This document shows, in pieces, positions 1-57,269 of a DNA stretch of 57,269 bases. Both the position numbers and the translations under genes were made by a program. The notes under the pieces are model-generated. The model worked only from the letters and a program-made list of their open reading frames with translations, did not search any database and had not been told where the DNA came from. This DNA is from Candidatus Parepulonipiscium sp. PG-Nuni2H_MBin01 (GTDB lineage Bacteria; Bacillota; Clostridia; Lachnospirales; Cellulosilyticaceae), in NCBI GenBank assembly GCA_001994995.1, contig MDJM01000083.1, positions 1 to 57,269 of the forward strand. Direction: 5' to 3'. Position 1 is the stretch's first letter; every line of letters begins with the position of its first letter.

Positions 1-2560
1 GTGACTGGGCCCTTGGAGAGGAGCGGTCTCTTAATACTTCTCAGTTATTATAACAAAAAGATTTAAAATTAGCTGCTACAACTCTTTTTATTCAAATGTG
101 ACATAGCAACCATGTTTGTCAAACCTCTCCTAAATCTTCATGTAGCATGGCTTGCCTCTCAAGAGGTCTTTTTGTGAAGCACTTTCGTTTCCTACACACT
201 CTGACCTCCTGCACCTTTTCACGTTTGAATCATTGCCGCGTATGTGCTCAACAAGACATTTATTTTGAAAGCCAAACCCGGAAGTCACGCTATCTCGGGC
301 ACAGCCGTTAGCTTGATGCTAGTGAGAAAAGCTCACGATTACTTCTGAAGGACGGAAAGAAACACAGTCACTGCTCGGAACACTTTTTCATCTTTTGAAC
401 CGTCTCAGCAGGATAAGATATATATTAGCAGGTAAGATGTGAGCTGTGTATCTGCGGCTGGATGTTAGCCTCGCTGTTTTATGGCCTATTGTCGTTTCAG
501 GCCGTATTGCTGGCGTACAAGCTGAGCTGCTCTCTTTTCACAGGGATACATCACGTATGGCGCTCTTTACTTCGAAACGGTTTGCGAAGACCCGCGCCTG
601 TCATGATAATTTCCCACATTTAAAGGGAAATAATCGCAGTTATTCGTGTTCGAGCAGGAACATAATGTCGAAGTGTCATATTTTCCAACCATCGACCTTT
701 ATTTCCTTTCATGAAAAGGCCTTGGGAGAGATTTCGGGGCGTTGAGATGTTCATAGTGAAAAATGTTTTCAGTTACAGCTAGTTTAGTGGAGAAAGAGAC
801 ACACACCCCCTTTAATTCAAAACTTTGCGAGAGCATTTTGAGGCACTTTTTGTGTTTCACTTGTTCTCGACACAAATCGAGCACAACCTCGCCATGTAGC
901 ACAGGATTGGGATATGAGAGCATGAGAGTGAAGAGCACAGGTTGAAATAAAAGATATTTGGTATTATTTACAGGGACAGTATTGTGTGTTTGCACGCTGG
1001 CTCCGCTGCTGAAGCCGCCGCAGTGAAATCCTGGCCCTGCTATCATGGCTGTAATGGCTCTATCAAGGCGTCGCAGCACACTGCTTTTGTGATTTTAAAA
1101 ACACCCACTTTCGTTTGTGGACTATAAAGGACTGGATAGATCGTTTTTTAATCTTCATATTTAATCTGTATGTCGCTCCTCCAGTGCAGTATGGACAACA
1201 TCAAGCAGACTATCTGCAAATGACACATTTGGAGGTTTTGTCTACTCTAGAAGACACACACTGATGGATTTGTAAGCAATCTTGCATGATTTTTAAGAAA
1301 ATGTTGATTAATACAAACATAAAATGTCAAACTTAACATGCAGCTGAAAATGATACAATAAATCATTTAAATCCTGGTAGTGTGTATTTCTTAACTGCTT
1401 ATCATAACATGCTTTGTAGTCTTAAATAGCACATTTCCACCTAATAATTTCTCTTCACAGATTAGGTTGGCTGCTAAACATGTGGTAGATAGAATATTGA
1501 GGCAGACTGCATGTAAAATGGGAAACGTGTTGCAACATTTGCACAGAAACTACCATGTTGGGCAGGTCTGTAATTAAAAGAAGCCCCAATGTTTTAAGAT
1601 AAACTGTGTTGCATCAGATCTGATCCTGCAGGTTCAGTATCCCGCTGATGATTCCTCTTCCTGTTCCTTGTTAATCTGATTCGGATCTGGGATGACTGAT
1701 GGGGATCGTTGTTGTGTTGTGGCTGGTTTTGTCTGCAACTGCGATGTTCTCTGATGAAATATGTGACCCGCCACGAAAACAGGCAGGATCTTACAAAATA
1801 CTGGGATTGATCGGCGAATATTAGCATACACTTATTCTATACCACCACTGGCGATTAGAAACTCTCCATAACTCACTTTACCAGAGCTGACAAAGTGTCC
1901 CGAGAGGCTGATGTGTAAAGGACACAAGCTTTTCTTATGAGACTTTCATGGTTCTAATCTGGAGTTACTTGCCATCGTAGTTGAGTCAAAAGTTTTGTTT
2001 CCAGCTGTTTCTGGGAAGGAGTTTCAAATGGCTCTTTTCCACGAGGTTTTATTCATTATTTCACAATAGTCAGATTTAGTTGGTGAAATACACATTACCA
2101 GGATTTTCAGGACACAGTTTCCTCTTTGGCAACTGAATCATTAAGGGACACCTTTACTACACAGATTTGCACATGTTTACACCTTGTTATCAACCCATTA
2201 ATAAAGAAAAAGCTCAAACCCTGCTGTCTTGTTACATTACTGCTAATATGTTGGGCTGTTATTGTCATCACATTTGTTTTTATCCGCATCAGCAAGGACT
2301 CTGGGCATCATCTACATACTGTATACATTTAAAAGACTTAAAAGATCCAGTTTGAATCAGATATGAGCTGTGATTGAGGGCTGCATGATGGATGCATTAA
2401 TTTAATACATGAGCTGTTGTGCTGATATCATAGAGGACATAGCAAGGCAGTGATGCTTTGTAACTGCCTCTGAGGATCTCTCAGCATGTAAAATGTAAAG
2501 TTATCTTGTCATTTTCTTCCAACAAATTAAGTTGATATATACATTTTTTTTTTTCATCAG
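1..2560. other. Vertebrate (fish) non-coding DNA upstream of phf6
   Basis: This stretch has no bacterial-style gene: no long open frame follows a ribosome binding site, and stops are frequent in all six frames. It carries poly-T and poly-A runs and lies directly upstream of two recognisable vertebrate phf6 coding exons, so it is read as promoter, non-coding first exon and first intron of that gene. The short open frames here are chance. No transposon, tRNA or other RNA gene could be recognised. Confidence 0.75.
300..431 (+). other. phf6: Possible non-coding first exon of fish phf6
   Basis: A consensus splice donor, CAG followed by GTAAGA, sits at 429-437 with the cut after 431. The known vertebrate phf6 gene begins with a non-coding exon followed by an intron before the exon holding the start codon, which fits. 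The left edge given is arbitrary because no transcription start can be read. The spliced message would join 431 to 2561. Confidence 0.3.
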
Positions 2561-2590
2561 AACTGTTGGCAAATAATAAAGCTGTCAGTC

Positions 2591-2722
2591 ATGTCAGGAC
2601 AGAGGAAAGGAGCCGCAGCACGACTGCCTAAATGTGCCTTCTGCAGAACCAACCGGGACAAGGAGTGTGGGCAGCTGCTAGTGTCCGACAGCCAGAAGGT
2701 GGCAGCCCACCATAAGTGCATG
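2591..2722 (+). CDS. phf6: Fish phf6, first coding exon (PHD finger protein 6)
   Basis: The exon is flanked by a poly-T tract plus CAG acceptor ending at 2560 and a GT donor at 2723. After 30 bases of 5' UTR the ATG opens 44 codons whose core, CGQLL...[10 protein letters not shown], is the start of the first atypical zinc-finger domain of PHF6, with the Cys and His metal ligands in CAFC and HHKC. The coding part ends exactly after KCM, where the human exon also ends from memory. PHF6 is a vertebrate nuclear/nucleolar chromatin protein with no bacterial homologue, so this is host DNA. The bacterial expression signals seen later in the window are absent. Confidence 0.9.
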
Positions 2723-3327
2723 GTGAGGAGAGCACATTGTTCTCAAACAGCCTGTGATCCTTCAGGCATTTCTGCAAACCCTGTCACATATGTATATGCT
2801 TGAACATATGTTAACAGTTTAGAAAAAAGAAAGGGGGGAAAAAAAAAACTTGTGGATTTTTCTATGTTGTTGTTGTTTTATTTAGAAAACATCTGCATTT
2901 GATAAAACAAAAAAAAAAAAAGAAAAACTATGAAAACCAGACACAATAAATTGGTTTATCAGGAAAAAAAAAGACATTTTTCTCCCCTAAATTATCTTGA
3001 ATTGCTCCAATTTGTCGTTCGTCACCAGGGTGATCCTGACCTTAATGTTCAGAAAACACAGCTCTACTTCCTCTCACACGCCAATAAAAAAATTAGGACT
3101 AAATAAAAAGGAAAAATCAGGATTGTATTCTAAGGGTATATCACTGTGAAATCAGCGTTGTTGCTAGTGGAAAAACGTGAAATCTACGTTAACCTCTACA
3201 GTGAAGTGGAAAATGGTGCATCAGCAGTAGTCAAGGAAAACAAAAATGAAGATATTGCACTCATTATCATCGTTATGTCGGAAGACTGCACACACCAATG
3301 CATGCCCTGTCTGAATGTCCTCTGCAG
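2723..3327 (+). other. phf6 intron
   Basis: The segment begins GTGAGG and ends with a pyrimidine-containing CTCTGCAG acceptor at 3320-3327. It contains several A and T homopolymer runs and no plausible gene. Its borders are fixed by the protein match of the two flanking exons. Confidence 0.85.
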
Positions 3328-3417
3328 CTCTTCTCCTCGGCCCTGGTCACATCTCACTCAGACAGTGAAAACATTGGAGGATTTTCAATTGAGGATGTGA
3401 AAAAGGAGATCAAGAGG
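3328..3417 (+). CDS. phf6: Fish phf6, second coding exon, truncated at the chimeric junction
   Basis: Thirty codons read [18 protein letters not shown] and then [12 protein letters not shown], matching vertebrate PHF6 directly after KCM. In PHF6 the next residues are GTKL; here the reading changes at 3418 to bacterial collagen-like sequence. The human exon has 34 codons (from memory), so four codons and the donor site are missing. The last fish bases, AGG for Arg, differ by one base from the GGG of the bacterial repeat, which puts the switch at about 3415-3418. This is an artefactual end of the gene, not a natural truncation. Confidence 0.9.
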
Positions 3418-5132
3418 ATCAAGGTATTCAAGGAGAGCAAGGTATTCAAGGGGAAAAAGGAGAGCAAGGGGATCAAGGTATTCAAGGAGAGCAAGGAGAA
3501 CCAGGTCCTAAAGGAGATCAAGGGGATCAAGGTATTCAAGGTCCAGAAGGTCCAGAAGGTCCAGAAGGTCCAATGGGTCCAGAAGGTCCAATGGGTCCAG
3601 AAGGTATTCAAGGAGAGCAAGGACTTCAAGGTGAAAAAGGAGATCAAGGGGATCAAGGTATTCAAGGTCCAGAAGGTCCAATGGGTCCAGAAGGTCCAGA
3701 AGGTCCAGAAGGCCCAGAAGGTCCAGAAGGTCCAAAAGGTCCAAGAGGTCCAAGAGGTCCTCAAGGTGAAATGGGTCCTCAAGGCGAAATGGGTCCAGCA
3801 GGTCCACAAGGGTGCGAAGGTCCAGAAGGTCCACAAGGCCCAGAAGGTCCAGAAGGCCCAGAAGGTCCAGAGGGCCCTCAAGGCGAAATGGGTCCAGCAG
3901 GTCCAACAGGAGCTACAGGAGCTACAGGTGCTACAGGAGCAACAGGCCCAATGGGTCCAGAAGGCCCAGAAGGCCCAGAAGGTCCAGAAGGCCCAGAAGG
4001 TCCAGAAGGCCCAGAAGGTCCAATGGGTCCAGAAGGTCCAATGGGTCCACAAGGTCCAGCAGGTGCAGTAGGTGCAACAGGTGCTACAGGCGCAACTGGC
4101 GCAACTGGCCCAATGGGTCCTCAAGGTCCAATGGGACCACAAGGTCCAGCAGGTGCAGTAGGTGCAACAGGTGCTACAGGTGCTACAGGTGCTGAAGGCC
4201 CAGAAGGCCCAGAAGGTCCAGAAGGTCCAGAAGGTCCAGAAGGTCCAATGGGTCCAGCAGGTCCAACAGGAGCTACAGGAGCTACAGGAGCTACAGGTGC
4301 TACAGGCGCAACTGGCGCAACAGGCCCAATGGGCCCAATGGGTCCAGAAGGCCCAGAAGGCCCAGAAGGTCCAATGGGTCCAGCAGGTCCAACAGGAGCT
4401 ACAGGAGCTACAGGCGCAACAGGTGCAACTGGCCCAATGGGTCCAGAAGGTCCAATGGGTCCTCAAGGTCCAGCAGGTGAAAATGGTACTTCAGACACAT
4501 TAGGCTCTGGAAATACAATTATCTATGCTCAAATGATGAATATGCTATTTATATCAATCTCATCATTACAAATCTCAATTGGAGGACCTTACGATAATTT
4601 CGACTCAATTCCTAATATTGAAAACGTAGTAATAAACCTTTATACTAAAGTAGAAAACCTTTGCGAAGGCGAAACTTTCTATGAAAATGTAATCATTCCT
4701 GACCAAACAGGTATGCCACTTGGATTATATAAAGCAGTTGTTAATGCTACTACAAATCCAACTGTAAAAATCCTATCTATTGGCGATGTGCTTGGTGTAT
4801 TTGCTAAAGCAGATTCTGAAATCGGCCAAAAAATTCATAGAAGCGTACTACCATCTGCTTATGAAGGCGCTGAAGCAGTAGGCTCTTCAAACTGGTACGA
4901 ATTTTTAGTAAGGCATATGTCAGATAACAGAGACCCTAAACTAAGCCTAACATTATACAGCTACAACGGGCAAGCAAAATTCCGCGACGCAGAATTAATA
5001 GGATTAACAAACTCATTCCTAAGAGTAAGAATAACTGGAGCTAACAACGTAGTAGAAATAGGAACAATTGCTCTTAACGAAATTGCAAGTGTAGAATATT
5101 CTTACGAACCTAAAACAAAAAAGCGTAAATAA
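3418..5132 (+). CDS. Collagen-like Gly-X-Y repeat protein with C-terminal globular domain (5' end lost)
   Basis: Bacterial collagen-like protein, about 571 codons present; the true start, signal and any N-terminal domain are missing because the upstream DNA is fish. From 3418 to about 4480 nearly every third residue is Gly, in cassettes [18 protein letters not shown] and GATGAT. The rest is a roughly 210-residue non-repetitive domain, beginning near TSDTLGSGN and ending KTKKRK, that I do not recognise. Known relatives are trimeric surface or exosporium filaments, so a cell- or spore-surface role is likely. All frames across the repeat stay open because the DNA repeat lacks stops; the frame given is supported by Gly-X-Y and by the unique tail. 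The repeat number may be wrong in a short-read assembly. Confidence 0.85.
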
Positions 5133-5144
5133 CAATTGAAAACA

Positions 5145-5187
5145 CTAAGGCTTTAGGGAAAATTTTTCCTTAAAGCCTTTTTTTGTT
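5145..5187 (+). terminator. Rho-independent terminator after the collagen-like gene
   Basis: Inverted arms AAGGCTTTAGGGA and TTCCTTAAAGCCTT form a strong hairpin followed by seven Ts, 13 bases after the stop codon. Confidence 0.85.
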
Positions 5188-5233
5188 ATTAATCAAAGTT
5201 ACACATTTTCGCATACTGCTCTATATTATTGGA

Positions 5234-5262
5234 TTGACATACAACAATTCACTAGGTATAAT
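5234..5262 (+). promoter_or_regulatory. Sigma-A promoter of the AEC permease
   Basis: TTGACA at 5234-5239 and TATAAT at 5257-5262 with a 17-base spacer: a perfect consensus promoter. The AAGGAGG ribosome binding site lies at 5281-5287. Confidence 0.85.
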
Positions 5263-5291
5263 AATTATATACAAAATTCAAAGGAGGCTAT

Positions 5292-6230
5292 ATGGATAAT
5301 TTATATTTAGCACTTACTGTAATATTTCCGTTGTTTTGCATGATGAGTTTAGGGTACTTTCTTCAACGCATCAATGTTTTAGACAAACCTTTTGTAAAAA
5401 AATTAAACCTCTTATGTTTTAACGCTTTTTTACCTTTAGTTATTTTTCTTAACATTTATAATAGCGATTTTTATAGCTTATTTTCTCCTAAACTTGTAAT
5501 TTTTGGTATGGCTAGTGTCACTGTCGCTTTTATAGCTTTAATGATTATAGTTCCTAAGTTTGTTGAAGAAGACATTAATAGGGGTGTTGTGATTCAAGGA
5601 ATTTTCCGTAGCAACTTTGTTTTATTTGGTGTTCCTATTGCCATCTCTTTGTATGGCAGCGAAAACGCGGGAACTGCTGCTATTTTAACTGCTTTTATTG
5701 TTCCTCTTTTTAACTTGTATTCAGTTGTCGCACTTAACTTATTTTCTGGTACACAGTTTAGTAAAATAGAACTTGTAAAGAAAATTTGTAAAAACCCTTT
5801 AATCATAGGCGCTATGGTTGCTTTCTTATTCGTTTTCACCGGCTTTAGAATGCCTTCAGTTTTAGAAAGTACTATTGCTGATATTGCGGCTATTGCAACT
5901 CCTCTTGCCTTAATTACACTGGGAGGCAGCTTTCAATTTGGGGATTTAAAAAAGTTTAAAGAACTCCTTACTATATCTGTGTTTGGTAAGCTAGTTATTA
6001 TTCCTGTCATCTTCTTATCTATAGCAATATTGCTAGGTTTTAGGGATGTTGAACTTGCTTCTTTAATGATTATGTTAGCTAGTCCTACAGCAGTTGCATC
6101 CTTTACTATGGCTCAAAGTGTTAACGCTAATGATGAACTAGCAGGACAGATTGTTGTTATGACTTCTTTATTTTCCATCTTTACTATTGTCTGCTGGATT
6201 AGCGTTCTTAAAAATTTTGGATTTATGTAA
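5292..6230 (+). CDS. AEC-family (auxin efflux carrier-like) permease
   Basis: 312 residues, very hydrophobic, with about ten predicted membrane segments. The N-terminal GYFLQRINVLDKPFVKKLN segment followed by LCFNAFLPLVIFLNIY, and the C-terminal LASPTAVASFTMAQSVNAND, are typical of the AEC/malonate permease family of inner-membrane carriers. Bacterial members move organic acids or unknown anions; the substrate cannot be read. The ATG follows AAGGAGG by four bases. A terminator separates it from guanine deaminase, so the two genes are at most partly co-transcribed, although their adjacency may mean a related substrate. Confidence 0.85.
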   Translation: MDNLYLALTVIFPLFCMMSLGYFLQRINVLDKPFVKKLNLLCFNAFLPLVIFLNIYNSDFYSLFSPKLVIFGMASVTVAFIALMIIVPKFVEEDINRGVVIQGIFRSNFVLFGVPIAISLYGSENAGTAAILTAFIVPLFNLYSVVALNLFSGTQFSKIELVKKICKNPLIIGAMVAFLFVFTGFRMPSVLESTIADIAAIATPLALITLGGSFQFGDLKKFKELLTISVFGKLVIIPVIFLSIAILLGFRDVELASLMIMLASPTAVASFTMAQSVNANDELAGQIVVMTSLFSIFTIVCWISVLKNFGFM

Positions 6231-6240
6231 TTACATATTT

Positions 6241-6274
6241 AGCTCAGTTCCTTTTTGGAATTGGGCTTTTTATT
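6241..6274 (+). terminator. Terminator between AEC permease and guanine deaminase
   Basis: AGCTCAGTTCC, a TTTTT loop, GGAATTGGGCT and a T-rich tail make an 11-pair stem, two of the pairs G-U. It lies ten bases after the permease stop and ends seven bases before the next ribosome binding site, so it could also act as an attenuator for the deaminase. Confidence 0.75.
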
Positions 6275-6291
6275 TATATTAAGGAGGAATT

Positions 6292-7536
6292 ATGAACAAA
6301 ATTTTAAAAGGAAATTTTATTTTTACAGATGAAAACCGTAACTTAGTTATTAAACCAAATGCTTATGGTGTTTGTGAAAATGGGCTGTGTCATGGAATTT
6401 TTGACCAAATCCCGATTAGATACTTAACTTATGAAGTGCTAGACTTTGATGACTGTTTAATAATACCTGGCTTATGCGACTTACATTTGCATGCGCCACA
6501 ATACGAGGTTCGCGGTGCTGGTATGGACTGCGAGTTACTAGATTGGCTTAATAAATATATCTTCCCTGTGGAACGTAAATATTCTAACCTACAATATGCT
6601 AAAGTAATGTATAGCCGTTTTGTGTCTGGATTATTGGCTAGCCCTACAAGTCGCGCTGTAATTTTTGGTACCATTTTTAAAGAGTCCACCTTAGAACTTA
6701 TGAAACTTCTAGAACTTTCTGGATTACACACTTTCGTTGGTAAAGTTAATATGGACAGAAATTCTCCTTCCTATTATATGGAGTCTAGCGTTGCTACGTC
6801 TATTTCAGATACTATCGCTTGGCTTGAGCAATGTAATTTTACTAACACTTTACCTATTATTACGCCTAGATTCGTTCCATCTTGTTCGGAAGAGCTTTTG
6901 CACAAGTTAGGAGAGCTACTATTTTCATATAATTTAAACGTACAATCACATTTATGCGAAAATATAAATGAGGTTGATTTAGTTAAACAACTTCATCCTA
7001 ACGAAAATAGTTACAGCGCTATTTACAATAAATATTCGCTATTTGGCTCTATTAATAAATCTATTATGGCTCACTGCGTGTACTGTTCTGATGAAGAAAT
7101 AGAACTTAGTAAAAAAAATAACGTTTTCGTAGCTCATTGCCCTTCTGCGAATATTAACTTGGCCTCAGGTATTGCTCCTATTAGGCTATTTTTGGATAAA
7201 GGTGTAAACGTAGGATTAGGTACTGACATTGGAGCTGGTCACAGTCTTAACTTATTTAACGAGATGGTTTGTGCTATACAGTTATCCAAAATATCTAAGC
7301 TAAAACCCCTCTCTATACAAGATGTATTTTTTATGGCTACTAGAGGCGGCGGCTCCTTCTTCGGTAAAGTTGGCGCTTTTGACCTAAACTTTGACTTTGA
7401 TGCCTTAGTTATTGATGATTCTAATATTAACTTAGATGGCAACTTTAGTCTTTCGCAACGTCTAGAACGCTTAATTTATTTATCAACTGAATGTCAATTA
7501 ATTAGCAAATTTGTTAAAGGCGTAAGATTATTTTAG
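6292..7536 (+). CDS. guaD: Guanine deaminase
   Basis: 414-residue amidohydrolase that would convert guanine to xanthine and ammonia in the cytoplasm. The metal-binding set is complete: H65 and H67 in DLHLHAPQ, H220 in QSHLCEN, H261 in AHCVYCS and D312 in GLGTDIGAG. The sequence FVGKVNMDRNSP is typical of guanine deaminases rather than other amidohydrolases. The ATG has an AAGGAGGA site four bases upstream. It follows an AEC permease after a terminator. No xanthine dehydrogenase or other purine genes occur in the window. The released ammonia suggests a nitrogen-scavenging role alongside the urease operon. Confidence 0.9.
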   Translation: MNKILKGNFIFTDENRNLVIKPNAYGVCENGLCHGIFDQIPIRYLTYEVLDFDDCLIIPGLCDLHLHAPQYEVRGAGMDCELLDWLNKYIFPVERKYSNLQYAKVMYSRFVSGLLASPTSRAVIFGTIFKESTLELMKLLELSGLHTFVGKVNMDRNSPSYYMESSVATSISDTIAWLEQCNFTNTLPIITPRFVPSCSEELLHKLGELLFSYNLNVQSHLCENINEVDLVKQLHPNENSYSAIYNKYSLFGSINKSIMAHCVYCSDEEIELSKKNNVFVAHCPSANINLASGIAPIRLFLDKGVNVGLGTDIGAGHSLNLFNEMVCAIQLSKISKLKPLSIQDVFFMATRGGGSFFGKVGAFDLNFDFDALVIDDSNINLDGNFSLSQRLERLIYLSTECQLISKFVKGVRLF

Positions 7537-7639
7537 TGCATGGCTAAAATTTATTAACTTTATTCTAGTAGTTCCAACATATTAATTGTATATATTTACT
7601 TTTGTCTTATAAAGCTTCTACCTTATTTTTAGCTAGTAG

Positions 7640-7668
7640 TTGACGAATTGCCTATAATAGGGTATTCT
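7640..7668 (+). promoter_or_regulatory. Probable promoter of the MYG1-family gene
   Basis: TTGACG at 7640-7645, a 17-base spacer, then TATTCT at 7663-7668. A TATAAT at 7653 also lies here but lacks a -35 box at the right distance. Confidence 0.45.
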
Positions 7669-7707
7669 TTTAAGTAAGAAACAATTTTTTGGAAGGAGAC
7701 CCTCGCG

Positions 7708-8601
7708 ATGCTAAATGATATAAAGACAATGGCAGTTCATAGTGGCTCGTTTCATGCGGATGATGTTTTTTGTGTAGCAATGATGCAGAGCATAGTGGAT
7801 GATTTGGAAATTATTAGAACGCGCGATGAAGATATTTTAAAAAAATGCGATATTGTTGCTGATGTTGGTGGCGGTAAATACGACCATCATGATTTAAACA
7901 AACGTCTTAGACCTGATGGCATTCCATATTGTGCTTTCGGTCTATTATGGCAAGATTACGGCAACGACTATATTAGAAAAAATTTCAGCTTTCTTTGTGA
8001 AGATAAAGTACAGGATATTGTTGATAAAATCGCAGTTAATTTTATAACTGAACTAGATGCAAATGATAATGGTGTAGATATTATTAAGTGTGATTATCCT
8101 ATTATGACTCTATCTAAAATTATTGATACGTTTGCTCCTCATGGTAGTTACGATATTGATAAATACTTTTTTAAGGCGGTAGATTTTGCTACCCATCTGC
8201 TTAACGTTGTTGTTTCAAAAGAAGTTAGGTATTACGATGATTTAGAATATATTCAAGATTTATTACGCTCTCAAGACACTTCTTGTGGCTACTTAGTTTT
8301 GGATAAACGGATTAGTTGGAAAGAGCCGTTACTATTATGTGATACTAATAAGGCTATAAAGTTCGTGGTGTATGAGGATTTAAGTCAAAAGTGGATGGTT
8401 CAAAACGTTCCTATTGTGTTAGGGGAGTTTCATGCAAGAGCTTATTTACCTAAAAGCTGGGCGGGGCTTAGTCAGCAAGAGCTAGATGTGGTTACTGGAA
8501 TAGATGGCTGTATTTTTTGCCATCCAGCTCGGTTCTTATGTGGAAACTCAACTAAAGAAGGTGCTATTAAACTGGCTAAGCTAGCCTTAGCTCAATGCTA
8601 A
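7708..8601 (+). CDS. MYG1-family (UPF0160) DHH-like hydrolase
   Basis: 297 residues. The N-terminus VHSGSFHADDVFCVAMM and the motif VADVGGGKYDHH place it in the MYG1 family, which carries DHH-like metal-binding His and Asp residues; the eukaryotic member has been described as a 3'-5' RNA exonuclease. A nuclease or phosphoesterase role here is inferred from that family. Full length for the family. The ribosome binding site GGAAGGAG lies about ten bases before the ATG. It is followed after 36 bases by the DtxR-type regulator and probably shares its transcript. Confidence 0.85.
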   Translation: MLNDIKTMAVHSGSFHADDVFCVAMMQSIVDDLEIIRTRDEDILKKCDIVADVGGGKYDHHDLNKRLRPDGIPYCAFGLLWQDYGNDYIRKNFSFLCEDKVQDIVDKIAVNFITELDANDNGVDIIKCDYPIMTLSKIIDTFAPHGSYDIDKYFFKAVDFATHLLNVVVSKEVRYYDDLEYIQDLLRSQDTSCGYLVLDKRISWKEPLLLCDTNKAIKFVVYEDLSQKWMVQNVPIVLGEFHARAYLPKSWAGLSQQELDVVTGIDGCIFCHPARFLCGNSTKEGAIKLAKLALAQC

Positions 8602-8637
8602 TATTAGAAAAAATTTAATTTAGAATTTGGAGGATTT

Positions 8638-9003
8638 ATGAAAATACAAGAATCAGCAGAAAATTATTTAGAAATGATATTAATGTTAACTAATCGATTG
8701 GGGCAAGTTCGTTCCATTGATATTGCTAATGAAATGAACTTTTCTAAACCAAGTGTAAGCATTGCCATGAAAAATCTTCGTACTAATGGATATGTTGATG
8801 TTGATAATAAAGGTCATATTAAACTTACCGAAAAAGGCCTTTCGATTGCTAATAGTGTTTATGAGCGGCATAAGTTACTATCGCAATTTTTAGTTCACAT
8901 TGGGGTGAATGAGGAAACTGCAAAAAAAGATGCTTGCAAGATGGAGCATGATTTAAGTGATGAGTCGCTTATTAAATTAAGGGAATTTATGGCTGATAAA
9001 TAG
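8638..9003 (+). CDS. DtxR/MntR-family metal-dependent transcriptional regulator
   Basis: 121 residues. An N-terminal winged helix (RSIDIANEMNFSKPSVSIAMKNL, then a wing ending in HIKLTEKG) is followed by the dimerisation helices with HKLLSQFL and KMEHDLSDE, typical of iron or manganese responsive DtxR/MntR proteins. It lacks the C-terminal SH3-like domain and is thus the short MntR-like form. The effector is probably Mn(II) or Fe(II); its targets cannot be told. No metal transporter is adjacent. GGAGG is four bases before the ATG. Confidence 0.85.
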   Translation: MKIQESAENYLEMILMLTNRLGQVRSIDIANEMNFSKPSVSIAMKNLRTNGYVDVDNKGHIKLTEKGLSIANSVYERHKLLSQFLVHIGVNEETAKKDACKMEHDLSDESLIKLREFMADK

Positions 9004-9006
9004 AAA

Positions 9007-9034
9007 AAACTCTGCAATTTAGCAGAGTTTTTTT
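9007..9034. terminator. Bidirectional terminator
   Basis: AACTCTGC and GCAGAGTT arms around AATTTA, flanked by A and T tracts, between converging genes. It can end the DtxR-type gene and the reverse-strand ABC operon. Confidence 0.85.
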
Positions 9035-9050
9035 GTCGTCCCACGCTTTA

Positions 9051-9773
9051 TTATTTAAACGTAATTTTTTCAACAAAAGTACTTATTCTAGTATCTGTAC
9101 AACTAAACAACTGCTCTATTGGTCCATGTGAGAGTACGTGCCCTTGTTCAATAAAAATATAATAGTCAGCGAACTTTCTCGCAAAATTTAATTCATGCGT
9201 CACTATAATAATATCAGCCTCTTGCTTAAGCTCTATAAGCGTTTTCATAACTTCGTAAGCTAATTCAGGGTCTAACGCACTTGTAGGTTCATCTAGCAAT
9301 AGCAAATGTGCTCCTGATATTAACGCTCTTACTATTGCAACACGTTGTGCCTGCCCCCCACTTAACTGATGTAATTTTTTATCTTTATGCTCTAAAATCC
9401 CTACCTTTAAAAGCCACTTTTCCGCTAACGTATACGCTTCTATTTTAGCCATTTTATAAGTATGAATTAAATGTATCGTTATATTTTCCATCACAGTTAA
9501 ATTAGGAAATAGATTATCATGTTGAAACACATAGCCTACGCCTTTAAGGTAATCTTTATACTCACTTAATCCCACAATTTCTTTATTATTTAACTTAAGC
9601 GACCCACTATCAGCCTGCTCAATAGTTCCAATAATTTTAAGCAGTGTACTTTTACCTCCTCCACTAGGACCTACAATTGCTAATGTCCTTATGTTTTCTA
9701 AGTTAAGTTGCTGAATATTTAAAGCTTTTTCTTTACCAAATGATTTTATGAAATTGTTTATAATTATATCCAT
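9051..9773 (-). CDS. Amino-acid ABC transporter ATP-binding protein (GlnQ-like)
   Basis: 240 residues with a full set of ATPase motifs: Walker A GPSGGGKST, signature LSGGQAQRVA, Walker B LLLLDEPTSALD and the switch His in IIVTHELNFA. Polar amino-acid importers have this arrangement. The start chosen is the ATG at 9773, one base after the permease stop, with GGAG overlapping the end of the permease; a TTG at 9785 is in frame but would lie in that ribosome binding site. It is last in an operon of binding protein, permease and ATPase. Confidence 0.9.
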   Translation of the reverse strand: MDIIINNFIKSFGKEKALNIQQLNLENIRTLAIVGPSGGGKSTLLKIIGTIEQADSGSLKLNNKEIVGLSEYKDYLKGVGYVFQHDNLFPNLTVMENITIHLIHTYKMAKIEAYTLAEKWLLKVGILEHKDKKLHQLSGGQAQRVAIVRALISGAHLLLLDEPTSALDPELAYEVMKTLIELKQEADIIIVTHELNFARKFADYYIFIEQGHVLSHGPIEQLFSCTDTRISTFVEKITFK

Positions 9774-9774
9774 T

Positions 9775-10515
9775 TTAATCTCCAACTTTTCTATTTAACC
9801 AATATGCAAAAAAGCTTAGTGGTATTGTGATTGTTAAGTAGCCAATCGCTAAAATTACATACCCGGTAACAAAATCAAGTGTTCGCGAGTTAAATAAATT
9901 TATATATTGTGTGAATTCCGGTACTGAAATTAATGATAGCAGCGCTGTGCTTTTTACTAATAATGCAAAGTGGGTTGTTAACGTTGGCAAAGTTGCCTTA
10001 ATCATTTGCGGTAATATTATCTTTTTTATACACACGCTTTTTGGCAGTTGTAGTATATGCATCATTTTAAATTGTTGAGGTGAAATATCATTGTATGCTC
10101 CCTCAAATGTTTTGGCAAAGTAACATGACATATATAAAGAAAGAATTAACGTTCCGCCAATAATCGGGTCGCGTATTCCTATAGCTGATGTTAGGAAAAA
10201 ATATAATACTATAATGTGCACCATTAATGGTACTCCTAACATAATTTGCGTAAAGGCAATGTATAAGTAATTTAGCGCATCATATTTTGATATAGTCATA
10301 AAAAATAAGACTGCACTAAATGTTAAGCTAACTACTAAAGCAACTAAGCTTAGCCAAATAGTTCGTCTATACCCCTCAGTTATTAAATCGCTATATCTTG
10401 CTAGTGCTTCTAAGTTAATATAAAAGTCACGGTTTTGTGATACTACAAATGCTAGCAATAGTACAAAAATATTAACTACGATTAATATATCCCTTGCTTG
10501 TTTCCATCTATCCAT
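9775..10515 (-). CDS. Amino-acid ABC transporter permease (HisM/GlnP type)
   Basis: 246 residues with about five or six membrane segments. The central QIMLGVPLMVHIIVLYFFLTS and the loop EGAYNDISPQQFKMMHILQL, followed by ILPQMIKATLPTL, match the EAA-loop region through which such permeases contact the ATPase. It probably forms a homodimeric channel, since only one permease gene is present. It sits between the binding-protein gene (93 bases upstream, with a hairpin in the gap) and the ATPase (one base apart). Confidence 0.88.
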   Translation of the reverse strand: MDRWKQARDILIVVNIFVLLLAFVVSQNRDFYINLEALARYSDLITEGYRRTIWLSLVALVVSLTFSAVLFFMTISKYDALNYLYIAFTQIMLGVPLMVHIIVLYFFLTSAIGIRDPIIGGTLILSLYMSCYFAKTFEGAYNDISPQQFKMMHILQLPKSVCIKKIILPQMIKATLPTLTTHFALLVKSTALLSLISVPEFTQYINLFNSRTLDFVTGYVILAIGYLTITIPLSFFAYWLNRKVGD

Positions 10516-10542
10516 AATATATCCTTTCTAAAATTAAGGTGC

Positions 10543-10586
10543 TCCCAAGTCTCCCCCTCTATGGGGGGCTTTGCTGGCACTTGGGA
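10543..10586 (-). repeat. Intergenic hairpin between binding-protein and permease genes
   Basis: Nested inverted repeats TCCCAAGT/ACTTGGGA and CCCCC/GGGGG. In binding-protein-dependent systems such hairpins often protect the upstream mRNA segment so that more binding protein than permease is made; that role is inferred. Confidence 0.6.
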
Positions 10587-10608
10587 TTTGCATATTAACT
10601 AAGTTTGT

Positions 10609-11427
10609 CTAGAAGAAATAATCTAGTCCATATGATTCATACTTTTCAACTTCTTCTTTTAAGTATTTTTCGCGCATCTCATCAAAGAAACCATCAGCCT
10701 TCACTTGTGCTAATGCTTCGTTAATTTCAGAAAGTAAAGCTGTATCATCTTTTCTAACTCCAACTCCCCAACCTTGCGTTCCTGGCAACGGGTCTAGCAA
10801 CAATTTTATATTGCTTAAATTTTGCGTGCCTTCTATTAAACTTAATGGGTCATATATAAAAGCTGTACTTTGCCCATTGTTTACATCTAGTAGTCCAGCG
10901 GATACTTCTGTAAAACTTTTAATAGTAGCATTTTCTAAATTAGCCATAGCCCACATCTCGCCTATTGTCCCTAACTTTACTGCCACAGTATATTCCTCTT
11001 TATCAAGCTCGCTATAATGAGTTATTGGTGCGTCTTTGTATACCGCTAAAGTAATGTCAGACTTAGCATACTCATCGCTAAAGTTTATTGATTCTAATCT
11101 CTCCTCAGTTATACTCATAGACGAAATAATCATATCAATATTTCTAGTTTGCAACGCCGGAATAAGACCAGCCCAATCTAGGCTTCTAATCTCCACCTCG
11201 CGTCCCATCTTTTGTCCTAAAGCTTGTGCTAATTCTACTGATACTCCTGCTGGATTACCTTCTTCATCAATTGTTTCAAACGGTGGAAACTTAAGTTCCA
11301 TTCCTACAACTAATGTTGCGTCGCTAGATAGTGGGGCATTTTCATTTTGTCCAGAGAATAGCCAAAACAAAATGGCACCTAAAAACACTATAAGTACCGC
11401 AACTTCGATTTTGTATTTAGTTTGCAT
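10609..11427 (-). CDS. Amino-acid ABC transporter substrate-binding protein (family 3)
   Basis: 272 residues. Residues 8-25 form a hydrophobic export/anchor segment without an obvious lipobox Cys; the rest is a two-lobed family 3 binding domain: VVGMELKFPPFETIDEEGN, then the SLDWAGLIPALQTRNIDMIIS and SMSITEERLESINFSDEY segments that shape the amino-acid site. The substrate is a polar or charged amino acid or related compound. The ribosome binding site AAAGGAGA precedes the ATG. First gene of the operon, preceded by a foldback element. Confidence 0.9.
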   Translation of the reverse strand: MQTKYKIEVAVLIVFLGAILFWLFSGQNENAPLSSDATLVVGMELKFPPFETIDEEGNPAGVSVELAQALGQKMGREVEIRSLDWAGLIPALQTRNIDMIISSMSITEERLESINFSDEYAKSDITLAVYKDAPITHYSELDKEEYTVAVKLGTIGEMWAMANLENATIKSFTEVSAGLLDVNNGQSTAFIYDPLSLIEGTQNLSNIKLLLDPLPGTQGWGVGVRKDDTALLSEINEALAQVKADGFFDEMREKYLKEEVEKYESYGLDYFF

Positions 11428-11448
11428 ATTATATCTCCTTTCTATAGT

Positions 11449-11565
11449 CTTGTTAATTTAAAGTGGAAAAAATAAGCTCCATCTATACTGACGCATCCGC
11501 AGGCCCCAATTCCCCCTTTTGAGAGGGATGTCAGCTATGCTTACAGAGGGAGTTAAATTAACAAG
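11449..11565. repeat. Foldback (MITE-like) element in the leader of the ABC operon
   Basis: Perfect 13-base inverted repeats, CTTGTTAATTTAA at 11449-11461 and its complement at 11553-11565, enclose about 90 bases that are much richer in G and C than the surroundings and contain further inverted pieces (CTGAC/GTCAG, CCCTCT/AGAGGG-like). It carries no gene. It may be a small non-autonomous mobile element or a structured 5' leader. Confidence 0.5.
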
Positions 11566-11577
11566 CTCCATAATTTT

Positions 11578-11606
11578 ATATTATATCCATGCTCCATTTT
11601 TGTAAA
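11578..11606 (-). promoter_or_regulatory. Possible promoter of the amino-acid ABC operon
   Basis: On the reverse strand TTTACA, 17 bases, TAATAT (an overlapping TATAAT has a 15-base spacer). It lies just upstream of the foldback element, which would then be transcribed as part of the 5' leader. Confidence 0.4.
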
Positions 11607-11699
11607 GTAGGCACTATTTAGTGCTATAGTTACTTTATGATACTATTTTATTACAATTGGGTTATAATATACATATCAGTTTAAAAAGGAGTTGATATT

Positions 11700-12017
11700 A
11701 TGTCGTTACCACAGTGTCCTGTTGAAGCAACGTTATCCTTAATCAGTAATAAGTGGAAAATATTAATCATACGTGATTTACTCGGTGGCTCCAAACGTTT
11801 TGGAGAACTAAAATCTTCTATCGGCCAAATTTCCCAGAAAGTTTTAACTGCTAATCTTAGGCAAATGGAAGCAGATATGTTACTAACTCGTAAGGTATAT
11901 GCAGAAGTACCTCCTAAAGTTGAGTATACTTTAACTGACCTAGGCTACAGTTTAGATTTAGTTTTAAATGCAATGCATATATGGGGCACCCGATACCAAG
12001 GTCAAATTAAACTGTAA
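11700..12017 (+). CDS. HxlR-family transcriptional regulator
   Basis: 105 residues, a single winged-helix domain. CPVEATLSLISNKWKILIIRDLL, FGELKSSIGQISQKVLTANL and the wing VPPKVEYTLTDLGYSL are hallmarks of HxlR (MarR-like) regulators, which often sense redox or aldehyde stress through the N-terminal Cys (here C6). It is divergent from the ABC operon, which it may or may not control. AAAAAGGAG precedes the ATG. Confidence 0.9.
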   Translation: MSLPQCPVEATLSLISNKWKILIIRDLLGGSKRFGELKSSIGQISQKVLTANLRQMEADMLLTRKVYAEVPPKVEYTLTDLGYSLDLVLNAMHIWGTRYQGQIKL

Positions 12018-12020
12018 AAA

Positions 12021-12045
12021 AAAGCTGCTCTTACGAGCGGCTTTT
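12021..12045. terminator. Bidirectional terminator
   Basis: AAAGCTGCTC, TTAC loop, GAGCGGCTTT, with A and T tracts on both sides, between converging HxlR and serine hydrolase genes. Confidence 0.8.
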
Positions 12046-12048
12046 AAT

Positions 12049-14106
12049 TTAGCGAAGTATATTGGTATGAAAAATCGTTTCATCTTCTCCAGCAAAAATT
12101 ATAGTTGAACCTGCTGATATTTCCACATCAGTTGCATCTTCTATTATAGAGCTATACACACATTGATTTTGCTTATTATATACCGCAAACATTCCTTCCC
12201 CTTCTATATCAACTGCTAAAAGTATATCATGCGCCACTGTTACATACTGAGCAGCTTCAGACATAGTGTAAATGCCCTCTCGTAGTGGCTTTATCCCACT
12301 CGCATCCATATAAATGCCAATGCTGGACTTAGCATATTCCACTCCATTTTCAATATAAAATTTAATATACTGCCCATCACTACCATTACTGGAAGGCAAT
12401 GCTACAGGTGTAACTAAATCGTTCTCATTTAAAATCCGCATATTACAGAAATAACCTTCTATAGGCATGCTATTTGGTAAAGTCAAAACTTGCAAATGCT
12501 GAGGATACATCATAGAAGAATATTTCTCGCTTACTAAATAATACTTCTTACCAAACCTTTGTTGCCAAGCGTATGCAATTTCAGCTGGTATACGCACTGG
12601 CTCAATTTTCTGCATTTGATACATCGTAACAGTATCTTGCAAAAAGCCTGTATTTATTACTGCTGAAGCTTTTATATAAATATGCCCATTTTTCTCCTCC
12701 ACAAACTTTAATCTAGATGTACCAGCGTAATCACTAAACACCCCATCGCCGTTATGGATAAAAGTTTGTATAGGGAATTTCGGCATATTTGGCAAATACA
12801 CATTTAGCGTTCCATTTGGATTTAACTTAATCTCATAAGTCCCCATTAAATCAGCATATAACCCTTCATATCTAAATAGCGGTTCTGGAATTTCCATTTT
12901 AATTGGTTTCTTTGGCACAATCAACTGCGGACGGAGCATTTTGCCACTTAAAATTAACTCATCAGCTAAAATTTGTTCAGCCACCATCTGATTAACCGTG
13001 GAACTTCCTCCCGAACTTAATATAGCTATTGCAATATCATGCTCTGGAGCTACCACTAAGCTAGCATGCGAGCTAAAAGTATCCCCATTTTTATTTACAA
13101 CTTGAATTCCCTGCTCATCAAAAGGATACAACTTAACATTATCCCATCCTAACCCAGCATCTAACCTACCCTTCTCAGGTCCATGGTGAATTCCCTTTCT
13201 ATACTCTGGTATTAAAGTTTGTGCCACAGCCCGCTTTGAAAGAGTTTTATTATTTAAAAATATTCTGCCAAAGTAACATAAATCTTTAGCCGTACTATAT
13301 ATTCCCCCTGTGCCTATAACATTAACTGTTTCAATTGGAAAATCCGTAGATGTGCCCATATAAGTTGGAAGGTAAGTTTGTGATAATTTATTTCTATCAA
13401 AATTATCTTGAGGGGTCTTTGTATTTATCATACTTAGTGGTTCAATTAAATACCTATGCAAAAACTCTGTATACGTTAAACCACTCACTCTCTCCACTAT
13501 TAATTCTGCTACCGAAAACCCTTGGTTATTATACAAAGTTAATTCCCCTGGCGAAAACTGCAACTTCTGAACTTCCAATCTACTTAATAAAGTTTCATGG
13601 TTTAACGTATCATTATCATCATATAAAAAAGCATTTTGTAAGTTTTGCCCTAAAAAACCAGCTGAATGATTAAGCAACATTCTTACCGTAATATCTTTAT
13701 AGCGCTCATCTGCCATCTTAAAATCCGGAACATACGTTGTAACAGGCTCATCTAAACTCACCAACTCTAAATCTACTAGCTTCATAATAGCAACTGTAGT
13801 AAACATCTTACTTATAGACCCAATGGCATACATACTATTAACATCAGCTCCATCAACAGATTTTACACCACATAAAACAATCTCATCTTTCTTTATCATA
13901 GCATACTGAACACTTTTAGCCGATTCCAAAATATAGTCCATATACTTATCAACTCTATTATCTCTATCTTCTCTAATTCTATCTGCTATTCTCTCTTGCG
14001 TACTTGGTATGTATTCCCCCCCATGTACTTTTGGACTAAACCCTATTGTGGGGAACAACAATACAAGACTTAACCCTATCGCTAAAAACTTAGTTCTACT
14101 CTTCAC
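12049..14106 (-). CDS. Secreted beta-lactamase-family serine hydrolase
   Basis: 685 residues. A signal peptide (SRTKFLAIGLSLVLLFP) leads into a class C beta-lactamase/penicillin-binding-like domain over roughly residues 40-370: catalytic SxxK as S97-I-S-K100, YxN as Y192-N-N194. The third motif is HAS (in SSHASLVV) in place of HSG/KTG. The remaining 300 residues form a C-terminal beta-rich region with no domain I recognise. Relatives are esterases, D-aminopeptidases or peptidoglycan hydrolases rather than true drug-resistance enzymes. The start is a GTG at 14106, eight bases after AGGAG; an upstream GTG at 14124 would precede this site. It acts outside the membrane. Confidence 0.85.
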   Translation of the reverse strand: MKSRTKFLAIGLSLVLLFPTIGFSPKVHGGEYIPSTQERIADRIREDRDNRVDKYMDYILESAKSVQYAMIKKDEIVLCGVKSVDGADVNSMYAIGSISKMFTTVAIMKLVDLELVSLDEPVTTYVPDFKMADERYKDITVRMLLNHSAGFLGQNLQNAFLYDDNDTLNHETLLSRLEVQKLQFSPGELTLYNNQGFSVAELIVERVSGLTYTEFLHRYLIEPLSMINTKTPQDNFDRNKLSQTYLPTYMGTSTDFPIETVNVIGTGGIYSTAKDLCYFGRIFLNNKTLSKRAVAQTLIPEYRKGIHHGPEKGRLDAGLGWDNVKLYPFDEQGIQVVNKNGDTFSSHASLVVAPEHDIAIAILSSGGSSTVNQMVAEQILADELILSGKMLRPQLIVPKKPIKMEIPEPLFRYEGLYADLMGTYEIKLNPNGTLNVYLPNMPKFPIQTFIHNGDGVFSDYAGTSRLKFVEEKNGHIYIKASAVINTGFLQDTVTMYQMQKIEPVRIPAEIAYAWQQRFGKKYYLVSEKYSSMMYPQHLQVLTLPNSMPIEGYFCNMRILNENDLVTPVALPSSNGSDGQYIKFYIENGVEYAKSSIGIYMDASGIKPLREGIYTMSEAAQYVTVAHDILLAVDIEGEGMFAVYNKQNQCVYSSIIEDATDVEISAGSTIIFAGEDETIFHTNILR

Positions 14107-14239
14107 AAAATCACTCCTAACCACAATTGTTAATCTTATTATCTCTTTATTTAATAAAAATAAACTGTAAAATAAATCAAGCTAAAATAGCCTAGGTTAA
14201 ATAAATATGTATGGTATAATAAAAATGAGAGGTGATTCT

Positions 14240-14770
14240 ATGAAGCAAGGATTAGTTGAAGTATATTGCGGTACTGGAAAAGGCAAAAGTACAGCCGCAA
14301 TAGGTTTAGGAATACGTGCAATTGGACATGGCTTTAAGGTTATAATGATACAGTTTTTAAAGAACGATGCTACTGGAGAAGTAAAATTGCTTAAATCATT
14401 AGAGCCACAATTTAAAGTATTTCACTTTGAAAAAGAACGCGGGTTTGTTTGGACTTTAAATGATGACGAAATTGAGGATTTGCGAAATGAAATTAATATG
14501 GCTATAAAATTTGCTAGAAAAGTAGTTGACACTGGCGAATGCGACATTTTGATTTTAGACGAAATTTTAGGCGTTATCGAAAACGACTTAATTAAAGACA
14601 CAGATATTTTAGAATTAATCCAAAATAAGCCTGAACAGATGGAGCTAGTTTTAACGGGTAGAAAAGTTCCTGAGACTATAAAAAACGTTGCTGATTATGT
14701 AAGTGAAATCGTGGATATTAAACATCCTATGCACACTGGAGCTGAGGCGCGTAAAGGCATTGAATTTTAA
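14240..14770 (+). CDS. cobO: Cob(I)yrinic acid a,c-diamide adenosyltransferase (CobA/BtuR type)
   Basis: 176 residues. EVYCGTGKGKSTAAIGLGIR is the P-loop of CobA/CobO enzymes, followed by VIMIQFLKN, the ILILDEILGVIE region and the C-terminal LTGRKVPETI. It transfers the adenosyl group of ATP to cobalt of a corrinoid to make coenzyme B12 forms. No other cobamide gene lies in the window, so it may serve salvage. ATG 14240 is chosen because AGAGGTG precedes it and a TATAAT at 14215-14220 makes the earlier in-frame ATG at 14207 lie before the transcription start. Confidence 0.9.
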   Translation: MKQGLVEVYCGTGKGKSTAAIGLGIRAIGHGFKVIMIQFLKNDATGEVKLLKSLEPQFKVFHFEKERGFVWTLNDDEIEDLRNEINMAIKFARKVVDTGECDILILDEILGVIENDLIKDTDILELIQNKPEQMELVLTGRKVPETIKNVADYVSEIVDIKHPMHTGAEARKGIEF

Positions 14771-14774
14771 CAAC

Positions 14775-14823
14775 ATGGGCAAAATTCTCCCGCTTATATA
14801 TAGAAGCGGTGAGATATGCCCAT
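14775..14823. terminator. Hairpin between converging cobO and dapB
   Basis: Outer arms ATGGGCA/TGCCCAT and inner arms CCGCTT/AAGCGG with AT-rich connections. There is no strong T tract, so its strength as a terminator is uncertain. Confidence 0.5.
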
Positions 14824-14829
14824 TAAATT

Positions 14830-15585
14830 TTATGCTAATAAATGACTCATATTATACAGTCCAGGGAATTTATATGCAATAAACTTGGCTGCCTTTAATG
14901 CCCCAACAGCAAATACATCTTTAGAAGTGGCTGAATGTGATAACGTTATCACCTCATCAGTGCCTGCAAATATAATATCATGGTCACCTACTATTGTACC
15001 TCCTCTTATCGCATGTACCCCTATCTCCTTAATTTCCCTAGGCTCTCTAGTTTGCGAGCGGTCAAAGCATAGCATATATTCATTATTTAAAGACTCTTGT
15101 ATAGAGCTAGCAATCGCAAGCGCCGTCCCACTTGGTGCATCAATCTTTTGATTATGATGCTTCTCCACTATCTCTATATCAAATCCGCTATCACTTAATA
15201 TTTCCGCTGCGCGCTTTGCTAAGTTAATCAATAAATTAACCCCTATTGACATATTAGCGGCAAAAAACACGGGTATTGAAGCGCTAGCCTTCTCCACCTC
15301 TGCTGTTTGCTCATCATTTAGTCCAGTCGTACATATTACGACGGGAATATTTTTCTTAACCGCATATTCTAGTAACGTTGGAACTGCATGTGCTATAGAA
15401 AAATCAACTATAACATCCACCTTTACATTACAATTTGATATATCATCAAAAACAGGAAAATCATGTGGTATAGATAAATTTGGGTCTACACCTGCCACCA
15501 CCTGCAAATCATGACTAGTCTTACATATTTTAGTTATAACTTGGCCAAGTTTGCCATTACATCCATGCATGAGTATATTTATCAT
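14830..15585 (-). CDS. dapB: 4-hydroxy-tetrahydrodipicolinate reductase
   Basis: 251 residues. It reduces the dihydrodipicolinate precursor with NAD(P)H on the route to diaminopimelate and lysine. The Rossmann start is INILMHGCNGKLGQVI; the DapB signature EKHHNQKIDAPSGTA carries the catalytic His pair, Lys and substrate-binding residues. Full length for the family. It lies 57 bases downstream of asd, which makes its substrate precursor, with a hairpin in between; together they support cell-wall diaminopimelate and, in a spore former, dipicolinate supply. Confidence 0.93.
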   Translation of the reverse strand: MINILMHGCNGKLGQVITKICKTSHDLQVVAGVDPNLSIPHDFPVFDDISNCNVKVDVIVDFSIAHAVPTLLEYAVKKNIPVVICTTGLNDEQTAEVEKASASIPVFFAANMSIGVNLLINLAKRAAEILSDSGFDIEIVEKHHNQKIDAPSGTALAIASSIQESLNNEYMLCFDRSQTREPREIKEIGVHAIRGGTIVGDHDIIFAGTDEVITLSHSATSKDVFAVGALKAAKFIAYKFPGLYNMSHLLA

Positions 15586-15617
15586 AAATTAGTCCTTTCT
15601 ACCAACTAGCTGACATT

Positions 15618-15642
15618 TAAAAACGCCCCTATAAAGAGGGGC
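15618..15642 (-). terminator. Terminator or attenuator between asd and dapB
   Basis: On the reverse strand GCCCCT, CTTTAT loop, AGGGGC, then GTTTTT, immediately after the asd stop. It would reduce read-through into dapB. Confidence 0.65.
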
Positions 15643-16638
15643 TTAGGCATTTGCAATAATCCACTGCGCAATCTGAACTGCATTTGTTGCAGCACCTTTA
15701 CGAATGTTATCTGCTACAACCCACATATTAATTCCATTATCCGAGCTTTCATCACGTCTTATTCTTCCAACGAAAACTTCATCATTATCATTTGCATTAA
15801 GAGCTAACGGATATATATTATTAGCCGTATCATCCTGAACTATCACACCAGGAGCTTGCTTTAACACTTCCACTAACTCCTCTAATTCAAACGGATTATT
15901 AAACTCCACATTAATACTTTCGCTGTGAGAATTAAATACCGGAACCCTTACAGCAGTAGCCGTAATCTTTAACTGAGGCGCATGAAGAATTTTTCGCGTT
16001 TCTTGTACCATCTTCATTTCCTCTTTAGTATAGCCATTATCCAAAAATACATCGATATGAGGCAAACAATTACCTGCTATAGGATGAGGAAACTTAGTAG
16101 GTTCCTTGCCAGCTAGCCCATCCGATAAATCAACACAACCGCCACGACCAGCACCAGACACAGCTTGGAAAGTAGTGTATACAACACGGTTTATCGAATA
16201 TGCCTTATGCAAAGGACTAAGCGCAACTACCGCTTGAATAGTAGAGCAATTAGGATTTGCTATTATACCTTTATGGGTTAATATATCTTGCGGATTAACT
16301 TCTGGAACAACCAAAGGAACCTCTGGGTCCATACGCCAAGTCGAACTGTTATCAATAACAATACAGCCTGAGGCAGCAGCGATTGGTGCAAATTTTAAAC
16401 TAGTAGCTCCACCAGCGGAGAATAATGCAATATCAATTTGATGTTCTGAAAAGCTAGTTTCTGTAAGTTCTAAAACAGTATAATCCTTACCCTCAAAAGT
16501 AATAGTACTGCCAGCTGAACGTTTTGAAGCGAATACATAAAAATTATCAATAGGCAACTTTCTTTCCTCTAAGACCTTTAAGAAAGTACGCCCGACCATA
16601 CCAGTAACACCAACTACAGCTAAATTAATTGTTTTCAT
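15643..16638 (-). CDS. asd: Aspartate-semialdehyde dehydrogenase
   Basis: 331 residues. It converts aspartyl phosphate to aspartate semialdehyde with NADPH, the branch point to lysine, threonine and methionine. VGVTGMVGRTFLKVL is the nucleotide-binding turn, NPNCSTIQ holds the catalytic Cys, and GGCVDLSDGL and HSESINVEF surround the active site. ATG 16638 is chosen because AAGGAA lies before it and the protein then starts MKTINLAVVG; an in-frame start 33 bases upstream would add an unusual tail. It has its own promoter and is followed by dapB. Confidence 0.93.
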   Translation of the reverse strand: MKTINLAVVGVTGMVGRTFLKVLEERKLPIDNFYVFASKRSAGSTITFEGKDYTVLELTETSFSEHQIDIALFSAGGATSLKFAPIAAASGCIVIDNSSTWRMDPEVPLVVPEVNPQDILTHKGIIANPNCSTIQAVVALSPLHKAYSINRVVYTTFQAVSGAGRGGCVDLSDGLAGKEPTKFPHPIAGNCLPHIDVFLDNGYTKEEMKMVQETRKILHAPQLKITATAVRVPVFNSHSESINVEFNNPFELEELVEVLKQAPGVIVQDDTANNIYPLALNANDNDEVFVGRIRRDESSDNGINMWVVADNIRKGAATNAVQIAQWIIANA

Positions 16639-16722
16639 AATAATAAATTTCCTTCCTAGTAATATATACACTAATATATAAAATAATTGAAGTAATTATT
16701 CTCAGAATTTAAAATTTGTTTT

Positions 16723-16751
16723 AGCGTAGCATAACGCAAAAAATATGTCAA
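16723..16751 (-). promoter_or_regulatory. Sigma-A promoter of asd
   Basis: Reverse strand TTGACA, 17 bases, TACGCT. The -35 is perfect and the -10 has the key T, A and final T. No lysine riboswitch could be seen in the leader. Confidence 0.6.
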
Positions 16752-16784
16752 GCCAGACATTCTAAAAAAAAATAGGGCTAGGGT

Positions 16785-16814
16785 GTATAATATTATGAAA
16801 AATGTTACATACTG
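16785..16814 (+). promoter_or_regulatory. SigG-type (forespore) promoter of the spore protein gene
   Basis: GTATA at 16785-16789, an 18-base spacer, then CATACTG at 16808-16814. The Bacillus/Clostridium SigG consensus is GHATR-N17/18-CATNHTA, so the -35 is a full match and the -10 differs only at its last base. It lies about 50 bases before the start codon of an alpha/beta-type spore protein, the classic SigG target. Confidence 0.65.
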
Positions 16815-16867
16815 AAAATAAGTAAGTGATTATTAAAAAAAAATAAAACCAAAAAGGAGCAATTAAT

Positions 16868-17059
16868 ATGCAAACTAAAGAGAAGTTATTTGATGCATTG
16901 CCAGACGACCAAAAAATGAAACTTGAGATAGCAGAAGAGTTAGGATTACTAGACAAAATCCAATCTGATGGGTGGAAAAGTTTAACACCTAAAGAAACAG
17001 GTCGTATTGGTGGGCTAATGACTAAACGTAAGCGAGAACTTAAAAATCAAGCTGAGTAA
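16868..17059 (+). CDS. Alpha/beta-type small acid-soluble spore protein
   Basis: 63 residues. MKLEIAEELGLLDKI resembles the conserved EIAxELG block where the germination protease GPR cuts, and LTPKETGRIGGLMTKR matches the second block (LTxRxxGxxGGxMxKR). Such proteins coat and protect DNA in the forespore. The N-terminal 18 residues are shorter and more charged than in major SASPs, and the spacing between blocks is compact, so a minor family member is likely. AAAAAGGAG lies before the ATG. It indicates an endospore-forming organism. Confidence 0.8.
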   Translation: MQTKEKLFDALPDDQKMKLEIAEELGLLDKIQSDGWKSLTPKETGRIGGLMTKRKRELKNQAE

Positions 17060-17066
17060 TTATAAG

Positions 17067-17096
17067 AGAGGGGGTTATACTCCCTCCTTTTTTATT
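17067..17096 (+). terminator. Terminator after the spore protein gene
   Basis: GAGGGGGT and ACTCCCTC arms (one G-U pair) followed by CTTTTTT. Confidence 0.75.
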
Positions 17097-17102
17097 TTTA
17101 GA

Positions 17103-17131
17103 TTGTTATCTTAACAGTAAAGATGTATAAT
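17103..17131 (+). promoter_or_regulatory. Sigma-A promoter of the cyclotransferase-like gene
   Basis: TTGTTA at 17103-17108, 17 bases, TATAAT at 17126-17131. It overlaps the longest possible reading frame of the next gene and shows that the real start is further downstream. Confidence 0.65.
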
Positions 17132-17188
17132 AGAAATGTCGGTATGGGTAGAGCCGAAAATACATGGGGTAAGAAAGAAGGGTCAACT

Positions 17189-17581
17189 ATGATGATATTT
17201 GTATATGGCACATTGATGAAAGGTTATTCTAATCATGATAGATGCTTAGGGGGCTACGTTGTGGGCCTGATGCGTGGAACTATAAGAGGTAAGTTATATC
17301 ATATGAGAGAAGGATATCCGGCTTTAATTACAGGAGATGACGAGGTTTATGGAGAAATCATGGTAATTGAAGATGAAAGAGCCTTAATTTGGCTGGATGA
17401 GCTTGAAGATTATGATAGCAGCAGAGAAGACAATCTATTTAATAGAACAATAGAAAAAGTTACATTAGAAGATGGAAAAATTATTGAATGTCAAGTCTAT
17501 ACATATGCGGATGAAGATTATGCAAGAAGAAAAGGAGAATATCTTGAGCATGGGGACTGGAAAAAATATATGCCACTTTAA
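17189..17581 (+). CDS. Gamma-glutamylcyclotransferase-family protein
   Basis: 130 residues. FVYGTLMKGYSNH is the glycine-rich substrate loop of the GGCT/AIG2 fold, and the acidic WLDELEDYD holds the likely general-base Glu. Members cyclise gamma-glutamyl compounds or related amines; the true substrate is unknown. ATG 17189 is chosen because the family begins directly with this motif, a weak AGAAGGG site precedes it, and upstream in-frame ATGs fall on or next to the promoter. Single-gene unit with its own terminator. Confidence 0.82.
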   Translation: MMIFVYGTLMKGYSNHDRCLGGYVVGLMRGTIRGKLYHMREGYPALITGDDEVYGEIMVIEDERALIWLDELEDYDSSREDNLFNRTIEKVTLEDGKIIECQVYTYADEDYARRKGEYLEHGDWKKYMPL

Positions 17582-17608
17582 AGCTGTCAGTACGACAGCT
17601 TTTTTTTA
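17581..17608 (+). terminator. Terminator after the cyclotransferase-like gene
   Basis: AAGCTGTC, AGTAC loop, GACAGCTT and a run of Ts; the hairpin begins at the stop codon. Confidence 0.85.
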
Positions 17609-17668
17609 TTAATGATTATAATATGGTATAATTGGTTATAATCTTATTAATAAGGAAAGGATGCTTAT

Positions 17669-18421
17669 ATGTACAATCAGTTTTCAAAAGTCTATAACAA
17701 ATTTATGGACGATACGCCTTATGACAAATGGGTGGAATTTATAAATAGTAAAATAAATGAGCATAATATAAAACCTAACATTATATGCGACCTAGGTTGC
17801 GGCACAGGGGTTATGTGTGGGAAATTTGCACTCCAAAATATAGAAGTAATAGGAATAGATAACTCGGAAGAAATGTTAATGGAAGCTAGAGCTTGTGGGC
17901 AAGATATATTATATTTAGCGCAAGATATGAGGGAATTTGAGCTATATGGGACAGTGGATGTAATATATAGTTGCTGCGATAGCTTAAACTATTTGTTAGA
18001 AGAAGAGGATATAATAAAAACATTTAAACTAGTAAACAATTACCTAGAATCTGGAGGACTATTTATATTTGATATAAACACTCCATATAAATATAAAGAA
18101 GTGTTAGCGGATGAAACATTTGCGGAACAATCTGACTGTGAAGCTTATATATGGGAAAACTTTTATGACGAGCATGAGGGCTTAAACGAATTTGCCGTTA
18201 ACTTTTTTATAAAAGATTTAGATGGAAAATACACTAGGACAGAAGAGTTTCATTATCAAAGAGCATATAATATAGAACAGATACAAAAATATCTGCAACT
18301 AGCGGGACTCGAACTACTAGGTATATATGATGACTATAGCAACAAGCCTTACTCGCAACAAACACTTCGTGCTACGTTTGTAGCTAGAGAAGGGCATAAC
18401 AAAAATAAATTATATATATAG
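17669..18421 (+). CDS. Class I SAM-dependent methyltransferase
   Basis: 250 residues. CDLGCGTGVM is motif I for S-adenosylmethionine binding, IEVIGIDNSEEML motif II and DVIYSCCDSLNYL motif III; GGLFIFDINTPYK follows as a later strand. It opens with YNQFSKVYNKFMDDTPYDKW, as in small-molecule methyltransferases of Bacillota (YqeM-like). The substrate cannot be read. AAGGAAAGG precedes the ATG, and two TATAAT boxes lie at 17627 and 17637. Confidence 0.85.
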   Translation: MYNQFSKVYNKFMDDTPYDKWVEFINSKINEHNIKPNIICDLGCGTGVMCGKFALQNIEVIGIDNSEEMLMEARACGQDILYLAQDMREFELYGTVDVIYSCCDSLNYLLEEEDIIKTFKLVNNYLESGGLFIFDINTPYKYKEVLADETFAEQSDCEAYIWENFYDEHEGLNEFAVNFFIKDLDGKYTRTEEFHYQRAYNIEQIQKYLQLAGLELLGIYDDYSNKPYSQQTLRATFVAREGHNKNKLYI

Positions 18422-18496
18422 GTTAGACCTTGGAGGCTTTCGGATGGTTAAGTACCGATTGTTCGTAGCATTTTAAGTTAACGAGGCCTTTAACCT
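18421..18496 (+). other. Possible structured leader before hslO
   Basis: Pairs of short complementary segments (AGGTTA with TAACCT, AGGC with GCCT, CGG with CCG) could close a branched RNA fold just ahead of the hslO ribosome binding site. There is no T tract and it matches no riboswitch class I know. Confidence 0.3.
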
Positions 18497-18512
18497 TAAT
18501 AGGAGAAAAATT

Positions 18513-19379
18513 ATGTATGTACTAAGAGGAATTGATGAAACTAAAAGTTTTAGATTTTTTGCTGCTAATACTACACAGGTTGTAAACGATGCAACATCTA
18601 GCCATGTTACATCACCGTTAGCTTCTGTAGCGTTAGGTCGCACTCTATCTGGCGTAATTTTAATGAGTCAAATGAACAAAAACCCTAGCGATAGAGTTAG
18701 CGTATTAATAAAAGGCGATGGGCCTATTGGTGGGATAATTGTTGAAGCTAATGGTATGGGCGATGCTAAAGGTTACGTTTATAATCCTGATGTAGAACTG
18801 CCTAAAAACTCTAAAGGTATGCTAGATGTAAGCGGTGCCATTGGTAATGCAATTATGACCGTTACTAAAGACACTGGACTGCGCGAACCTTCTGTAGGCC
18901 AAACAGCAATGCTATCTGGAGAAATCGCAGAAGACTTTGCCGACTACTTTGCAATATCAGAGCAAACTAATACAGCTGTTATTTTAGGAGTACTAATAGA
19001 TAAAGACCACACAATAAAACAAGCTGGTGGAATTATAATACAAGTGCTACCAGAAGCTTCTGATGAAGCTATTACTGAACTTGAAAATAAAATTAAAACA
19101 TTCTCATCATTAACAGAACACATGGAAAAAGGCCAAACAATTGAACAAATAGTAGAAGAGCTACTAGGAAACATTGAAATCATGGCAAAAACAGATATTG
19201 CATTTAAATGTGACTGTTGCAGAGAACGAATGGAAAGAGCTTTAATCAGCTTAGGAAAACAAGAATTAACATCCATTGTGCAAGACGAACAAGAAGATAT
19301 AGAACTTGTATGCCACTTTTGTAATAGCAAATATCCATTTGACAAAAATGACATACAATATATATTAGATTCAATATAA
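18513..19379 (+). CDS. hslO: Hsp33 redox-regulated chaperone
   Basis: 288 residues. The N-terminal domain includes ALGRTLSGVILMSQMNK and the redox switch at the C-terminus has the zinc ligands CDC and CHFC separated by about 30 residues. Under oxidative stress the Cys form disulfides, zinc leaves and the protein becomes an ATP-independent holdase in the cytoplasm. Length is normal for the family. TAGGAG lies before the ATG. It follows a methyltransferase after 91 bases and is followed by a palindrome and a tRNA. Confidence 0.93.
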   Translation: MYVLRGIDETKSFRFFAANTTQVVNDATSSHVTSPLASVALGRTLSGVILMSQMNKNPSDRVSVLIKGDGPIGGIIVEANGMGDAKGYVYNPDVELPKNSKGMLDVSGAIGNAIMTVTKDTGLREPSVGQTAMLSGEIAEDFADYFAISEQTNTAVILGVLIDKDHTIKQAGGIIIQVLPEASDEAITELENKIKTFSSLTEHMEKGQTIEQIVEELLGNIEIMAKTDIAFKCDCCRERMERALISLGKQELTSIVQDEQEDIELVCHFCNSKYPFDKNDIQYILDSI

Positions 19380-19414
19380 ATAAGATAACTAGTTCAAAAA
19401 AATAGTTAAAATTG

Positions 19415-19440
19415 CATAAACTTGTATTTACAAGTTTATG
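19415..19440. repeat. 26-base perfect palindrome overlapping a promoter
   Basis: CATAAACTTGTA, TT, TACAAGTTTATG: twelve-base perfect arms. The second arm contains the TTTACA -35 box of the following promoter. It may be an operator or an RNA hairpin ending hslO; no T tract follows. Confidence 0.6.
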
Positions 19441-19455
19441 TAAATTTGTTATAAT
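19427..19455 (+). promoter_or_regulatory. Promoter of the tRNA-Pro gene
   Basis: TTTACA at 19427-19432, 17 bases, TATAAT at 19450-19455, preceded by TGT (extended -10). It lies 20 bases before the tRNA, and its -35 is inside a palindrome. Confidence 0.75.
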
Positions 19456-19474
19456 AGGGATATAAATTTGGTAT

Positions 19475-19549
19475 CGGGATGTGGCTCAGCTTGGTTAGAG
19501 TGCTTGTCTGGGGGGCAAGAGGCCGTGGGTTCAAATCCCATCATTCCGA
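19475..19549 (+). tRNA. tRNA-Pro (anticodon GGG)
   Basis: The cloverleaf folds by eye: acceptor CGGGATG/CATTCCG with discriminator A, D stem GCTC/GAGT, anticodon stem CTTGT/GCAAG around the loop CTGGGGG, T arm GTGGG TTCAAAT CCCAT. The anticodon GGG reads CCC and CCT. The CCA end is not encoded. The following protein gene starts 30 bases downstream with no clear terminator in between, so they may share a transcript. Confidence 0.92.
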
Positions 19550-19578
19550 TTAATAAATTTAAGATTATAGGGGTTGCT

Positions 19579-20646
19579 ATGCAAAAATTAAAATCGTATA
19601 AATTATATTTACTTCTATTTGCGATGTTCTTTTTGTCATTTAACAATTTCATTACGTCTTTGTTAGTGTTCGTGGCAATTGACATTTTATTAGCTACATA
19701 CGTACTGCTCACTTCAAAAAAGAAATCGCAAAAATTTATTACACTTTTAGGATACGGTTGTCTATTACCCGTGCAGATATGGTATAGCTTATCTGTTACT
19801 AATAGACATCTTGAATATACTTTAGAACGTATAAGTACGTTAGGCGTAACTTATTTATTATTAGTACTGTCGTTTTCGTTATACGCTTATTTAAACGAAG
19901 TTAATGAGAGAGATTACTTTTTCTCAACTACACGCCCTTCTGAGTTACTATACTTCAGTAGGATTGCGCAGTTTAATAGATTTCTAGCCGACAAAAAAGA
20001 ATTTGTAAATAAATCAACTAAAATTTTAAATAGAGAAGTAATAGAAGAAGTACTACAAGAAGTATCAAGAAATAACTCGTTTTCTTACATCAATAAAGGT
20101 ACGCTAACGCAAGAATATTTCCAGCTACTTAACTCTACTTTAGATGACCCATACGTTTACATTGTAATTTCAGATACAGGAAGTGCTACTAGCCAAATAT
20201 TATCTTTAATTTCGCATAAAAATTTTAATCACGTTTCAATTTCGTTTGATAGGGATTTACAAACACTTGTTAGTTACAATGGTGGAGAAAGAGTTAATCC
20301 ACCAGGTCTAAATGCTGAAATGATAGAGTATTTAATAAAAAAAGATGACGCTTCTATTTACGTTTATAAACTACCTGTAACTAGAGAACAGAAGGAAATT
20401 ATGATTTCAAAAATCGATGAAATTAACCAAGACGGAAGTGCGTATAATTTATTAGGGCTATTTGTTCGCAAATCTTATAAACCTAATATTATGTATTGTT
20501 CACATTTCGTTTATACATTGCTACAGCAAGCGGACTTAGCTTATTTTGATAAACGCCCTCATGACGTTAGACCTACGGATTTTGTAGAACTCGACTATGA
20601 GAGGATAGTAGAGCTTGAGTATAAAATTAAATTTAATGATTTATAA
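19579..20646 (+). CDS. Membrane-anchored permuted NlpC/P60-like (YiiX-type) protein
   Basis: 355 residues. The N-terminus has about three hydrophobic segments within residues 8-125. The C-terminal 170 residues resemble the permuted papain-like NlpC/P60 (YiiX/LRAT-like) fold: YIVISDTGSATSQI, the conserved His in FNHVSISFD, and later the likely nucleophile Cys in MYCSHFVYTLLQQADL. Such proteins are thought to act on lipids, amide or ester bonds; the function here is unknown. ATG 19579 is used because AGGGG precedes it and the frame upstream runs through the tRNA. Confidence 0.65.
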   Translation: MQKLKSYKLYLLLFAMFFLSFNNFITSLLVFVAIDILLATYVLLTSKKKSQKFITLLGYGCLLPVQIWYSLSVTNRHLEYTLERISTLGVTYLLLVLSFSLYAYLNEVNERDYFFSTTRPSELLYFSRIAQFNRFLADKKEFVNKSTKILNREVIEEVLQEVSRNNSFSYINKGTLTQEYFQLLNSTLDDPYVYIVISDTGSATSQILSLISHKNFNHVSISFDRDLQTLVSYNGGERVNPPGLNAEMIEYLIKKDDASIYVYKLPVTREQKEIMISKIDEINQDGSAYNLLGLFVRKSYKPNIMYCSHFVYTLLQQADLAYFDKRPHDVRPTDFVELDYERIVELEYKIKFNDL

Positions 20647-20650
20647 AACT

Positions 20651-20685
20651 AAAGGTTTCTGCTATATATGCAGAAGCCTTTTTAT
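20651..20685 (+). terminator. Terminator after the NlpC/P60-like gene
   Basis: AAAGGTTTCTGC and GCAGAAGCCTTT arms around TATATAT, followed by Ts. Confidence 0.85.
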
Positions 20686-20692
20686 ATGCTAC

Positions 20693-20730
20693 AAAAAAAA
20701 GAGAGGGTGTCGCATTTTGCGATACCCTCT
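20693..20730 (-). terminator. Terminator after luxS
   Basis: Reverse strand GAGGGTATCGC, AAAAT, GCGACACCCTC, then TCTTTTTTTT. Confidence 0.85.
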
Positions 20731-20734
20731 ACTA

Positions 20735-21217
20735 TTAAGTTGTTGGATAAACTAAATTTTCTTCTTTAATAACAGTAAGTATTTCACTTAAATACTTCCT
20801 AGCCTCAAAGCGCGCCATTGGTAAATTTATATCAAAGTAATTACCACAATCGCGGGCAGTTGCACCAGGAACCTCTCCATGAAACTGTGCAATAAAAGCA
20901 AACATTTCCTCTACTAACGGTAAAATTTCCCTAGAAGAAGCATTTCCTTTAAGTAATAAGTAAAATCCTGTGCGGCAACCCATTGGCCCAAAGTAAATCA
21001 CTTCATCTCTTTTTACTGGGTGATTCCTAAGAAAGGTTGCTCCTAAATGTTCGATAGTATGAATTTCAGCAGTGTTCATTACCGGCTCTACATTCGGCTG
21101 TTTCATCCTTATATCGTATGTTGTAATTGGGTTATCTGATACGTAATCAATTCTAGATACATAAATTCCTCTAAGTAAATCCAAATGATTAATTGTAAAA
21201 CTCGCTATTTTTTCCAT
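20735..21217 (-). CDS. luxS: S-ribosylhomocysteine lyase
   Basis: 160 residues. It splits S-ribosylhomocysteine to homocysteine and the AI-2 precursor, serving methyl-cycle recycling and possibly signalling. Metal ligands H53 and H57 (HTIEH) and C124 (DCGNY) and the catalytic C81 (GCRTGFY) are all present. ATG 21217 is chosen: AGGAG lies before it and the family starts MEKIASF; the longer frame begins upstream of the ribosome binding site. It has its own promoter and terminator. Confidence 0.95.
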   Translation of the reverse strand: MEKIASFTINHLDLLRGIYVSRIDYVSDNPITTYDIRMKQPNVEPVMNTAEIHTIEHLGATFLRNHPVKRDEVIYFGPMGCRTGFYLLLKGNASSREILPLVEEMFAFIAQFHGEVPGATARDCGNYFDINLPMARFEARKYLSEILTVIKEENLVYPTT

Positions 21218-21265
21218 GCCTAAACTCCTATATATATTTTGTTGTATATGCAATAACATGGTTAT

Positions 21266-21294
21266 ATTATAACAAATAATTAGAAACATTGCAA
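21266..21294 (-). promoter_or_regulatory. Sigma-A promoter of luxS
   Basis: Reverse strand TTGCAA, 17 bases, TATAAT, with TG one base before the -10 box. Confidence 0.75.
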
Positions 21295-21309
21295 ACGTTT
21301 TAACAAACC

Positions 21310-21918
21310 CTATTTATTTACAACTTTTCTAAATTTATGGAAATTCCAAATAAGTAACGATAATGCATAGTCAAAAATTAAAAACAAAATGTTGCCTATT
21401 ACTTGGAATATTAGCTTTATTGTTGTGCTAAGTGTATCAACAACCCCTACTGAAGACATTAAAATTTCGGCAATAGATTCAGGTAAGTATTGTGATATTG
21501 CTGGTATTATCATTGATGCTAGATTTATGATTGGCCTTAATAACTCTGGGAATAGTGCAGTCATAGCTATTGTATAGCCTACTGTAAACATGACATTAAA
21601 GTATACCAGTTTTAATATAAATTCTATAAATACATTGTTGCTCCCTTCTATAAACGCTTTTATAATCCCATAATTCCCGAAAAATAGTATATATACTAGT
21701 GCGATTTGGGGGCCAAATAATATAAACCCCAGTATGCTACTTGCAATGTATACTAAAATTCCTAGCTTTAACGACGACATTAAATATGCAATAGGCGGCA
21801 TAAACGCGCTTAATGTAAACATGGTTAGCGTATTTGTTGGTATGAAATATACTAAGAAAAAGCATAACATTGATAATGCTACTAATATTCCGCCTGTAGT
21901 AAGGTCTTTTGCCTTCAT
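21310..21918 (-). CDS. Multi-pass membrane protein, possibly ECF transporter S-component-like
   Basis: 202 residues with about five hydrophobic segments. It begins MKAKDLTTGGILVALSMLCF, a pattern seen in substrate-binding S components of ECF vitamin transporters and in YybS-like membrane proteins, but no substrate signature can be read. ATG 21918 follows AAAAAGGAGGGG; an in-frame start at 21981 would overlap the upstream gene. It is 25 bases downstream of the DUF5685 gene and likely co-transcribed. Confidence 0.6.
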   Translation of the reverse strand: MKAKDLTTGGILVALSMLCFFLVYFIPTNTLTMFTLSAFMPPIAYLMSSLKLGILVYIASSILGFILFGPQIALVYILFFGNYGIIKAFIEGSNNVFIEFILKLVYFNVMFTVGYTIAMTALFPELLRPIINLASMIIPAISQYLPESIAEILMSSVGVVDTLSTTIKLIFQVIGNILFLIFDYALSLLIWNFHKFRKVVNK

Positions 21919-21943
21919 AAAATCCCCTCCTTTTTGAGTGTAA

Positions 21944-22816
21944 CTAACTATTACTTTGTTTACTTTTACAACTATTAGCAACTTTATAATACCTATCCAT
22001 CATTCCAAGCGTAACAATATTTGATAATACCGCCCGGTTACGACGCAATGGCAGTTTGTCTAATATCTCTTTACAACTGGCTTCACAGCTATATAAAGTT
22101 AAGTCTACTTCTTCATGCATAGTCTTAGTATCATTTTTATATAAACAATATAAAGCATTAAACTTTCCTTGCTCAGTATCGCTTTCAAAGTCATCTAGTG
22201 CATCAATTAAATAAATCCATTTACCTAGCTTATAGCCAAATGTATATAAATTAGCACGTAAGCTACGGCTATCTTTTCGCAATGGATATGGGTATAGCTT
22301 AACAATACTCCCAACTAAATTAGCAAACGGATGTGCTATTTCGTCTAAAGAACTAAACGTTTGAGTACTCTCAAGCCTATGCAGTTGTGCCAAATTTTCT
22401 TTAATCACTTTATTTAAAAACTTTAATTCCTTAGGAACGTTCTTTAAATAAGGTTTAAAGCTTAAAGCTAATGCTTTACTTTTTAAATCATCCTCGTCAT
22501 CTACATCATCAAGTAGCTTATAGTATGCTAATAAAACATTAACTGTGCTAGCGTATTTTAACGCTAAATTATTTTGTATAGTTGGGAACTTTGTTACAGG
22601 CCTACTAATGCACGTCTTCTTTTTTACCATTGCACTAGATGGGCCTAGTGCATCTAGCAATATGCCCATCGTAGTAACATCGTAGCTTAACGTAAACCTT
22701 GGTATATCCCCATAATCTTTTTTTATATGATGGCATAAGCCACAATAATAACTTTTAAACCCATCATACTCTCTAATTTTCAATTCCTCTTTTAACGGCC
22801 TAACGTATCCAAACAT
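21944..22816 (-). CDS. DUF5685-family protein
   Basis: 290 residues. The start MFGYVRPLKEELKIREYDGF followed by YYCGLCHHIKKDYG and RFTLSYDVTTMGILLDAL is typical of DUF5685 proteins of Clostridia. The helical core contains YKLLDDVDDEDDLK and LGKWIYLIDALDDFESD, acid-rich pairs that recall isoprenoid-synthase folds, but no enzyme activity is established. The CxxC near the start suggests metal binding. It is part of a three-gene reverse-strand unit with the Cys-rich small protein upstream and the membrane protein downstream. Confidence 0.75.
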   Translation of the reverse strand: MFGYVRPLKEELKIREYDGFKSYYCGLCHHIKKDYGDIPRFTLSYDVTTMGILLDALGPSSAMVKKKTCISRPVTKFPTIQNNLALKYASTVNVLLAYYKLLDDVDDEDDLKSKALALSFKPYLKNVPKELKFLNKVIKENLAQLHRLESTQTFSSLDEIAHPFANLVGSIVKLYPYPLRKDSRSLRANLYTFGYKLGKWIYLIDALDDFESDTEQGKFNALYCLYKNDTKTMHEEVDLTLYSCEASCKEILDKLPLRRNRAVLSNIVTLGMMDRYYKVANSCKSKQSNS

Positions 22817-22838
22817 CCTAAACGCTCCTATCTTTAGT

Positions 22839-23243
22839 TTATATACAAGATATTAGGTCTCCACCCATACATTCGCAACATGAATCAGCGCAAATTAAAT
22901 GACAGCAGTTAACTTTGCAGCATCCATCATCGCAACAACCACAACAGCAACCTGGCTGTCTATAGTTTGGCGGTGGAGGTGGCCTATGTCCAGGTGGTGG
23001 CCCACCATGTGGCCCCATTAGTTTTACGTAAAATTTCTTATAAATATCATTTGTATTATCTAGTTCAACTGCTTGCTTAATGTGTCTCTTAGCAGCATCA
23101 AACCATTCCCTCTTATATGCAATAAGGCTAGATAGGTAGTGCCATACTGCATTGCGCTCTTTAATTTGTTGTAAAGAATAATTCGCTTTTGTGTATTTCT
23201 TTTGTTTAATTAACTCTTGAATTTCATAATAAGTTAAATCCAT
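22839..23243 (-). CDS. Small TPR-like protein with Pro-rich linker and Cys-rich tail
   Basis: 134 residues. Residues 1-75 are two or three helix-turn-helix repeats of TPR type (YTKANYSLQQI, AVWHYLSSLIAYKREWFDAAKRH). Then a Gly/Pro-rich linker (GGPPPGHRPPPPP) and a tail in which about 15 of the last 40 residues are Cys, in CCxC and CC clusters. I know no function; metal binding or a membrane-anchored, acylated tail are possible. It directly precedes the DUF5685 gene (22 bases), and AAAGGAG precedes its ATG. Confidence 0.65.
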   Translation of the reverse strand: MDLTYYEIQELIKQKKYTKANYSLQQIKERNAVWHYLSSLIAYKREWFDAAKRHIKQAVELDNTNDIYKKFYVKLMGPHGGPPPGHRPPPPPNYRQPGCCCGCCDDGCCKVNCCHLICADSCCECMGGDLISCI

Positions 23244-23299
23244 AAAATCACTCCTTTCTACACTGTATATTATACATTATAATATATAATTAGTCTATC

Positions 23300-23328
23300 T
23301 TGATTTTACTAGGAGAATTTGTTAATAT
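23300..23328 (+). promoter_or_regulatory. Promoter of trpS
   Basis: TTGATT at 23300-23305, 17 bases, TAATAT at 23323-23328, preceded by TGT. The leader is too short for a T-box. Confidence 0.55.
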
Positions 23329-23361
23329 AGATAGAAATTAAAATAAGAGGAGTTTCTTTCC

Positions 23362-24363
23362 ATGGACAAAAAAACAATTTTTAGTGGTATGCAACCATCA
23401 GGTGCTATTACTTTAGGTAATTATTTAGGAGCTTTGAAGAATTGGACCACTTTACAAGATGAATATAATTGTTTGTATTGTATTGTAGATATGCATGCTA
23501 TTACAGTAAGACAAGACCCCACACAGCTACGACAAAGCTCCCGTAATTTATTAATGCAGTACATTGCCGCGGGGCTAGACCCAACTAAAAATATCATTTA
23601 TTACCAGTCCCATGTCCCAGCTCATGCCGAGCTTGCTTGGATTTTAAACTGCTATACCTATATGGGCGAGCTTAATAGGATGACTCAGTTTAAAGACAAG
23701 TCTAAAAGCCATAGTGATAACATTAATGCTGGGCTATACACTTACCCAGCTTTAATGGCCGCAGATATATTGCTTTACCAAACGGATTTAGTGCCAGTTG
23801 GAGTTGACCAGAAACAACATTTGGAGTTATCTCGCGATATTGCTCAGCGCTTTAATTCTATTTACGGTGATGTATTTACTGTTCCTGAACCTTATATTGG
23901 GAAGGTAGGTGCTAAGATTATGAGTTTGCAAGAACCTGTTAAGAAAATGTCTAAATCAGATGATGATATAAACGCCACAATCAATTTAACAGACGACCCT
24001 GCTACTATAATAAGGAAGTTTAAGCGAGCGGTTACAGATAATTTAGCGCAAGTTAAATATGATGAAATTGCACAACCGGGGATTAGTAACTTAATGGCTA
24101 TATATAGCGCTATTACTGGCGATAGTTATGAAAGTATACAAAATGAATTTGAAGGAAAAGGGTATGGAGACTTTAAACTGCGAGTTGCAGAAGCTGTAAT
24201 TAGCGAACTAGAACCTTTACAACAACGATATAAGCAACTGTCTGCTGATAAGAATTATATTGATACAATTATAAAAGAAAATGCTTCTAAAGCAAACTAT
24301 TTAGCTACAAAAACATTACGTAAAGTTCAAAAGAAAATAGGATTTCCACCAATAGTTAGATAG
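23362..24363 (+). CDS. trpS: Tryptophanyl-tRNA synthetase
   Basis: 333 residues, class I synthetase that charges tRNA-Trp with tryptophan. GMQPSGAITLGNYLGALKNW carries the HIGH-equivalent motif and KKMSKSDDD is the KMSKS loop; VDMHAITV and PVGVDQKQHLELSRD line the tryptophan pocket. Full length for the bacterial type. AGAGGAG lies before the ATG, and no T-box leader is visible. Confidence 0.96.
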   Translation: MDKKTIFSGMQPSGAITLGNYLGALKNWTTLQDEYNCLYCIVDMHAITVRQDPTQLRQSSRNLLMQYIAAGLDPTKNIIYYQSHVPAHAELAWILNCYTYMGELNRMTQFKDKSKSHSDNINAGLYTYPALMAADILLYQTDLVPVGVDQKQHLELSRDIAQRFNSIYGDVFTVPEPYIGKVGAKIMSLQEPVKKMSKSDDDINATINLTDDPATIIRKFKRAVTDNLAQVKYDEIAQPGISNLMAIYSAITGDSYESIQNEFEGKGYGDFKLRVAEAVISELEPLQQRYKQLSADKNYIDTIIKENASKANYLATKTLRKVQKKIGFPPIVR

Positions 24364-24478
24364 AAATTGAGATAAAATTAACGACTATTTATTAGATTTT
24401 TTTGTTTGTATAAATTTAATAAAATATTAAATAAATTGGGTGATAGAAGATAGTAAAAAGGCATATATTTTAAAAGGC

Positions 24479-24508
24479 AAAAAAAAGATAGGTACTCACC
24501 TATCTTTT
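24479..24508 (-). terminator. Terminator of the YitT-family gene
   Basis: Arms AAGATAGGT/ACCTATCTT around ACTC, with the T tract on the reverse strand; the hairpin overlaps the stop codon of the gene it ends. Confidence 0.8.
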
Positions 24509-25463
24509 AGTGTTTTTTATCGTCCTCAAAATTCTCTTTATACTTTTCAATATATTCGTCAATATGTTTTGCTATAGCATTATCTTTATCTTTATGATTA
24601 GCAGGAAGTTCTACAGTATCTGTTGGAATAAATCCTTTACCTTGACCAATAACTTGGAAAGCTTCTGATATTGTCATAAATGCATTTGGGTCATGCTGAA
24701 TAACTATATTTCTAACTTTAGCAACCTCGCGAACACCCACATTCATATATAGTATAAATTTGCTTTTTTGAGTATAAGCTCCAACAGCAGGAATTATAGT
24801 AATCCCTCGATTTACACTAGCCAATAGAGCTTTATAAACAAGTTCTTTATGCTCTTCATCCGTGATAATATAGATAGTCCTCTTTTTATGGATACCATCT
24901 ATAACATAGTGCACAACTTGGGTGCTAACAAACATAGTAGACAGTGTTAGCACTGATAAATCTACACCAAAATAAATTAGTGAAAGTATCATAATACATC
25001 CGTTAATAGCAAAAGTAATAGTAGAAATACTAAGCGAAAAATATTTATTAACAATTTTAGCAATAATATCAATACCACCTGTGGAACCTTCTGCCCGGAA
25101 TATAATACCTGTGCCAAGTCCATGTATTAGACCTCCCAAAACCATAACCGTTAAAGGCTCTACAGTTTCAATCTGCATGCCATAAGTAATTTCTAGCCAC
25201 GTTGATAAAGATAGCATACCAAACAAGCTATATGCTACAAAACGCTTGTTCAAAAAAATGACAGCAAGTACAAATAGAGGTATATTAAGACAAATAACCA
25301 TAATACTAATATTAGTACCAAAAACGATGTTACTAAACATAGCTATACCGCTAAGGCCACCACTAAGTAATTTATTAGGCAAAAGTATTGCGTTAGTAGA
25401 GATAGACAGCAGAAAAGTACCTACTAAAATAGATATAATTTGATGAACTTTTTTTCGTTTCAT
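24507..25463 (-). CDS. YitT-family membrane protein (YitT plus DUF2179)
   Basis: 318 residues. The first ~190 hold five or six membrane segments with the family pattern NAILLPNKLLSGGLSGIAM and GTGIIFRAEGSTGGIDIIAKI. The cytoplasmic DUF2179 domain follows (residues ~200-290), with YIITDEEHKEL, GITIIPAVGAYT and a final GKGF. Function is unknown; a transporter or small-molecule sensor is suspected. The last 30 residues are highly charged. GAAAGGAG precedes the ATG. Confidence 0.85.
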   Translation of the reverse strand: MKRKKVHQIISILVGTFLLSISTNAILLPNKLLSGGLSGIAMFSNIVFGTNISIMVICLNIPLFVLAVIFLNKRFVAYSLFGMLSLSTWLEITYGMQIETVEPLTVMVLGGLIHGLGTGIIFRAEGSTGGIDIIAKIVNKYFSLSISTITFAINGCIMILSLIYFGVDLSVLTLSTMFVSTQVVHYVIDGIHKKRTIYIITDEEHKELVYKALLASVNRGITIIPAVGAYTQKSKFILYMNVGVREVAKVRNIVIQHDPNAFMTISEAFQVIGQGKGFIPTDTVELPANHKDKDNAIAKHIDEYIEKYKENFEDDKKH

Positions 25464-25680
25464 ACTCTGACTCCTTTCTAGTTCTAATGTGAAGATAATA
25501 TTAAGTTAACGGCTATATTTAGTATAACTTAATTATCTTAAAATGAACAGATATATTATTATTTATCTGTAACAAAAAATCAATGGATAAAATGGTAATT
25601 ATTTTATTTAGAGTTAGATATAAACAGGGTTTAGGAGTAATATAATAGTTAATAATGTGTAAAGTTAAAGGAGATATATT

Positions 25681-26403
25681 ATGAAAATTTATGCCGATTT
25701 ACATGTCCATACAGTATCTAGCGGACACGCATATAGTACAGTTGCTGAAAATGCTAAACTAGCTAAACAAAAAGGTCTTGAGATTATGGGAATTTCTGAC
25801 CATACAGCAGGACTACCAGGAGGAGCGCATGTTTTCCATTTCAATAATTTAAGAATTATCCCACGCGTAATACATGGAGTAACAATTTTAAGAGGTGCTG
25901 AAGTTAACATAGTGGATTATAACGGCAACATCGATTTAGAAGAGTTTACTCTTCGGGGATTAGATTATGCTATAGCTAGCTATCATCCACCATGTGTAAA
26001 GTCTAGCGATGATGCGAACGAGGTTACTAGAGGTCTTATAAGTGCTATGCACAACCCTTATGTTAGAATTATAGGCCATCCTGGCGATACGCGTTACCCT
26101 CTTAATTTTGAGGAAACAGTTAAAGCGGCAAAAGCGACTAACACATTGTTAGAAGTTAATAATGCGTCATTAAAACCTACTAGTTTTAGGCCTGGCGTTA
26201 GGGATAGCTTAATAGAAATGCTCAAATTTTGCAATAAATACGATTGTCCTATAATAATTGGAACTGATGCCCATATTTGTTATGATGTGGGAGAATTTGG
26301 TGAGTCCATTAACTTGCTAGAGCAGGTCCAATTTCCAAACGACTTAATCATCAATTCTTCTCCCAATAATATATGCCAATTTTTAAATTGTGTTCTTGAT
26401 TAA
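25681..26403 (+). CDS. PHP-domain phosphatase (YcdX-like)
   Basis: 240 residues. Metal ligands of the PHP fold are visible: DLHVHTVSSGHAYS at the start, GISDHTAG, RGAEVNI, ASYHPP, IIGHPGD and GTDAHICYDVG at the end. YcdX-like members hydrolyse phosphate esters with a trinuclear metal centre; the physiological substrate is unknown. AAAGGAG lies before the ATG and TATAAT at 25641-25646. pcrA follows after 57 bases. Confidence 0.88.
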   Translation: MKIYADLHVHTVSSGHAYSTVAENAKLAKQKGLEIMGISDHTAGLPGGAHVFHFNNLRIIPRVIHGVTILRGAEVNIVDYNGNIDLEEFTLRGLDYAIASYHPPCVKSSDDANEVTRGLISAMHNPYVRIIGHPGDTRYPLNFEETVKAAKATNTLLEVNNASLKPTSFRPGVRDSLIEMLKFCNKYDCPIIIGTDAHICYDVGEFGESINLLEQVQFPNDLIINSSPNNICQFLNCVLD

Positions 26404-26459
26404 TTTGTTACGTTACAGGGAATACTTTAGCAAATTTTAAAGAAACAGAGGAATACTAT

Positions 26460-28775
26460 ATGATAGGACTTAATGAGATGCAAGCAAAGGCCGCATCGCA
26501 TACCGACGGCCCGTTACTAATTTTAGCTGGTGCTGGCTCTGGTAAGACGCGCGTTTTAACCCATCGAATTGCTAATTTAATTCAAAATAAGAACATTGCG
26601 CCATATTCCATTTTAGCTATAACTTTCACCAATAAAGCTGCACAAGAAATGCGCGAAAGGATTGGTACGCTTATAGGGGAAAGCGTTGCCAAGGACATGT
26701 GGATAAGTACATTTCACTCTATGTGTGTTAGGATTTTACGCCGCTATGCACAGAAGATTGGATATAGCAAATCTTTTACTATATATGATACTCAAGACCA
26801 AAAAACATTAATAAAAGAAACTTTTAAAGCCCTTAATATTAACGATAAAGATTATCCTAATATAATGGGGTATATAAGCAACAATAAAAACCAAATGATA
26901 TTACCAAAGCAAGCTTTAGTTACTGATAATCATAAAGAAAAAATAATGGCAAACATTTATGATAAGTATCAAGATAAATTATATGAAAATAATGCTATGG
27001 ATTTTGATGATTTATTAGTAAATGTATGTATTTTATTTAGCACAAACCCAGATATTTTAGTGTACTATCAACATAAATTTAAGTATATATTAGTAGATGA
27101 ATATCAAGATACGAATGGTGTTCAGTATGAATTAGTCAAACAATTAGCTAATGCACATCATAATTTATGCGTAGTGGGAGATGATGATCAATCGATATAT
27201 GGATGGCGCGGAGCTGATATAAGAAACATTTTAGACTTTGAACGTGACTTTGAAAATACTGTGGTTATTAAGCTTGAGCAAAACTACAGATCCACTAAAA
27301 ATATTTTGACTGCTGCTAATAAGGTCGTTGCACATAATAAAGGAAGAAAGCCTAAAGCTTTATGGACTTCAAATGATATAGGCGATAATATTAAGGTAAT
27401 GCAGGTTAAAAATGAGTATAGAGAATCAGATGCTATTGTAGATATTATTCTCCGTAACAATTATGAGTATAAAGACTGCGCCATATTATATAGAACTAAT
27501 GCTCAGTCGCGTGTTATTGAGGAAAAGATGATACACAATGATATTCCATATAGATTGCTAGGAGGTCTTAGATTTTATGAGCGTAAAGAAATTAAGGACC
27601 TTATTGCGTATTTAAGAGCGATTTCAAATAGCCAAGATAATGTTGCGATTAAAAGAATTATTAACGTTCCTAAGCGTGGCATTGGGCAAGCAACTATAGA
27701 AAAACTAGATAATTATGCTGTTAATATGAATTTATTTGACACAATAAACTACTGTCGCCAAATGGATATATTAGGTGGTGCAATTAGTAGTAAAATTGCT
27801 AAATTTTTAGATTTAATCATAGCTCTTAGAGATATTGCTAAATATAATGATGTTAAGTTACTGCTTGAAAAAGTTTTAGAACTAACTCAGTATATAAGCT
27901 ATGTAAAAATAACTGAACCTGATGATGCGGAAGATAGAATTGAAAACATACAAGAATTAATATCTAAAGCTGCAAATTATATGAATACTGCACCAGAGCC
28001 TTCTTTAGATAATTTTTTAGAAGAAATAGCGCTAGTTGCTGATATAGACAATTATGACCAGCAAAGTAACTCTGTAGTACTTATGACTCTTCATAGTGCA
28101 AAAGGTCTTGAGTTTCCTGTAGTATTTATGCCAGGGCTTGAGGAGGGATTATTTCCGAGTTATATGAGTACTGTTGATAATGGTGATAATGATAAATTGG
28201 AGGAAGAGCGTCGCCTAGCGTATGTTGGCATTACGCGTGCTAGAGAACATCTATACATTTTATATGCTAATGAGAGGACTTTATATGGGCAAGTAAGAGC
28301 GAATTTACGTTCCAGATTTTTAGATGAGTTACCTAGTGAAGTAATAGATTTTGAAGATGCTACCCATTCAGCAGCTAGTAGTTTTAATAAGAAAGCAAAT
28401 AGTTTTAGTTCTAATAGTTTTAATAAACCAAGTAATAGTAAATCAACTTTTAGTGCAAATAGTTTTAACGCTAAATCAAGTTCTAATAAATCAAGCTTTA
28501 GCGCAACTACTAAGACTGCAGGCTTTAGCCAAACTAATGCTAGTAGCTTTAGTTCAGCTATTAATTCAAATAACAAGCCTAAGTCAAGTAACCCCCCAAT
28601 TAATTTTTCTGTAGGAGATACAGTGAAACATAAGTTATTCGGCTTAGGTAAAGTCACTGAAGTTATCATTTCAACGGATGACTTACTGCTTACAGTAGCC
28701 TTTGAAAGTGGGCAGTTGAAAAAACTGAGCACTAAATATGCAAAATTACAAAAAATAGTATCCCCCTCTGCTTAA
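26460..28775 (+). CDS. pcrA: ATP-dependent DNA helicase PcrA/UvrD
   Basis: 771 residues. A superfamily 1A 3'-5' helicase acting in repair and rolling-circle replication. Motif I AGAGSGKTRVLTHRI, motif Ia TFTNKAAQEMRERI, motif II VDEYQDTN, motif III DDQSIYGWRGAD, motif IV LEQNYRSTKNIL, motif V TLHSAKGLEFPVVF and motif VI EERRLAYVGITRAREHL are in order. Residues ~640-718 form an unusually Ser/Asn/Lys-rich low-complexity linker with repeated SFN units. The C-terminal Tudor-like domain (VGDTVKHKLFGLGKVTEV) then follows, which in PcrA contacts RNA polymerase. Confidence 0.95.
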   Translation: MIGLNEMQAKAASHTDGPLLILAGAGSGKTRVLTHRIANLIQNKNIAPYSILAITFTNKAAQEMRERIGTLIGESVAKDMWISTFHSMCVRILRRYAQKIGYSKSFTIYDTQDQKTLIKETFKALNINDKDYPNIMGYISNNKNQMILPKQALVTDNHKEKIMANIYDKYQDKLYENNAMDFDDLLVNVCILFSTNPDILVYYQHKFKYILVDEYQDTNGVQYELVKQLANAHHNLCVVGDDDQSIYGWRGADIRNILDFERDFENTVVIKLEQNYRSTKNILTAANKVVAHNKGRKPKALWTSNDIGDNIKVMQVKNEYRESDAIVDIILRNNYEYKDCAILYRTNAQSRVIEEKMIHNDIPYRLLGGLRFYERKEIKDLIAYLRAISNSQDNVAIKRIINVPKRGIGQATIEKLDNYAVNMNLFDTINYCRQMDILGGAISSKIAKFLDLIIALRDIAKYNDVKLLLEKVLELTQYISYVKITEPDDAEDRIENIQELISKAANYMNTAPEPSLDNFLEEIALVADIDNYDQQSNSVVLMTLHSAKGLEFPVVFMPGLEEGLFPSYMSTVDNGDNDKLEEERRLAYVGITRAREHLYILYANERTLYGQVRANLRSRFLDELPSEVIDFEDATHSAASSFNKKANSFSSNSFNKPSNSKSTFSANSFNAKSSSNKSSFSATTKTAGFSQTNASSFSSAINSNNKPKSSNPPINFSVGDTVKHKLFGLGKVTEVIISTDDLLLTVAFESGQLKKLSTKYAKLQKIVSPSA

Positions 28776-28791
28776 GAGCGGGATATTTTTT
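28760..28791. terminator. Terminator between converging pcrA and HD-domain genes
   Basis: ATCCC-C-CTCT and AGAG-C-GGGAT arms with one C-C mismatch, followed by ATTTTTT on the + strand; it overlaps the pcrA stop. Confidence 0.7.
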
Positions 28792-29755
28792 AGTCCAGAG
28801 TAGTCTCAATAAATATGCTAGGGTTACTCATTAAATCTAATATACTACCATCCATTAGCTTAAGTACAGGACGTGTAGGGAAGTCGATGTTTTGCTTACA
28901 AACTATACCAAACTTACCTCCTGTAATTTTTACCATAAGCCCACTAGGGTAACAGTATATAACGTTTACTATTGACCTAAATACATCCAAGTCAAACTTT
29001 CCAACTGCATGCGCGCTTAAAGCTTCCATCGCTTCATAAGGACGATTAAGTTCTTGTACTAAATCACTGTAATTATTAGCAATGTGTAATACCTGAGAAT
29101 TTAAATATAACCTTTCTCTTGGCACCTTATTAGGCCCCGTTCCGTCTACCCTTTCATGAATATGTAGTATAGGAATGTATACAGTAGGCGGAAGGTTTGT
29201 TTGAGTTTTAATCATCTCAAAACTAGTCACATTAACTTTATCACTACCAACAAGTGCTCCAATATCATGAAGCAAAGAGCTAAGAATTATTTTCTTCACA
29301 TTATCAAGATTTTCTTTCCTTCCTCTTAATCCTGCTACACAACGCACTGCCACATCTAAACAATGAACAGAAAGTCGGCTTATAGGGTCGTCTACCCCGT
29401 AATCATTGTGTAAAACAGCATTCTCACTGATATTTACATTGTTTAATATCATCTCAGCTAATTTATTTATTTGTTGCTCATTGATCTGTTTTTTCTTTTT
29501 AATTTGACTATAAAATACTTGCAATTCCTCTAACACATTCAATCGTATAGTATCGCTTAAGGCCTGTACTATGTCAATAGTGTCCCCTATTTCATCTTCA
29601 ATATAAATATATGCTATACCAATGTTACGAATTCGTTGAATTGCCACTTCTGTAAGTGTATAACCTGGATTCATAAAAATTAACCCTTTATTTGTATAAA
29701 TTGGGTATGCTAATACTTTTCCTACGAAATCGGTTGTTGCCATAACTAGTCTCAT
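28790..29755 (-). CDS. HD-domain (degenerate HD-GYP) protein, candidate c-di-GMP phosphodiesterase
   Basis: 321 residues. The N-terminal ~120 residues contain a domain found in clostridial HD-GYP proteins (KVLAYPIYTNKGLIFMNPGYTL). The HD part shows SVHCLDVAVRC, SSLLHDIGALV and IHERVDGTGPNKVPRE, but GYP is replaced by GPN and the VADxYDAL block by ANNYSDLVQ, so catalysis is uncertain. ATG 29755, eleven bases after AAGGAG, is preferred over a GTG that abuts it. A sigma-28-type promoter lies upstream, linking it to motility. Confidence 0.75.
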   Translation of the reverse strand: MRLVMATTDFVGKVLAYPIYTNKGLIFMNPGYTLTEVAIQRIRNIGIAYIYIEDEIGDTIDIVQALSDTIRLNVLEELQVFYSQIKKKKQINEQQINKLAEMILNNVNISENAVLHNDYGVDDPISRLSVHCLDVAVRCVAGLRGRKENLDNVKKIILSSLLHDIGALVGSDKVNVTSFEMIKTQTNLPPTVYIPILHIHERVDGTGPNKVPRERLYLNSQVLHIANNYSDLVQELNRPYEAMEALSAHAVGKFDLDVFRSIVNVIYCYPSGLMVKITGGKFGIVCKQNIDFPTRPVLKLMDGSILDLMSNPSIFIETTLD

Positions 29756-29800
29756 CTTATTCTTCACTCCTTAGTTTTCTTAACTATTATCTTATATTTA

Positions 29801-29827
29801 TTATCGGCTAAATTAGTTGGGTCTTGA
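29801..29827 (-). promoter_or_regulatory. Sigma-28 (SigD)-type promoter of the HD-domain gene
   Basis: Reverse strand TCAA, 15 bases, GCCGATAA. The -10 matches the FliA/SigD consensus at all eight positions and the -35 at three of four. The start codon is about 45 bases downstream. No sigma-A -10 box overlaps it. Confidence 0.6.
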
Positions 29828-30059
29828 TTACAAAACAATCTAAATTTTCACTAAATTTAATAAGCCTATTCTGTGTATTTCACTATAACCACTACAGGAA
29901 TTATGCCTAAGTATATAAATTAAATAGGTCTACTTTTAAATTTATGTCCTATCTTGGTTATTTATGATATATAAATCCACTTTTCCAGTTAGTTAATCCC
30001 CTAAAAATACTACTTCGACATAAAACAGCATACGAGAGGTTACACCTCTCATACACTAA
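29828..30059. other. AT-rich intergenic stretch with one small hairpin
   Basis: No gene is visible. A perfect GAGAGGT-TAC-ACCTCTC hairpin at 30034-30050 lies just after the stop of the aldose epimerase gene and may end that transcript, although its T tract is weak. Confidence 0.5.
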
Positions 30060-30938
30060 TTAAATGTTTAATGTAACACAGAATATATAGCTTTTTTGTT
30101 CATGAGGGTCGATTATTTGAATATGTTTTTTATCAACAATATCGTCACCCTCTTGTGTAGTAGTAGCACACCCCACCCACGGTTCCAAGCATACAAATGG
30201 AGCTTCCCCTTTTGGATTCCATATGCCTAGTAACGGAAAATCATCAAACCTCATTTCAATATTAGCAGACGTTTTAGGATTTTTTAGTCTAACAACGTTC
30301 TTGTTAAATCCTTCGTATACAATAGCGTCTCCTGCAAAAATATCCCTGCTAAGTGGTATAACATCTTCGTTATAAATTTCCATTTTAGATTGGGTAAAGT
30401 CTAACAAACCAGTTTGACTATCTAACAAAGGACTTTTAAGCGTTTCTTTTTCCTCAAACTCAATAATATAATCTTCAAACATATAATCCTCTTCAAATGG
30501 AACGTTAAAAGCTGGATGCGCGCCAATTGCAAAAGGCATAGATTTCTCATCTAGATTTGTAATAATGTATGTGGTATATAAAGTCGTATCCTCTATATTG
30601 TATATAATTTGCAGTGAAAAGTTAAAAGGATACGATTTTTTAGTTTCCTTATCAGCTTTTAATTCAAATCTAACTGAGTTTTCTGTAATGTCTGTAGCTT
30701 TAAACATTTTATGCCGCGCTAGACCATGTCGAGGCATCTCATACCACTGGCCATCTATTATCACTTTGTTATCTCTTACAGTTCCAACTATTGGGAACAA
30801 CACTGGTGCTTGGCCTGTCCAAAACTTTTTATCCCCTTGCCATAGCACTTCATTACCATTAGCAAGTCTTATCGAAATTAATTGTGCACCTAATTCATCT
30901 ATTTTAACACTAAACTTATCATTTTTTATTGCTATCAT
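30060..30938 (-). CDS. Aldose 1-epimerase-family protein
   Basis: 292 residues. A beta-sandwich epimerase of the GalM/YihR/YeaD kind: GNEVLWQGDKKFWTGQAPVLFPIVG near the N-terminus, the catalytic His in AIGAHPAFNVPF, and PLLGIWNPKGEAPFVCLEPW with the general-base Glu. It interconverts sugar anomers in the cytoplasm; the precise sugar is unknown. It lies 11 bases downstream of a HAD phosphatase/mutase gene, suggesting a small sugar operon. Confidence 0.85.
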   Translation of the reverse strand: MIAIKNDKFSVKIDELGAQLISIRLANGNEVLWQGDKKFWTGQAPVLFPIVGTVRDNKVIIDGQWYEMPRHGLARHKMFKATDITENSVRFELKADKETKKSYPFNFSLQIIYNIEDTTLYTTYIITNLDEKSMPFAIGAHPAFNVPFEEDYMFEDYIIEFEEKETLKSPLLDSQTGLLDFTQSKMEIYNEDVIPLSRDIFAGDAIVYEGFNKNVVRLKNPKTSANIEMRFDDFPLLGIWNPKGEAPFVCLEPWVGCATTTQEGDDIVDKKHIQIIDPHEQKSYIFCVTLNI

Positions 30939-30949
30939 TACATTGCTCC

Positions 30950-31600
30950 TTATATAGTTAATTTTGAAGGCAAACCTTGAAAAGATTGAATATAATAATC
31001 TACTAACTCTTTAATATGCCCCTGGTCATCTGGCGCTGTAGCTTCATATACTCCAACTACTTTAAAATTAGCATCCTTTGCAGTTTTTATGGCATGAAGA
31101 GCATCTTCAAAAATTACTGTATTTTCTTTTGTGGTTCCCAATTCTTCTAAAGCTTTTTCAAAAATAGCGGCATTATCTTTGCCGTATCCAACTTCACTAC
31201 ATGTAAATATTTTAGAAAAATAATCTATAATGCCTGTACTTTTTAATGCCACCTCCACAAGAGGCCTTGGTGTAACAGTTGCGACACACATTTTTACACC
31301 TGCTGCTTTAAATTCATCAAGCAACTCCAATACACCTTCTTTTAACTTCACTATAGCATATTGGTCTGCTAAAATTTTATTAGTACTAGCAATAAATATT
31401 TCCTCCGTGTCTTCTATCCCGTATTCATCGCGGAAAAATTGCATAGATTGCTCTAAACTTAAAGTCTTAGTGCGCGCATTAATATCCTCATTAGGCTCAC
31501 AGCCCCTGCTGCGTAAATACTTCTCTCCCACGCCTCTCCATATAAGCATAGAATCTAACAATGTTCCATCCATATCAAAAATTGCACCTTCTATTTTCAT
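30950..31600 (-). CDS. HAD-superfamily hydrolase (beta-phosphoglucomutase/phosphatase type)
   Basis: 216 residues. Motif I IFDMDGTLLDSM holds the nucleophile and acid Asp (D8, D10), motif II is in MCVATVTPRPLVEVAL, and motif IV is VIFEDALHAIKTAKDANF. The helical cap after motif I is of the subclass I type seen in phosphatases and beta-phosphoglucomutases. With the adjacent aldose epimerase it probably handles a sugar or sugar phosphate. GAAAGGAA precedes the ATG. Confidence 0.87.
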   Translation of the reverse strand: MKIEGAIFDMDGTLLDSMLIWRGVGEKYLRSRGCEPNEDINARTKTLSLEQSMQFFRDEYGIEDTEEIFIASTNKILADQYAIVKLKEGVLELLDEFKAAGVKMCVATVTPRPLVEVALKSTGIIDYFSKIFTCSEVGYGKDNAAIFEKALEELGTTKENTVIFEDALHAIKTAKDANFKVVGVYEATAPDDQGHIKELVDYYIQSFQGLPSKLTI

Positions 31601-31680
31601 GGTACCATTCCTTTCAACGTTAATTCTACTATTTTAACCACTTTTCGGCAAGGCAATGTATTTTTTAATACAAAATTGTC

Positions 31681-31709
31681 TTGAAAAATTAGATGAATTT
31701 TGTTAAAAT
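31681..31709 (+). promoter_or_regulatory. Sigma-A promoter of the aldo/keto reductase
   Basis: TTGAAA at 31681-31686, 17 bases, TAAAAT at 31704-31709, with TG one base before the -10. TAGGAGG follows at 31729-31735. Confidence 0.7.
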
Positions 31710-31740
31710 TAACTGGAAAAACTATTTATAGGAGGCTTTT

Positions 31741-32562
31741 ATGAAATTAAATACCGGAAAAGAAATGCCTGATATTGGATTAGGTGTGTTTAGAACACAG
31801 CAAGGTGATGAGACTGTTAACGCAGTAAAGGCTGCTTTAAAAATAGGCTATCGCCAAATTGATACTGCGATGATTTACAGAAATGAAAAAGAGGTAGGCG
31901 ACGGAATTAGACAATCTGGAGTAGCTCGTGAAGATATTTTCCTTACTACTAAACTATGGACTGATGATGTTAGAGCTAAAAACACAACAGCAGCTTACCA
32001 AACAAGTATTGATAATTTAGGCGTAGAGCAAGTTGATTTATATTTAATCCACTGGGCGGCTGAAGGGTATCAAGAAGCTTGGGCAGATATGGAGAAGTTA
32101 TACGAGGATAAAAAAGTGGGCGCTATTGGAGTGTCTAATTTCCAAATTCATCATTTAAAAGAGCTTGAAAAAACAGCTAAATACACTCCAGCTGTAAATC
32201 AAATTGAGTCTCACCCATATCATTCAAATCAAGAGTTAATTGATTATTGCCAAAGTAAAGGAATAGTTGTTACGGCATATAGTCCACTTGGCGGTCAGCC
32301 TAAAGATGGATTTTTGGAAGATTTAAAAGACGAAACAATTGTGGAGCTAGCTAATAAGTACGGTAAATCTGCTGCACAGATTGTGCTAAGATGGCATCTA
32401 CAAAGAGGAATTGTTATTATTCCTAAGTCTAAGTCAGAAAATCGTATTGCAGAAAACTTTGCGGTATTTGATTTTGAATTATCTGCTGATGATATGGCTA
32501 GCATATCAGCGCTTAATAAAAATCAGCGTATGGGTGCTGACCCAGATAATCTTCCGTTTTAG
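31741..32562 (+). CDS. Aldo/keto reductase
   Basis: 273 residues, NADPH-dependent reductase of the AKR5-like type. The catalytic tetrad is visible: D and Y in IDTAMIYRNEKEVG, K in LTTKLWTD, H in YLIHWA. VIPKSKSENRIAENF is the cofactor phosphate-binding loop. The natural substrate, an aldehyde or ketone, cannot be told. Single gene with its own promoter; a weak AGGGGA/TCCCCT hairpin follows. Confidence 0.92.
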   Translation: MKLNTGKEMPDIGLGVFRTQQGDETVNAVKAALKIGYRQIDTAMIYRNEKEVGDGIRQSGVAREDIFLTTKLWTDDVRAKNTTAAYQTSIDNLGVEQVDLYLIHWAAEGYQEAWADMEKLYEDKKVGAIGVSNFQIHHLKELEKTAKYTPAVNQIESHPYHSNQELIDYCQSKGIVVTAYSPLGGQPKDGFLEDLKDETIVELANKYGKSAAQIVLRWHLQRGIVIIPKSKSENRIAENFAVFDFELSADDMASISALNKNQRMGADPDNLPF

Positions 32563-32628
32563 ATTTTTTTATAGGGGAATAACTCCCCTTACATATTTAG
32601 CTTATTTTGCCTGTTTATAGTATAAATA

Positions 32629-32657
32629 TTGTATTAGCTGTCTAGTAATGATATACT
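32629..32657 (+). promoter_or_regulatory. Promoter of the sulfatase gene
   Basis: TTGTAT at 32629-32634, 17 bases, TATACT at 32652-32657; AAGGAG at 32680-32685. Confidence 0.6.
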
Positions 32658-32692
32658 GTAGTATATAAAAATTATGATAAGGAGTACAATTT

Positions 32693-34165
32693 ATGAATAA
32701 AAGAGTTGTTGTAATAATGACAGATACTACAAGGAAAGATATGTTAGGTTGTTACGGAAATAAAAAGATGTTAACTCCCCATTTGGATAGATTAGCTAAA
32801 GAAGGTGTAATATACGAAAATGCCTACACTTGCCAACCAGTCTGTGGCCCTGCTCGCTCAGCCCTATTTACTGGTACAGCCCCTCATAGCAATGGCGTGG
32901 TAACTAGCTGTGTGCCTTTAGGTGATAATGTAAAAACTATAGGCCAGCGGTTAACTGATAACGGTATAGCTTGTGGATATATTGGTAAGTGGCACCTAGA
33001 TGGTGGTGATTACTTTGGCCTTGGTGTATGCCCTGAAGGTTGGGATGCTAAGTATTGGTATGATATGAAAACTTATTTGGAGGAAATGCCTGAAAAAGAA
33101 AGGTTAAAATCAAGGCAATATAAAACTGCTTTTGAACCAGAAATGTCAGCAGAATTTACTTATGCACATCATTGCAGTAATAAGGCTATTGATTTTTTAG
33201 AAGAGTATAAAGATGTAGAAGACTTTCTATTAGTATTATCATATGATGAACCTCACGGTCCTAGTTTATGCCCAGAGCCTTTTAACACTATGTATAAGGG
33301 CGTTGAATTTAATGATAGCCCTAATTTAGAAGATAATTTAGCAAATAAACCTTTATATCAAAAGTTATGGGCACAGGCTGTGCGTAAAAAGCCTGTTGAT
33401 AAAGAAAAAGTGGAGTTACTATTAGGCTGCAATTCATTTGTGGATAGTGAAATAGGTCGCGTATTAGATAAAATTAACAAAGTAGCCCCGGATGCATTAA
33501 TTATATTCACTTCTGACCATGGCGATATGCTAGGCTCTCATAGGCTGCATTCAAAAAGTAGTACAGCTTATGAAGAAATTACAAATGTGCCACTTATTAT
33601 TAAAGGTGGTGCTAAAGGTAAGATTATTAATTATCCTGCTTCTCATATTGACATTACTCCAACTATTCTCGATTATATGGGGCTTAAAATTCCTGCTCTT
33701 TTAGAAGGACGCAGTATGCTATCGCAAATCCACAATCCTGATGTTAAAATTAACGATTATGTATTTATAGAATTTACGCGCTATGAAATTGACCATGATG
33801 GTTATGGTGGTTTTCAGCCTATGCGCGCGATTGTTAATGAGAGTTTTAAGTTAGTTATTAATTTGCTAGATACGGATGAATTTTATGATTTGGATATTGA
33901 CCCATTTGAGATGGATAATTTAATTTATCATGAGCAGTATAATGCGGTTAGAAATTCTATGCATGACATTTTATTAGCACAGATGAATAAGACTAGAGAT
34001 TTATATAGAGGTTATCAGTGGGCGACTAGGCCTTGGCGAAAAGATAAATCTCCTAGTTGGGTAAATGATGGATTCACTCGCCAGCGTCAAAATGAGGAAT
34101 ATGAACCACGACAACTTGACTATGCTACCGGTTTACCTATGATTCACCATACTAGAAGAAAATAA
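32693..34165 (+). CDS. Type I sulfatase (Cys-type)
   Basis: 490 residues of the alkaline-phosphatase/sulfatase fold. Metal ligands MTDTTRKDMLG and TSDHGDMLGSH flank the modified-residue motif C51-G-P-A-R55, where Cys must become formylglycine; CxPxR sites are matured in anaerobes by a radical SAM enzyme, which is not in this window. No signal peptide is seen, so it may act in the cytoplasm on imported sulfated sugars. Substrate unknown: sulfated algal or mucin glycans are plausible for a fish-gut organism. Confidence 0.9.
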   Translation: MNKRVVVIMTDTTRKDMLGCYGNKKMLTPHLDRLAKEGVIYENAYTCQPVCGPARSALFTGTAPHSNGVVTSCVPLGDNVKTIGQRLTDNGIACGYIGKWHLDGGDYFGLGVCPEGWDAKYWYDMKTYLEEMPEKERLKSRQYKTAFEPEMSAEFTYAHHCSNKAIDFLEEYKDVEDFLLVLSYDEPHGPSLCPEPFNTMYKGVEFNDSPNLEDNLANKPLYQKLWAQAVRKKPVDKEKVELLLGCNSFVDSEIGRVLDKINKVAPDALIIFTSDHGDMLGSHRLHSKSSTAYEEITNVPLIIKGGAKGKIINYPASHIDITPTILDYMGLKIPALLEGRSMLSQIHNPDVKINDYVFIEFTRYEIDHDGYGGFQPMRAIVNESFKLVINLLDTDEFYDLDIDPFEMDNLIYHEQYNAVRNSMHDILLAQMNKTRDLYRGYQWATRPWRKDKSPSWVNDGFTRQRQNEEYEPRQLDYATGLPMIHHTRRK

Positions 34166-34172
34166 TTTAACT

Positions 34173-34203
34173 CACTTCTGGGTTATTTCCCAGGAGTGTT
34201 TTT
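34173..34203 (+). terminator. Terminator after the sulfatase gene
   Basis: CACTTCTGGG and CCCAGGAGTG arms around TTATTT, then TTTTT. It overlaps the stop codon of the converging mazG. Confidence 0.85.
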
Positions 34204-34977
34204 AGCATCTTGCCAAAATGATTCTAACGTATCTATAGGCAAGTCTTTAACGTGGCGCCCCAACTTAAGAGCCGAAGCTTCCACATGCCCAAATCGTTTA
34301 ATAAATTTATCGCATGTGTTGTTTAGCACCTTATCTGCATCTATGCCCAAATGTGTTGTGGCACTTATTAATGCAAAATACACATCGCCTAATTCTTCCT
34401 CCAAGTTACCGTTGCCATTATATGCCTCCAGCACTTCACCTATTTCTTCTTGTAACTTAAGTAAAGCATCGTAGCCATTTTCATAATCAAATCCAACTTT
34501 GGAGGCTTTGTTACGTAATTTAGTTGCACGCATTGTCGCAGGTAAAGTAGTAGCGATATTTTGCATGCTTTCTGTTATTGTAGAATAACCTTTTTCTTTA
34601 GATTTAAGCTCTTCCCAATTGGCTAAAACATCAGCAGTACTATTTGCCAACGTATTAGAGAATACATGAGGGTGGCGAAATATTAATTTTTTGCAAATCC
34701 CATCGCATACTGCATTTATATCAAATCCGCCATTCTCTGTTTCTAGCTCAGCATGAAAAACAACATGCAATAATACATCTCCTAACTCTTCCTTTAAAAG
34801 AACAACATCATCAGTATCAATTGCTTCCACCACTTCATACACTTCTTCAATAAAGTTATTTCTAATACTATGATGAGTTTGCTCTTTGTCCCACGGACAA
34901 CCATTTTCAGAGCGAAGTATTTTAACTATATTAAGTAAATCTTCAAAATTATATATTTCCTTTAGTTCAAATTCCAT
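34183..34977 (-). CDS. mazG: Nucleoside triphosphate pyrophosphohydrolase
   Basis: 264 residues, with the duplicated MazG fold. The first half has CPWDKEQTHHSIRNNFIEEV and the metal-binding ExxE...ExxD set in LKEELGDVLLHVVFHAE; the second half repeats it in LQEEIGEVLEAYN and LEEELGDVYFALISA. It hydrolyses NTPs, including aberrant ones, to NMP and pyrophosphate, and may lower ppGpp. Usual length. It is the only gene of its unit; the ABC exporter operon starts on the other side. Confidence 0.93.
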   Translation of the reverse strand: MEFELKEIYNFEDLLNIVKILRSENGCPWDKEQTHHSIRNNFIEEVYEVVEAIDTDDVVLLKEELGDVLLHVVFHAELETENGGFDINAVCDGICKKLIFRHPHVFSNTLANSTADVLANWEELKSKEKGYSTITESMQNIATTLPATMRATKLRNKASKVGFDYENGYDALLKLQEEIGEVLEAYNGNGNLEEELGDVYFALISATTHLGIDADKVLNNTCDKFIKRFGHVEASALKLGRHVKDLPIDTLESFWQDAKNTPGK

Positions 34978-35074
34978 AATATATTCGCCTCTTTTATAAA
35001 AAGTATAGTTTGCAGTATAAATGACTATTTATTAACTAACTAAAGCCACTACAAAGGGTAGTGACTCATCAATG

Positions 35075-36895
35075 TTACGAAGTTTGAAATTGACTATAAT
35101 ATAAGTTAGCATAAAACCCATTCATATCAAGCAAAGAATTATGAGTACCGCTCTCAATAATATTTCCATCCTTCATAACTAAAATTAAATCAGCATTACG
35201 AATAGTAGATAACCTATGCGCAATAATAAAAGCAGTCTTACGCTCAGCCAAAACATCCATAGCCTGCTGAATCAACAATTCAGTACGCGTATCAACAGAG
35301 CTAGTAGCTTCATCCAGAATAAGCAAGCTACAGCGCTTAACAATAGCCCTAGCAATCGTAATCAATTGCTTCTCGCCCACCGACAAAGTAGCATTACTCA
35401 TCATAGTATCATAGCCCTTAGGCAGAGTCATAATAGTATGGTGAATACCAACCGACTTACAAGCCTCAATAACAGCCTGCCTAGAAACATACTCCTGATT
35501 ATAAACAATATTCTCAAACACCGTACCTTCAAACATCCAAGTATCTTGCAGCACCATAGCAAATTGGTCATGTATACTCTCTCTAGTCATATCACTAATA
35601 GGCGTGCCATCAATCAAAATACTTCCGCCAGAGATTTCATAAAACCGCATCAACAAATTAACCATAGTAGTCTTACCAGCACCCGTAGGACCTACAATCG
35701 CAACCTTTTGCCCTGCTGTAATAACAGCACTAAAATTTTTAATAATAAGGGAATCAGGATTGTAGCCAAACGAAACGTTATCAAAAGTTACATTACCAAC
35801 TGCCGATACATCATCCTTATAATCTTCAGATAACTCAACTTCTTCAGATAACTCAACTTCTTCAAACACCTCAAAAATTCGCTCACTAGCAGCCGCAGCA
35901 GACTGCAATGTAGTAGCCGCTTGTGCCAATGTTTGTAGCGGTTGAGTAAACAATCTAATATAAATCATAAAAGCTACCACAACCCCAAATGTAATAGAAC
36001 CATTTAAAGTTAGTACAGCTCCCACCAAGCAAACTGCCACATAAGAGAAGTTCCCCACAAAACCCATCACAGGCATCATAAGGCCTGATAAAAACTGCGC
36101 CTTCCAAGCCGATTGATATAACGCATTATTACTCTGATTAAATCTCATCCTAATACTATCTTGCGCATTAAACGCCACAACAATATTATGTCCGCTAAAT
36201 ACTTCTTCAATATGACCATTTAACTTCCCTAACTCCACTTGCTGTTTTGCAAAGAACTGCTGAGACAACTTAATAATAATCGCCATAAAGCTAAATCCTA
36301 ATAAAGTAGCCAACATAGCAGTTAATGCCATCTGCCAATTTGTCAATAACATCAGCAGTAGGGAGCCTAAAAATAAAATTATCCCACTTATTAAAGACGA
36401 TAAACTTTGATTAAGGCTATTACCAATAGTATCAATATCGTTAGTAACTCGCGATAAAGTATCTCCATAAGTTCGTGTATCAAAATAAGACAAAGGTAAA
36501 CGATTAATTTTAGCAACTAAGTCATGACGCAAGTTCCTACAAATTTTCTGCGCGACAGTAGACATAATAAAACTCTGTGCATACGAACAAACAAATCCCA
36601 CAACATACAAACCCATTAAAAACAATGCAATTTGTTTAATCGCGACAGTATCAATTTGCCCTCCCATACCAGCCGTAATTATATTAGTCAACTGCGAAAT
36701 TTTTGATGGTCCGACCAATGTAAAAATCGATGAAATAATAGCTAAAATAATCGCAATACATACAGCAAGCTTATAACGAACTGAAAAATGAATTAACTTT
36801 TTAATACTCCCCGAAAAATCCTTAGCTTTCTCAGCAGGCCCTCCTGGCCCTCCTGGTCCTCCTCCTGGTGGTCCAAATCTAGGTCCTTTACTCAT
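35075..36895 (-). CDS. ABC exporter half-transporter, second subunit
   Basis: 606 residues. A cytoplasmic Gly/Pro-rich start (FGPPGGGPGGPGGP) is followed by six membrane helices and an ATPase domain: Walker A GPTGAGKTT, non-canonical signature LSVGEKQL, Walker B LLILDEATSSVD with the catalytic Glu intact, and His in IIAHRLSTI. It would pair with the preceding subunit, whose ATPase is degenerate, as in LmrCD/TM287-288-type heterodimers that export drugs or peptides. It starts 12 bases after that gene, and AGGAGGG precedes the ATG. Confidence 0.92.
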   Translation of the reverse strand: MSKGPRFGPPGGGPGGPGGPAEKAKDFSGSIKKLIHFSVRYKLAVCIAIILAIISSIFTLVGPSKISQLTNIITAGMGGQIDTVAIKQIALFLMGLYVVGFVCSYAQSFIMSTVAQKICRNLRHDLVAKINRLPLSYFDTRTYGDTLSRVTNDIDTIGNSLNQSLSSLISGIILFLGSLLLMLLTNWQMALTAMLATLLGFSFMAIIIKLSQQFFAKQQVELGKLNGHIEEVFSGHNIVVAFNAQDSIRMRFNQSNNALYQSAWKAQFLSGLMMPVMGFVGNFSYVAVCLVGAVLTLNGSITFGVVVAFMIYIRLFTQPLQTLAQAATTLQSAAAASERIFEVFEEVELSEEVELSEDYKDDVSAVGNVTFDNVSFGYNPDSLIIKNFSAVITAGQKVAIVGPTGAGKTTMVNLLMRFYEISGGSILIDGTPISDMTRESIHDQFAMVLQDTWMFEGTVFENIVYNQEYVSRQAVIEACKSVGIHHTIMTLPKGYDTMMSNATLSVGEKQLITIARAIVKRCSLLILDEATSSVDTRTELLIQQAMDVLAERKTAFIIAHRLSTIRNADLILVMKDGNIIESGTHNSLLDMNGFYANLYYSQFQTS

Positions 36896-36907
36896 ATAAT
36901 CACCCTC

Positions 36908-38668
36908 CTAAATAGCTGCTTCTGCGCTTGAAAGCTGCGAAGCTACAATCTCTTGATAAATACTACAATCATTTAGCAACTGCGCATGCGTCCCACAGCC
37001 CGCAACTTCACCATTCTCTAAAACAATAATCTGATGAGCATCTTTAACAGTACTAATACGCTGCGCCACATAAATCTTAGTAGCATTACTAAGTTGCTTA
37101 GAAATAGCATCCCTCAACTTAAAATCAGTTCTATAATCAAGCGCCGAAAAACAATCATCAAACAAATATATAGGAGCCTGCTTATATAGCGCACGAGCAA
37201 TCGATAACCTTTGCTTTTGCCCACCAGACAAATTTAGCCCCCCTTGAGCCACAGCACCCTCAAGACCTATCGTATTCACAAAATCCTCAGCTTGCGCAAT
37301 ATACACCGCCTTCTTCAACTGCTCAGAATTAACAGAACAACCTAACTTCTCGCAATAAGCCACATTACTCCTAACATCCCCAGAAAACAACGTCGCCTTC
37401 TGTGGTACATACCCAAACTTATCTTGCAAAGTCTCTTGAGTATAATCCTTAATATTAACTCCATCCACAAAAATCTCGCCAGAGCATACATCATAATTAC
37501 GCAACAACAACTGTATAATAGTGCTCTTACCGCTCCCCGTAGCTCCAATAAAAGCTAAAGTTTCACCTTTATCAACTTTAAAACTAACATCCTTAAGCAC
37601 CATCTCATCATGTTTAGAAGTATTATAAGAAAAGCTCACATTCCTAAACTCAACAGCCACATTAGAAGTTGATACTAAACCAAAAGAATTACCCTCTTTA
37701 ATAACATTACAATGGTCTAGCACCTCAGCTATACGCTCAAGCACAACCATAGTACGAGGCATTAACATAAGCAGCATAGTAAGCATCATAAAAGCCATAA
37801 TAATCTGCATAGCATACGAAGTAAAGACTACCATATCCGAGAAAATAACAAGTTTATCAGCAGCGGAAGCCTGATTAATAATAAATGCTCCAATCCAATA
37901 AATAGACAAAGTCAATGCAGACATCAAAAAAGTCATAAAAGGACTCATAATCCCCATAGCACGGTTAATAAAAGTAGTAGTATTAGTTACATCCTCATTA
38001 ACCACCTTAAACTTATCCTCCTGAAATGCCTCAGCATTATACGCCCTTACAACTCGTATACCCGTCAAATGCTCCCTAGTAACAGTATTAAGCGCATCCG
38101 TTAAAGTCTGCACTCTTTTAGATTTTGGAATAGTTAATTTCAGCAGGGTGAAAATAACTACAAGTAAACTAACTACAAACCCTACAGTAACAATAGTAAA
38201 CGTTAAGTTTTTACTATAAATTTTATATGATGCCCATATCAACATAAGTGGCGCTCTAACTAGCGCAATAAATCCTATAGACAAGAAAGACTGCACTTGC
38301 GTAATGTCGTTAGTACAGCGCGTAATTAAACTTGGTATAGAAAAGTTGTTTATATCTGCTGCTGAATATGAAATAGTTTTATCATATACCATCTTACGCA
38401 ATTTTCTAGCTACAGTAGTAGCAATCTGCGCTGCGAAATAAGTGACTATTAAAGTTAAAGCCAAACTTCCCAAAGAGCAACTTAGCATCATAGCCCCAGC
38501 TTCCAAAATTTCTTGCAAAGTACTTCCTTGCGTTTGCACAAGCATAGTTACAGTTCCCATATAGTCAGGAATCTTTAAATCCAGCGCCACTTGTGCAATC
38601 AGTAGAAAGACGCTAAAAATCAAGAATAGCCATTCTCTTTGCTCCATACATCTAAATACCTTTTGCAT
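36908..38668 (-). CDS. ABC exporter half-transporter, first subunit
   Basis: 586 residues, six membrane helices then an ATPase domain with Walker A GATGSGKSTI, canonical signature LSGGQKQRLS and Walker B YLFDDCFSALD, where Asp replaces the catalytic Glu. The H-loop His is also changed (VAQRISTV). Together with the second subunit this gives one normal and one degenerate ATP site, the rule in heterodimeric exporters. It lies ten bases downstream of a MarR regulator; AAGGAGG precedes the ATG. Confidence 0.92.
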   Translation of the reverse strand: MQKVFRCMEQREWLFLIFSVFLLIAQVALDLKIPDYMGTVTMLVQTQGSTLQEILEAGAMMLSCSLGSLALTLIVTYFAAQIATTVARKLRKMVYDKTISYSAADINNFSIPSLITRCTNDITQVQSFLSIGFIALVRAPLMLIWASYKIYSKNLTFTIVTVGFVVSLLVVIFTLLKLTIPKSKRVQTLTDALNTVTREHLTGIRVVRAYNAEAFQEDKFKVVNEDVTNTTTFINRAMGIMSPFMTFLMSALTLSIYWIGAFIINQASAADKLVIFSDMVVFTSYAMQIIMAFMMLTMLLMLMPRTMVVLERIAEVLDHCNVIKEGNSFGLVSTSNVAVEFRNVSFSYNTSKHDEMVLKDVSFKVDKGETLAFIGATGSGKSTIIQLLLRNYDVCSGEIFVDGVNIKDYTQETLQDKFGYVPQKATLFSGDVRSNVAYCEKLGCSVNSEQLKKAVYIAQAEDFVNTIGLEGAVAQGGLNLSGGQKQRLSIARALYKQAPIYLFDDCFSALDYRTDFKLRDAISKQLSNATKIYVAQRISTVKDAHQIIVLENGEVAGCGTHAQLLNDCSIYQEIVASQLSSAEAAI

Positions 38669-38678
38669 AAAAACCTCC

Positions 38679-39110
38679 TTATTCTTTAAACATAAAATAA
38701 TCGTTCAATTTATTAACTAATTCAATAAAAGTTGCTCTCTCTTCCGGTGTTAAAACCGATAAAAAATCATCTTCAATTTGCTGTAAATGCATTTTAATAG
38801 CCAAGTCAGTTTGCCTAGCCTTCTGAGTTAAAGTAACAATCTTAACCCGCTTATCCGTAGCATCTTGACTAGTTTCCACAAAACCTTTAGCTTCCAAACG
38901 CGCTACTAATCCTGCAACTGTAGACTGCGCTAAGTGTAGAGTTTTTTCTAAATGCTTTAAAGTAGTAGTACCATTCTCACTGTGGCTTAAAATATGCAAA
39001 ATAGGCCGTTGCGAAAAAGTTAAATCTTCAGTTGCTAAAATACAATTAGTCTCTTTAGCGATTTTATCATGCAGCTGTTTAAACATTTGCAAGACTGGTT
39101 TATCCTCCAT
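38679..39110 (-). CDS. MarR-family transcriptional regulator
   Basis: 143 residues. The winged helix is LTFSQRPILHILSHSENGTT, TLKHLEKTLHLAQSTVAGLV (recognition helix) and ARLEAKGFVETSQDATDKR with the Asp-Arg wing typical of MarR. Such proteins usually repress their own operon until a drug or metabolite binds. ATG 39110 is used, preceded by AAAGGAGGAA; the longer frame starts at a TTG inside that site. It heads the exporter operon, with an operator-like palindrome in its promoter. Confidence 0.92.
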   Translation of the reverse strand: MEDKPVLQMFKQLHDKIAKETNCILATEDLTFSQRPILHILSHSENGTTTLKHLEKTLHLAQSTVAGLVARLEAKGFVETSQDATDKRVKIVTLTQKARQTDLAIKMHLQQIEDDFLSVLTPEERATFIELVNKLNDYFMFKE

Positions 39111-39135
39111 GCTATCTTCCTCCTTTAACAATTCA

Positions 39136-39164
39136 ATCGTATCATATCAATACCATACTGTCAA
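39136..39164 (-). promoter_or_regulatory. Promoter with embedded operator of the marR-exporter operon
   Basis: Reverse strand TTGACA, 17 bases, TACGAT. The spacer and adjacent bases (39139-39158) form a palindrome of the pattern GTAT-N2-TAT-N2-ATA-N2-ATAC, a good shape for a MarR dimer, so binding would block RNA polymerase directly. Confidence 0.65.
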
Positions 39165-39260
39165 TATTCACCACCTCTTAATTTACTACAATCTTATACA
39201 CTTTATACATAAAGATTATAGTTATTTTGTTTATCCCTCCCATATCACATTCGCTCAAGT

Positions 39261-39287
39261 TCAAATTTTAAACTTTTATGCCGATAT
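39261..39287 (+). promoter_or_regulatory. Sigma-28 (SigD)-type promoter of the coiled-coil gene
   Basis: TCAA at 39261-39264, 15 bases, GCCGATAT at 39280-39287: a complete match to the -10 and three of four bases at -35. A TATAAT overlaps at 39285 but has no fitting -35. The start codon is 31 bases on. Confidence 0.6.
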
Positions 39288-39318
39288 AATTTGTAAATTA
39301 TAGAAAATGAGGTGTAAC

Positions 39319-40287
39319 ATGGAAAATATTATAATCGAAAATATATTAGAAGGAATGGATGACTCGGATTTAGTTAATGTAGGATTACTAAAGCAGGTTA
39401 TGTCACAAGTAGAGTTAAAGAAAGTTTCTCTACATGTTCAAGACATTCCACAAGAGTCTGAGCATAAGGAAGATCATAAAGAAGATCATAAAGAAGATTT
39501 TGAAGAAGATATTGCAGAAGAAGAAGTTTTAAATTCAGAAAAAGTTAACTTAAAGTTCGAGCCTTCTTTTATAAAGAAATTGTTTAATAAAACTGCTGTA
39601 GAGGAAGTTAAGCCTGTGGAGTTAGATGAAGTAAATCGTTTAGCTGCGGAGCTAATTGTTCGTGATGCAAAGATAAATTCTTTAACAGATGAAATAGATG
39701 AATATAAAGCAAAATTGGAGAGTACTAAGTTAAGTTTGCGAGAAGCTCAACTTAAAGAGGCTAGTAAATTAAAGTGTTTAGGAACATTGAATGCGCAGAT
39801 GGAGCAAATGAAAGAAGAGGAGCAGTGTAATGTTAGTACAATAAATTATTTACAATCCCAGGTTGCTTATTATCAGAATAAGTATAGTAAAATCGAGCGT
39901 ATTCACCAGCTGTATAATAATTTATCGCCACAAGCTAAAGATGGGGTAGCTATAGTGTTAAGAGGAATATCGAGCGTAGAGGGTTTGATGTTATGCATAG
40001 GCAATCATGATAATATTAGAACATTGTGGGAGTATGTTGTCCATTGTTATGTATCTTACCTTGAAATTGCGGAAGAGGTGAATGCGCTGTTTGATATATT
40101 GTTTGAGCAGTATGCGGAAGTTTATCCTAATTATACGCGAGCAGAGATAGAGGCAGATACGCAGTTTAATGAATACGAACATATTAGACTTGGCCCTGCT
40201 GGTGAAATTATTAAGGATGTAAAGTTTGTGGGTATTGTACATGCAAAAACAGGTCATGTAATTCAAAAGTCATTAGTAACCGTGTAG
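39319..40287 (+). CDS. Acidic coiled-coil protein of unknown function
   Basis: 322 residues, unrecognised. Residues ~45-70 are very acidic with a threefold HKED repeat (EHKEDHKEDHKEDFEED). Residues ~105-195 have heptad-like spacing of hydrophobics with many E, K and Q, a long coiled coil. The last ~120 residues look globular (LWEYVVHCYVSYLEIAEEV, IRLGPAGEIIKDVKFVGIVH). No signal or membrane segment, so cytoplasmic. ATG 39319 follows GAGGTG; an ATG at 39307 lies upstream of that site. Its sigma-28-type promoter suggests expression with flagellar/chemotaxis genes. The Sel1-repeat gene follows after 91 bases. Confidence 0.75.
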   Translation: MENIIIENILEGMDDSDLVNVGLLKQVMSQVELKKVSLHVQDIPQESEHKEDHKEDHKEDFEEDIAEEEVLNSEKVNLKFEPSFIKKLFNKTAVEEVKPVELDEVNRLAAELIVRDAKINSLTDEIDEYKAKLESTKLSLREAQLKEASKLKCLGTLNAQMEQMKEEEQCNVSTINYLQSQVAYYQNKYSKIERIHQLYNNLSPQAKDGVAIVLRGISSVEGLMLCIGNHDNIRTLWEYVVHCYVSYLEIAEEVNALFDILFEQYAEVYPNYTRAEIEADTQFNEYEHIRLGPAGEIIKDVKFVGIVHAKTGHVIQKSLVTV

Positions 40288-40378
40288 AAAATAATTAACT
40301 GTGAAATTGTGGATTTTTAGTAATATAATTTGAAAGTATTCCATAAGATTGAAAATATAGAATAGGGGAGTGATTTTA

Positions 40379-42073
40379 ATGGTTATAGAATTTAATAGAC
40401 AAAGAACTATTATAAATGAGAATATACAGTTAATGACAGCGCAGTGGCAACAGCATATTGAAGAAATATTGCCACCAATCATAGTTCAATGTAGAGATTA
40501 TAAGCCAATAGAGTTTAAGTTTGATAGTGATAGTAGCATAGAAGAAGCAATAGCCGCAGAGCGAGATAAGTATTATGTTAAAGCTATAGAAGCTACTAGT
40601 AAGCAGACGGCGTATGAAAATTATAAGTTAGCAGCAAAGTTGGGCCATTTAAATTCACAGCTTATTTGTACATGTGAGGCTAATTTGGATAGCTATGAGA
40701 TAATAGAGCATCGTACTATATCCGAGAAAATGGAGATGGCTAAATGCGGAGATGTTAAAGCTCAAAATGTATTAGGATTACATTTAAAGTATGGAATAGG
40801 AGTAGCCCAAGATGATGTAGCTGCATATAAGTTGTTTAAGATGGCAGCAGCTAAAGGGGATATAAATGCGAGAAATAATTTAGGATGTTGCTATGAACAG
40901 CAGATAGGAACGGTTAAGAATGAGAGATTAGCATTTGAGCAGTATTACATAGCAGCGATAAACGGCAATGCATTGGCGCAAAATAGCGTAGGGTTATATT
41001 ATGATAAAGGCTATGGAGTGGATAGAAATCCCGCGCTAGCTATAAGGTGGTATAAGAAAGCTGCCGCACAAGAGAATGTGTATGCGCAATCAAACTTGGC
41101 TAGGTGCTATGAGAATGGAAAGGGAGTAGATGTAAATTATGAGATAGCGTATAAATGGTATAGTAGAGCAGCTAGAAATGGCGGAGGAACGGAATATTAC
41201 GAGCTAGGAAAGTGTTATGAAATGGGGCGAGGTACATCGCAGGATTTTAGACATGCATTAAAATGGTATTTAAAAGCTGCTGAAGAAGAGAATGAGAAGG
41301 CTGCGTTTAGAGTAGGAATATTTTATGAGGAAGGATATGGAGTGGAAGCAAGTGAGCAGATGGCAGTTTCTTGGTACGCTTATGGCGCACGCCTAGGTAA
41401 TGCATCTGCGCAAGTTCGCTTAGGGATGTGCTTAGAGACTGGCATGGGTATAAAGAAAGATATGGAGATGGCGTTTTATTGGTATAGAAAGTCAGCTTTG
41501 CAGAAGCATCCATATGGGACGTATCAGACTGCTAGGTGTTATGAGTATGGAATTGGTACATCGGAAGATATATCTGAGGCGGTAAAGTTTTATACTGTAG
41601 CGTCAGAATTAAATGTTTTGCATGCGAGGCTTAGTTTGTCTAAGTTTTATTATTGGGGATTAGGTGTAAAGAAAGATACGGAGCGAGCGAAGGAATTGTT
41701 GCATGAAGTAGTAATGACAGACGTAGAGCTACAATATAAGCTAGCAACTGGGCAATTGCTATACTGCAATGATGCATGGTCATTGTATTGGTTTAGACAT
41801 GCGGCATCATTAGGTCATGCTGGGGCAATATATAGCCTGGGGCGTTGTTATGCAGACGGAATAGCAACTGCTGTAGACTTAGAAAAAGCGCACGCATGCT
41901 ATAAAACATCCGCGCAGAAGGGATACTTGCCGGCACAGATGGCATTGGGGCAATACTATATAGAGCAAGCAAATCAAGAAGAAGCCATCTATTGGTACAC
42001 TATGGCCGCTGCCCAAGGTGATGCTCAAGCTAAAAGCATCCTTAGATTAATAGCAGGAAAAAAGCTTCTCTAA
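40379..42073 (+). CDS. Sel1-like repeat (TPR-like) protein
   Basis: 564 residues. From about residue 110 to the end there are roughly ten 36-residue Sel1 repeats, for example AIRWYKKAAAQENVYAQSNL and ALKWYLKAAEEENEKAAFRV, each with the GYGV or GxGT turn and AxxWYxxAA helix. The N-terminal ~100 residues are non-repetitive. There is no signal peptide, unlike secreted Sel1 proteins, so it is probably a cytoplasmic scaffold for protein contacts. ATG 40379 follows GGGGAG; a GTG at 40370 overlaps that site. It probably shares function with the coiled-coil protein just upstream. Confidence 0.88.
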   Translation: MVIEFNRQRTIINENIQLMTAQWQQHIEEILPPIIVQCRDYKPIEFKFDSDSSIEEAIAAERDKYYVKAIEATSKQTAYENYKLAAKLGHLNSQLICTCEANLDSYEIIEHRTISEKMEMAKCGDVKAQNVLGLHLKYGIGVAQDDVAAYKLFKMAAAKGDINARNNLGCCYEQQIGTVKNERLAFEQYYIAAINGNALAQNSVGLYYDKGYGVDRNPALAIRWYKKAAAQENVYAQSNLARCYENGKGVDVNYEIAYKWYSRAARNGGGTEYYELGKCYEMGRGTSQDFRHALKWYLKAAEEENEKAAFRVGIFYEEGYGVEASEQMAVSWYAYGARLGNASAQVRLGMCLETGMGIKKDMEMAFYWYRKSALQKHPYGTYQTARCYEYGIGTSEDISEAVKFYTVASELNVLHARLSLSKFYYWGLGVKKDTERAKELLHEVVMTDVELQYKLATGQLLYCNDAWSLYWFRHAASLGHAGAIYSLGRCYADGIATAVDLEKAHACYKTSAQKGYLPAQMALGQYYIEQANQEEAIYWYTMAAAQGDAQAKSILRLIAGKKLL

Positions 42074-42083
42074 ACAGAGAAGC
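42064..42083 (+). terminator. Weak terminator after the Sel1-repeat gene
   Basis: GCTTCTCT, AAAC, AGAGAAGC hairpin overlapping the stop codon; the T tract is interrupted. Confidence 0.5.
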
Positions 42084-42087
42084 CTTC

Positions 42088-43185
42088 TTAGCATAAACCT
42101 TTAAATCCTTTAAATCCATAAGCGCTATGCGCAGATTTAACACCACAAACAATAGCCTGCTCAAGCACAATAGCCGCAAGGTTACCCACCACATTAATAT
42201 CCGCTAAAACATCGCCCGTAGAGACCGCATAAACAGAGTCGCCATCTGCAGTAGTGTGTACTGGGCGTATCGCCCTAGCCATACCATCATGCGCCATAGC
42301 TGCGATTTTATTCAAATCAGCTTTACAGAAGCTGCAATTAGTAACAATAATAGCCAGAGTAGTATTAGTGCAAACTGAAAACAAATTTTTAGTAGCATTA
42401 AGCAAAGCAAAATCACTATTTTGCAATGAGAAAGCATTCTTCTGTTCAAAAGCAATAGCATCAGCCATTATCTTCTCCGCAGCATCAGGCGTAAACAATC
42501 CTTGGTTAAATAAACGCTGAATATGCACCTTCGCCGCATCAACAGCCTTTTGCCTATCCAAATCATGAGAAACATAATTTGGCTCCGCTAATAGCCCTGC
42601 AATCTGCACACCATGTTCATAAACATCCCCCAGAGCATTAACCGCCACCAAAGCGCCCACCTTAATTCCATCCGCCGATAGGGCATAAGTTCCTAATCCA
42701 CTCTTCATAGCAAACTGCGGTCCTAGCACCTTACCTATAGTGCATCCCGTTCCAGCTCCCACATTACCATGCTCCACAGCCTCATACGAAGCATTAACGC
42801 AAGCATCATACCCCATCTTTGCATCAGGTCTTACATCCACACTAGCCACAGCCAAGTCAAACAATGCGCTCTGGCAAACCAGAGGCACTTTAGTAACTCC
42901 CACATCAAATCCTACATTACGTTCCTCCAAAAACCTCATCACACCTCCAGCAGCATCAAGCCCAAAAGCCGAGCCTCCTGAAAGCAAAATAGCATGAATT
43001 CCAGAAGCCGCCATAAGTGGATTTAGCAGAGGAGTTTCCCTAGAAGCTGGTCCTCCTCCTTGAATAGACAAGCCAGCAGGTGCGCAAGTGTCTGGTAAAA
43101 ATACAGTGCATCCTGTTCCAGCATCAACATCTTGCGCATGCCCTACCTTAAAACGTCCAATAGACATAAAATCAATTTGATTCAT
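42088..43185 (-). CDS. P1-family (DmpA/S58-type) peptidase or amidohydrolase
   Basis: 365 residues. GGGPASRETPLLNP, ILLSGGSAFGLDAAGGVMRFLEE, GNVGAGTGCTIGK and VGALVAVNALGDV are family signatures. These are self-processing N-terminal-nucleophile hydrolases acting on beta-peptides, D-amino-acid amides or cyclic amides. Processing normally occurs before a conserved Ser/Thr; the candidate lies in FALLNATKNLFSVCTNTTLA. ATG 43185 follows GGAGGTG and overlaps the end of ureD by 14 bases, so it is translated as the last gene of the urease operon, an unusual partner. Confidence 0.85.
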   Translation of the reverse strand: MNQIDFMSIGRFKVGHAQDVDAGTGCTVFLPDTCAPAGLSIQGGGPASRETPLLNPLMAASGIHAILLSGGSAFGLDAAGGVMRFLEERNVGFDVGVTKVPLVCQSALFDLAVASVDVRPDAKMGYDACVNASYEAVEHGNVGAGTGCTIGKVLGPQFAMKSGLGTYALSADGIKVGALVAVNALGDVYEHGVQIAGLLAEPNYVSHDLDRQKAVDAAKVHIQRLFNQGLFTPDAAEKIMADAIAFEQKNAFSLQNSDFALLNATKNLFSVCTNTTLAIIVTNCSFCKADLNKIAAMAHDGMARAIRPVHTTADGDSVYAVSTGDVLADINVVGNLAAIVLEQAIVCGVKSAHSAYGFKGFKGLC

Positions 43186-43948
43186 ATAAATCACCTCCCT
43201 GCTGTAAAGTTAAATCAATAACACGCTCCACAATCTGCTCCAAACGCTGTGCATTAAAAGCAAAAGCCTTAATACACAAATCTCCATAATAAGTCTCACT
43301 CACCCCCACATCATCGCCCACCACATCCCTAACCATATCCGCACTAATATCCACATTAACGATAACCATAGTTAGCAAATGCGTATAACCCTCATACATA
43401 CCAAACCCATTCATATCCATCATCCTAGGCTCAAAATAAGCATTATCCACAAACACTAACTCCGACCCCACAAAAACATCAGTCCTCGACTCATAAAAAC
43501 TATACTCAAATCTCTCACCATAAAAAACTCTACCTGCTGCCAAAATCTCAGAATAAATCAACCTAGCATCAGTCCCTAAGTGCACCTCAGTACTAGCCTT
43601 AAAAGCCGACGACGCAAACGGAATCACCGGCGCTTGTTTATAAATCAATGTAGCTCCATCTGCAACATTAATAGTAGACACTCTTAACGCGCTCCCTTTA
43701 TCCATCTTATGAATCTTCTCATACGCCTGCGCCGTAATCTCCACCACAGACAATCCATCCACCACAATATCCACAAATTGATTATCCCCTGCCATCACTC
43801 CTGCTGATGAAGACAACACCATTAAGCTAACCAATCCGCTCTCCTTATAAAACGGCCTCACTACCTTAAACGGTGCAGTGCAATAACTACTCACCAACTC
43901 ATTATCCCGAAACTTTAACTCCAGCCTCGACTCACATTCATAACTCAC
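43172..43948 (-). CDS. ureD: Urease accessory protein UreD (UreH)
   Basis: 258 residues. Part of the UreDFG complex that delivers nickel to apo-urease. It shows the UreD pattern: VSLMVLSSSAGVMAGD, the ITAQAYEKIHKM block, LIYKQAPVIPFASSAF, SEILAAGRVFYGERF and an ending with many beta strands. It starts with GTG 17 bases after ureG, with GAGGTG as its ribosome binding site. Confidence 0.9.
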   Translation of the reverse strand: MSYECESRLELKFRDNELVSSYCTAPFKVVRPFYKESGLVSLMVLSSSAGVMAGDNQFVDIVVDGLSVVEITAQAYEKIHKMDKGSALRVSTINVADGATLIYKQAPVIPFASSAFKASTEVHLGTDARLIYSEILAAGRVFYGERFEYSFYESRTDVFVGSELVFVDNAYFEPRMMDMNGFGMYEGYTHLLTMVIVNVDISADMVRDVVGDDVGVSETYYGDLCIKAFAFNAQRLEQIVERVIDLTLQQGGDLYESN

Positions 43949-43965
43949 AAAAACTACACCTCTTC

Positions 43966-44562
43966 CTAAAACATCACCTCATTCTTCAACCAATCTAAAA
44001 CATCATCAACTCCCTCATCACCCTTAATATTAGTAAAAATAAATCTCTTCCCATTCCTCATCATAGCCGAATCTCTATCCATCACACCTAAATCCGCACC
44101 GACATATGGCGCTAAATCAATCTTATTAATCAACAACAAATCCGACCTAGTAATACCAGGCCCTCCCTTCCTCGGAATCTTATCTCCTCCCGAAACATCT
44201 ATCACAAAAATAGTAGCATCCACCAACTCAGGGCTAAAAGTCGCCGATAAATTATCTCCTCCAGACTCCACAAAAACTATGTCCAAATCATCAAACCTAT
44301 CCATCAACTCTTCAATAGCCTCCAAATTCATAGAAGCATCCTCTCTAATCGCAGTATGAGGACATCCTCCTGTCTCCACTCCTACAATCCTATCCGCATC
44401 CAAAACACTATTCCTCACCAAAAACTGCGCATCTTCCTTAGTATAAATATCATTAGTCACCACCGCTATACTATACTCTGTTGCCAACCTCCTAGTCAGC
44501 ACCTCAATTAACGCTGTCTTACCAGAGCCTACTGGCCCTGCCACACCAATCCTTACCACCAA
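43966..44562 (-). CDS. ureG: Urease accessory GTPase UreG
   Basis: 198 residues. P-loop [14 protein letters not shown], the metal-binding Cys-Pro-His in [43 protein letters not shown] and the NKID specificity motif ([13 protein letters not shown]). GTP hydrolysis drives nickel insertion into urease. The start is TTG 44562 or the adjacent GTG 44559, both behind AAGGAGA. It lies nine bases from ureF. Confidence 0.95.
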
Positions 44563-44571
44563 ATCATCTCC

Positions 44572-45228
44572 TTATGACATATACTGCCTTGAATACAAAA
44601 CCTCATGTTGCATACACCTAACATCATTCCCAGGCGCGCTAAGCCCTAAATAATTCTCATCCAGCATCATAGCTCTCCTAATCAGCTCCTCATAATACTG
44701 CGCCAAATTAAACAACATCCTCTGCCCCTCAGTCTGACTAAGCGGCACAAGCTTAACTATATTTGTAACCATAGCTGACATACTCGAATACACAAAGCAT
44801 TCCATCGCCTCAAGCTTACTTGCCCCCACAGAGGCACAGAACGCTCCATATGCAACCGTATAGTTTGCATGCTCCTTAATATACATATTATAAGTATCTC
44901 TTAAAAAAACCACATCTAGAGCCTCTACAGTCTTAATAAATCTCCTGCCCAACTTAATACTAGCCTCTCTAACTTCCCTTGCCGACATAACTGCCAACAA
45001 CAACCTATCCAACTTCACAAGCTCGTGCTCCTTAGCATCATACGCCAACGACACCGCCAACAAATCAGTATATAAAAATTGCCCCCACATATACGCCAAA
45101 ATATAACTTAGAGCATCCTCAGCAGAGCTAATAAGTCCTTTAACTACATATGTCTCTAACCCATATGACTGCGTATAACTTCCTATAGGAAACGTAGAAT
45201 CATTAATTTGCATCAACAAATAGTTCAT
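44572..45228 (-). CDS. ureF: Urease accessory protein UreF
   Basis: 218 residues, all-helical. The family start INDSTFPIGSYTQSYGLETYV, then AVMSAREVREASIKLGRRF and VAYGAFCASVGASKLEA, are typical. UreF bridges UreD and UreG in the nickel-loading complex. Its start overlaps the ureE stop by four bases, so the two are translationally coupled. Confidence 0.93.
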   Translation of the reverse strand: MNYLLMQINDSTFPIGSYTQSYGLETYVVKGLISSAEDALSYILAYMWGQFLYTDLLAVSLAYDAKEHELVKLDRLLLAVMSAREVREASIKLGRRFIKTVEALDVVFLRDTYNMYIKEHANYTVAYGAFCASVGASKLEAMECFVYSSMSAMVTNIVKLVPLSQTEGQRMLFNLAQYYEELIRRAMMLDENYLGLSAPGNDVRCMQHEVLYSRQYMS

Positions 45229-45686
45229 AGCGCTAACTCATGCGAATGACATGCATCAGAACAAATCCTATCCACCAACAACACTACATCCTCACTAACT
45301 CGCACCCCTAACTTCCTCAGCAACACTCTTACAGGCTCCTCAATTGGCGTAAAAAACTGCATCGGGCCTACACCTCTAAAAAGCGGCAGATGCCTATTCC
45401 CTAACTCATAACACACCTTCGCCACCATATCTACATCATCTACATCAATAACAAAAGCTCTCGTAGCTAACACTTCTATCACATACACACAATCACCATA
45501 AACAGCCACTACATCAGCTGGCTTTAGCACTACAGATTTATCAAACTTAATCCCTATTACATCACCATTATCCAGCTCTTTCTTAATAATCCTCTTACCT
45601 ACCTCATACCACTCCAACTTAACCTCAACCACTTCCTTACCTACAAAATCTTCAACCGACCCCAAAACCTCACAAGCTTTTATCAT
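45225..45686 (-). CDS. ureE: Urease nickel metallochaperone UreE
   Basis: 153 residues. An N-terminal peptide-binding domain, then the nickel-binding domain with GNRHLPLF (conserved His) and the final CHSHELAL with two His; it lacks the long His-rich tail of some UreE proteins. It brings nickel to UreG. It lies 12 bases after ureC; GAGGAGTG precedes the ATG. Confidence 0.92.
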   Translation of the reverse strand: MIKACEVLGSVEDFVGKEVVEVKLEWYEVGKRIIKKELDNGDVIGIKFDKSVVLKPADVVAVYGDCVYVIEVLATRAFVIDVDDVDMVAKVCYELGNRHLPLFRGVGPMQFFTPIEEPVRVLLRKLGVRVSEDVVLLVDRICSDACHSHELAL

Positions 45687-45698
45687 AAAAACACTCCT

Positions 45699-47385
45699 CT
45701 AAAATAAAAAATATAACTGACTCATAGGAAGCACCGCAGCCGCCTTGCTACAAACTGGCACACCATCTACAGTCACCTCATAAGTCTCCGCATCTACCAA
45801 AATAAGCGGCGTAGCATCATTAAGCACCAAATCTTTCTTACCTATATCTCTACAATTAACAACAGGCAAAACAATCTTCTCCAAACCAAGCTTATCAACC
45901 ACACCTGCATTAAGAGAAGCCTGCGAAACAAATGTAATACAAGTTTTATATTTAGCCTTACCTAAAGCTCCAAACATATTTCTATATACCACTGGCTGAG
46001 GAGTTGGTATGGAAGCATTCGCATCACCCATCTGGCTAGCAACAATAAAGCCTCCTTTAATAATCAGCTCAGGCTTAACACCAAAAAAAGCAGGCTTCCA
46101 AATCACTAAATCCGCAAACTTGCCTACTTCAACCGAGCCAACATACTCAGAAATGCCACTAGCAATAGCCGGATTTATAGTATACTTGGCGATATACCTC
46201 TTAGCTCTTTCATTATCCGTATAAATCTCACTACCCCTCTGCACCTTCATACTATGCGCAGTCTGCCAAGTCCTGCTTATCACCTCACCGACTCTACCCA
46301 TAGCCTGCGAGTCAGAAGACATAATAGAAAAAATACCTTCATCATGCAATACATCCTCAGCAGCAATAGTCTCAGGCCGTATCCTACTATCAGCAAATGC
46401 TAAATCCTCAGGAATATTAGGGTCTAAATGATGGCAAACCATAAGCATATCTAAATGCTCATCTATAGTATTTACAGTATAAGGCATAGTAGGGTTAGTG
46501 GAAGCTGGCAGCACGTTTGGCATACCGGCAATAGTAATAATATCAGGAGCATGACCACCTCCAGCACCCTCTGTATGAAAGGTGTGAATAGTGCGACCAG
46601 CAATAGCCTCAATAGTATCCTCAACACAGCCAGCTTCATTTAGCGTATCCGTATGAATGGCAACTTGCACATCATATTTATCCGCAACTTGCAAACACAT
46701 ATCAATGGCCGCCGGAGTACTTCCCCAGTCTTCATGTAACTTAAGCCCTAACGCACCAGCCTTAATTTGCTCCTCCAAAGGAACAGCGCTAGAACAATTG
46801 CCCTTGCCATAAAAACCAATATTAATAGGAAAATCTTCAGCAGCTTCTAACATACGCTCAATATTTAGTGGCCCCGGAGTACAAGTGGTGGCGCAAGTCC
46901 CTGCAGCAGGACCAGTACCACCGCCAATCATAGTAGTAATTCCGCTATATAGAGCAGTCTCTATCTGCTGTGGGCAAATAAAATGCACATGAGTATCAAT
47001 ACCGCCTGCAGTAATAATCATACCCTCACCAGCTACAGCTTCAGTACTTGCTCCAACAACCATAGTTACGCCATCTTGAATATCTGGATTGCCAGCCTTT
47101 CCTATACCTACGATATTGCCATCTTTAATGCCTATATCCGCTTTAACAATCCCCCAATAATCTAAAATTAAAGCATTGGATTACCATATCTAGCGCGCCT
47201 TCTAGCGATGATAGAGTAGCACTACAGCCCATGCCATCCCTAAGCGTCTTACCTCCGCCAAACTTAATCTCATCACCGTATACTGTATAATCTTTTTCAA
47301 CCTCAATAAATAACTCAGTATCAGCTAATCTAACCTTATCACCTACTGTGGGTCCAAACATCGATACATAACTACATCTCTTCAT
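45699..47385 (-). pseudogene. ureC: Urease alpha subunit ureC, interrupted by one frameshift
   Basis: Two frames together encode a complete catalytic subunit of about 562 residues. The first part (47385 to ~47182) reads [20 protein letters not shown] to [10 protein letters not shown] and then runs into CFNF...* The second (from ~47178) continues [16 protein letters not shown] to the typical end LYFLF. Net change is two bases missing near 47178-47182. All catalytic residues are intact: THVH, carbamylated Lys in [27 protein letters not shown], flap MVCHHL and SSDSQAMGR. Either a recent mutation or a sequence error; an error seems likelier given the otherwise intact operon. The start overlaps the ureB end by 14 bases. 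Confidence 0.88.
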
Positions 47386-47731
47386 TATCCATAAACCCTC
47401 TTTCCTTAGCAATATTTACAGCAGTTTCTATATCAGCATTATATAAACCATTTAGCCCTACTACTGTCTTTTTACCACCTAACTCCACTAGCTCTACTCT
47501 TAGTTGCTCACCTGGTTCAAACCTAACCGAAGTGCCTGATGGAATGTTTAATCTAAAACCATAAGCTTCTCTTCTGTCAAGCTTCAGTAGCTTATTAACT
47601 TCAAAAAAATGATAGTGGGAGCCTACTTGAATTGGTCTATCTCCACTATTTACTACCACTAGTTCCTTAACAGCCTTGCCGCTATTAATTACTATTTCCT
47701 TATCATCAATTATTACCTCACCTGGAATCAT
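47372..47731 (-). CDS. ureB: Urease beta subunit
   Basis: 119 residues. [57 protein letters not shown] and [18 protein letters not shown] match UreB throughout. It is a structural subunit of the (alpha-beta-gamma)3 urease. It sits 11 bases after ureA and overlaps ureC. Confidence 0.95.
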
Positions 47732-47742
47732 TGTTACCCCTC

Positions 47743-48045
47743 CTACCTAATTGGACTATGAACAGTCACTAACTTGGTGCCATCTGGGAATGTCGCCTCT
47801 ATCTGCACATTCTCTACCATATGAGCTACACCTTCCATTACATCATCCGCGCTTAGTAACTGCTGTCCCATGCTCATTAACTGCGCGACAGAATGGCCAT
47901 CTCTAGCTAGCTCATATAGCTCGGATGATATATATGCTACTGCTTCTACATAATTTAACTTTAAACCCCTGTTCATACGCGCTTTTGCTAATTCACCTGC
48001 TTGATGAATTAATAATCTCTCAATTTCTCTTGGTGTTAAATGCAT
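47743..48045 (-). CDS. ureA: Urease gamma subunit
   Basis: 100 residues. [63 protein letters not shown] match UreA along the full length. First gene of the operon ureABCEFGD; TAGGAGG precedes the ATG. Urease splits urea to ammonia and carbon dioxide in the cytoplasm. Confidence 0.96.
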
Positions 48046-48072
48046 AGTATCCTCCTAAATCTAGACATAACA

Positions 48073-48104
48073 AATGGCGCTACTCTTATTCACGTAGCGC
48101 CATT
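48073..48104 (-). repeat. Stable inverted repeat in the urease leader
   Basis: Perfect 11-base arms AATGGCGCTAC and GTAGCGCCATT around ten bases. On the + strand a T tract follows, as in a terminator, but no + strand gene ends here; on the operon strand the hairpin lies near the 5' end of the message. Confidence 0.7.
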
Positions 48105-48113
48105 GCTTTTTTT

Positions 48114-48142
48114 ATGATAACATAATGACGTTAGTCTGTCAA
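48114..48142 (-). promoter_or_regulatory. Sigma-A promoter of the urease operon
   Basis: Reverse strand TTGACA, 17 bases, TATCAT with TG one base before it. The -35 box overlaps the last codons of the upstream GGDEF-EAL gene. Confidence 0.75.
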
Positions 48143-50427
48143 CTGTGCAGCAGTTTTTTAAACTCCTCAAATACTACTGGTCTTGAGAAGTAGTACCCCT
48201 GTATTAAGCCAAATTGCTTTAAGGCATCAAACTGCTCTTGCGTCTCTACTCCCTCTATTATTGTCTGCATCTCTAGCGAGTTAGATATTCGAGTTATACC
48301 ATCTATTATTGAATAATCTTTGGCGTTATCCACAAATATCTTGTCTATCTTTATAATATCCAATTTGTATTCCTGTAGATAACTAAATGATGAATACCCT
48401 GTACCAAAGTCATCTAGTGCCACATCAATCCCTACTCTTTTTAGCTCGGCTAAATTCTTTCTAACAATCTCCTTATCCTCTAATAACACCGACTCAGTTA
48501 TCTCAAAACAAACATATTTGTATTCAATAGAATACCTATCTAATATAGCTAGTGCGTTTGTTACAAAATCATCCTCCATCATCTGTATAGGAGATATATT
48601 TATAGATATTTGCATTTCGTGACCACAGTCTAATAACACTCGTATATCTTTAGCGACGCGTTCAATAATCCAGTTACCTAATAGTATTATCATGCGAGTC
48701 TGCTCAGCTATAAATATAAATTCGTTGGGAGGTACAAATCCTAGCTCGCCACTAAACCACCTAATTAATGCCTCGGCCTTCTTAATGTGCCTGTCGCCAT
48801 CTATTATTGGTTGATAATATATAACAAACTCACTTAAGCCAACTGCAGTGCCAAGTAGTTCTTTTATGCGCTCCTCTTTGATGTATGTGGAATATATATC
48901 TTGATTAAATAACAATATGCCAGAAGTGTTTAAATCCTTAGCATGCTTTATCATTACATATATCTTGGTTATCATATCCTCCTCAGTGTGGCACTGTAGT
49001 GGACAGCTAATGCCTGCTGCATTGAATTCTATATATATAGGCTTTTTGTTGGGATATAGCAATGGGCTATTGAAGATGTCTAGGATTTGCTTTTTGTAGC
49101 AATGTTGGACATCGCGGTCGGTGTGAGGGACCATTATTATAAACTCATCGCCAGAGTAGCGGATTACTACGCCTCTTTCATGTGATACGCTATTTTTAAG
49201 CTTTGTAGCTACAGCTTGTAATACAAAATCGCCAGTGACATCGCCAACTGCGTCGTTTACGCCTTTAAAATTCTTAATATCTAAAAGCATGATTAAGAAT
49301 GGTTCGCCTGCATCATTAAACTTCTGATAATACAGCTTTACCATCTTTCTGTTAGGGAGATTAGTAAGCTCATCATAATATAGCAATTGTCTAATCTTCT
49401 TAGGCAATTTATCCTCAATATGTTTGGCAAGCTCGCCCATCCTACTTATGCCTGTTTTATACTCATAACTGTTGTCGCCAAGCTCTTCTATTATATGAAC
49501 TAAACTGTCTAGTGCCTTTGATACTGGCTTTAGTAGTATTATTAAGCTTATTGTGATTATTATTGCTATACACAGAATTAGTAATATTATCCTTGTTATT
49601 GTATTACTACTATTTGCTGCTACTTCAGGATTTGCCTTAATGCTGTCTAAATCTACTATAAATGTGATGCCCATATTGCCTTCATCAGTATAGTTTATAA
49701 TTTCTACATTTTTGCCAGCGTAGTATTTAGTAATATCGTTTATTTCGGTGCCTATTTGTTTATTGCTAGAATAGCTAGTGCCATCATCAGCGTGGATAAT
49801 GATGTCTAGGTCGGCGATGGCGTAATTTTGTTTTAGTTTTTCTATAAGTGAATCTAGATAGATGTCTAGGGATATAGCGCCTAGTGGCTCTTGTGTTTCG
49901 GGGTCGTATATAAAGCGTACGATGCTAAATAAGCTTATGTCATCGCTTTCCCACTGGGTGTATTGTGCGGTGGCTACAGCAGTTTGGGATTGTTCTATTT
50001 CTTCTGTTAGCCATGGGCGAGAGTATACATCGTAGTTGGTGCCATATTCATTATCTGATATAAAGAATTGGTCGGCGATGCTTATGACTGTGATTTTCTC
50101 TACAAAGCTTAAGCTTATTATTATATCATTGAAGCTGGCGACGATGTCTTTTAAGGTGTCGCCATACTGCTGTGTGTAGCCGTTGTTTTTAACGTCTACT
50201 AAAGTCTGCTGTATTTCATCTTTTTGGGCTATGACATTTACTGTGTCTAACAGCAGTTGTAAATCTTCCATCAGGTGACTCATTACATCGTTGCTTTGCA
50301 TTATACTTACGAATGATACTGTATTATCGTCGATTACCTCTGTGGTAATGTTGGTCATGTAAATGACGGATACGATGATTGCTAGGGCTAGTGCTACCAA
50401 CTTGGAGTCGGCTAATTTGATTTTCAT
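48139..50427 (-). CDS. dCache-GGDEF-EAL protein, probable c-di-GMP phosphodiesterase
   Basis: 762 residues. Membrane segments at ~9-26 and ~280-299 enclose an extracellular double-Cache sensor with YDVYSRPWL (132-140). The GGDEF domain starts YYDELTNLPNRK but its active site is SGDEF (425-429), so it is probably not a cyclase and may bind GTP. The EAL domain is complete: EALIRW (E552), INISP, EITES, DDFGTGYSS, IKIDKIF, IIEGVET, QGYYFSRP. It should degrade c-di-GMP when its ligand binds. Close paralogue of the gene at 54862-57144, in opposite orientation. Confidence 0.92.
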   Translation of the reverse strand: MKIKLADSKLVALALAIIVSVIYMTNITTEVIDDNTVSFVSIMQSNDVMSHLMEDLQLLLDTVNVIAQKDEIQQTLVDVKNNGYTQQYGDTLKDIVASFNDIIISLSFVEKITVISIADQFFISDNEYGTNYDVYSRPWLTEEIEQSQTAVATAQYTQWESDDISLFSIVRFIYDPETQEPLGAISLDIYLDSLIEKLKQNYAIADLDIIIHADDGTSYSSNKQIGTEINDITKYYAGKNVEIINYTDEGNMGITFIVDLDSIKANPEVAANSSNTITRIILLILCIAIIITISLIILLKPVSKALDSLVHIIEELGDNSYEYKTGISRMGELAKHIEDKLPKKIRQLLYYDELTNLPNRKMVKLYYQKFNDAGEPFLIMLLDIKNFKGVNDAVGDVTGDFVLQAVATKLKNSVSHERGVVIRYSGDEFIIMVPHTDRDVQHCYKKQILDIFNSPLLYPNKKPIYIEFNAAGISCPLQCHTEEDMITKIYVMIKHAKDLNTSGILLFNQDIYSTYIKEERIKELLGTAVGLSEFVIYYQPIIDGDRHIKKAEALIRWFSGELGFVPPNEFIFIAEQTRMIILLGNWIIERVAKDIRVLLDCGHEMQISINISPIQMMEDDFVTNALAILDRYSIEYKYVCFEITESVLLEDKEIVRKNLAELKRVGIDVALDDFGTGYSSFSYLQEYKLDIIKIDKIFVDNAKDYSIIDGITRISNSLEMQTIIEGVETQEQFDALKQFGLIQGYYFSRPVVFEEFKKLLHS

Positions 50428-50513
50428 ATAGGTTCCCCCTTATGTATTTGTTAGAAATGAATTTCATTAAATTCCTACTTATTTAGTATATCATATAACA
50501 GAAAAATTGAGAA

Positions 50514-50537
50514 TAAAAAAAAGGAGCCAAGGCTCCT
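50514..50537 (-). terminator. Terminator after the chemoreceptor gene
   Basis: Reverse strand AGGAGCC, TT, GGCTCCT followed by TTTTTTTT. Confidence 0.85.
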
Positions 50538-50538
50538 A

Positions 50539-52656
50539 TTAACTAAATTTAAAAAAGCTTAACAAGTCTTTTAGTTCTTCTGACTGACGAGCTAGTTCTT
50601 GACTAATGGAAGCAGATTCTTCCGAAGTTGCAGTGTTAGTTTGAACAACAGCTGAAATTTGTTTAGTACCTGCTAAAAGTTCTTTAACATCGCCTTGTTG
50701 AGATTGAGTTTTTTCAAGTAACTCCTCAAAAAACTCTGCTGTTTCATTTATACTATGCACAATTTCAGAAAGGCTTTTTTCGGTGTCATTAGCCATGTTT
50801 TGGCCTTCTTGAACGTAAGACTGACTTTCCTTAATAATCTCTTCTATCTCTTTAACAGTTTCGGAACTCCTACCTGCTAAGTCGCGGATTTCGTTAGCAA
50901 CAACAGCAAAACCTTTGCCAGCTTCACCAGCACGAGCTGACTCTATAGCTGCATTAAGTGCTAGTAGGTTAGTTTGGCTAGCAATGTTATCTACTGTTTT
51001 TAATACTTCACCAATAATTTCACTAGTTTTACTTATTTTACCCATAGAAACTAACATATTTGCCATAGCAATAGTACCTTGGTCGGCTTTAAGTTTAGCT
51101 TCAGTGGAAAGCTTAGTAGTTTCTTTAACTTGGCTAAGAGTTTCGTTAACGCCCTCGCCAATGTTTTCAGTGGTGGCGATAAATTGTTCAATTAAATCAG
51201 CTTGCTCAGTAGCACCTTCAGCAAGTTCAGTAGCACCCATAGCGATGTTTTCAGAACCATCGGCAACAAGTTCAGCTGCTAAGCTAATTTGACCTAACGA
51301 ATTATCAAGTGTTTCGCAAATACTTTCCATAGCAACTTTAATAGGTTGAAACTGACCAGGGTAAGTAGCTTTTAAACCACTAACGAGGTTAAAATTACCT
51401 TTAGCCATATTAGATAAAGTAGACTGCGTTTCCTCAATAATATCACTTAATCTATCAGACATAGTAATGAAGTTTGTAACTAACTTGCCAATTTCATCGT
51501 TAGAAGTGCTGTTTAGGTTTACAGAAGATAGATTACCATTAGCTATATCAGTAGATGCATCAACAAGTGATTTTAGAGGTTTAAGCATGTTAGTGATAAT
51601 CATATTAGAGCTAATAGCAAGAGCGATTATAACGCCAATACAAGAGATAATTATAGTTGCAGAGATAGCAATTATAGAGCTTCTGTAATCTGTAACTTCT
51701 AACCTAATTTGAGACCACCACGTTTCTCCACTAACCTCGAATGGGTAGAAAAATCTTAGGTGATGGGTACCATTGGAATGCTCTGCTTGAATGCTAAATG
51801 GTTGCTTGGTGCTAACTTTAGATAGTAACTCTGAAGCACTTGAAGCTTTTAACGTTGAATCTAAGTTAACACCAATAGAACCGCCGCCAGTGTTATATAG
51901 CAATACTAGGGATTCATCTAGGATGCTAGCGGCCATTGTATCATAGCGCTCATCTGATGATTTAATCGCATCAAAGTTAGAGGCTATGATGCGTAGAACT
52001 ATAACGCCTTTAAACTCTGAATTATAGGTCATAGGGACTGATATATAGGTAAGGTATCGGCCGTCCTCAGCTAGCTCAGTGGTGCTAAATGTTGCGTTAT
52101 CGGAATTTTTACCCGCTAGGTATAATTCAGAATTAATGTAGCTAGTATAAGAGTCAATGACTGTGTAAGAACTATTAGCAGCAGTAGACTCAGTTACATG
52201 GATAGCATAGGTTTCGATATTTGGGTCGAAAGCGTATGGCTCAAAGTATATGCCGATTTCGCAAATATCAGTTTTATCATTATTAATAGCTGCAATAGAA
52301 GTATTAATGATGTAGTTTTCCGCAGAATAATTAGCTAGCGGCAATAACTGCTCAGGATAAACTTCGCTATGCTCAGTATATTCAATGCTCCTACCATTTT
52401 TACTAACTGTATTAAATAGATTAGATAAATAATTTTCAAAATCTTCAGCAACAAAAATACTAGACTCGAGTTTAGTTTGAGCTATGGAAGCATTAGCTTC
52501 AGCTAAGTTAGCGAATTCTCCACTCATACTTTTAGTTAAAGCTGAAATTACTTGTACAACAGAAAGAACAACAAGCAGAATTAAACAAATAGTAACAATG
52601 GCAGTGACTCGCCAAGCAATTTTGGTTGATAAACTGTCTTCTTTAATGTGTTTCAT
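50539..52656 (-). CDS. Methyl-accepting chemotaxis protein with extracellular Cache-type sensor
   Basis: 705 residues. First membrane helix ~14-35, a ~290-residue periplasmic-type double-Cache domain, second helix ~331-352, HAMP ([20 protein letters not shown]), then a long signalling coil. Its tip [26 protein letters not shown] binds CheA and CheW. No CheR-binding pentapeptide at the end. Several Gln/Glu pairs could be methylated. It implies a complete chemotaxis system elsewhere. The ATG is about 75 bases after a sigma-28-type promoter. Confidence 0.95.
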
Positions 52657-53184
52657 ATCACCCTATCTCCTTTTCGGTTTTTTTTTAATATTGTAGAACG
52701 TACTTTTATATTGTGTCACTCTTCTTATAATTTATATCGGATAGAGAAAAATAATCTTTACTGTCAACATTTACCGAACTATGTAATAAAAATGATTAGA
52801 GCGCATAATAAAACGAAGCAAGGTATCCACAATATAATTTTTATGCAATTGTTTGTTTAGTACATCTAAATATAAATATGTTGTTGCTTATAAAAAATAT
52901 ACCATTTTCCATAAGTATTGCTTATAATTGTGGAAAATTTTTAGTTTTATTATTAATGATTAACGTAAACTTAAATTAATTTGTATAGTAACTTAGTTAA
53001 AAAATTTTCCAATAATAAATTAGTAAATATTGATATTGTTTAATGTTGAAAATTAGTCTATTGTATTTTTAATGTACATAATAATATATAAAGCACGAGC
53101 ATATGAAGAGCAATTTAACAAGAAACATTAATAAGCAGTTAAAAAGTAATTTAAAAGTAATTTAATGAGGAGGAAAGAAAGCGT
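52657..53184. other. AT-rich divergent intergenic region
   Basis: No gene. It holds the chemoreceptor promoter at 52734-52760, an inverted repeat at 52905-52937 (TTTTCC-ATAAG-TATTG-CTTAT-N6-GGAAAA) and a direct repeat of AAAAGTAATTTAA near 53140-53164 before the ribosome binding site of the diguanylate cyclase. I saw no c-di-GMP riboswitch. Confidence 0.6.
52734..52760 (-). promoter_or_regulatory. Sigma-28 (SigD)-type promoter of the chemoreceptor
   Basis: Reverse strand TAAA, 15 bases, TCCGATAT: full match at -35 and seven of eight bases at -10 with the correct spacing. Confidence 0.7.
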
Positions 53185-54768
53185 ATGATAACAATTATAT
53201 TGAATGTAGTATTAATGGCCATATTTTTTACGCATAATTACATTTTACTTAAAGTGCTGAATAATATTTTTGATATAGAAGCGAAACAATGTAAAATGAT
53301 AATATTATCGGTATCAAATGTAGTAGTAAATATTTGGTTGAAAGGAGTGTTTCCTGATTATACTTTATTAGCTTATTTAATACTTACAACATTTCATTTT
53401 ATACAAGTATATGTGTATATAAATACACCGAGGTTGATAAGGGTAGGAATAGGGTTAATGTTCCCAGTACATATAATGGCAAATTCATTTTTAGTGTGCA
53501 CAATATGCGCTTATATAACGAAGCAGAGTTATAGTTATATTTATCAAACAGAAACTATATTTCTAGCAACTAGGTTAATTTCAGTGACATTATTAATAGT
53601 GTTTGTGGCTATTTTGGCTCTTATTAGAAAGGATGTTCTACAAAGTATTTTAAAAAAACATCCGGAGAGGCTAAAAATATTTGCAGTATTAGAATTGCTA
53701 ATGATGATGCAGTTAATGGGGACAGTACATTTGTTTACTAATGTAGATTATAATATATATGTAATAACGACAGTGCTAATAACATCCATATTAATGTTGG
53801 GGATATTTTATACAGGATTATTTATGCTAATAGGGTTTGATATATTAGAAGAGCACAAGATACATTCTAATTCAGGAATATTAGAGAGCATGTATAGGAA
53901 TATGTTGATAGAGAAATCGGAAAGGACGATAGAAATAGATTGCTATACAGGAAAGGTTATAAATCATGTGTTTCAGGGAGAGGTGCAGCACTCGTTTATA
54001 GGAACGTCGTATGATAAGTTAATTCAGTCTATAGTAGAGACTAATTTGCATCCAGGTGATAAAGAACTATTTTTAACGAAACATGAGTTAGAGTATATGA
54101 TATTGTTGTGTGATACGATAAGTGTATCTTCATATGAATGTGAGTATAGGTTAAGGTCAGCAGAGTCAGAGTATTTTTGGTATAAGGATACGATAAGCGT
54201 ACAGCATCATGAAAATGGCCAGGATATTACAGCGATAATATTGACTAACAATATACAGACAGAGAAGAATTTAGCTTTTTGGGCCAATATAGATAGGTTG
54301 TCTGGGTTGTATAATAAGATTGCAACAGAGGAGTTAATAAGAGAGCATTTAAAACAACATTGCTATGGTATTATGTTTATGATAGATATAGATAACTTTA
54401 AAGCTATAAATGATAATTTTGGACATGATATAGGGGATGAAGTAATAAAAGAGATATCTACGAAGTTAAGTTGTATATTTAAATCAGGTGACATAATAGG
54501 GCGTATGGGCGGAGATGAATTTATGGTATTTATAAAGAATGAAGTGCCATTAAATTTGGTTGATAAGGCTATTAAAATATGTGAATCAGTTTATACAACT
54601 TATTTTGATGATAGTAACAAAATAACTATATCCGCAAGCATTGGGATAAGTGAAGTTACGGAGAAAGTATGTACATTCCAGAGTTTGTATAAGATGGCAG
54701 ATATGGCGTTATATGAGTCTAAAAAGAGAGGGAAAAATACTTATACAATAGGACAGACGAAACTTTAA
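53185..54768 (+). CDS. Membrane-bound diguanylate cyclase
   Basis: 527 residues. Seven or so membrane helices occupy residues 1-225. A PAS-like middle region follows (ESMYRNMLIEKSERTIEIDCYTG), then a GGDEF domain at ~360-520 with LSGLYNKIATEEL, FMIDIDNFKAINDNFGHDIGD and an intact GRMGGDEFMVF (G442-F446). It should make c-di-GMP from GTP. The inhibitory site is degenerate (KSGD in place of RxxD), suggesting weak product inhibition. GAGGAGG precedes the ATG. It runs in the same direction as the GGDEF-EAL gene 93 bases downstream. Confidence 0.92.
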   Translation: MITIILNVVLMAIFFTHNYILLKVLNNIFDIEAKQCKMIILSVSNVVVNIWLKGVFPDYTLLAYLILTTFHFIQVYVYINTPRLIRVGIGLMFPVHIMANSFLVCTICAYITKQSYSYIYQTETIFLATRLISVTLLIVFVAILALIRKDVLQSILKKHPERLKIFAVLELLMMMQLMGTVHLFTNVDYNIYVITTVLITSILMLGIFYTGLFMLIGFDILEEHKIHSNSGILESMYRNMLIEKSERTIEIDCYTGKVINHVFQGEVQHSFIGTSYDKLIQSIVETNLHPGDKELFLTKHELEYMILLCDTISVSSYECEYRLRSAESEYFWYKDTISVQHHENGQDITAIILTNNIQTEKNLAFWANIDRLSGLYNKIATEELIREHLKQHCYGIMFMIDIDNFKAINDNFGHDIGDEVIKEISTKLSCIFKSGDIIGRMGGDEFMVFIKNEVPLNLVDKAIKICESVYTTYFDDSNKITISASIGISEVTEKVCTFQSLYKMADMALYESKKRGKNTYTIGQTKL

Positions 54769-54796
54769 GTTCCCATAATTCTTTAAATATATACTA

Positions 54797-54825
54797 TTGA
54801 TAAAATTGGATATATATGGTATATA
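54797..54825 (+). promoter_or_regulatory. Possible promoter of the second GGDEF-EAL gene
   Basis: TTGATA at 54797-54802, 17 bases, TATATA at 54820-54825, within a run of TATA-like repeats; AAAGGGGGG precedes the ATG. Confidence 0.5.
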
Positions 54826-54861
54826 TTATAGTATATACAAAGTTAAAGGGGGGTTATAAAA

Positions 54862-57144
54862 ATGAAGTTAGTTAATAAACAGTTAATTTTATTGGGGATA
54901 GTATTTATATTTGCAGTAATATATATTACTACGAATTCGATAGATTTAATGGAGGCGAGCACTACAACGTTTATAGGGACGATGCAGTCTGAGGATGTAG
55001 CGATAACGTTACAGGATAATCTGGAGCTGTTACAGGAGACGGCGAATGTAATAGCTGAAAATGAAAAAGTTATAGAAGTTTTAGAGAAGATAGAAATAGA
55101 AGGATACACACAAGAGTATGCTAGTCAGTTAATGATGAATGTTCAGAATTTTACTCATATAATGAATAATTTAAGTTTTACAGATACGATATCGCTTATA
55201 AGTATAGGCGGAGAGTTTGCGATATCGGAGACTACTTTAATAGAGGATTATGATGTGTATGCAAGACCTTGGTACGATGAAAGTATGCTATATGCACAAG
55301 ATGCAGTTATATCAGTGCCATATATAAGGGAGTCGTCTGGTGTGGTAACTTCAAGTATTGTTAAGTTTATTTTTCATACGCAGACTGGGGAGCCAATAGG
55401 GTGTGTATTGGTTAATATTATATTAGAGGATTTAGTGAATGCTTTAAAGGAAGATTATCGGATTGCACAGTTGGATGTTTTTATGAATTATATGGGCGTA
55501 CCAGTATATTCGGATGGCGATGAATTTTTTGCAATCGATATACCACCGGAGTACTACATAGAAGACAATGTAAAATTGTATAAGCAGGATATTTTTGATG
55601 GAGAAATTAGTATTATATTTGTGATAAATTTGGATACGATAAGCGAGAATGAGCATGTGGCTAAAAATAGTAATTATGTAGTTGGAAAAATTTATAGGCT
55701 TATACTTAGTATTACGTTATTAGTGCTAGTGATATTATTGTTAGTGTTAAAGCCGGTTTTAGCAGCTATACGGAGTTTGTTTAACGTTATAGAGGAGTTG
55801 GGAGAGGATTATCCAGAGTATAATAAGAACATAAGTCAAGTAGCACAGATGGCTAAGTTTATAGAACAAAGTTTGCCAAAGAAGATAAAGTATTTGATTT
55901 ATTATGATGAGTTAACGGGATTGCCTAATAGAAAGATGTTTAAGACGTTGTATAGAACGTATACGAATAGTAATAGAGCATTTGCTATTATGTTGCTAGA
56001 TGTTAAAAATTTTAAGCGTATTAATGATGCTTTTGGTGAGGAAACTGGGGATAAAGCGTTGATGGATATAAGTAGAATTTTAACTAGAGCGCTAGAAGGG
56101 ACTGACGGAGCTGTAGTAAGATATACAGGAGATGAGTTTATAATACTGGTGGATTTGGCACATATAGATTATAATGCAGGGATGTTTTATGAGACAAGGA
56201 TTTTGCCATTGTTTAGTTCATCGGTGGCGAATCAAATACAGATAGAGTTTAATGCTGCTGCTATAATTAATCCAACACATTGTGGGACAGAGGATGATAT
56301 GGTAACTAAGATTTATGTTATGATTAAGAAGGCTAAGGAGTTAAATACAACGGGTTTAGTGTTATTTGATAATGATGTATATTCTGTTTATGTGAGCGAA
56401 GGTAGAATTAAGGATTGTTTAAAAAGCGCAATAGAGGCTGAGGAGTTTGTGGTTAATTATCAACCTATAGTAGATGAGGATAAGCATATACGAAAAGCGG
56501 AAGCGTTAATTAGATGGTATAGTAAGGATTTAGGATTTGTTCCACCAAATGAGTTTATATTTGTGGCAGAGCAGACAAGGGCTATAATAGATTTAGGGGA
56601 TTGGATTATAGAAAGGGTAGCTAAGGATTTAAATAGGTTATCTCAGGATGGGTTTGAGGTACAGATTTCAATAAATATTTCGCCAATACAATTGATGGAA
56701 GATGATTTTGTGGCTAAGGCAGTAGCAACATTAGATAAGTATGGGGTAAAGTATAGTTTAGTATGTTTTGAGATTACAGAATCTATATTGATAGAAGAGA
56801 GAGAAGTTGTTAAGCAGAATATAAAGCAGTTGCAGGAGTTAGGGATACATTTGGCGTTAGACGATTTTGGAACAGGGTATTCGTCATTTAGTTATTTGAA
56901 GGAGTATAATTTAGATATTATTAAAATAGATAAGATTTTTGTAGATAATGCTACAGCAAAGGATTACGCTATAATTGATGGGATAAAGAGAATATCAGAT
57001 GCGTTAGGGATGCAGATGATTATAGAAGGTGTGGAGACGAAAGAGCAGTTTGATGAGTTAAAGAATTTAGGACTTATACAAGGGTATTATTTTTCTAGAC
57101 CTATAATTTGGGACGATTTTGCCAGTTTGGTTAAATTGGGTTAA
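54862..57144 (+). CDS. dCache-GGDEF-EAL protein, probable c-di-GMP phosphodiesterase
   Basis: 760 residues, collinear with the protein at 48139-50427. Membrane segments at ~8-24 and ~276-297 enclose a double-Cache sensor with Y130DVYARPWY138, part of the amino-acid-binding Cache motif (Y-x4-R-x-W-Y). The GGDEF domain has TGDEF (422-426) and is probably inactive. The EAL domain keeps its catalytic set: EALIRW (E547), INISP, EITES, DDFGTGYSS, IKIDKIF, IIEGVET. Likely lowers c-di-GMP in response to an external ligand. Confidence 0.92.
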   Translation: MKLVNKQLILLGIVFIFAVIYITTNSIDLMEASTTTFIGTMQSEDVAITLQDNLELLQETANVIAENEKVIEVLEKIEIEGYTQEYASQLMMNVQNFTHIMNNLSFTDTISLISIGGEFAISETTLIEDYDVYARPWYDESMLYAQDAVISVPYIRESSGVVTSSIVKFIFHTQTGEPIGCVLVNIILEDLVNALKEDYRIAQLDVFMNYMGVPVYSDGDEFFAIDIPPEYYIEDNVKLYKQDIFDGEISIIFVINLDTISENEHVAKNSNYVVGKIYRLILSITLLVLVILLLVLKPVLAAIRSLFNVIEELGEDYPEYNKNISQVAQMAKFIEQSLPKKIKYLIYYDELTGLPNRKMFKTLYRTYTNSNRAFAIMLLDVKNFKRINDAFGEETGDKALMDISRILTRALEGTDGAVVRYTGDEFIILVDLAHIDYNAGMFYETRILPLFSSSVANQIQIEFNAAAIINPTHCGTEDDMVTKIYVMIKKAKELNTTGLVLFDNDVYSVYVSEGRIKDCLKSAIEAEEFVVNYQPIVDEDKHIRKAEALIRWYSKDLGFVPPNEFIFVAEQTRAIIDLGDWIIERVAKDLNRLSQDGFEVQISINISPIQLMEDDFVAKAVATLDKYGVKYSLVCFEITESILIEEREVVKQNIKQLQELGIHLALDDFGTGYSSFSYLKEYNLDIIKIDKIFVDNATAKDYAIIDGIKRISDALGMQMIIEGVETKEQFDELKNLGLIQGYYFSRPIIWDDFASLVKLG

Positions 57145-57150
57145 TTAAAA

Positions 57151-57184
57151 AAAGAAGCAGATATTTAGCCTGCTTCTTTTTTTT
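57151..57184 (+). terminator. Terminator after the second GGDEF-EAL gene
   Basis: AAGAAGCAG and CTGCTTCTT arms around ATATTTAGC, followed by Ts. Confidence 0.85.
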
Positions 57185-57194
57185 ATCTAAATTA

Positions 57195-57269
57195 GGCAAG
57201 AATACTCCCACCTCTTTAGGTGGTGAGATGAATTGCCATTCTTTCTTCTTTAACATACAAACCCTTTTC
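57195..57269 (-). mobile_element. Possible right end of an IS200/IS605-type element, cut by the window edge
   Basis: Nested pairing GGCAA/TTGCC, CTC/GAG and CCACCT-CTTT-AGGTGG makes a subterminal hairpin like those closing IS200/IS605 elements, where a CATC(T/C)CC-ACCTxAAGGTGGG pattern often follows tnpB. On the reverse strand an open frame enters from the edge and stops at 57216 (ending KEERMAIHLTT), which could be the tail of the element's ORF. Any tnpB and guide RNA would lie beyond the window. Confidence 0.4.

Follow-up and report, generated by a model that had tools for sequence, protein, structure and literature searches.

A probable artefactual join between vertebrate phf6 DNA and a bacterial collagen-like gene at a contig end of a gut-symbiont draft genome

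Junctions between unrelated pieces of DNA have been described for MDA, where they mostly show 2-21 complementary bases; displaced 3' ends prime on a new template, and extension is possible even where the annealed end contains some mismatches (PMC1855051). The window analysed here, a stretch of 57,269 bases, is the entire contig C83 of a draft genome comprising 88 contigs and 2.70 Mb (95.6% complete, 3.3% contaminated). A conserved protein of this genome shares 74-79% identity with proteins of Epulopiscium sp. AS2M-Bin001, Niameybacter massiliensis and Cellulosilyticum spp., which places the bacterium near Epulopiscium, a group that, according to an excerpt of PMC4789555, is at home in the guts of surgeonfish. 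We conclude with a probability of roughly 0.96 that C83 is an artefactual host-bacterium chimera, in which phf6 DNA of the fish host (1-3417) passes at 3415-3418 into the repeats of a bacterial collagen-like gene.

The left part of the contig, positions 1-3417 on the plus strand, was assigned to the phf6 locus in vertebrate genomic DNA on the basis of CpG content, ORF coverage, a host/bacterium score and a protein match. Exon 2 of phf6 (2561-2722, of which 2591-2722 encode 44 aa) is preceded by a polypyrimidine tract with a CAG acceptor and followed by a GTGAGG donor at 2723. The subsequent intron (2723-3327) reads directly as GT...AG, and exon 3 (3328-3417), with an AG acceptor before 3328, continues exon 2 in frame for another 30 aa until it is truncated at ...KEIKR. 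Given that the phf6 piece contains an intron, it stems from genomic DNA and not from cDNA. The two joined exons encode 74 aa, for which a phmmer search gave PDB entry 4nn2, PHD finger protein 6, as the closest solved structure (E 6.4e-10), with an alignment reaching the final EIKR. They represent the N-terminal part of the first extended PHD domain of PHF6, the 4nn2 chain being the second PHD-like repeat of the protein. Between 1001 and 3500, the CpG observed/expected ratio amounts to 0.26-0.38 and the ORF coverage to 0-0.17, compared to a genome mean of 0.91, and the leave-one-out host/bacterium score is above zero across all of 1-3417. Contiguity is the one observation in favour of a bacterial origin of this stretch with a chance likeness to PHF6; we consider such a coincidence negligibly probable in view of a match extending over two in-frame exons with splice sites, the low CpG content and the low ORF coverage. 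The phf6 match itself points to a vertebrate, and that this vertebrate was a fish is our inference from the gut-symbiont setting.

To the right of the join, positions 3418-5132 (plus strand) carry a 5'-truncated bacterial collagen-like gene, consisting of Gly-X-Y repeats followed by a C-terminal part of 217 aa. The repeats match the Pfam family Collagen (PF01391) with an E value of 1.1e-55 and 185.7 bits at a Pfam cut-off of 27.2. Upstream, the collagen frame stays open for only a few codons of host sequence, being closed by a TGA stop at 3390-3392, and its earliest start codon lies at 3573, well within the repeats, so that the 5' end of the gene is missing. The original prediction had described the bases 1-3417 as not bacterial, the phf6 coding sequence as ending at KEIKR and the collagen gene as lacking its 5' end, and these descriptions agree with the exons, the composition, the 4nn2 alignment and the reading frame reported here. 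The PHF6 side on the one hand, and the collagen ORF with the bacterial genes on the other, belong to two organisms and differ in composition.

The C-terminal part of the collagen-like protein including its stop codon (4479-5132, plus strand) has no Pfam family at its cut-off, and no homologue of it was found in genome_contigs. Its product is 29% identical to a collagen-like protein of the relative G020 (L008; E 2e-13) and 28% identical to the product of a collagen gene on contig C9 of the same genome. Divergent versions of this part of approximately 217 aa (4479-5132; L012 261-2297 on C9; L008 in G020) occur in three out of 59 genomes, its own included. The draft genome contains three collagen loci, namely the one on C83 without a 5' end, an intact gene on C9 (678 aa) and a minus-strand gene on C73 whose start lies at base 589 and which is cut off by the contig edge (L011 1-589). 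The N-terminal segment encoded by this C73 5' part is rich in Gln, Asn and Cys. The 5' half absent from C83 has its best candidate in C73, and neither an overlap of contig ends nor conserved gene order proves that the two contigs belong together. A transporter gene at 5292-6230, next to the collagen gene, and the DUF711-like gene of C73 were looked up in 24 relatives and are far apart in the single-contig ones. No contig was found to carry the genuine bacterial sequence that belongs to the left of 3418, C73 being a candidate only.

A direct comparison revealed that the 18 bases at 3397-3414 in the host exon are identical to 3631-3648 within the Gly-X-Y repeat, both on the plus strand, and that 3397-3433 and 3631-3667 align over 37 bases with a single mismatch (A3415 versus G3649). 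This 18-mer at the join is the longest word common to 1-3417 and 3418-5140, the runner-up having 13 bases. When 1-3417 was shuffled 500 times with its dinucleotides preserved and compared with the collagen gene, the longest common word reached at most 16 bases and never 18 (0/500). Since the word sits exactly where host and collagen sequence meet and exceeds all shuffles, the join and the shared word are not independent of each other. The one mismatch in the 37-base alignment places the join point, to which no strand applies, at 3415-3418: A3415 is the first base of an Arg codon (AGG) on the host side, GG at 3416-3417 is compatible with both sides, and the sequence is bacterial from A3418 onwards. 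The junction sequence is AGATCAAGAGGATCAAGG. The 18-base identity and the single mismatch had been predicted exactly to the base, and the predicted position of the switch, at about 3415-3418, was upheld.

The host base A3415 directly follows the 18-base word at its 3' side and thereafter only GG is common to both sequences, so the word alone would not carry an exact k-mer walk. A blocked walk makes a chimeric molecule or a mismatch-tolerant merging of sequences likelier. Judged by its pattern, the join seems to reflect a chimeric molecule and not an exact k-mer overlap; its assignment to amplification or to assembly is inferred. Most likely, a single strand with the 3' end GTGAAAAAGGAGATCAAGAGG would have been copied from the host exon during DNA amplification. 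The end of this strand (...AAGAGG) may have annealed to the near-identical collagen repeat by 18 matches, one mismatch and then GG, and may have been extended on the collagen template; such an extension would yield precisely the sequence observed, and the chimeric product would then have been assembled as one contig. The same artefact could also have been produced by the assembler, if it fused two independently assembled pieces, either by local gap-filling or across a short overlap in which mismatches were tolerated, no chimeric molecule being involved. Contig ends of the draft genome overlap by up to 99 bases (99, 98, 96, 91, 85), which is typical of de Bruijn assembly from short reads and points to an assembly of this kind; in addition, contigs commonly break in collagen repeats, and all of the six joins described below are located at contig ends. 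We therefore regard assembler merging as a serious rival, possible at less than even odds, although an exact k-mer walk (k of at least 20) would be blocked if the bacterial template resembles 3631-3667, with A3415 kept and followed by GG, and although some joins lie outside repeats, such as the one in spoIIP on C9.

The host DNA of C83 lies at a contig end, as the window covers the complete contig, and we found host-like DNA at one end only in six contigs (C9, C23, C59, C67, C69 and C83) when the contig ends were read across the draft genome, except for C52 (all N, 1-2082) and, on their right-hand side, C86 and C87. The five positive ends other than that of C83 do not consist of coding repeats. 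The start of C67 (1 to approximately 1710; L081) contains a myosin-X exon (5kg8, E 1.5e-13), and the end of C69 (approximately 9580-12237; L083) contains exons of focal adhesion kinase 1 (4ny0, E 5.5e-36). The start of C23 (1 to approximately 1400; L037) is LINE-like and is presumably a fish LINE. The end of C9 (21803-23495; L023 15803-17495) and the start of C59 (1 to approximately 1720; L073), the weakest case, exhibit low CpG and low ORF coverage and no coding match. The pieces of phf6, myosin-X and focal adhesion kinase 1 are unrelated host loci, and a mutual comparison of all six host-like pieces yielded no matches. In 40 relatives, the LINE-like DNA of C23 found matches of only about 27-36 bases, and hence no contamination in common. 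A host/bacterium composition score applied to internal windows of 600 bases (n=2072) was positive in a few cases; one of these stood out clearly and lies in open coding sequence on C40, and the handful of others stayed below 1.5. These positive windows scored lower than the contig ends or lay within open coding sequence, and no host-like internal stretch was detected among the 2072 windows. A point against the chimera reading is that the host DNA continues for 1.4-3.4 kb past the joins, which implies that host reads were deep enough to assemble or that the chimeric molecule was amplified.

Several candidates were rejected in the course of this survey. C73 and C84 both begin with low-CpG sequence that was first suspected as host DNA but consists of coding repeats; that of C84 (1-1589; L015) encodes a long repeat protein rich in Gln, Pro and Val, which is truncated by the contig start. 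A 20-base match of the C23 join to C39 was dismissed as a join word, as it represents a recurring bacterial upstream motif. For the C-terminal 25 residues missing from a methyltransferase on C69, only short matches at chance level were obtained.

For two of the sister joins, the bacterial continuation can be followed to another contig. The join on C9 cuts a bacterial spoIIP gene (PF07454), and the edge of C79 is identical to C9 over 84 bases up to the join (...CAAAAGGTGTGTC). Past these 84 bases, C79 proceeds into the N-terminal part of spoIIP, whereas C9 proceeds into host-like DNA. As C79 carries spoIIP onward, the host-like sequence is not the true chromosomal continuation at C9. C9 harbours two tandem spoIIP-like genes (L023 13514-15883, minus strand), and a third, partial match is present on C44 (L123 3031-3669). 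On C67, the join cuts a lonB-like protease gene, the N-terminal part of which is located at the edge of C61, with approximately 38 residues of the protein in neither contig. The six host-like contig ends, together with the C9 join that is contradicted at base level by C79, strengthen the reading of C83 as a chimera, which the original prediction had already proposed. They also bear on the possibility that fish DNA was truly inserted into, or laterally acquired by, the bacterial chromosome. Contiguity of the sequence and the fish-gut habitat of the bacterium's nearest relatives speak for such a transfer, but the phf6 piece keeps an intact intron and breaks off within an exon, the six host pieces are unrelated and occur at contig ends only and none internally, and C79 holds the uninterrupted bacterial continuation for C9, so that we deem a transfer very improbable. 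It is extremely improbable that the joins are real DNA of the gut, for instance host DNA integrated at short matches in some cells, with the intact version seen in C79 coming from others.

Over the six contig ends, the host-like DNA that is fused to real bacterial genes in the deposited genome adds up to about 12.6 kb. False fusion proteins will be called at these joins by gene finders, and automated searches could report a false vertebrate-to-bacterium transfer of phf6, myosin-X or focal adhesion kinase 1. Marker-based estimates of contamination would probably miss such pieces. The pair of C9 and C79 demonstrates that a host-bacterium join can be proven without reads.

In comparison with known systems, the collagen-like gene resembles the bacterial collagen-like proteins of PF01391 in that long Gly-X-Y repeats are followed by a C-terminal part of non-collagen type, but differs from them in that C83 holds the 3' part only and in that the C-terminal part has no Pfam match. 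As to the join, C83 shares with MDA chimeras (Lasken and Stockwell 2007, PMC1855051) a short complementary word at the junction, made up of 18 identical bases, one mismatch and GG and longer than in any shuffle; with 18 bases it falls within the range of 2-21. MDA chimeras are, however, mostly inverted and intramolecular, whereas C83 joins two organisms, and the comparison would apply to its origin only if this sample was amplified by phi29 polymerase. Host sequence in contigs filed as bacterial is also typical of the contamination of draft genomes screened by FCS-GX (PMC10898089). In C83, the host part is fused to real bacterial sequence, and curation therefore calls for trimming of 1-3417 rather than removal of the whole contig, and likewise for trimming of the five other ends once these have been checked against fish genomes.
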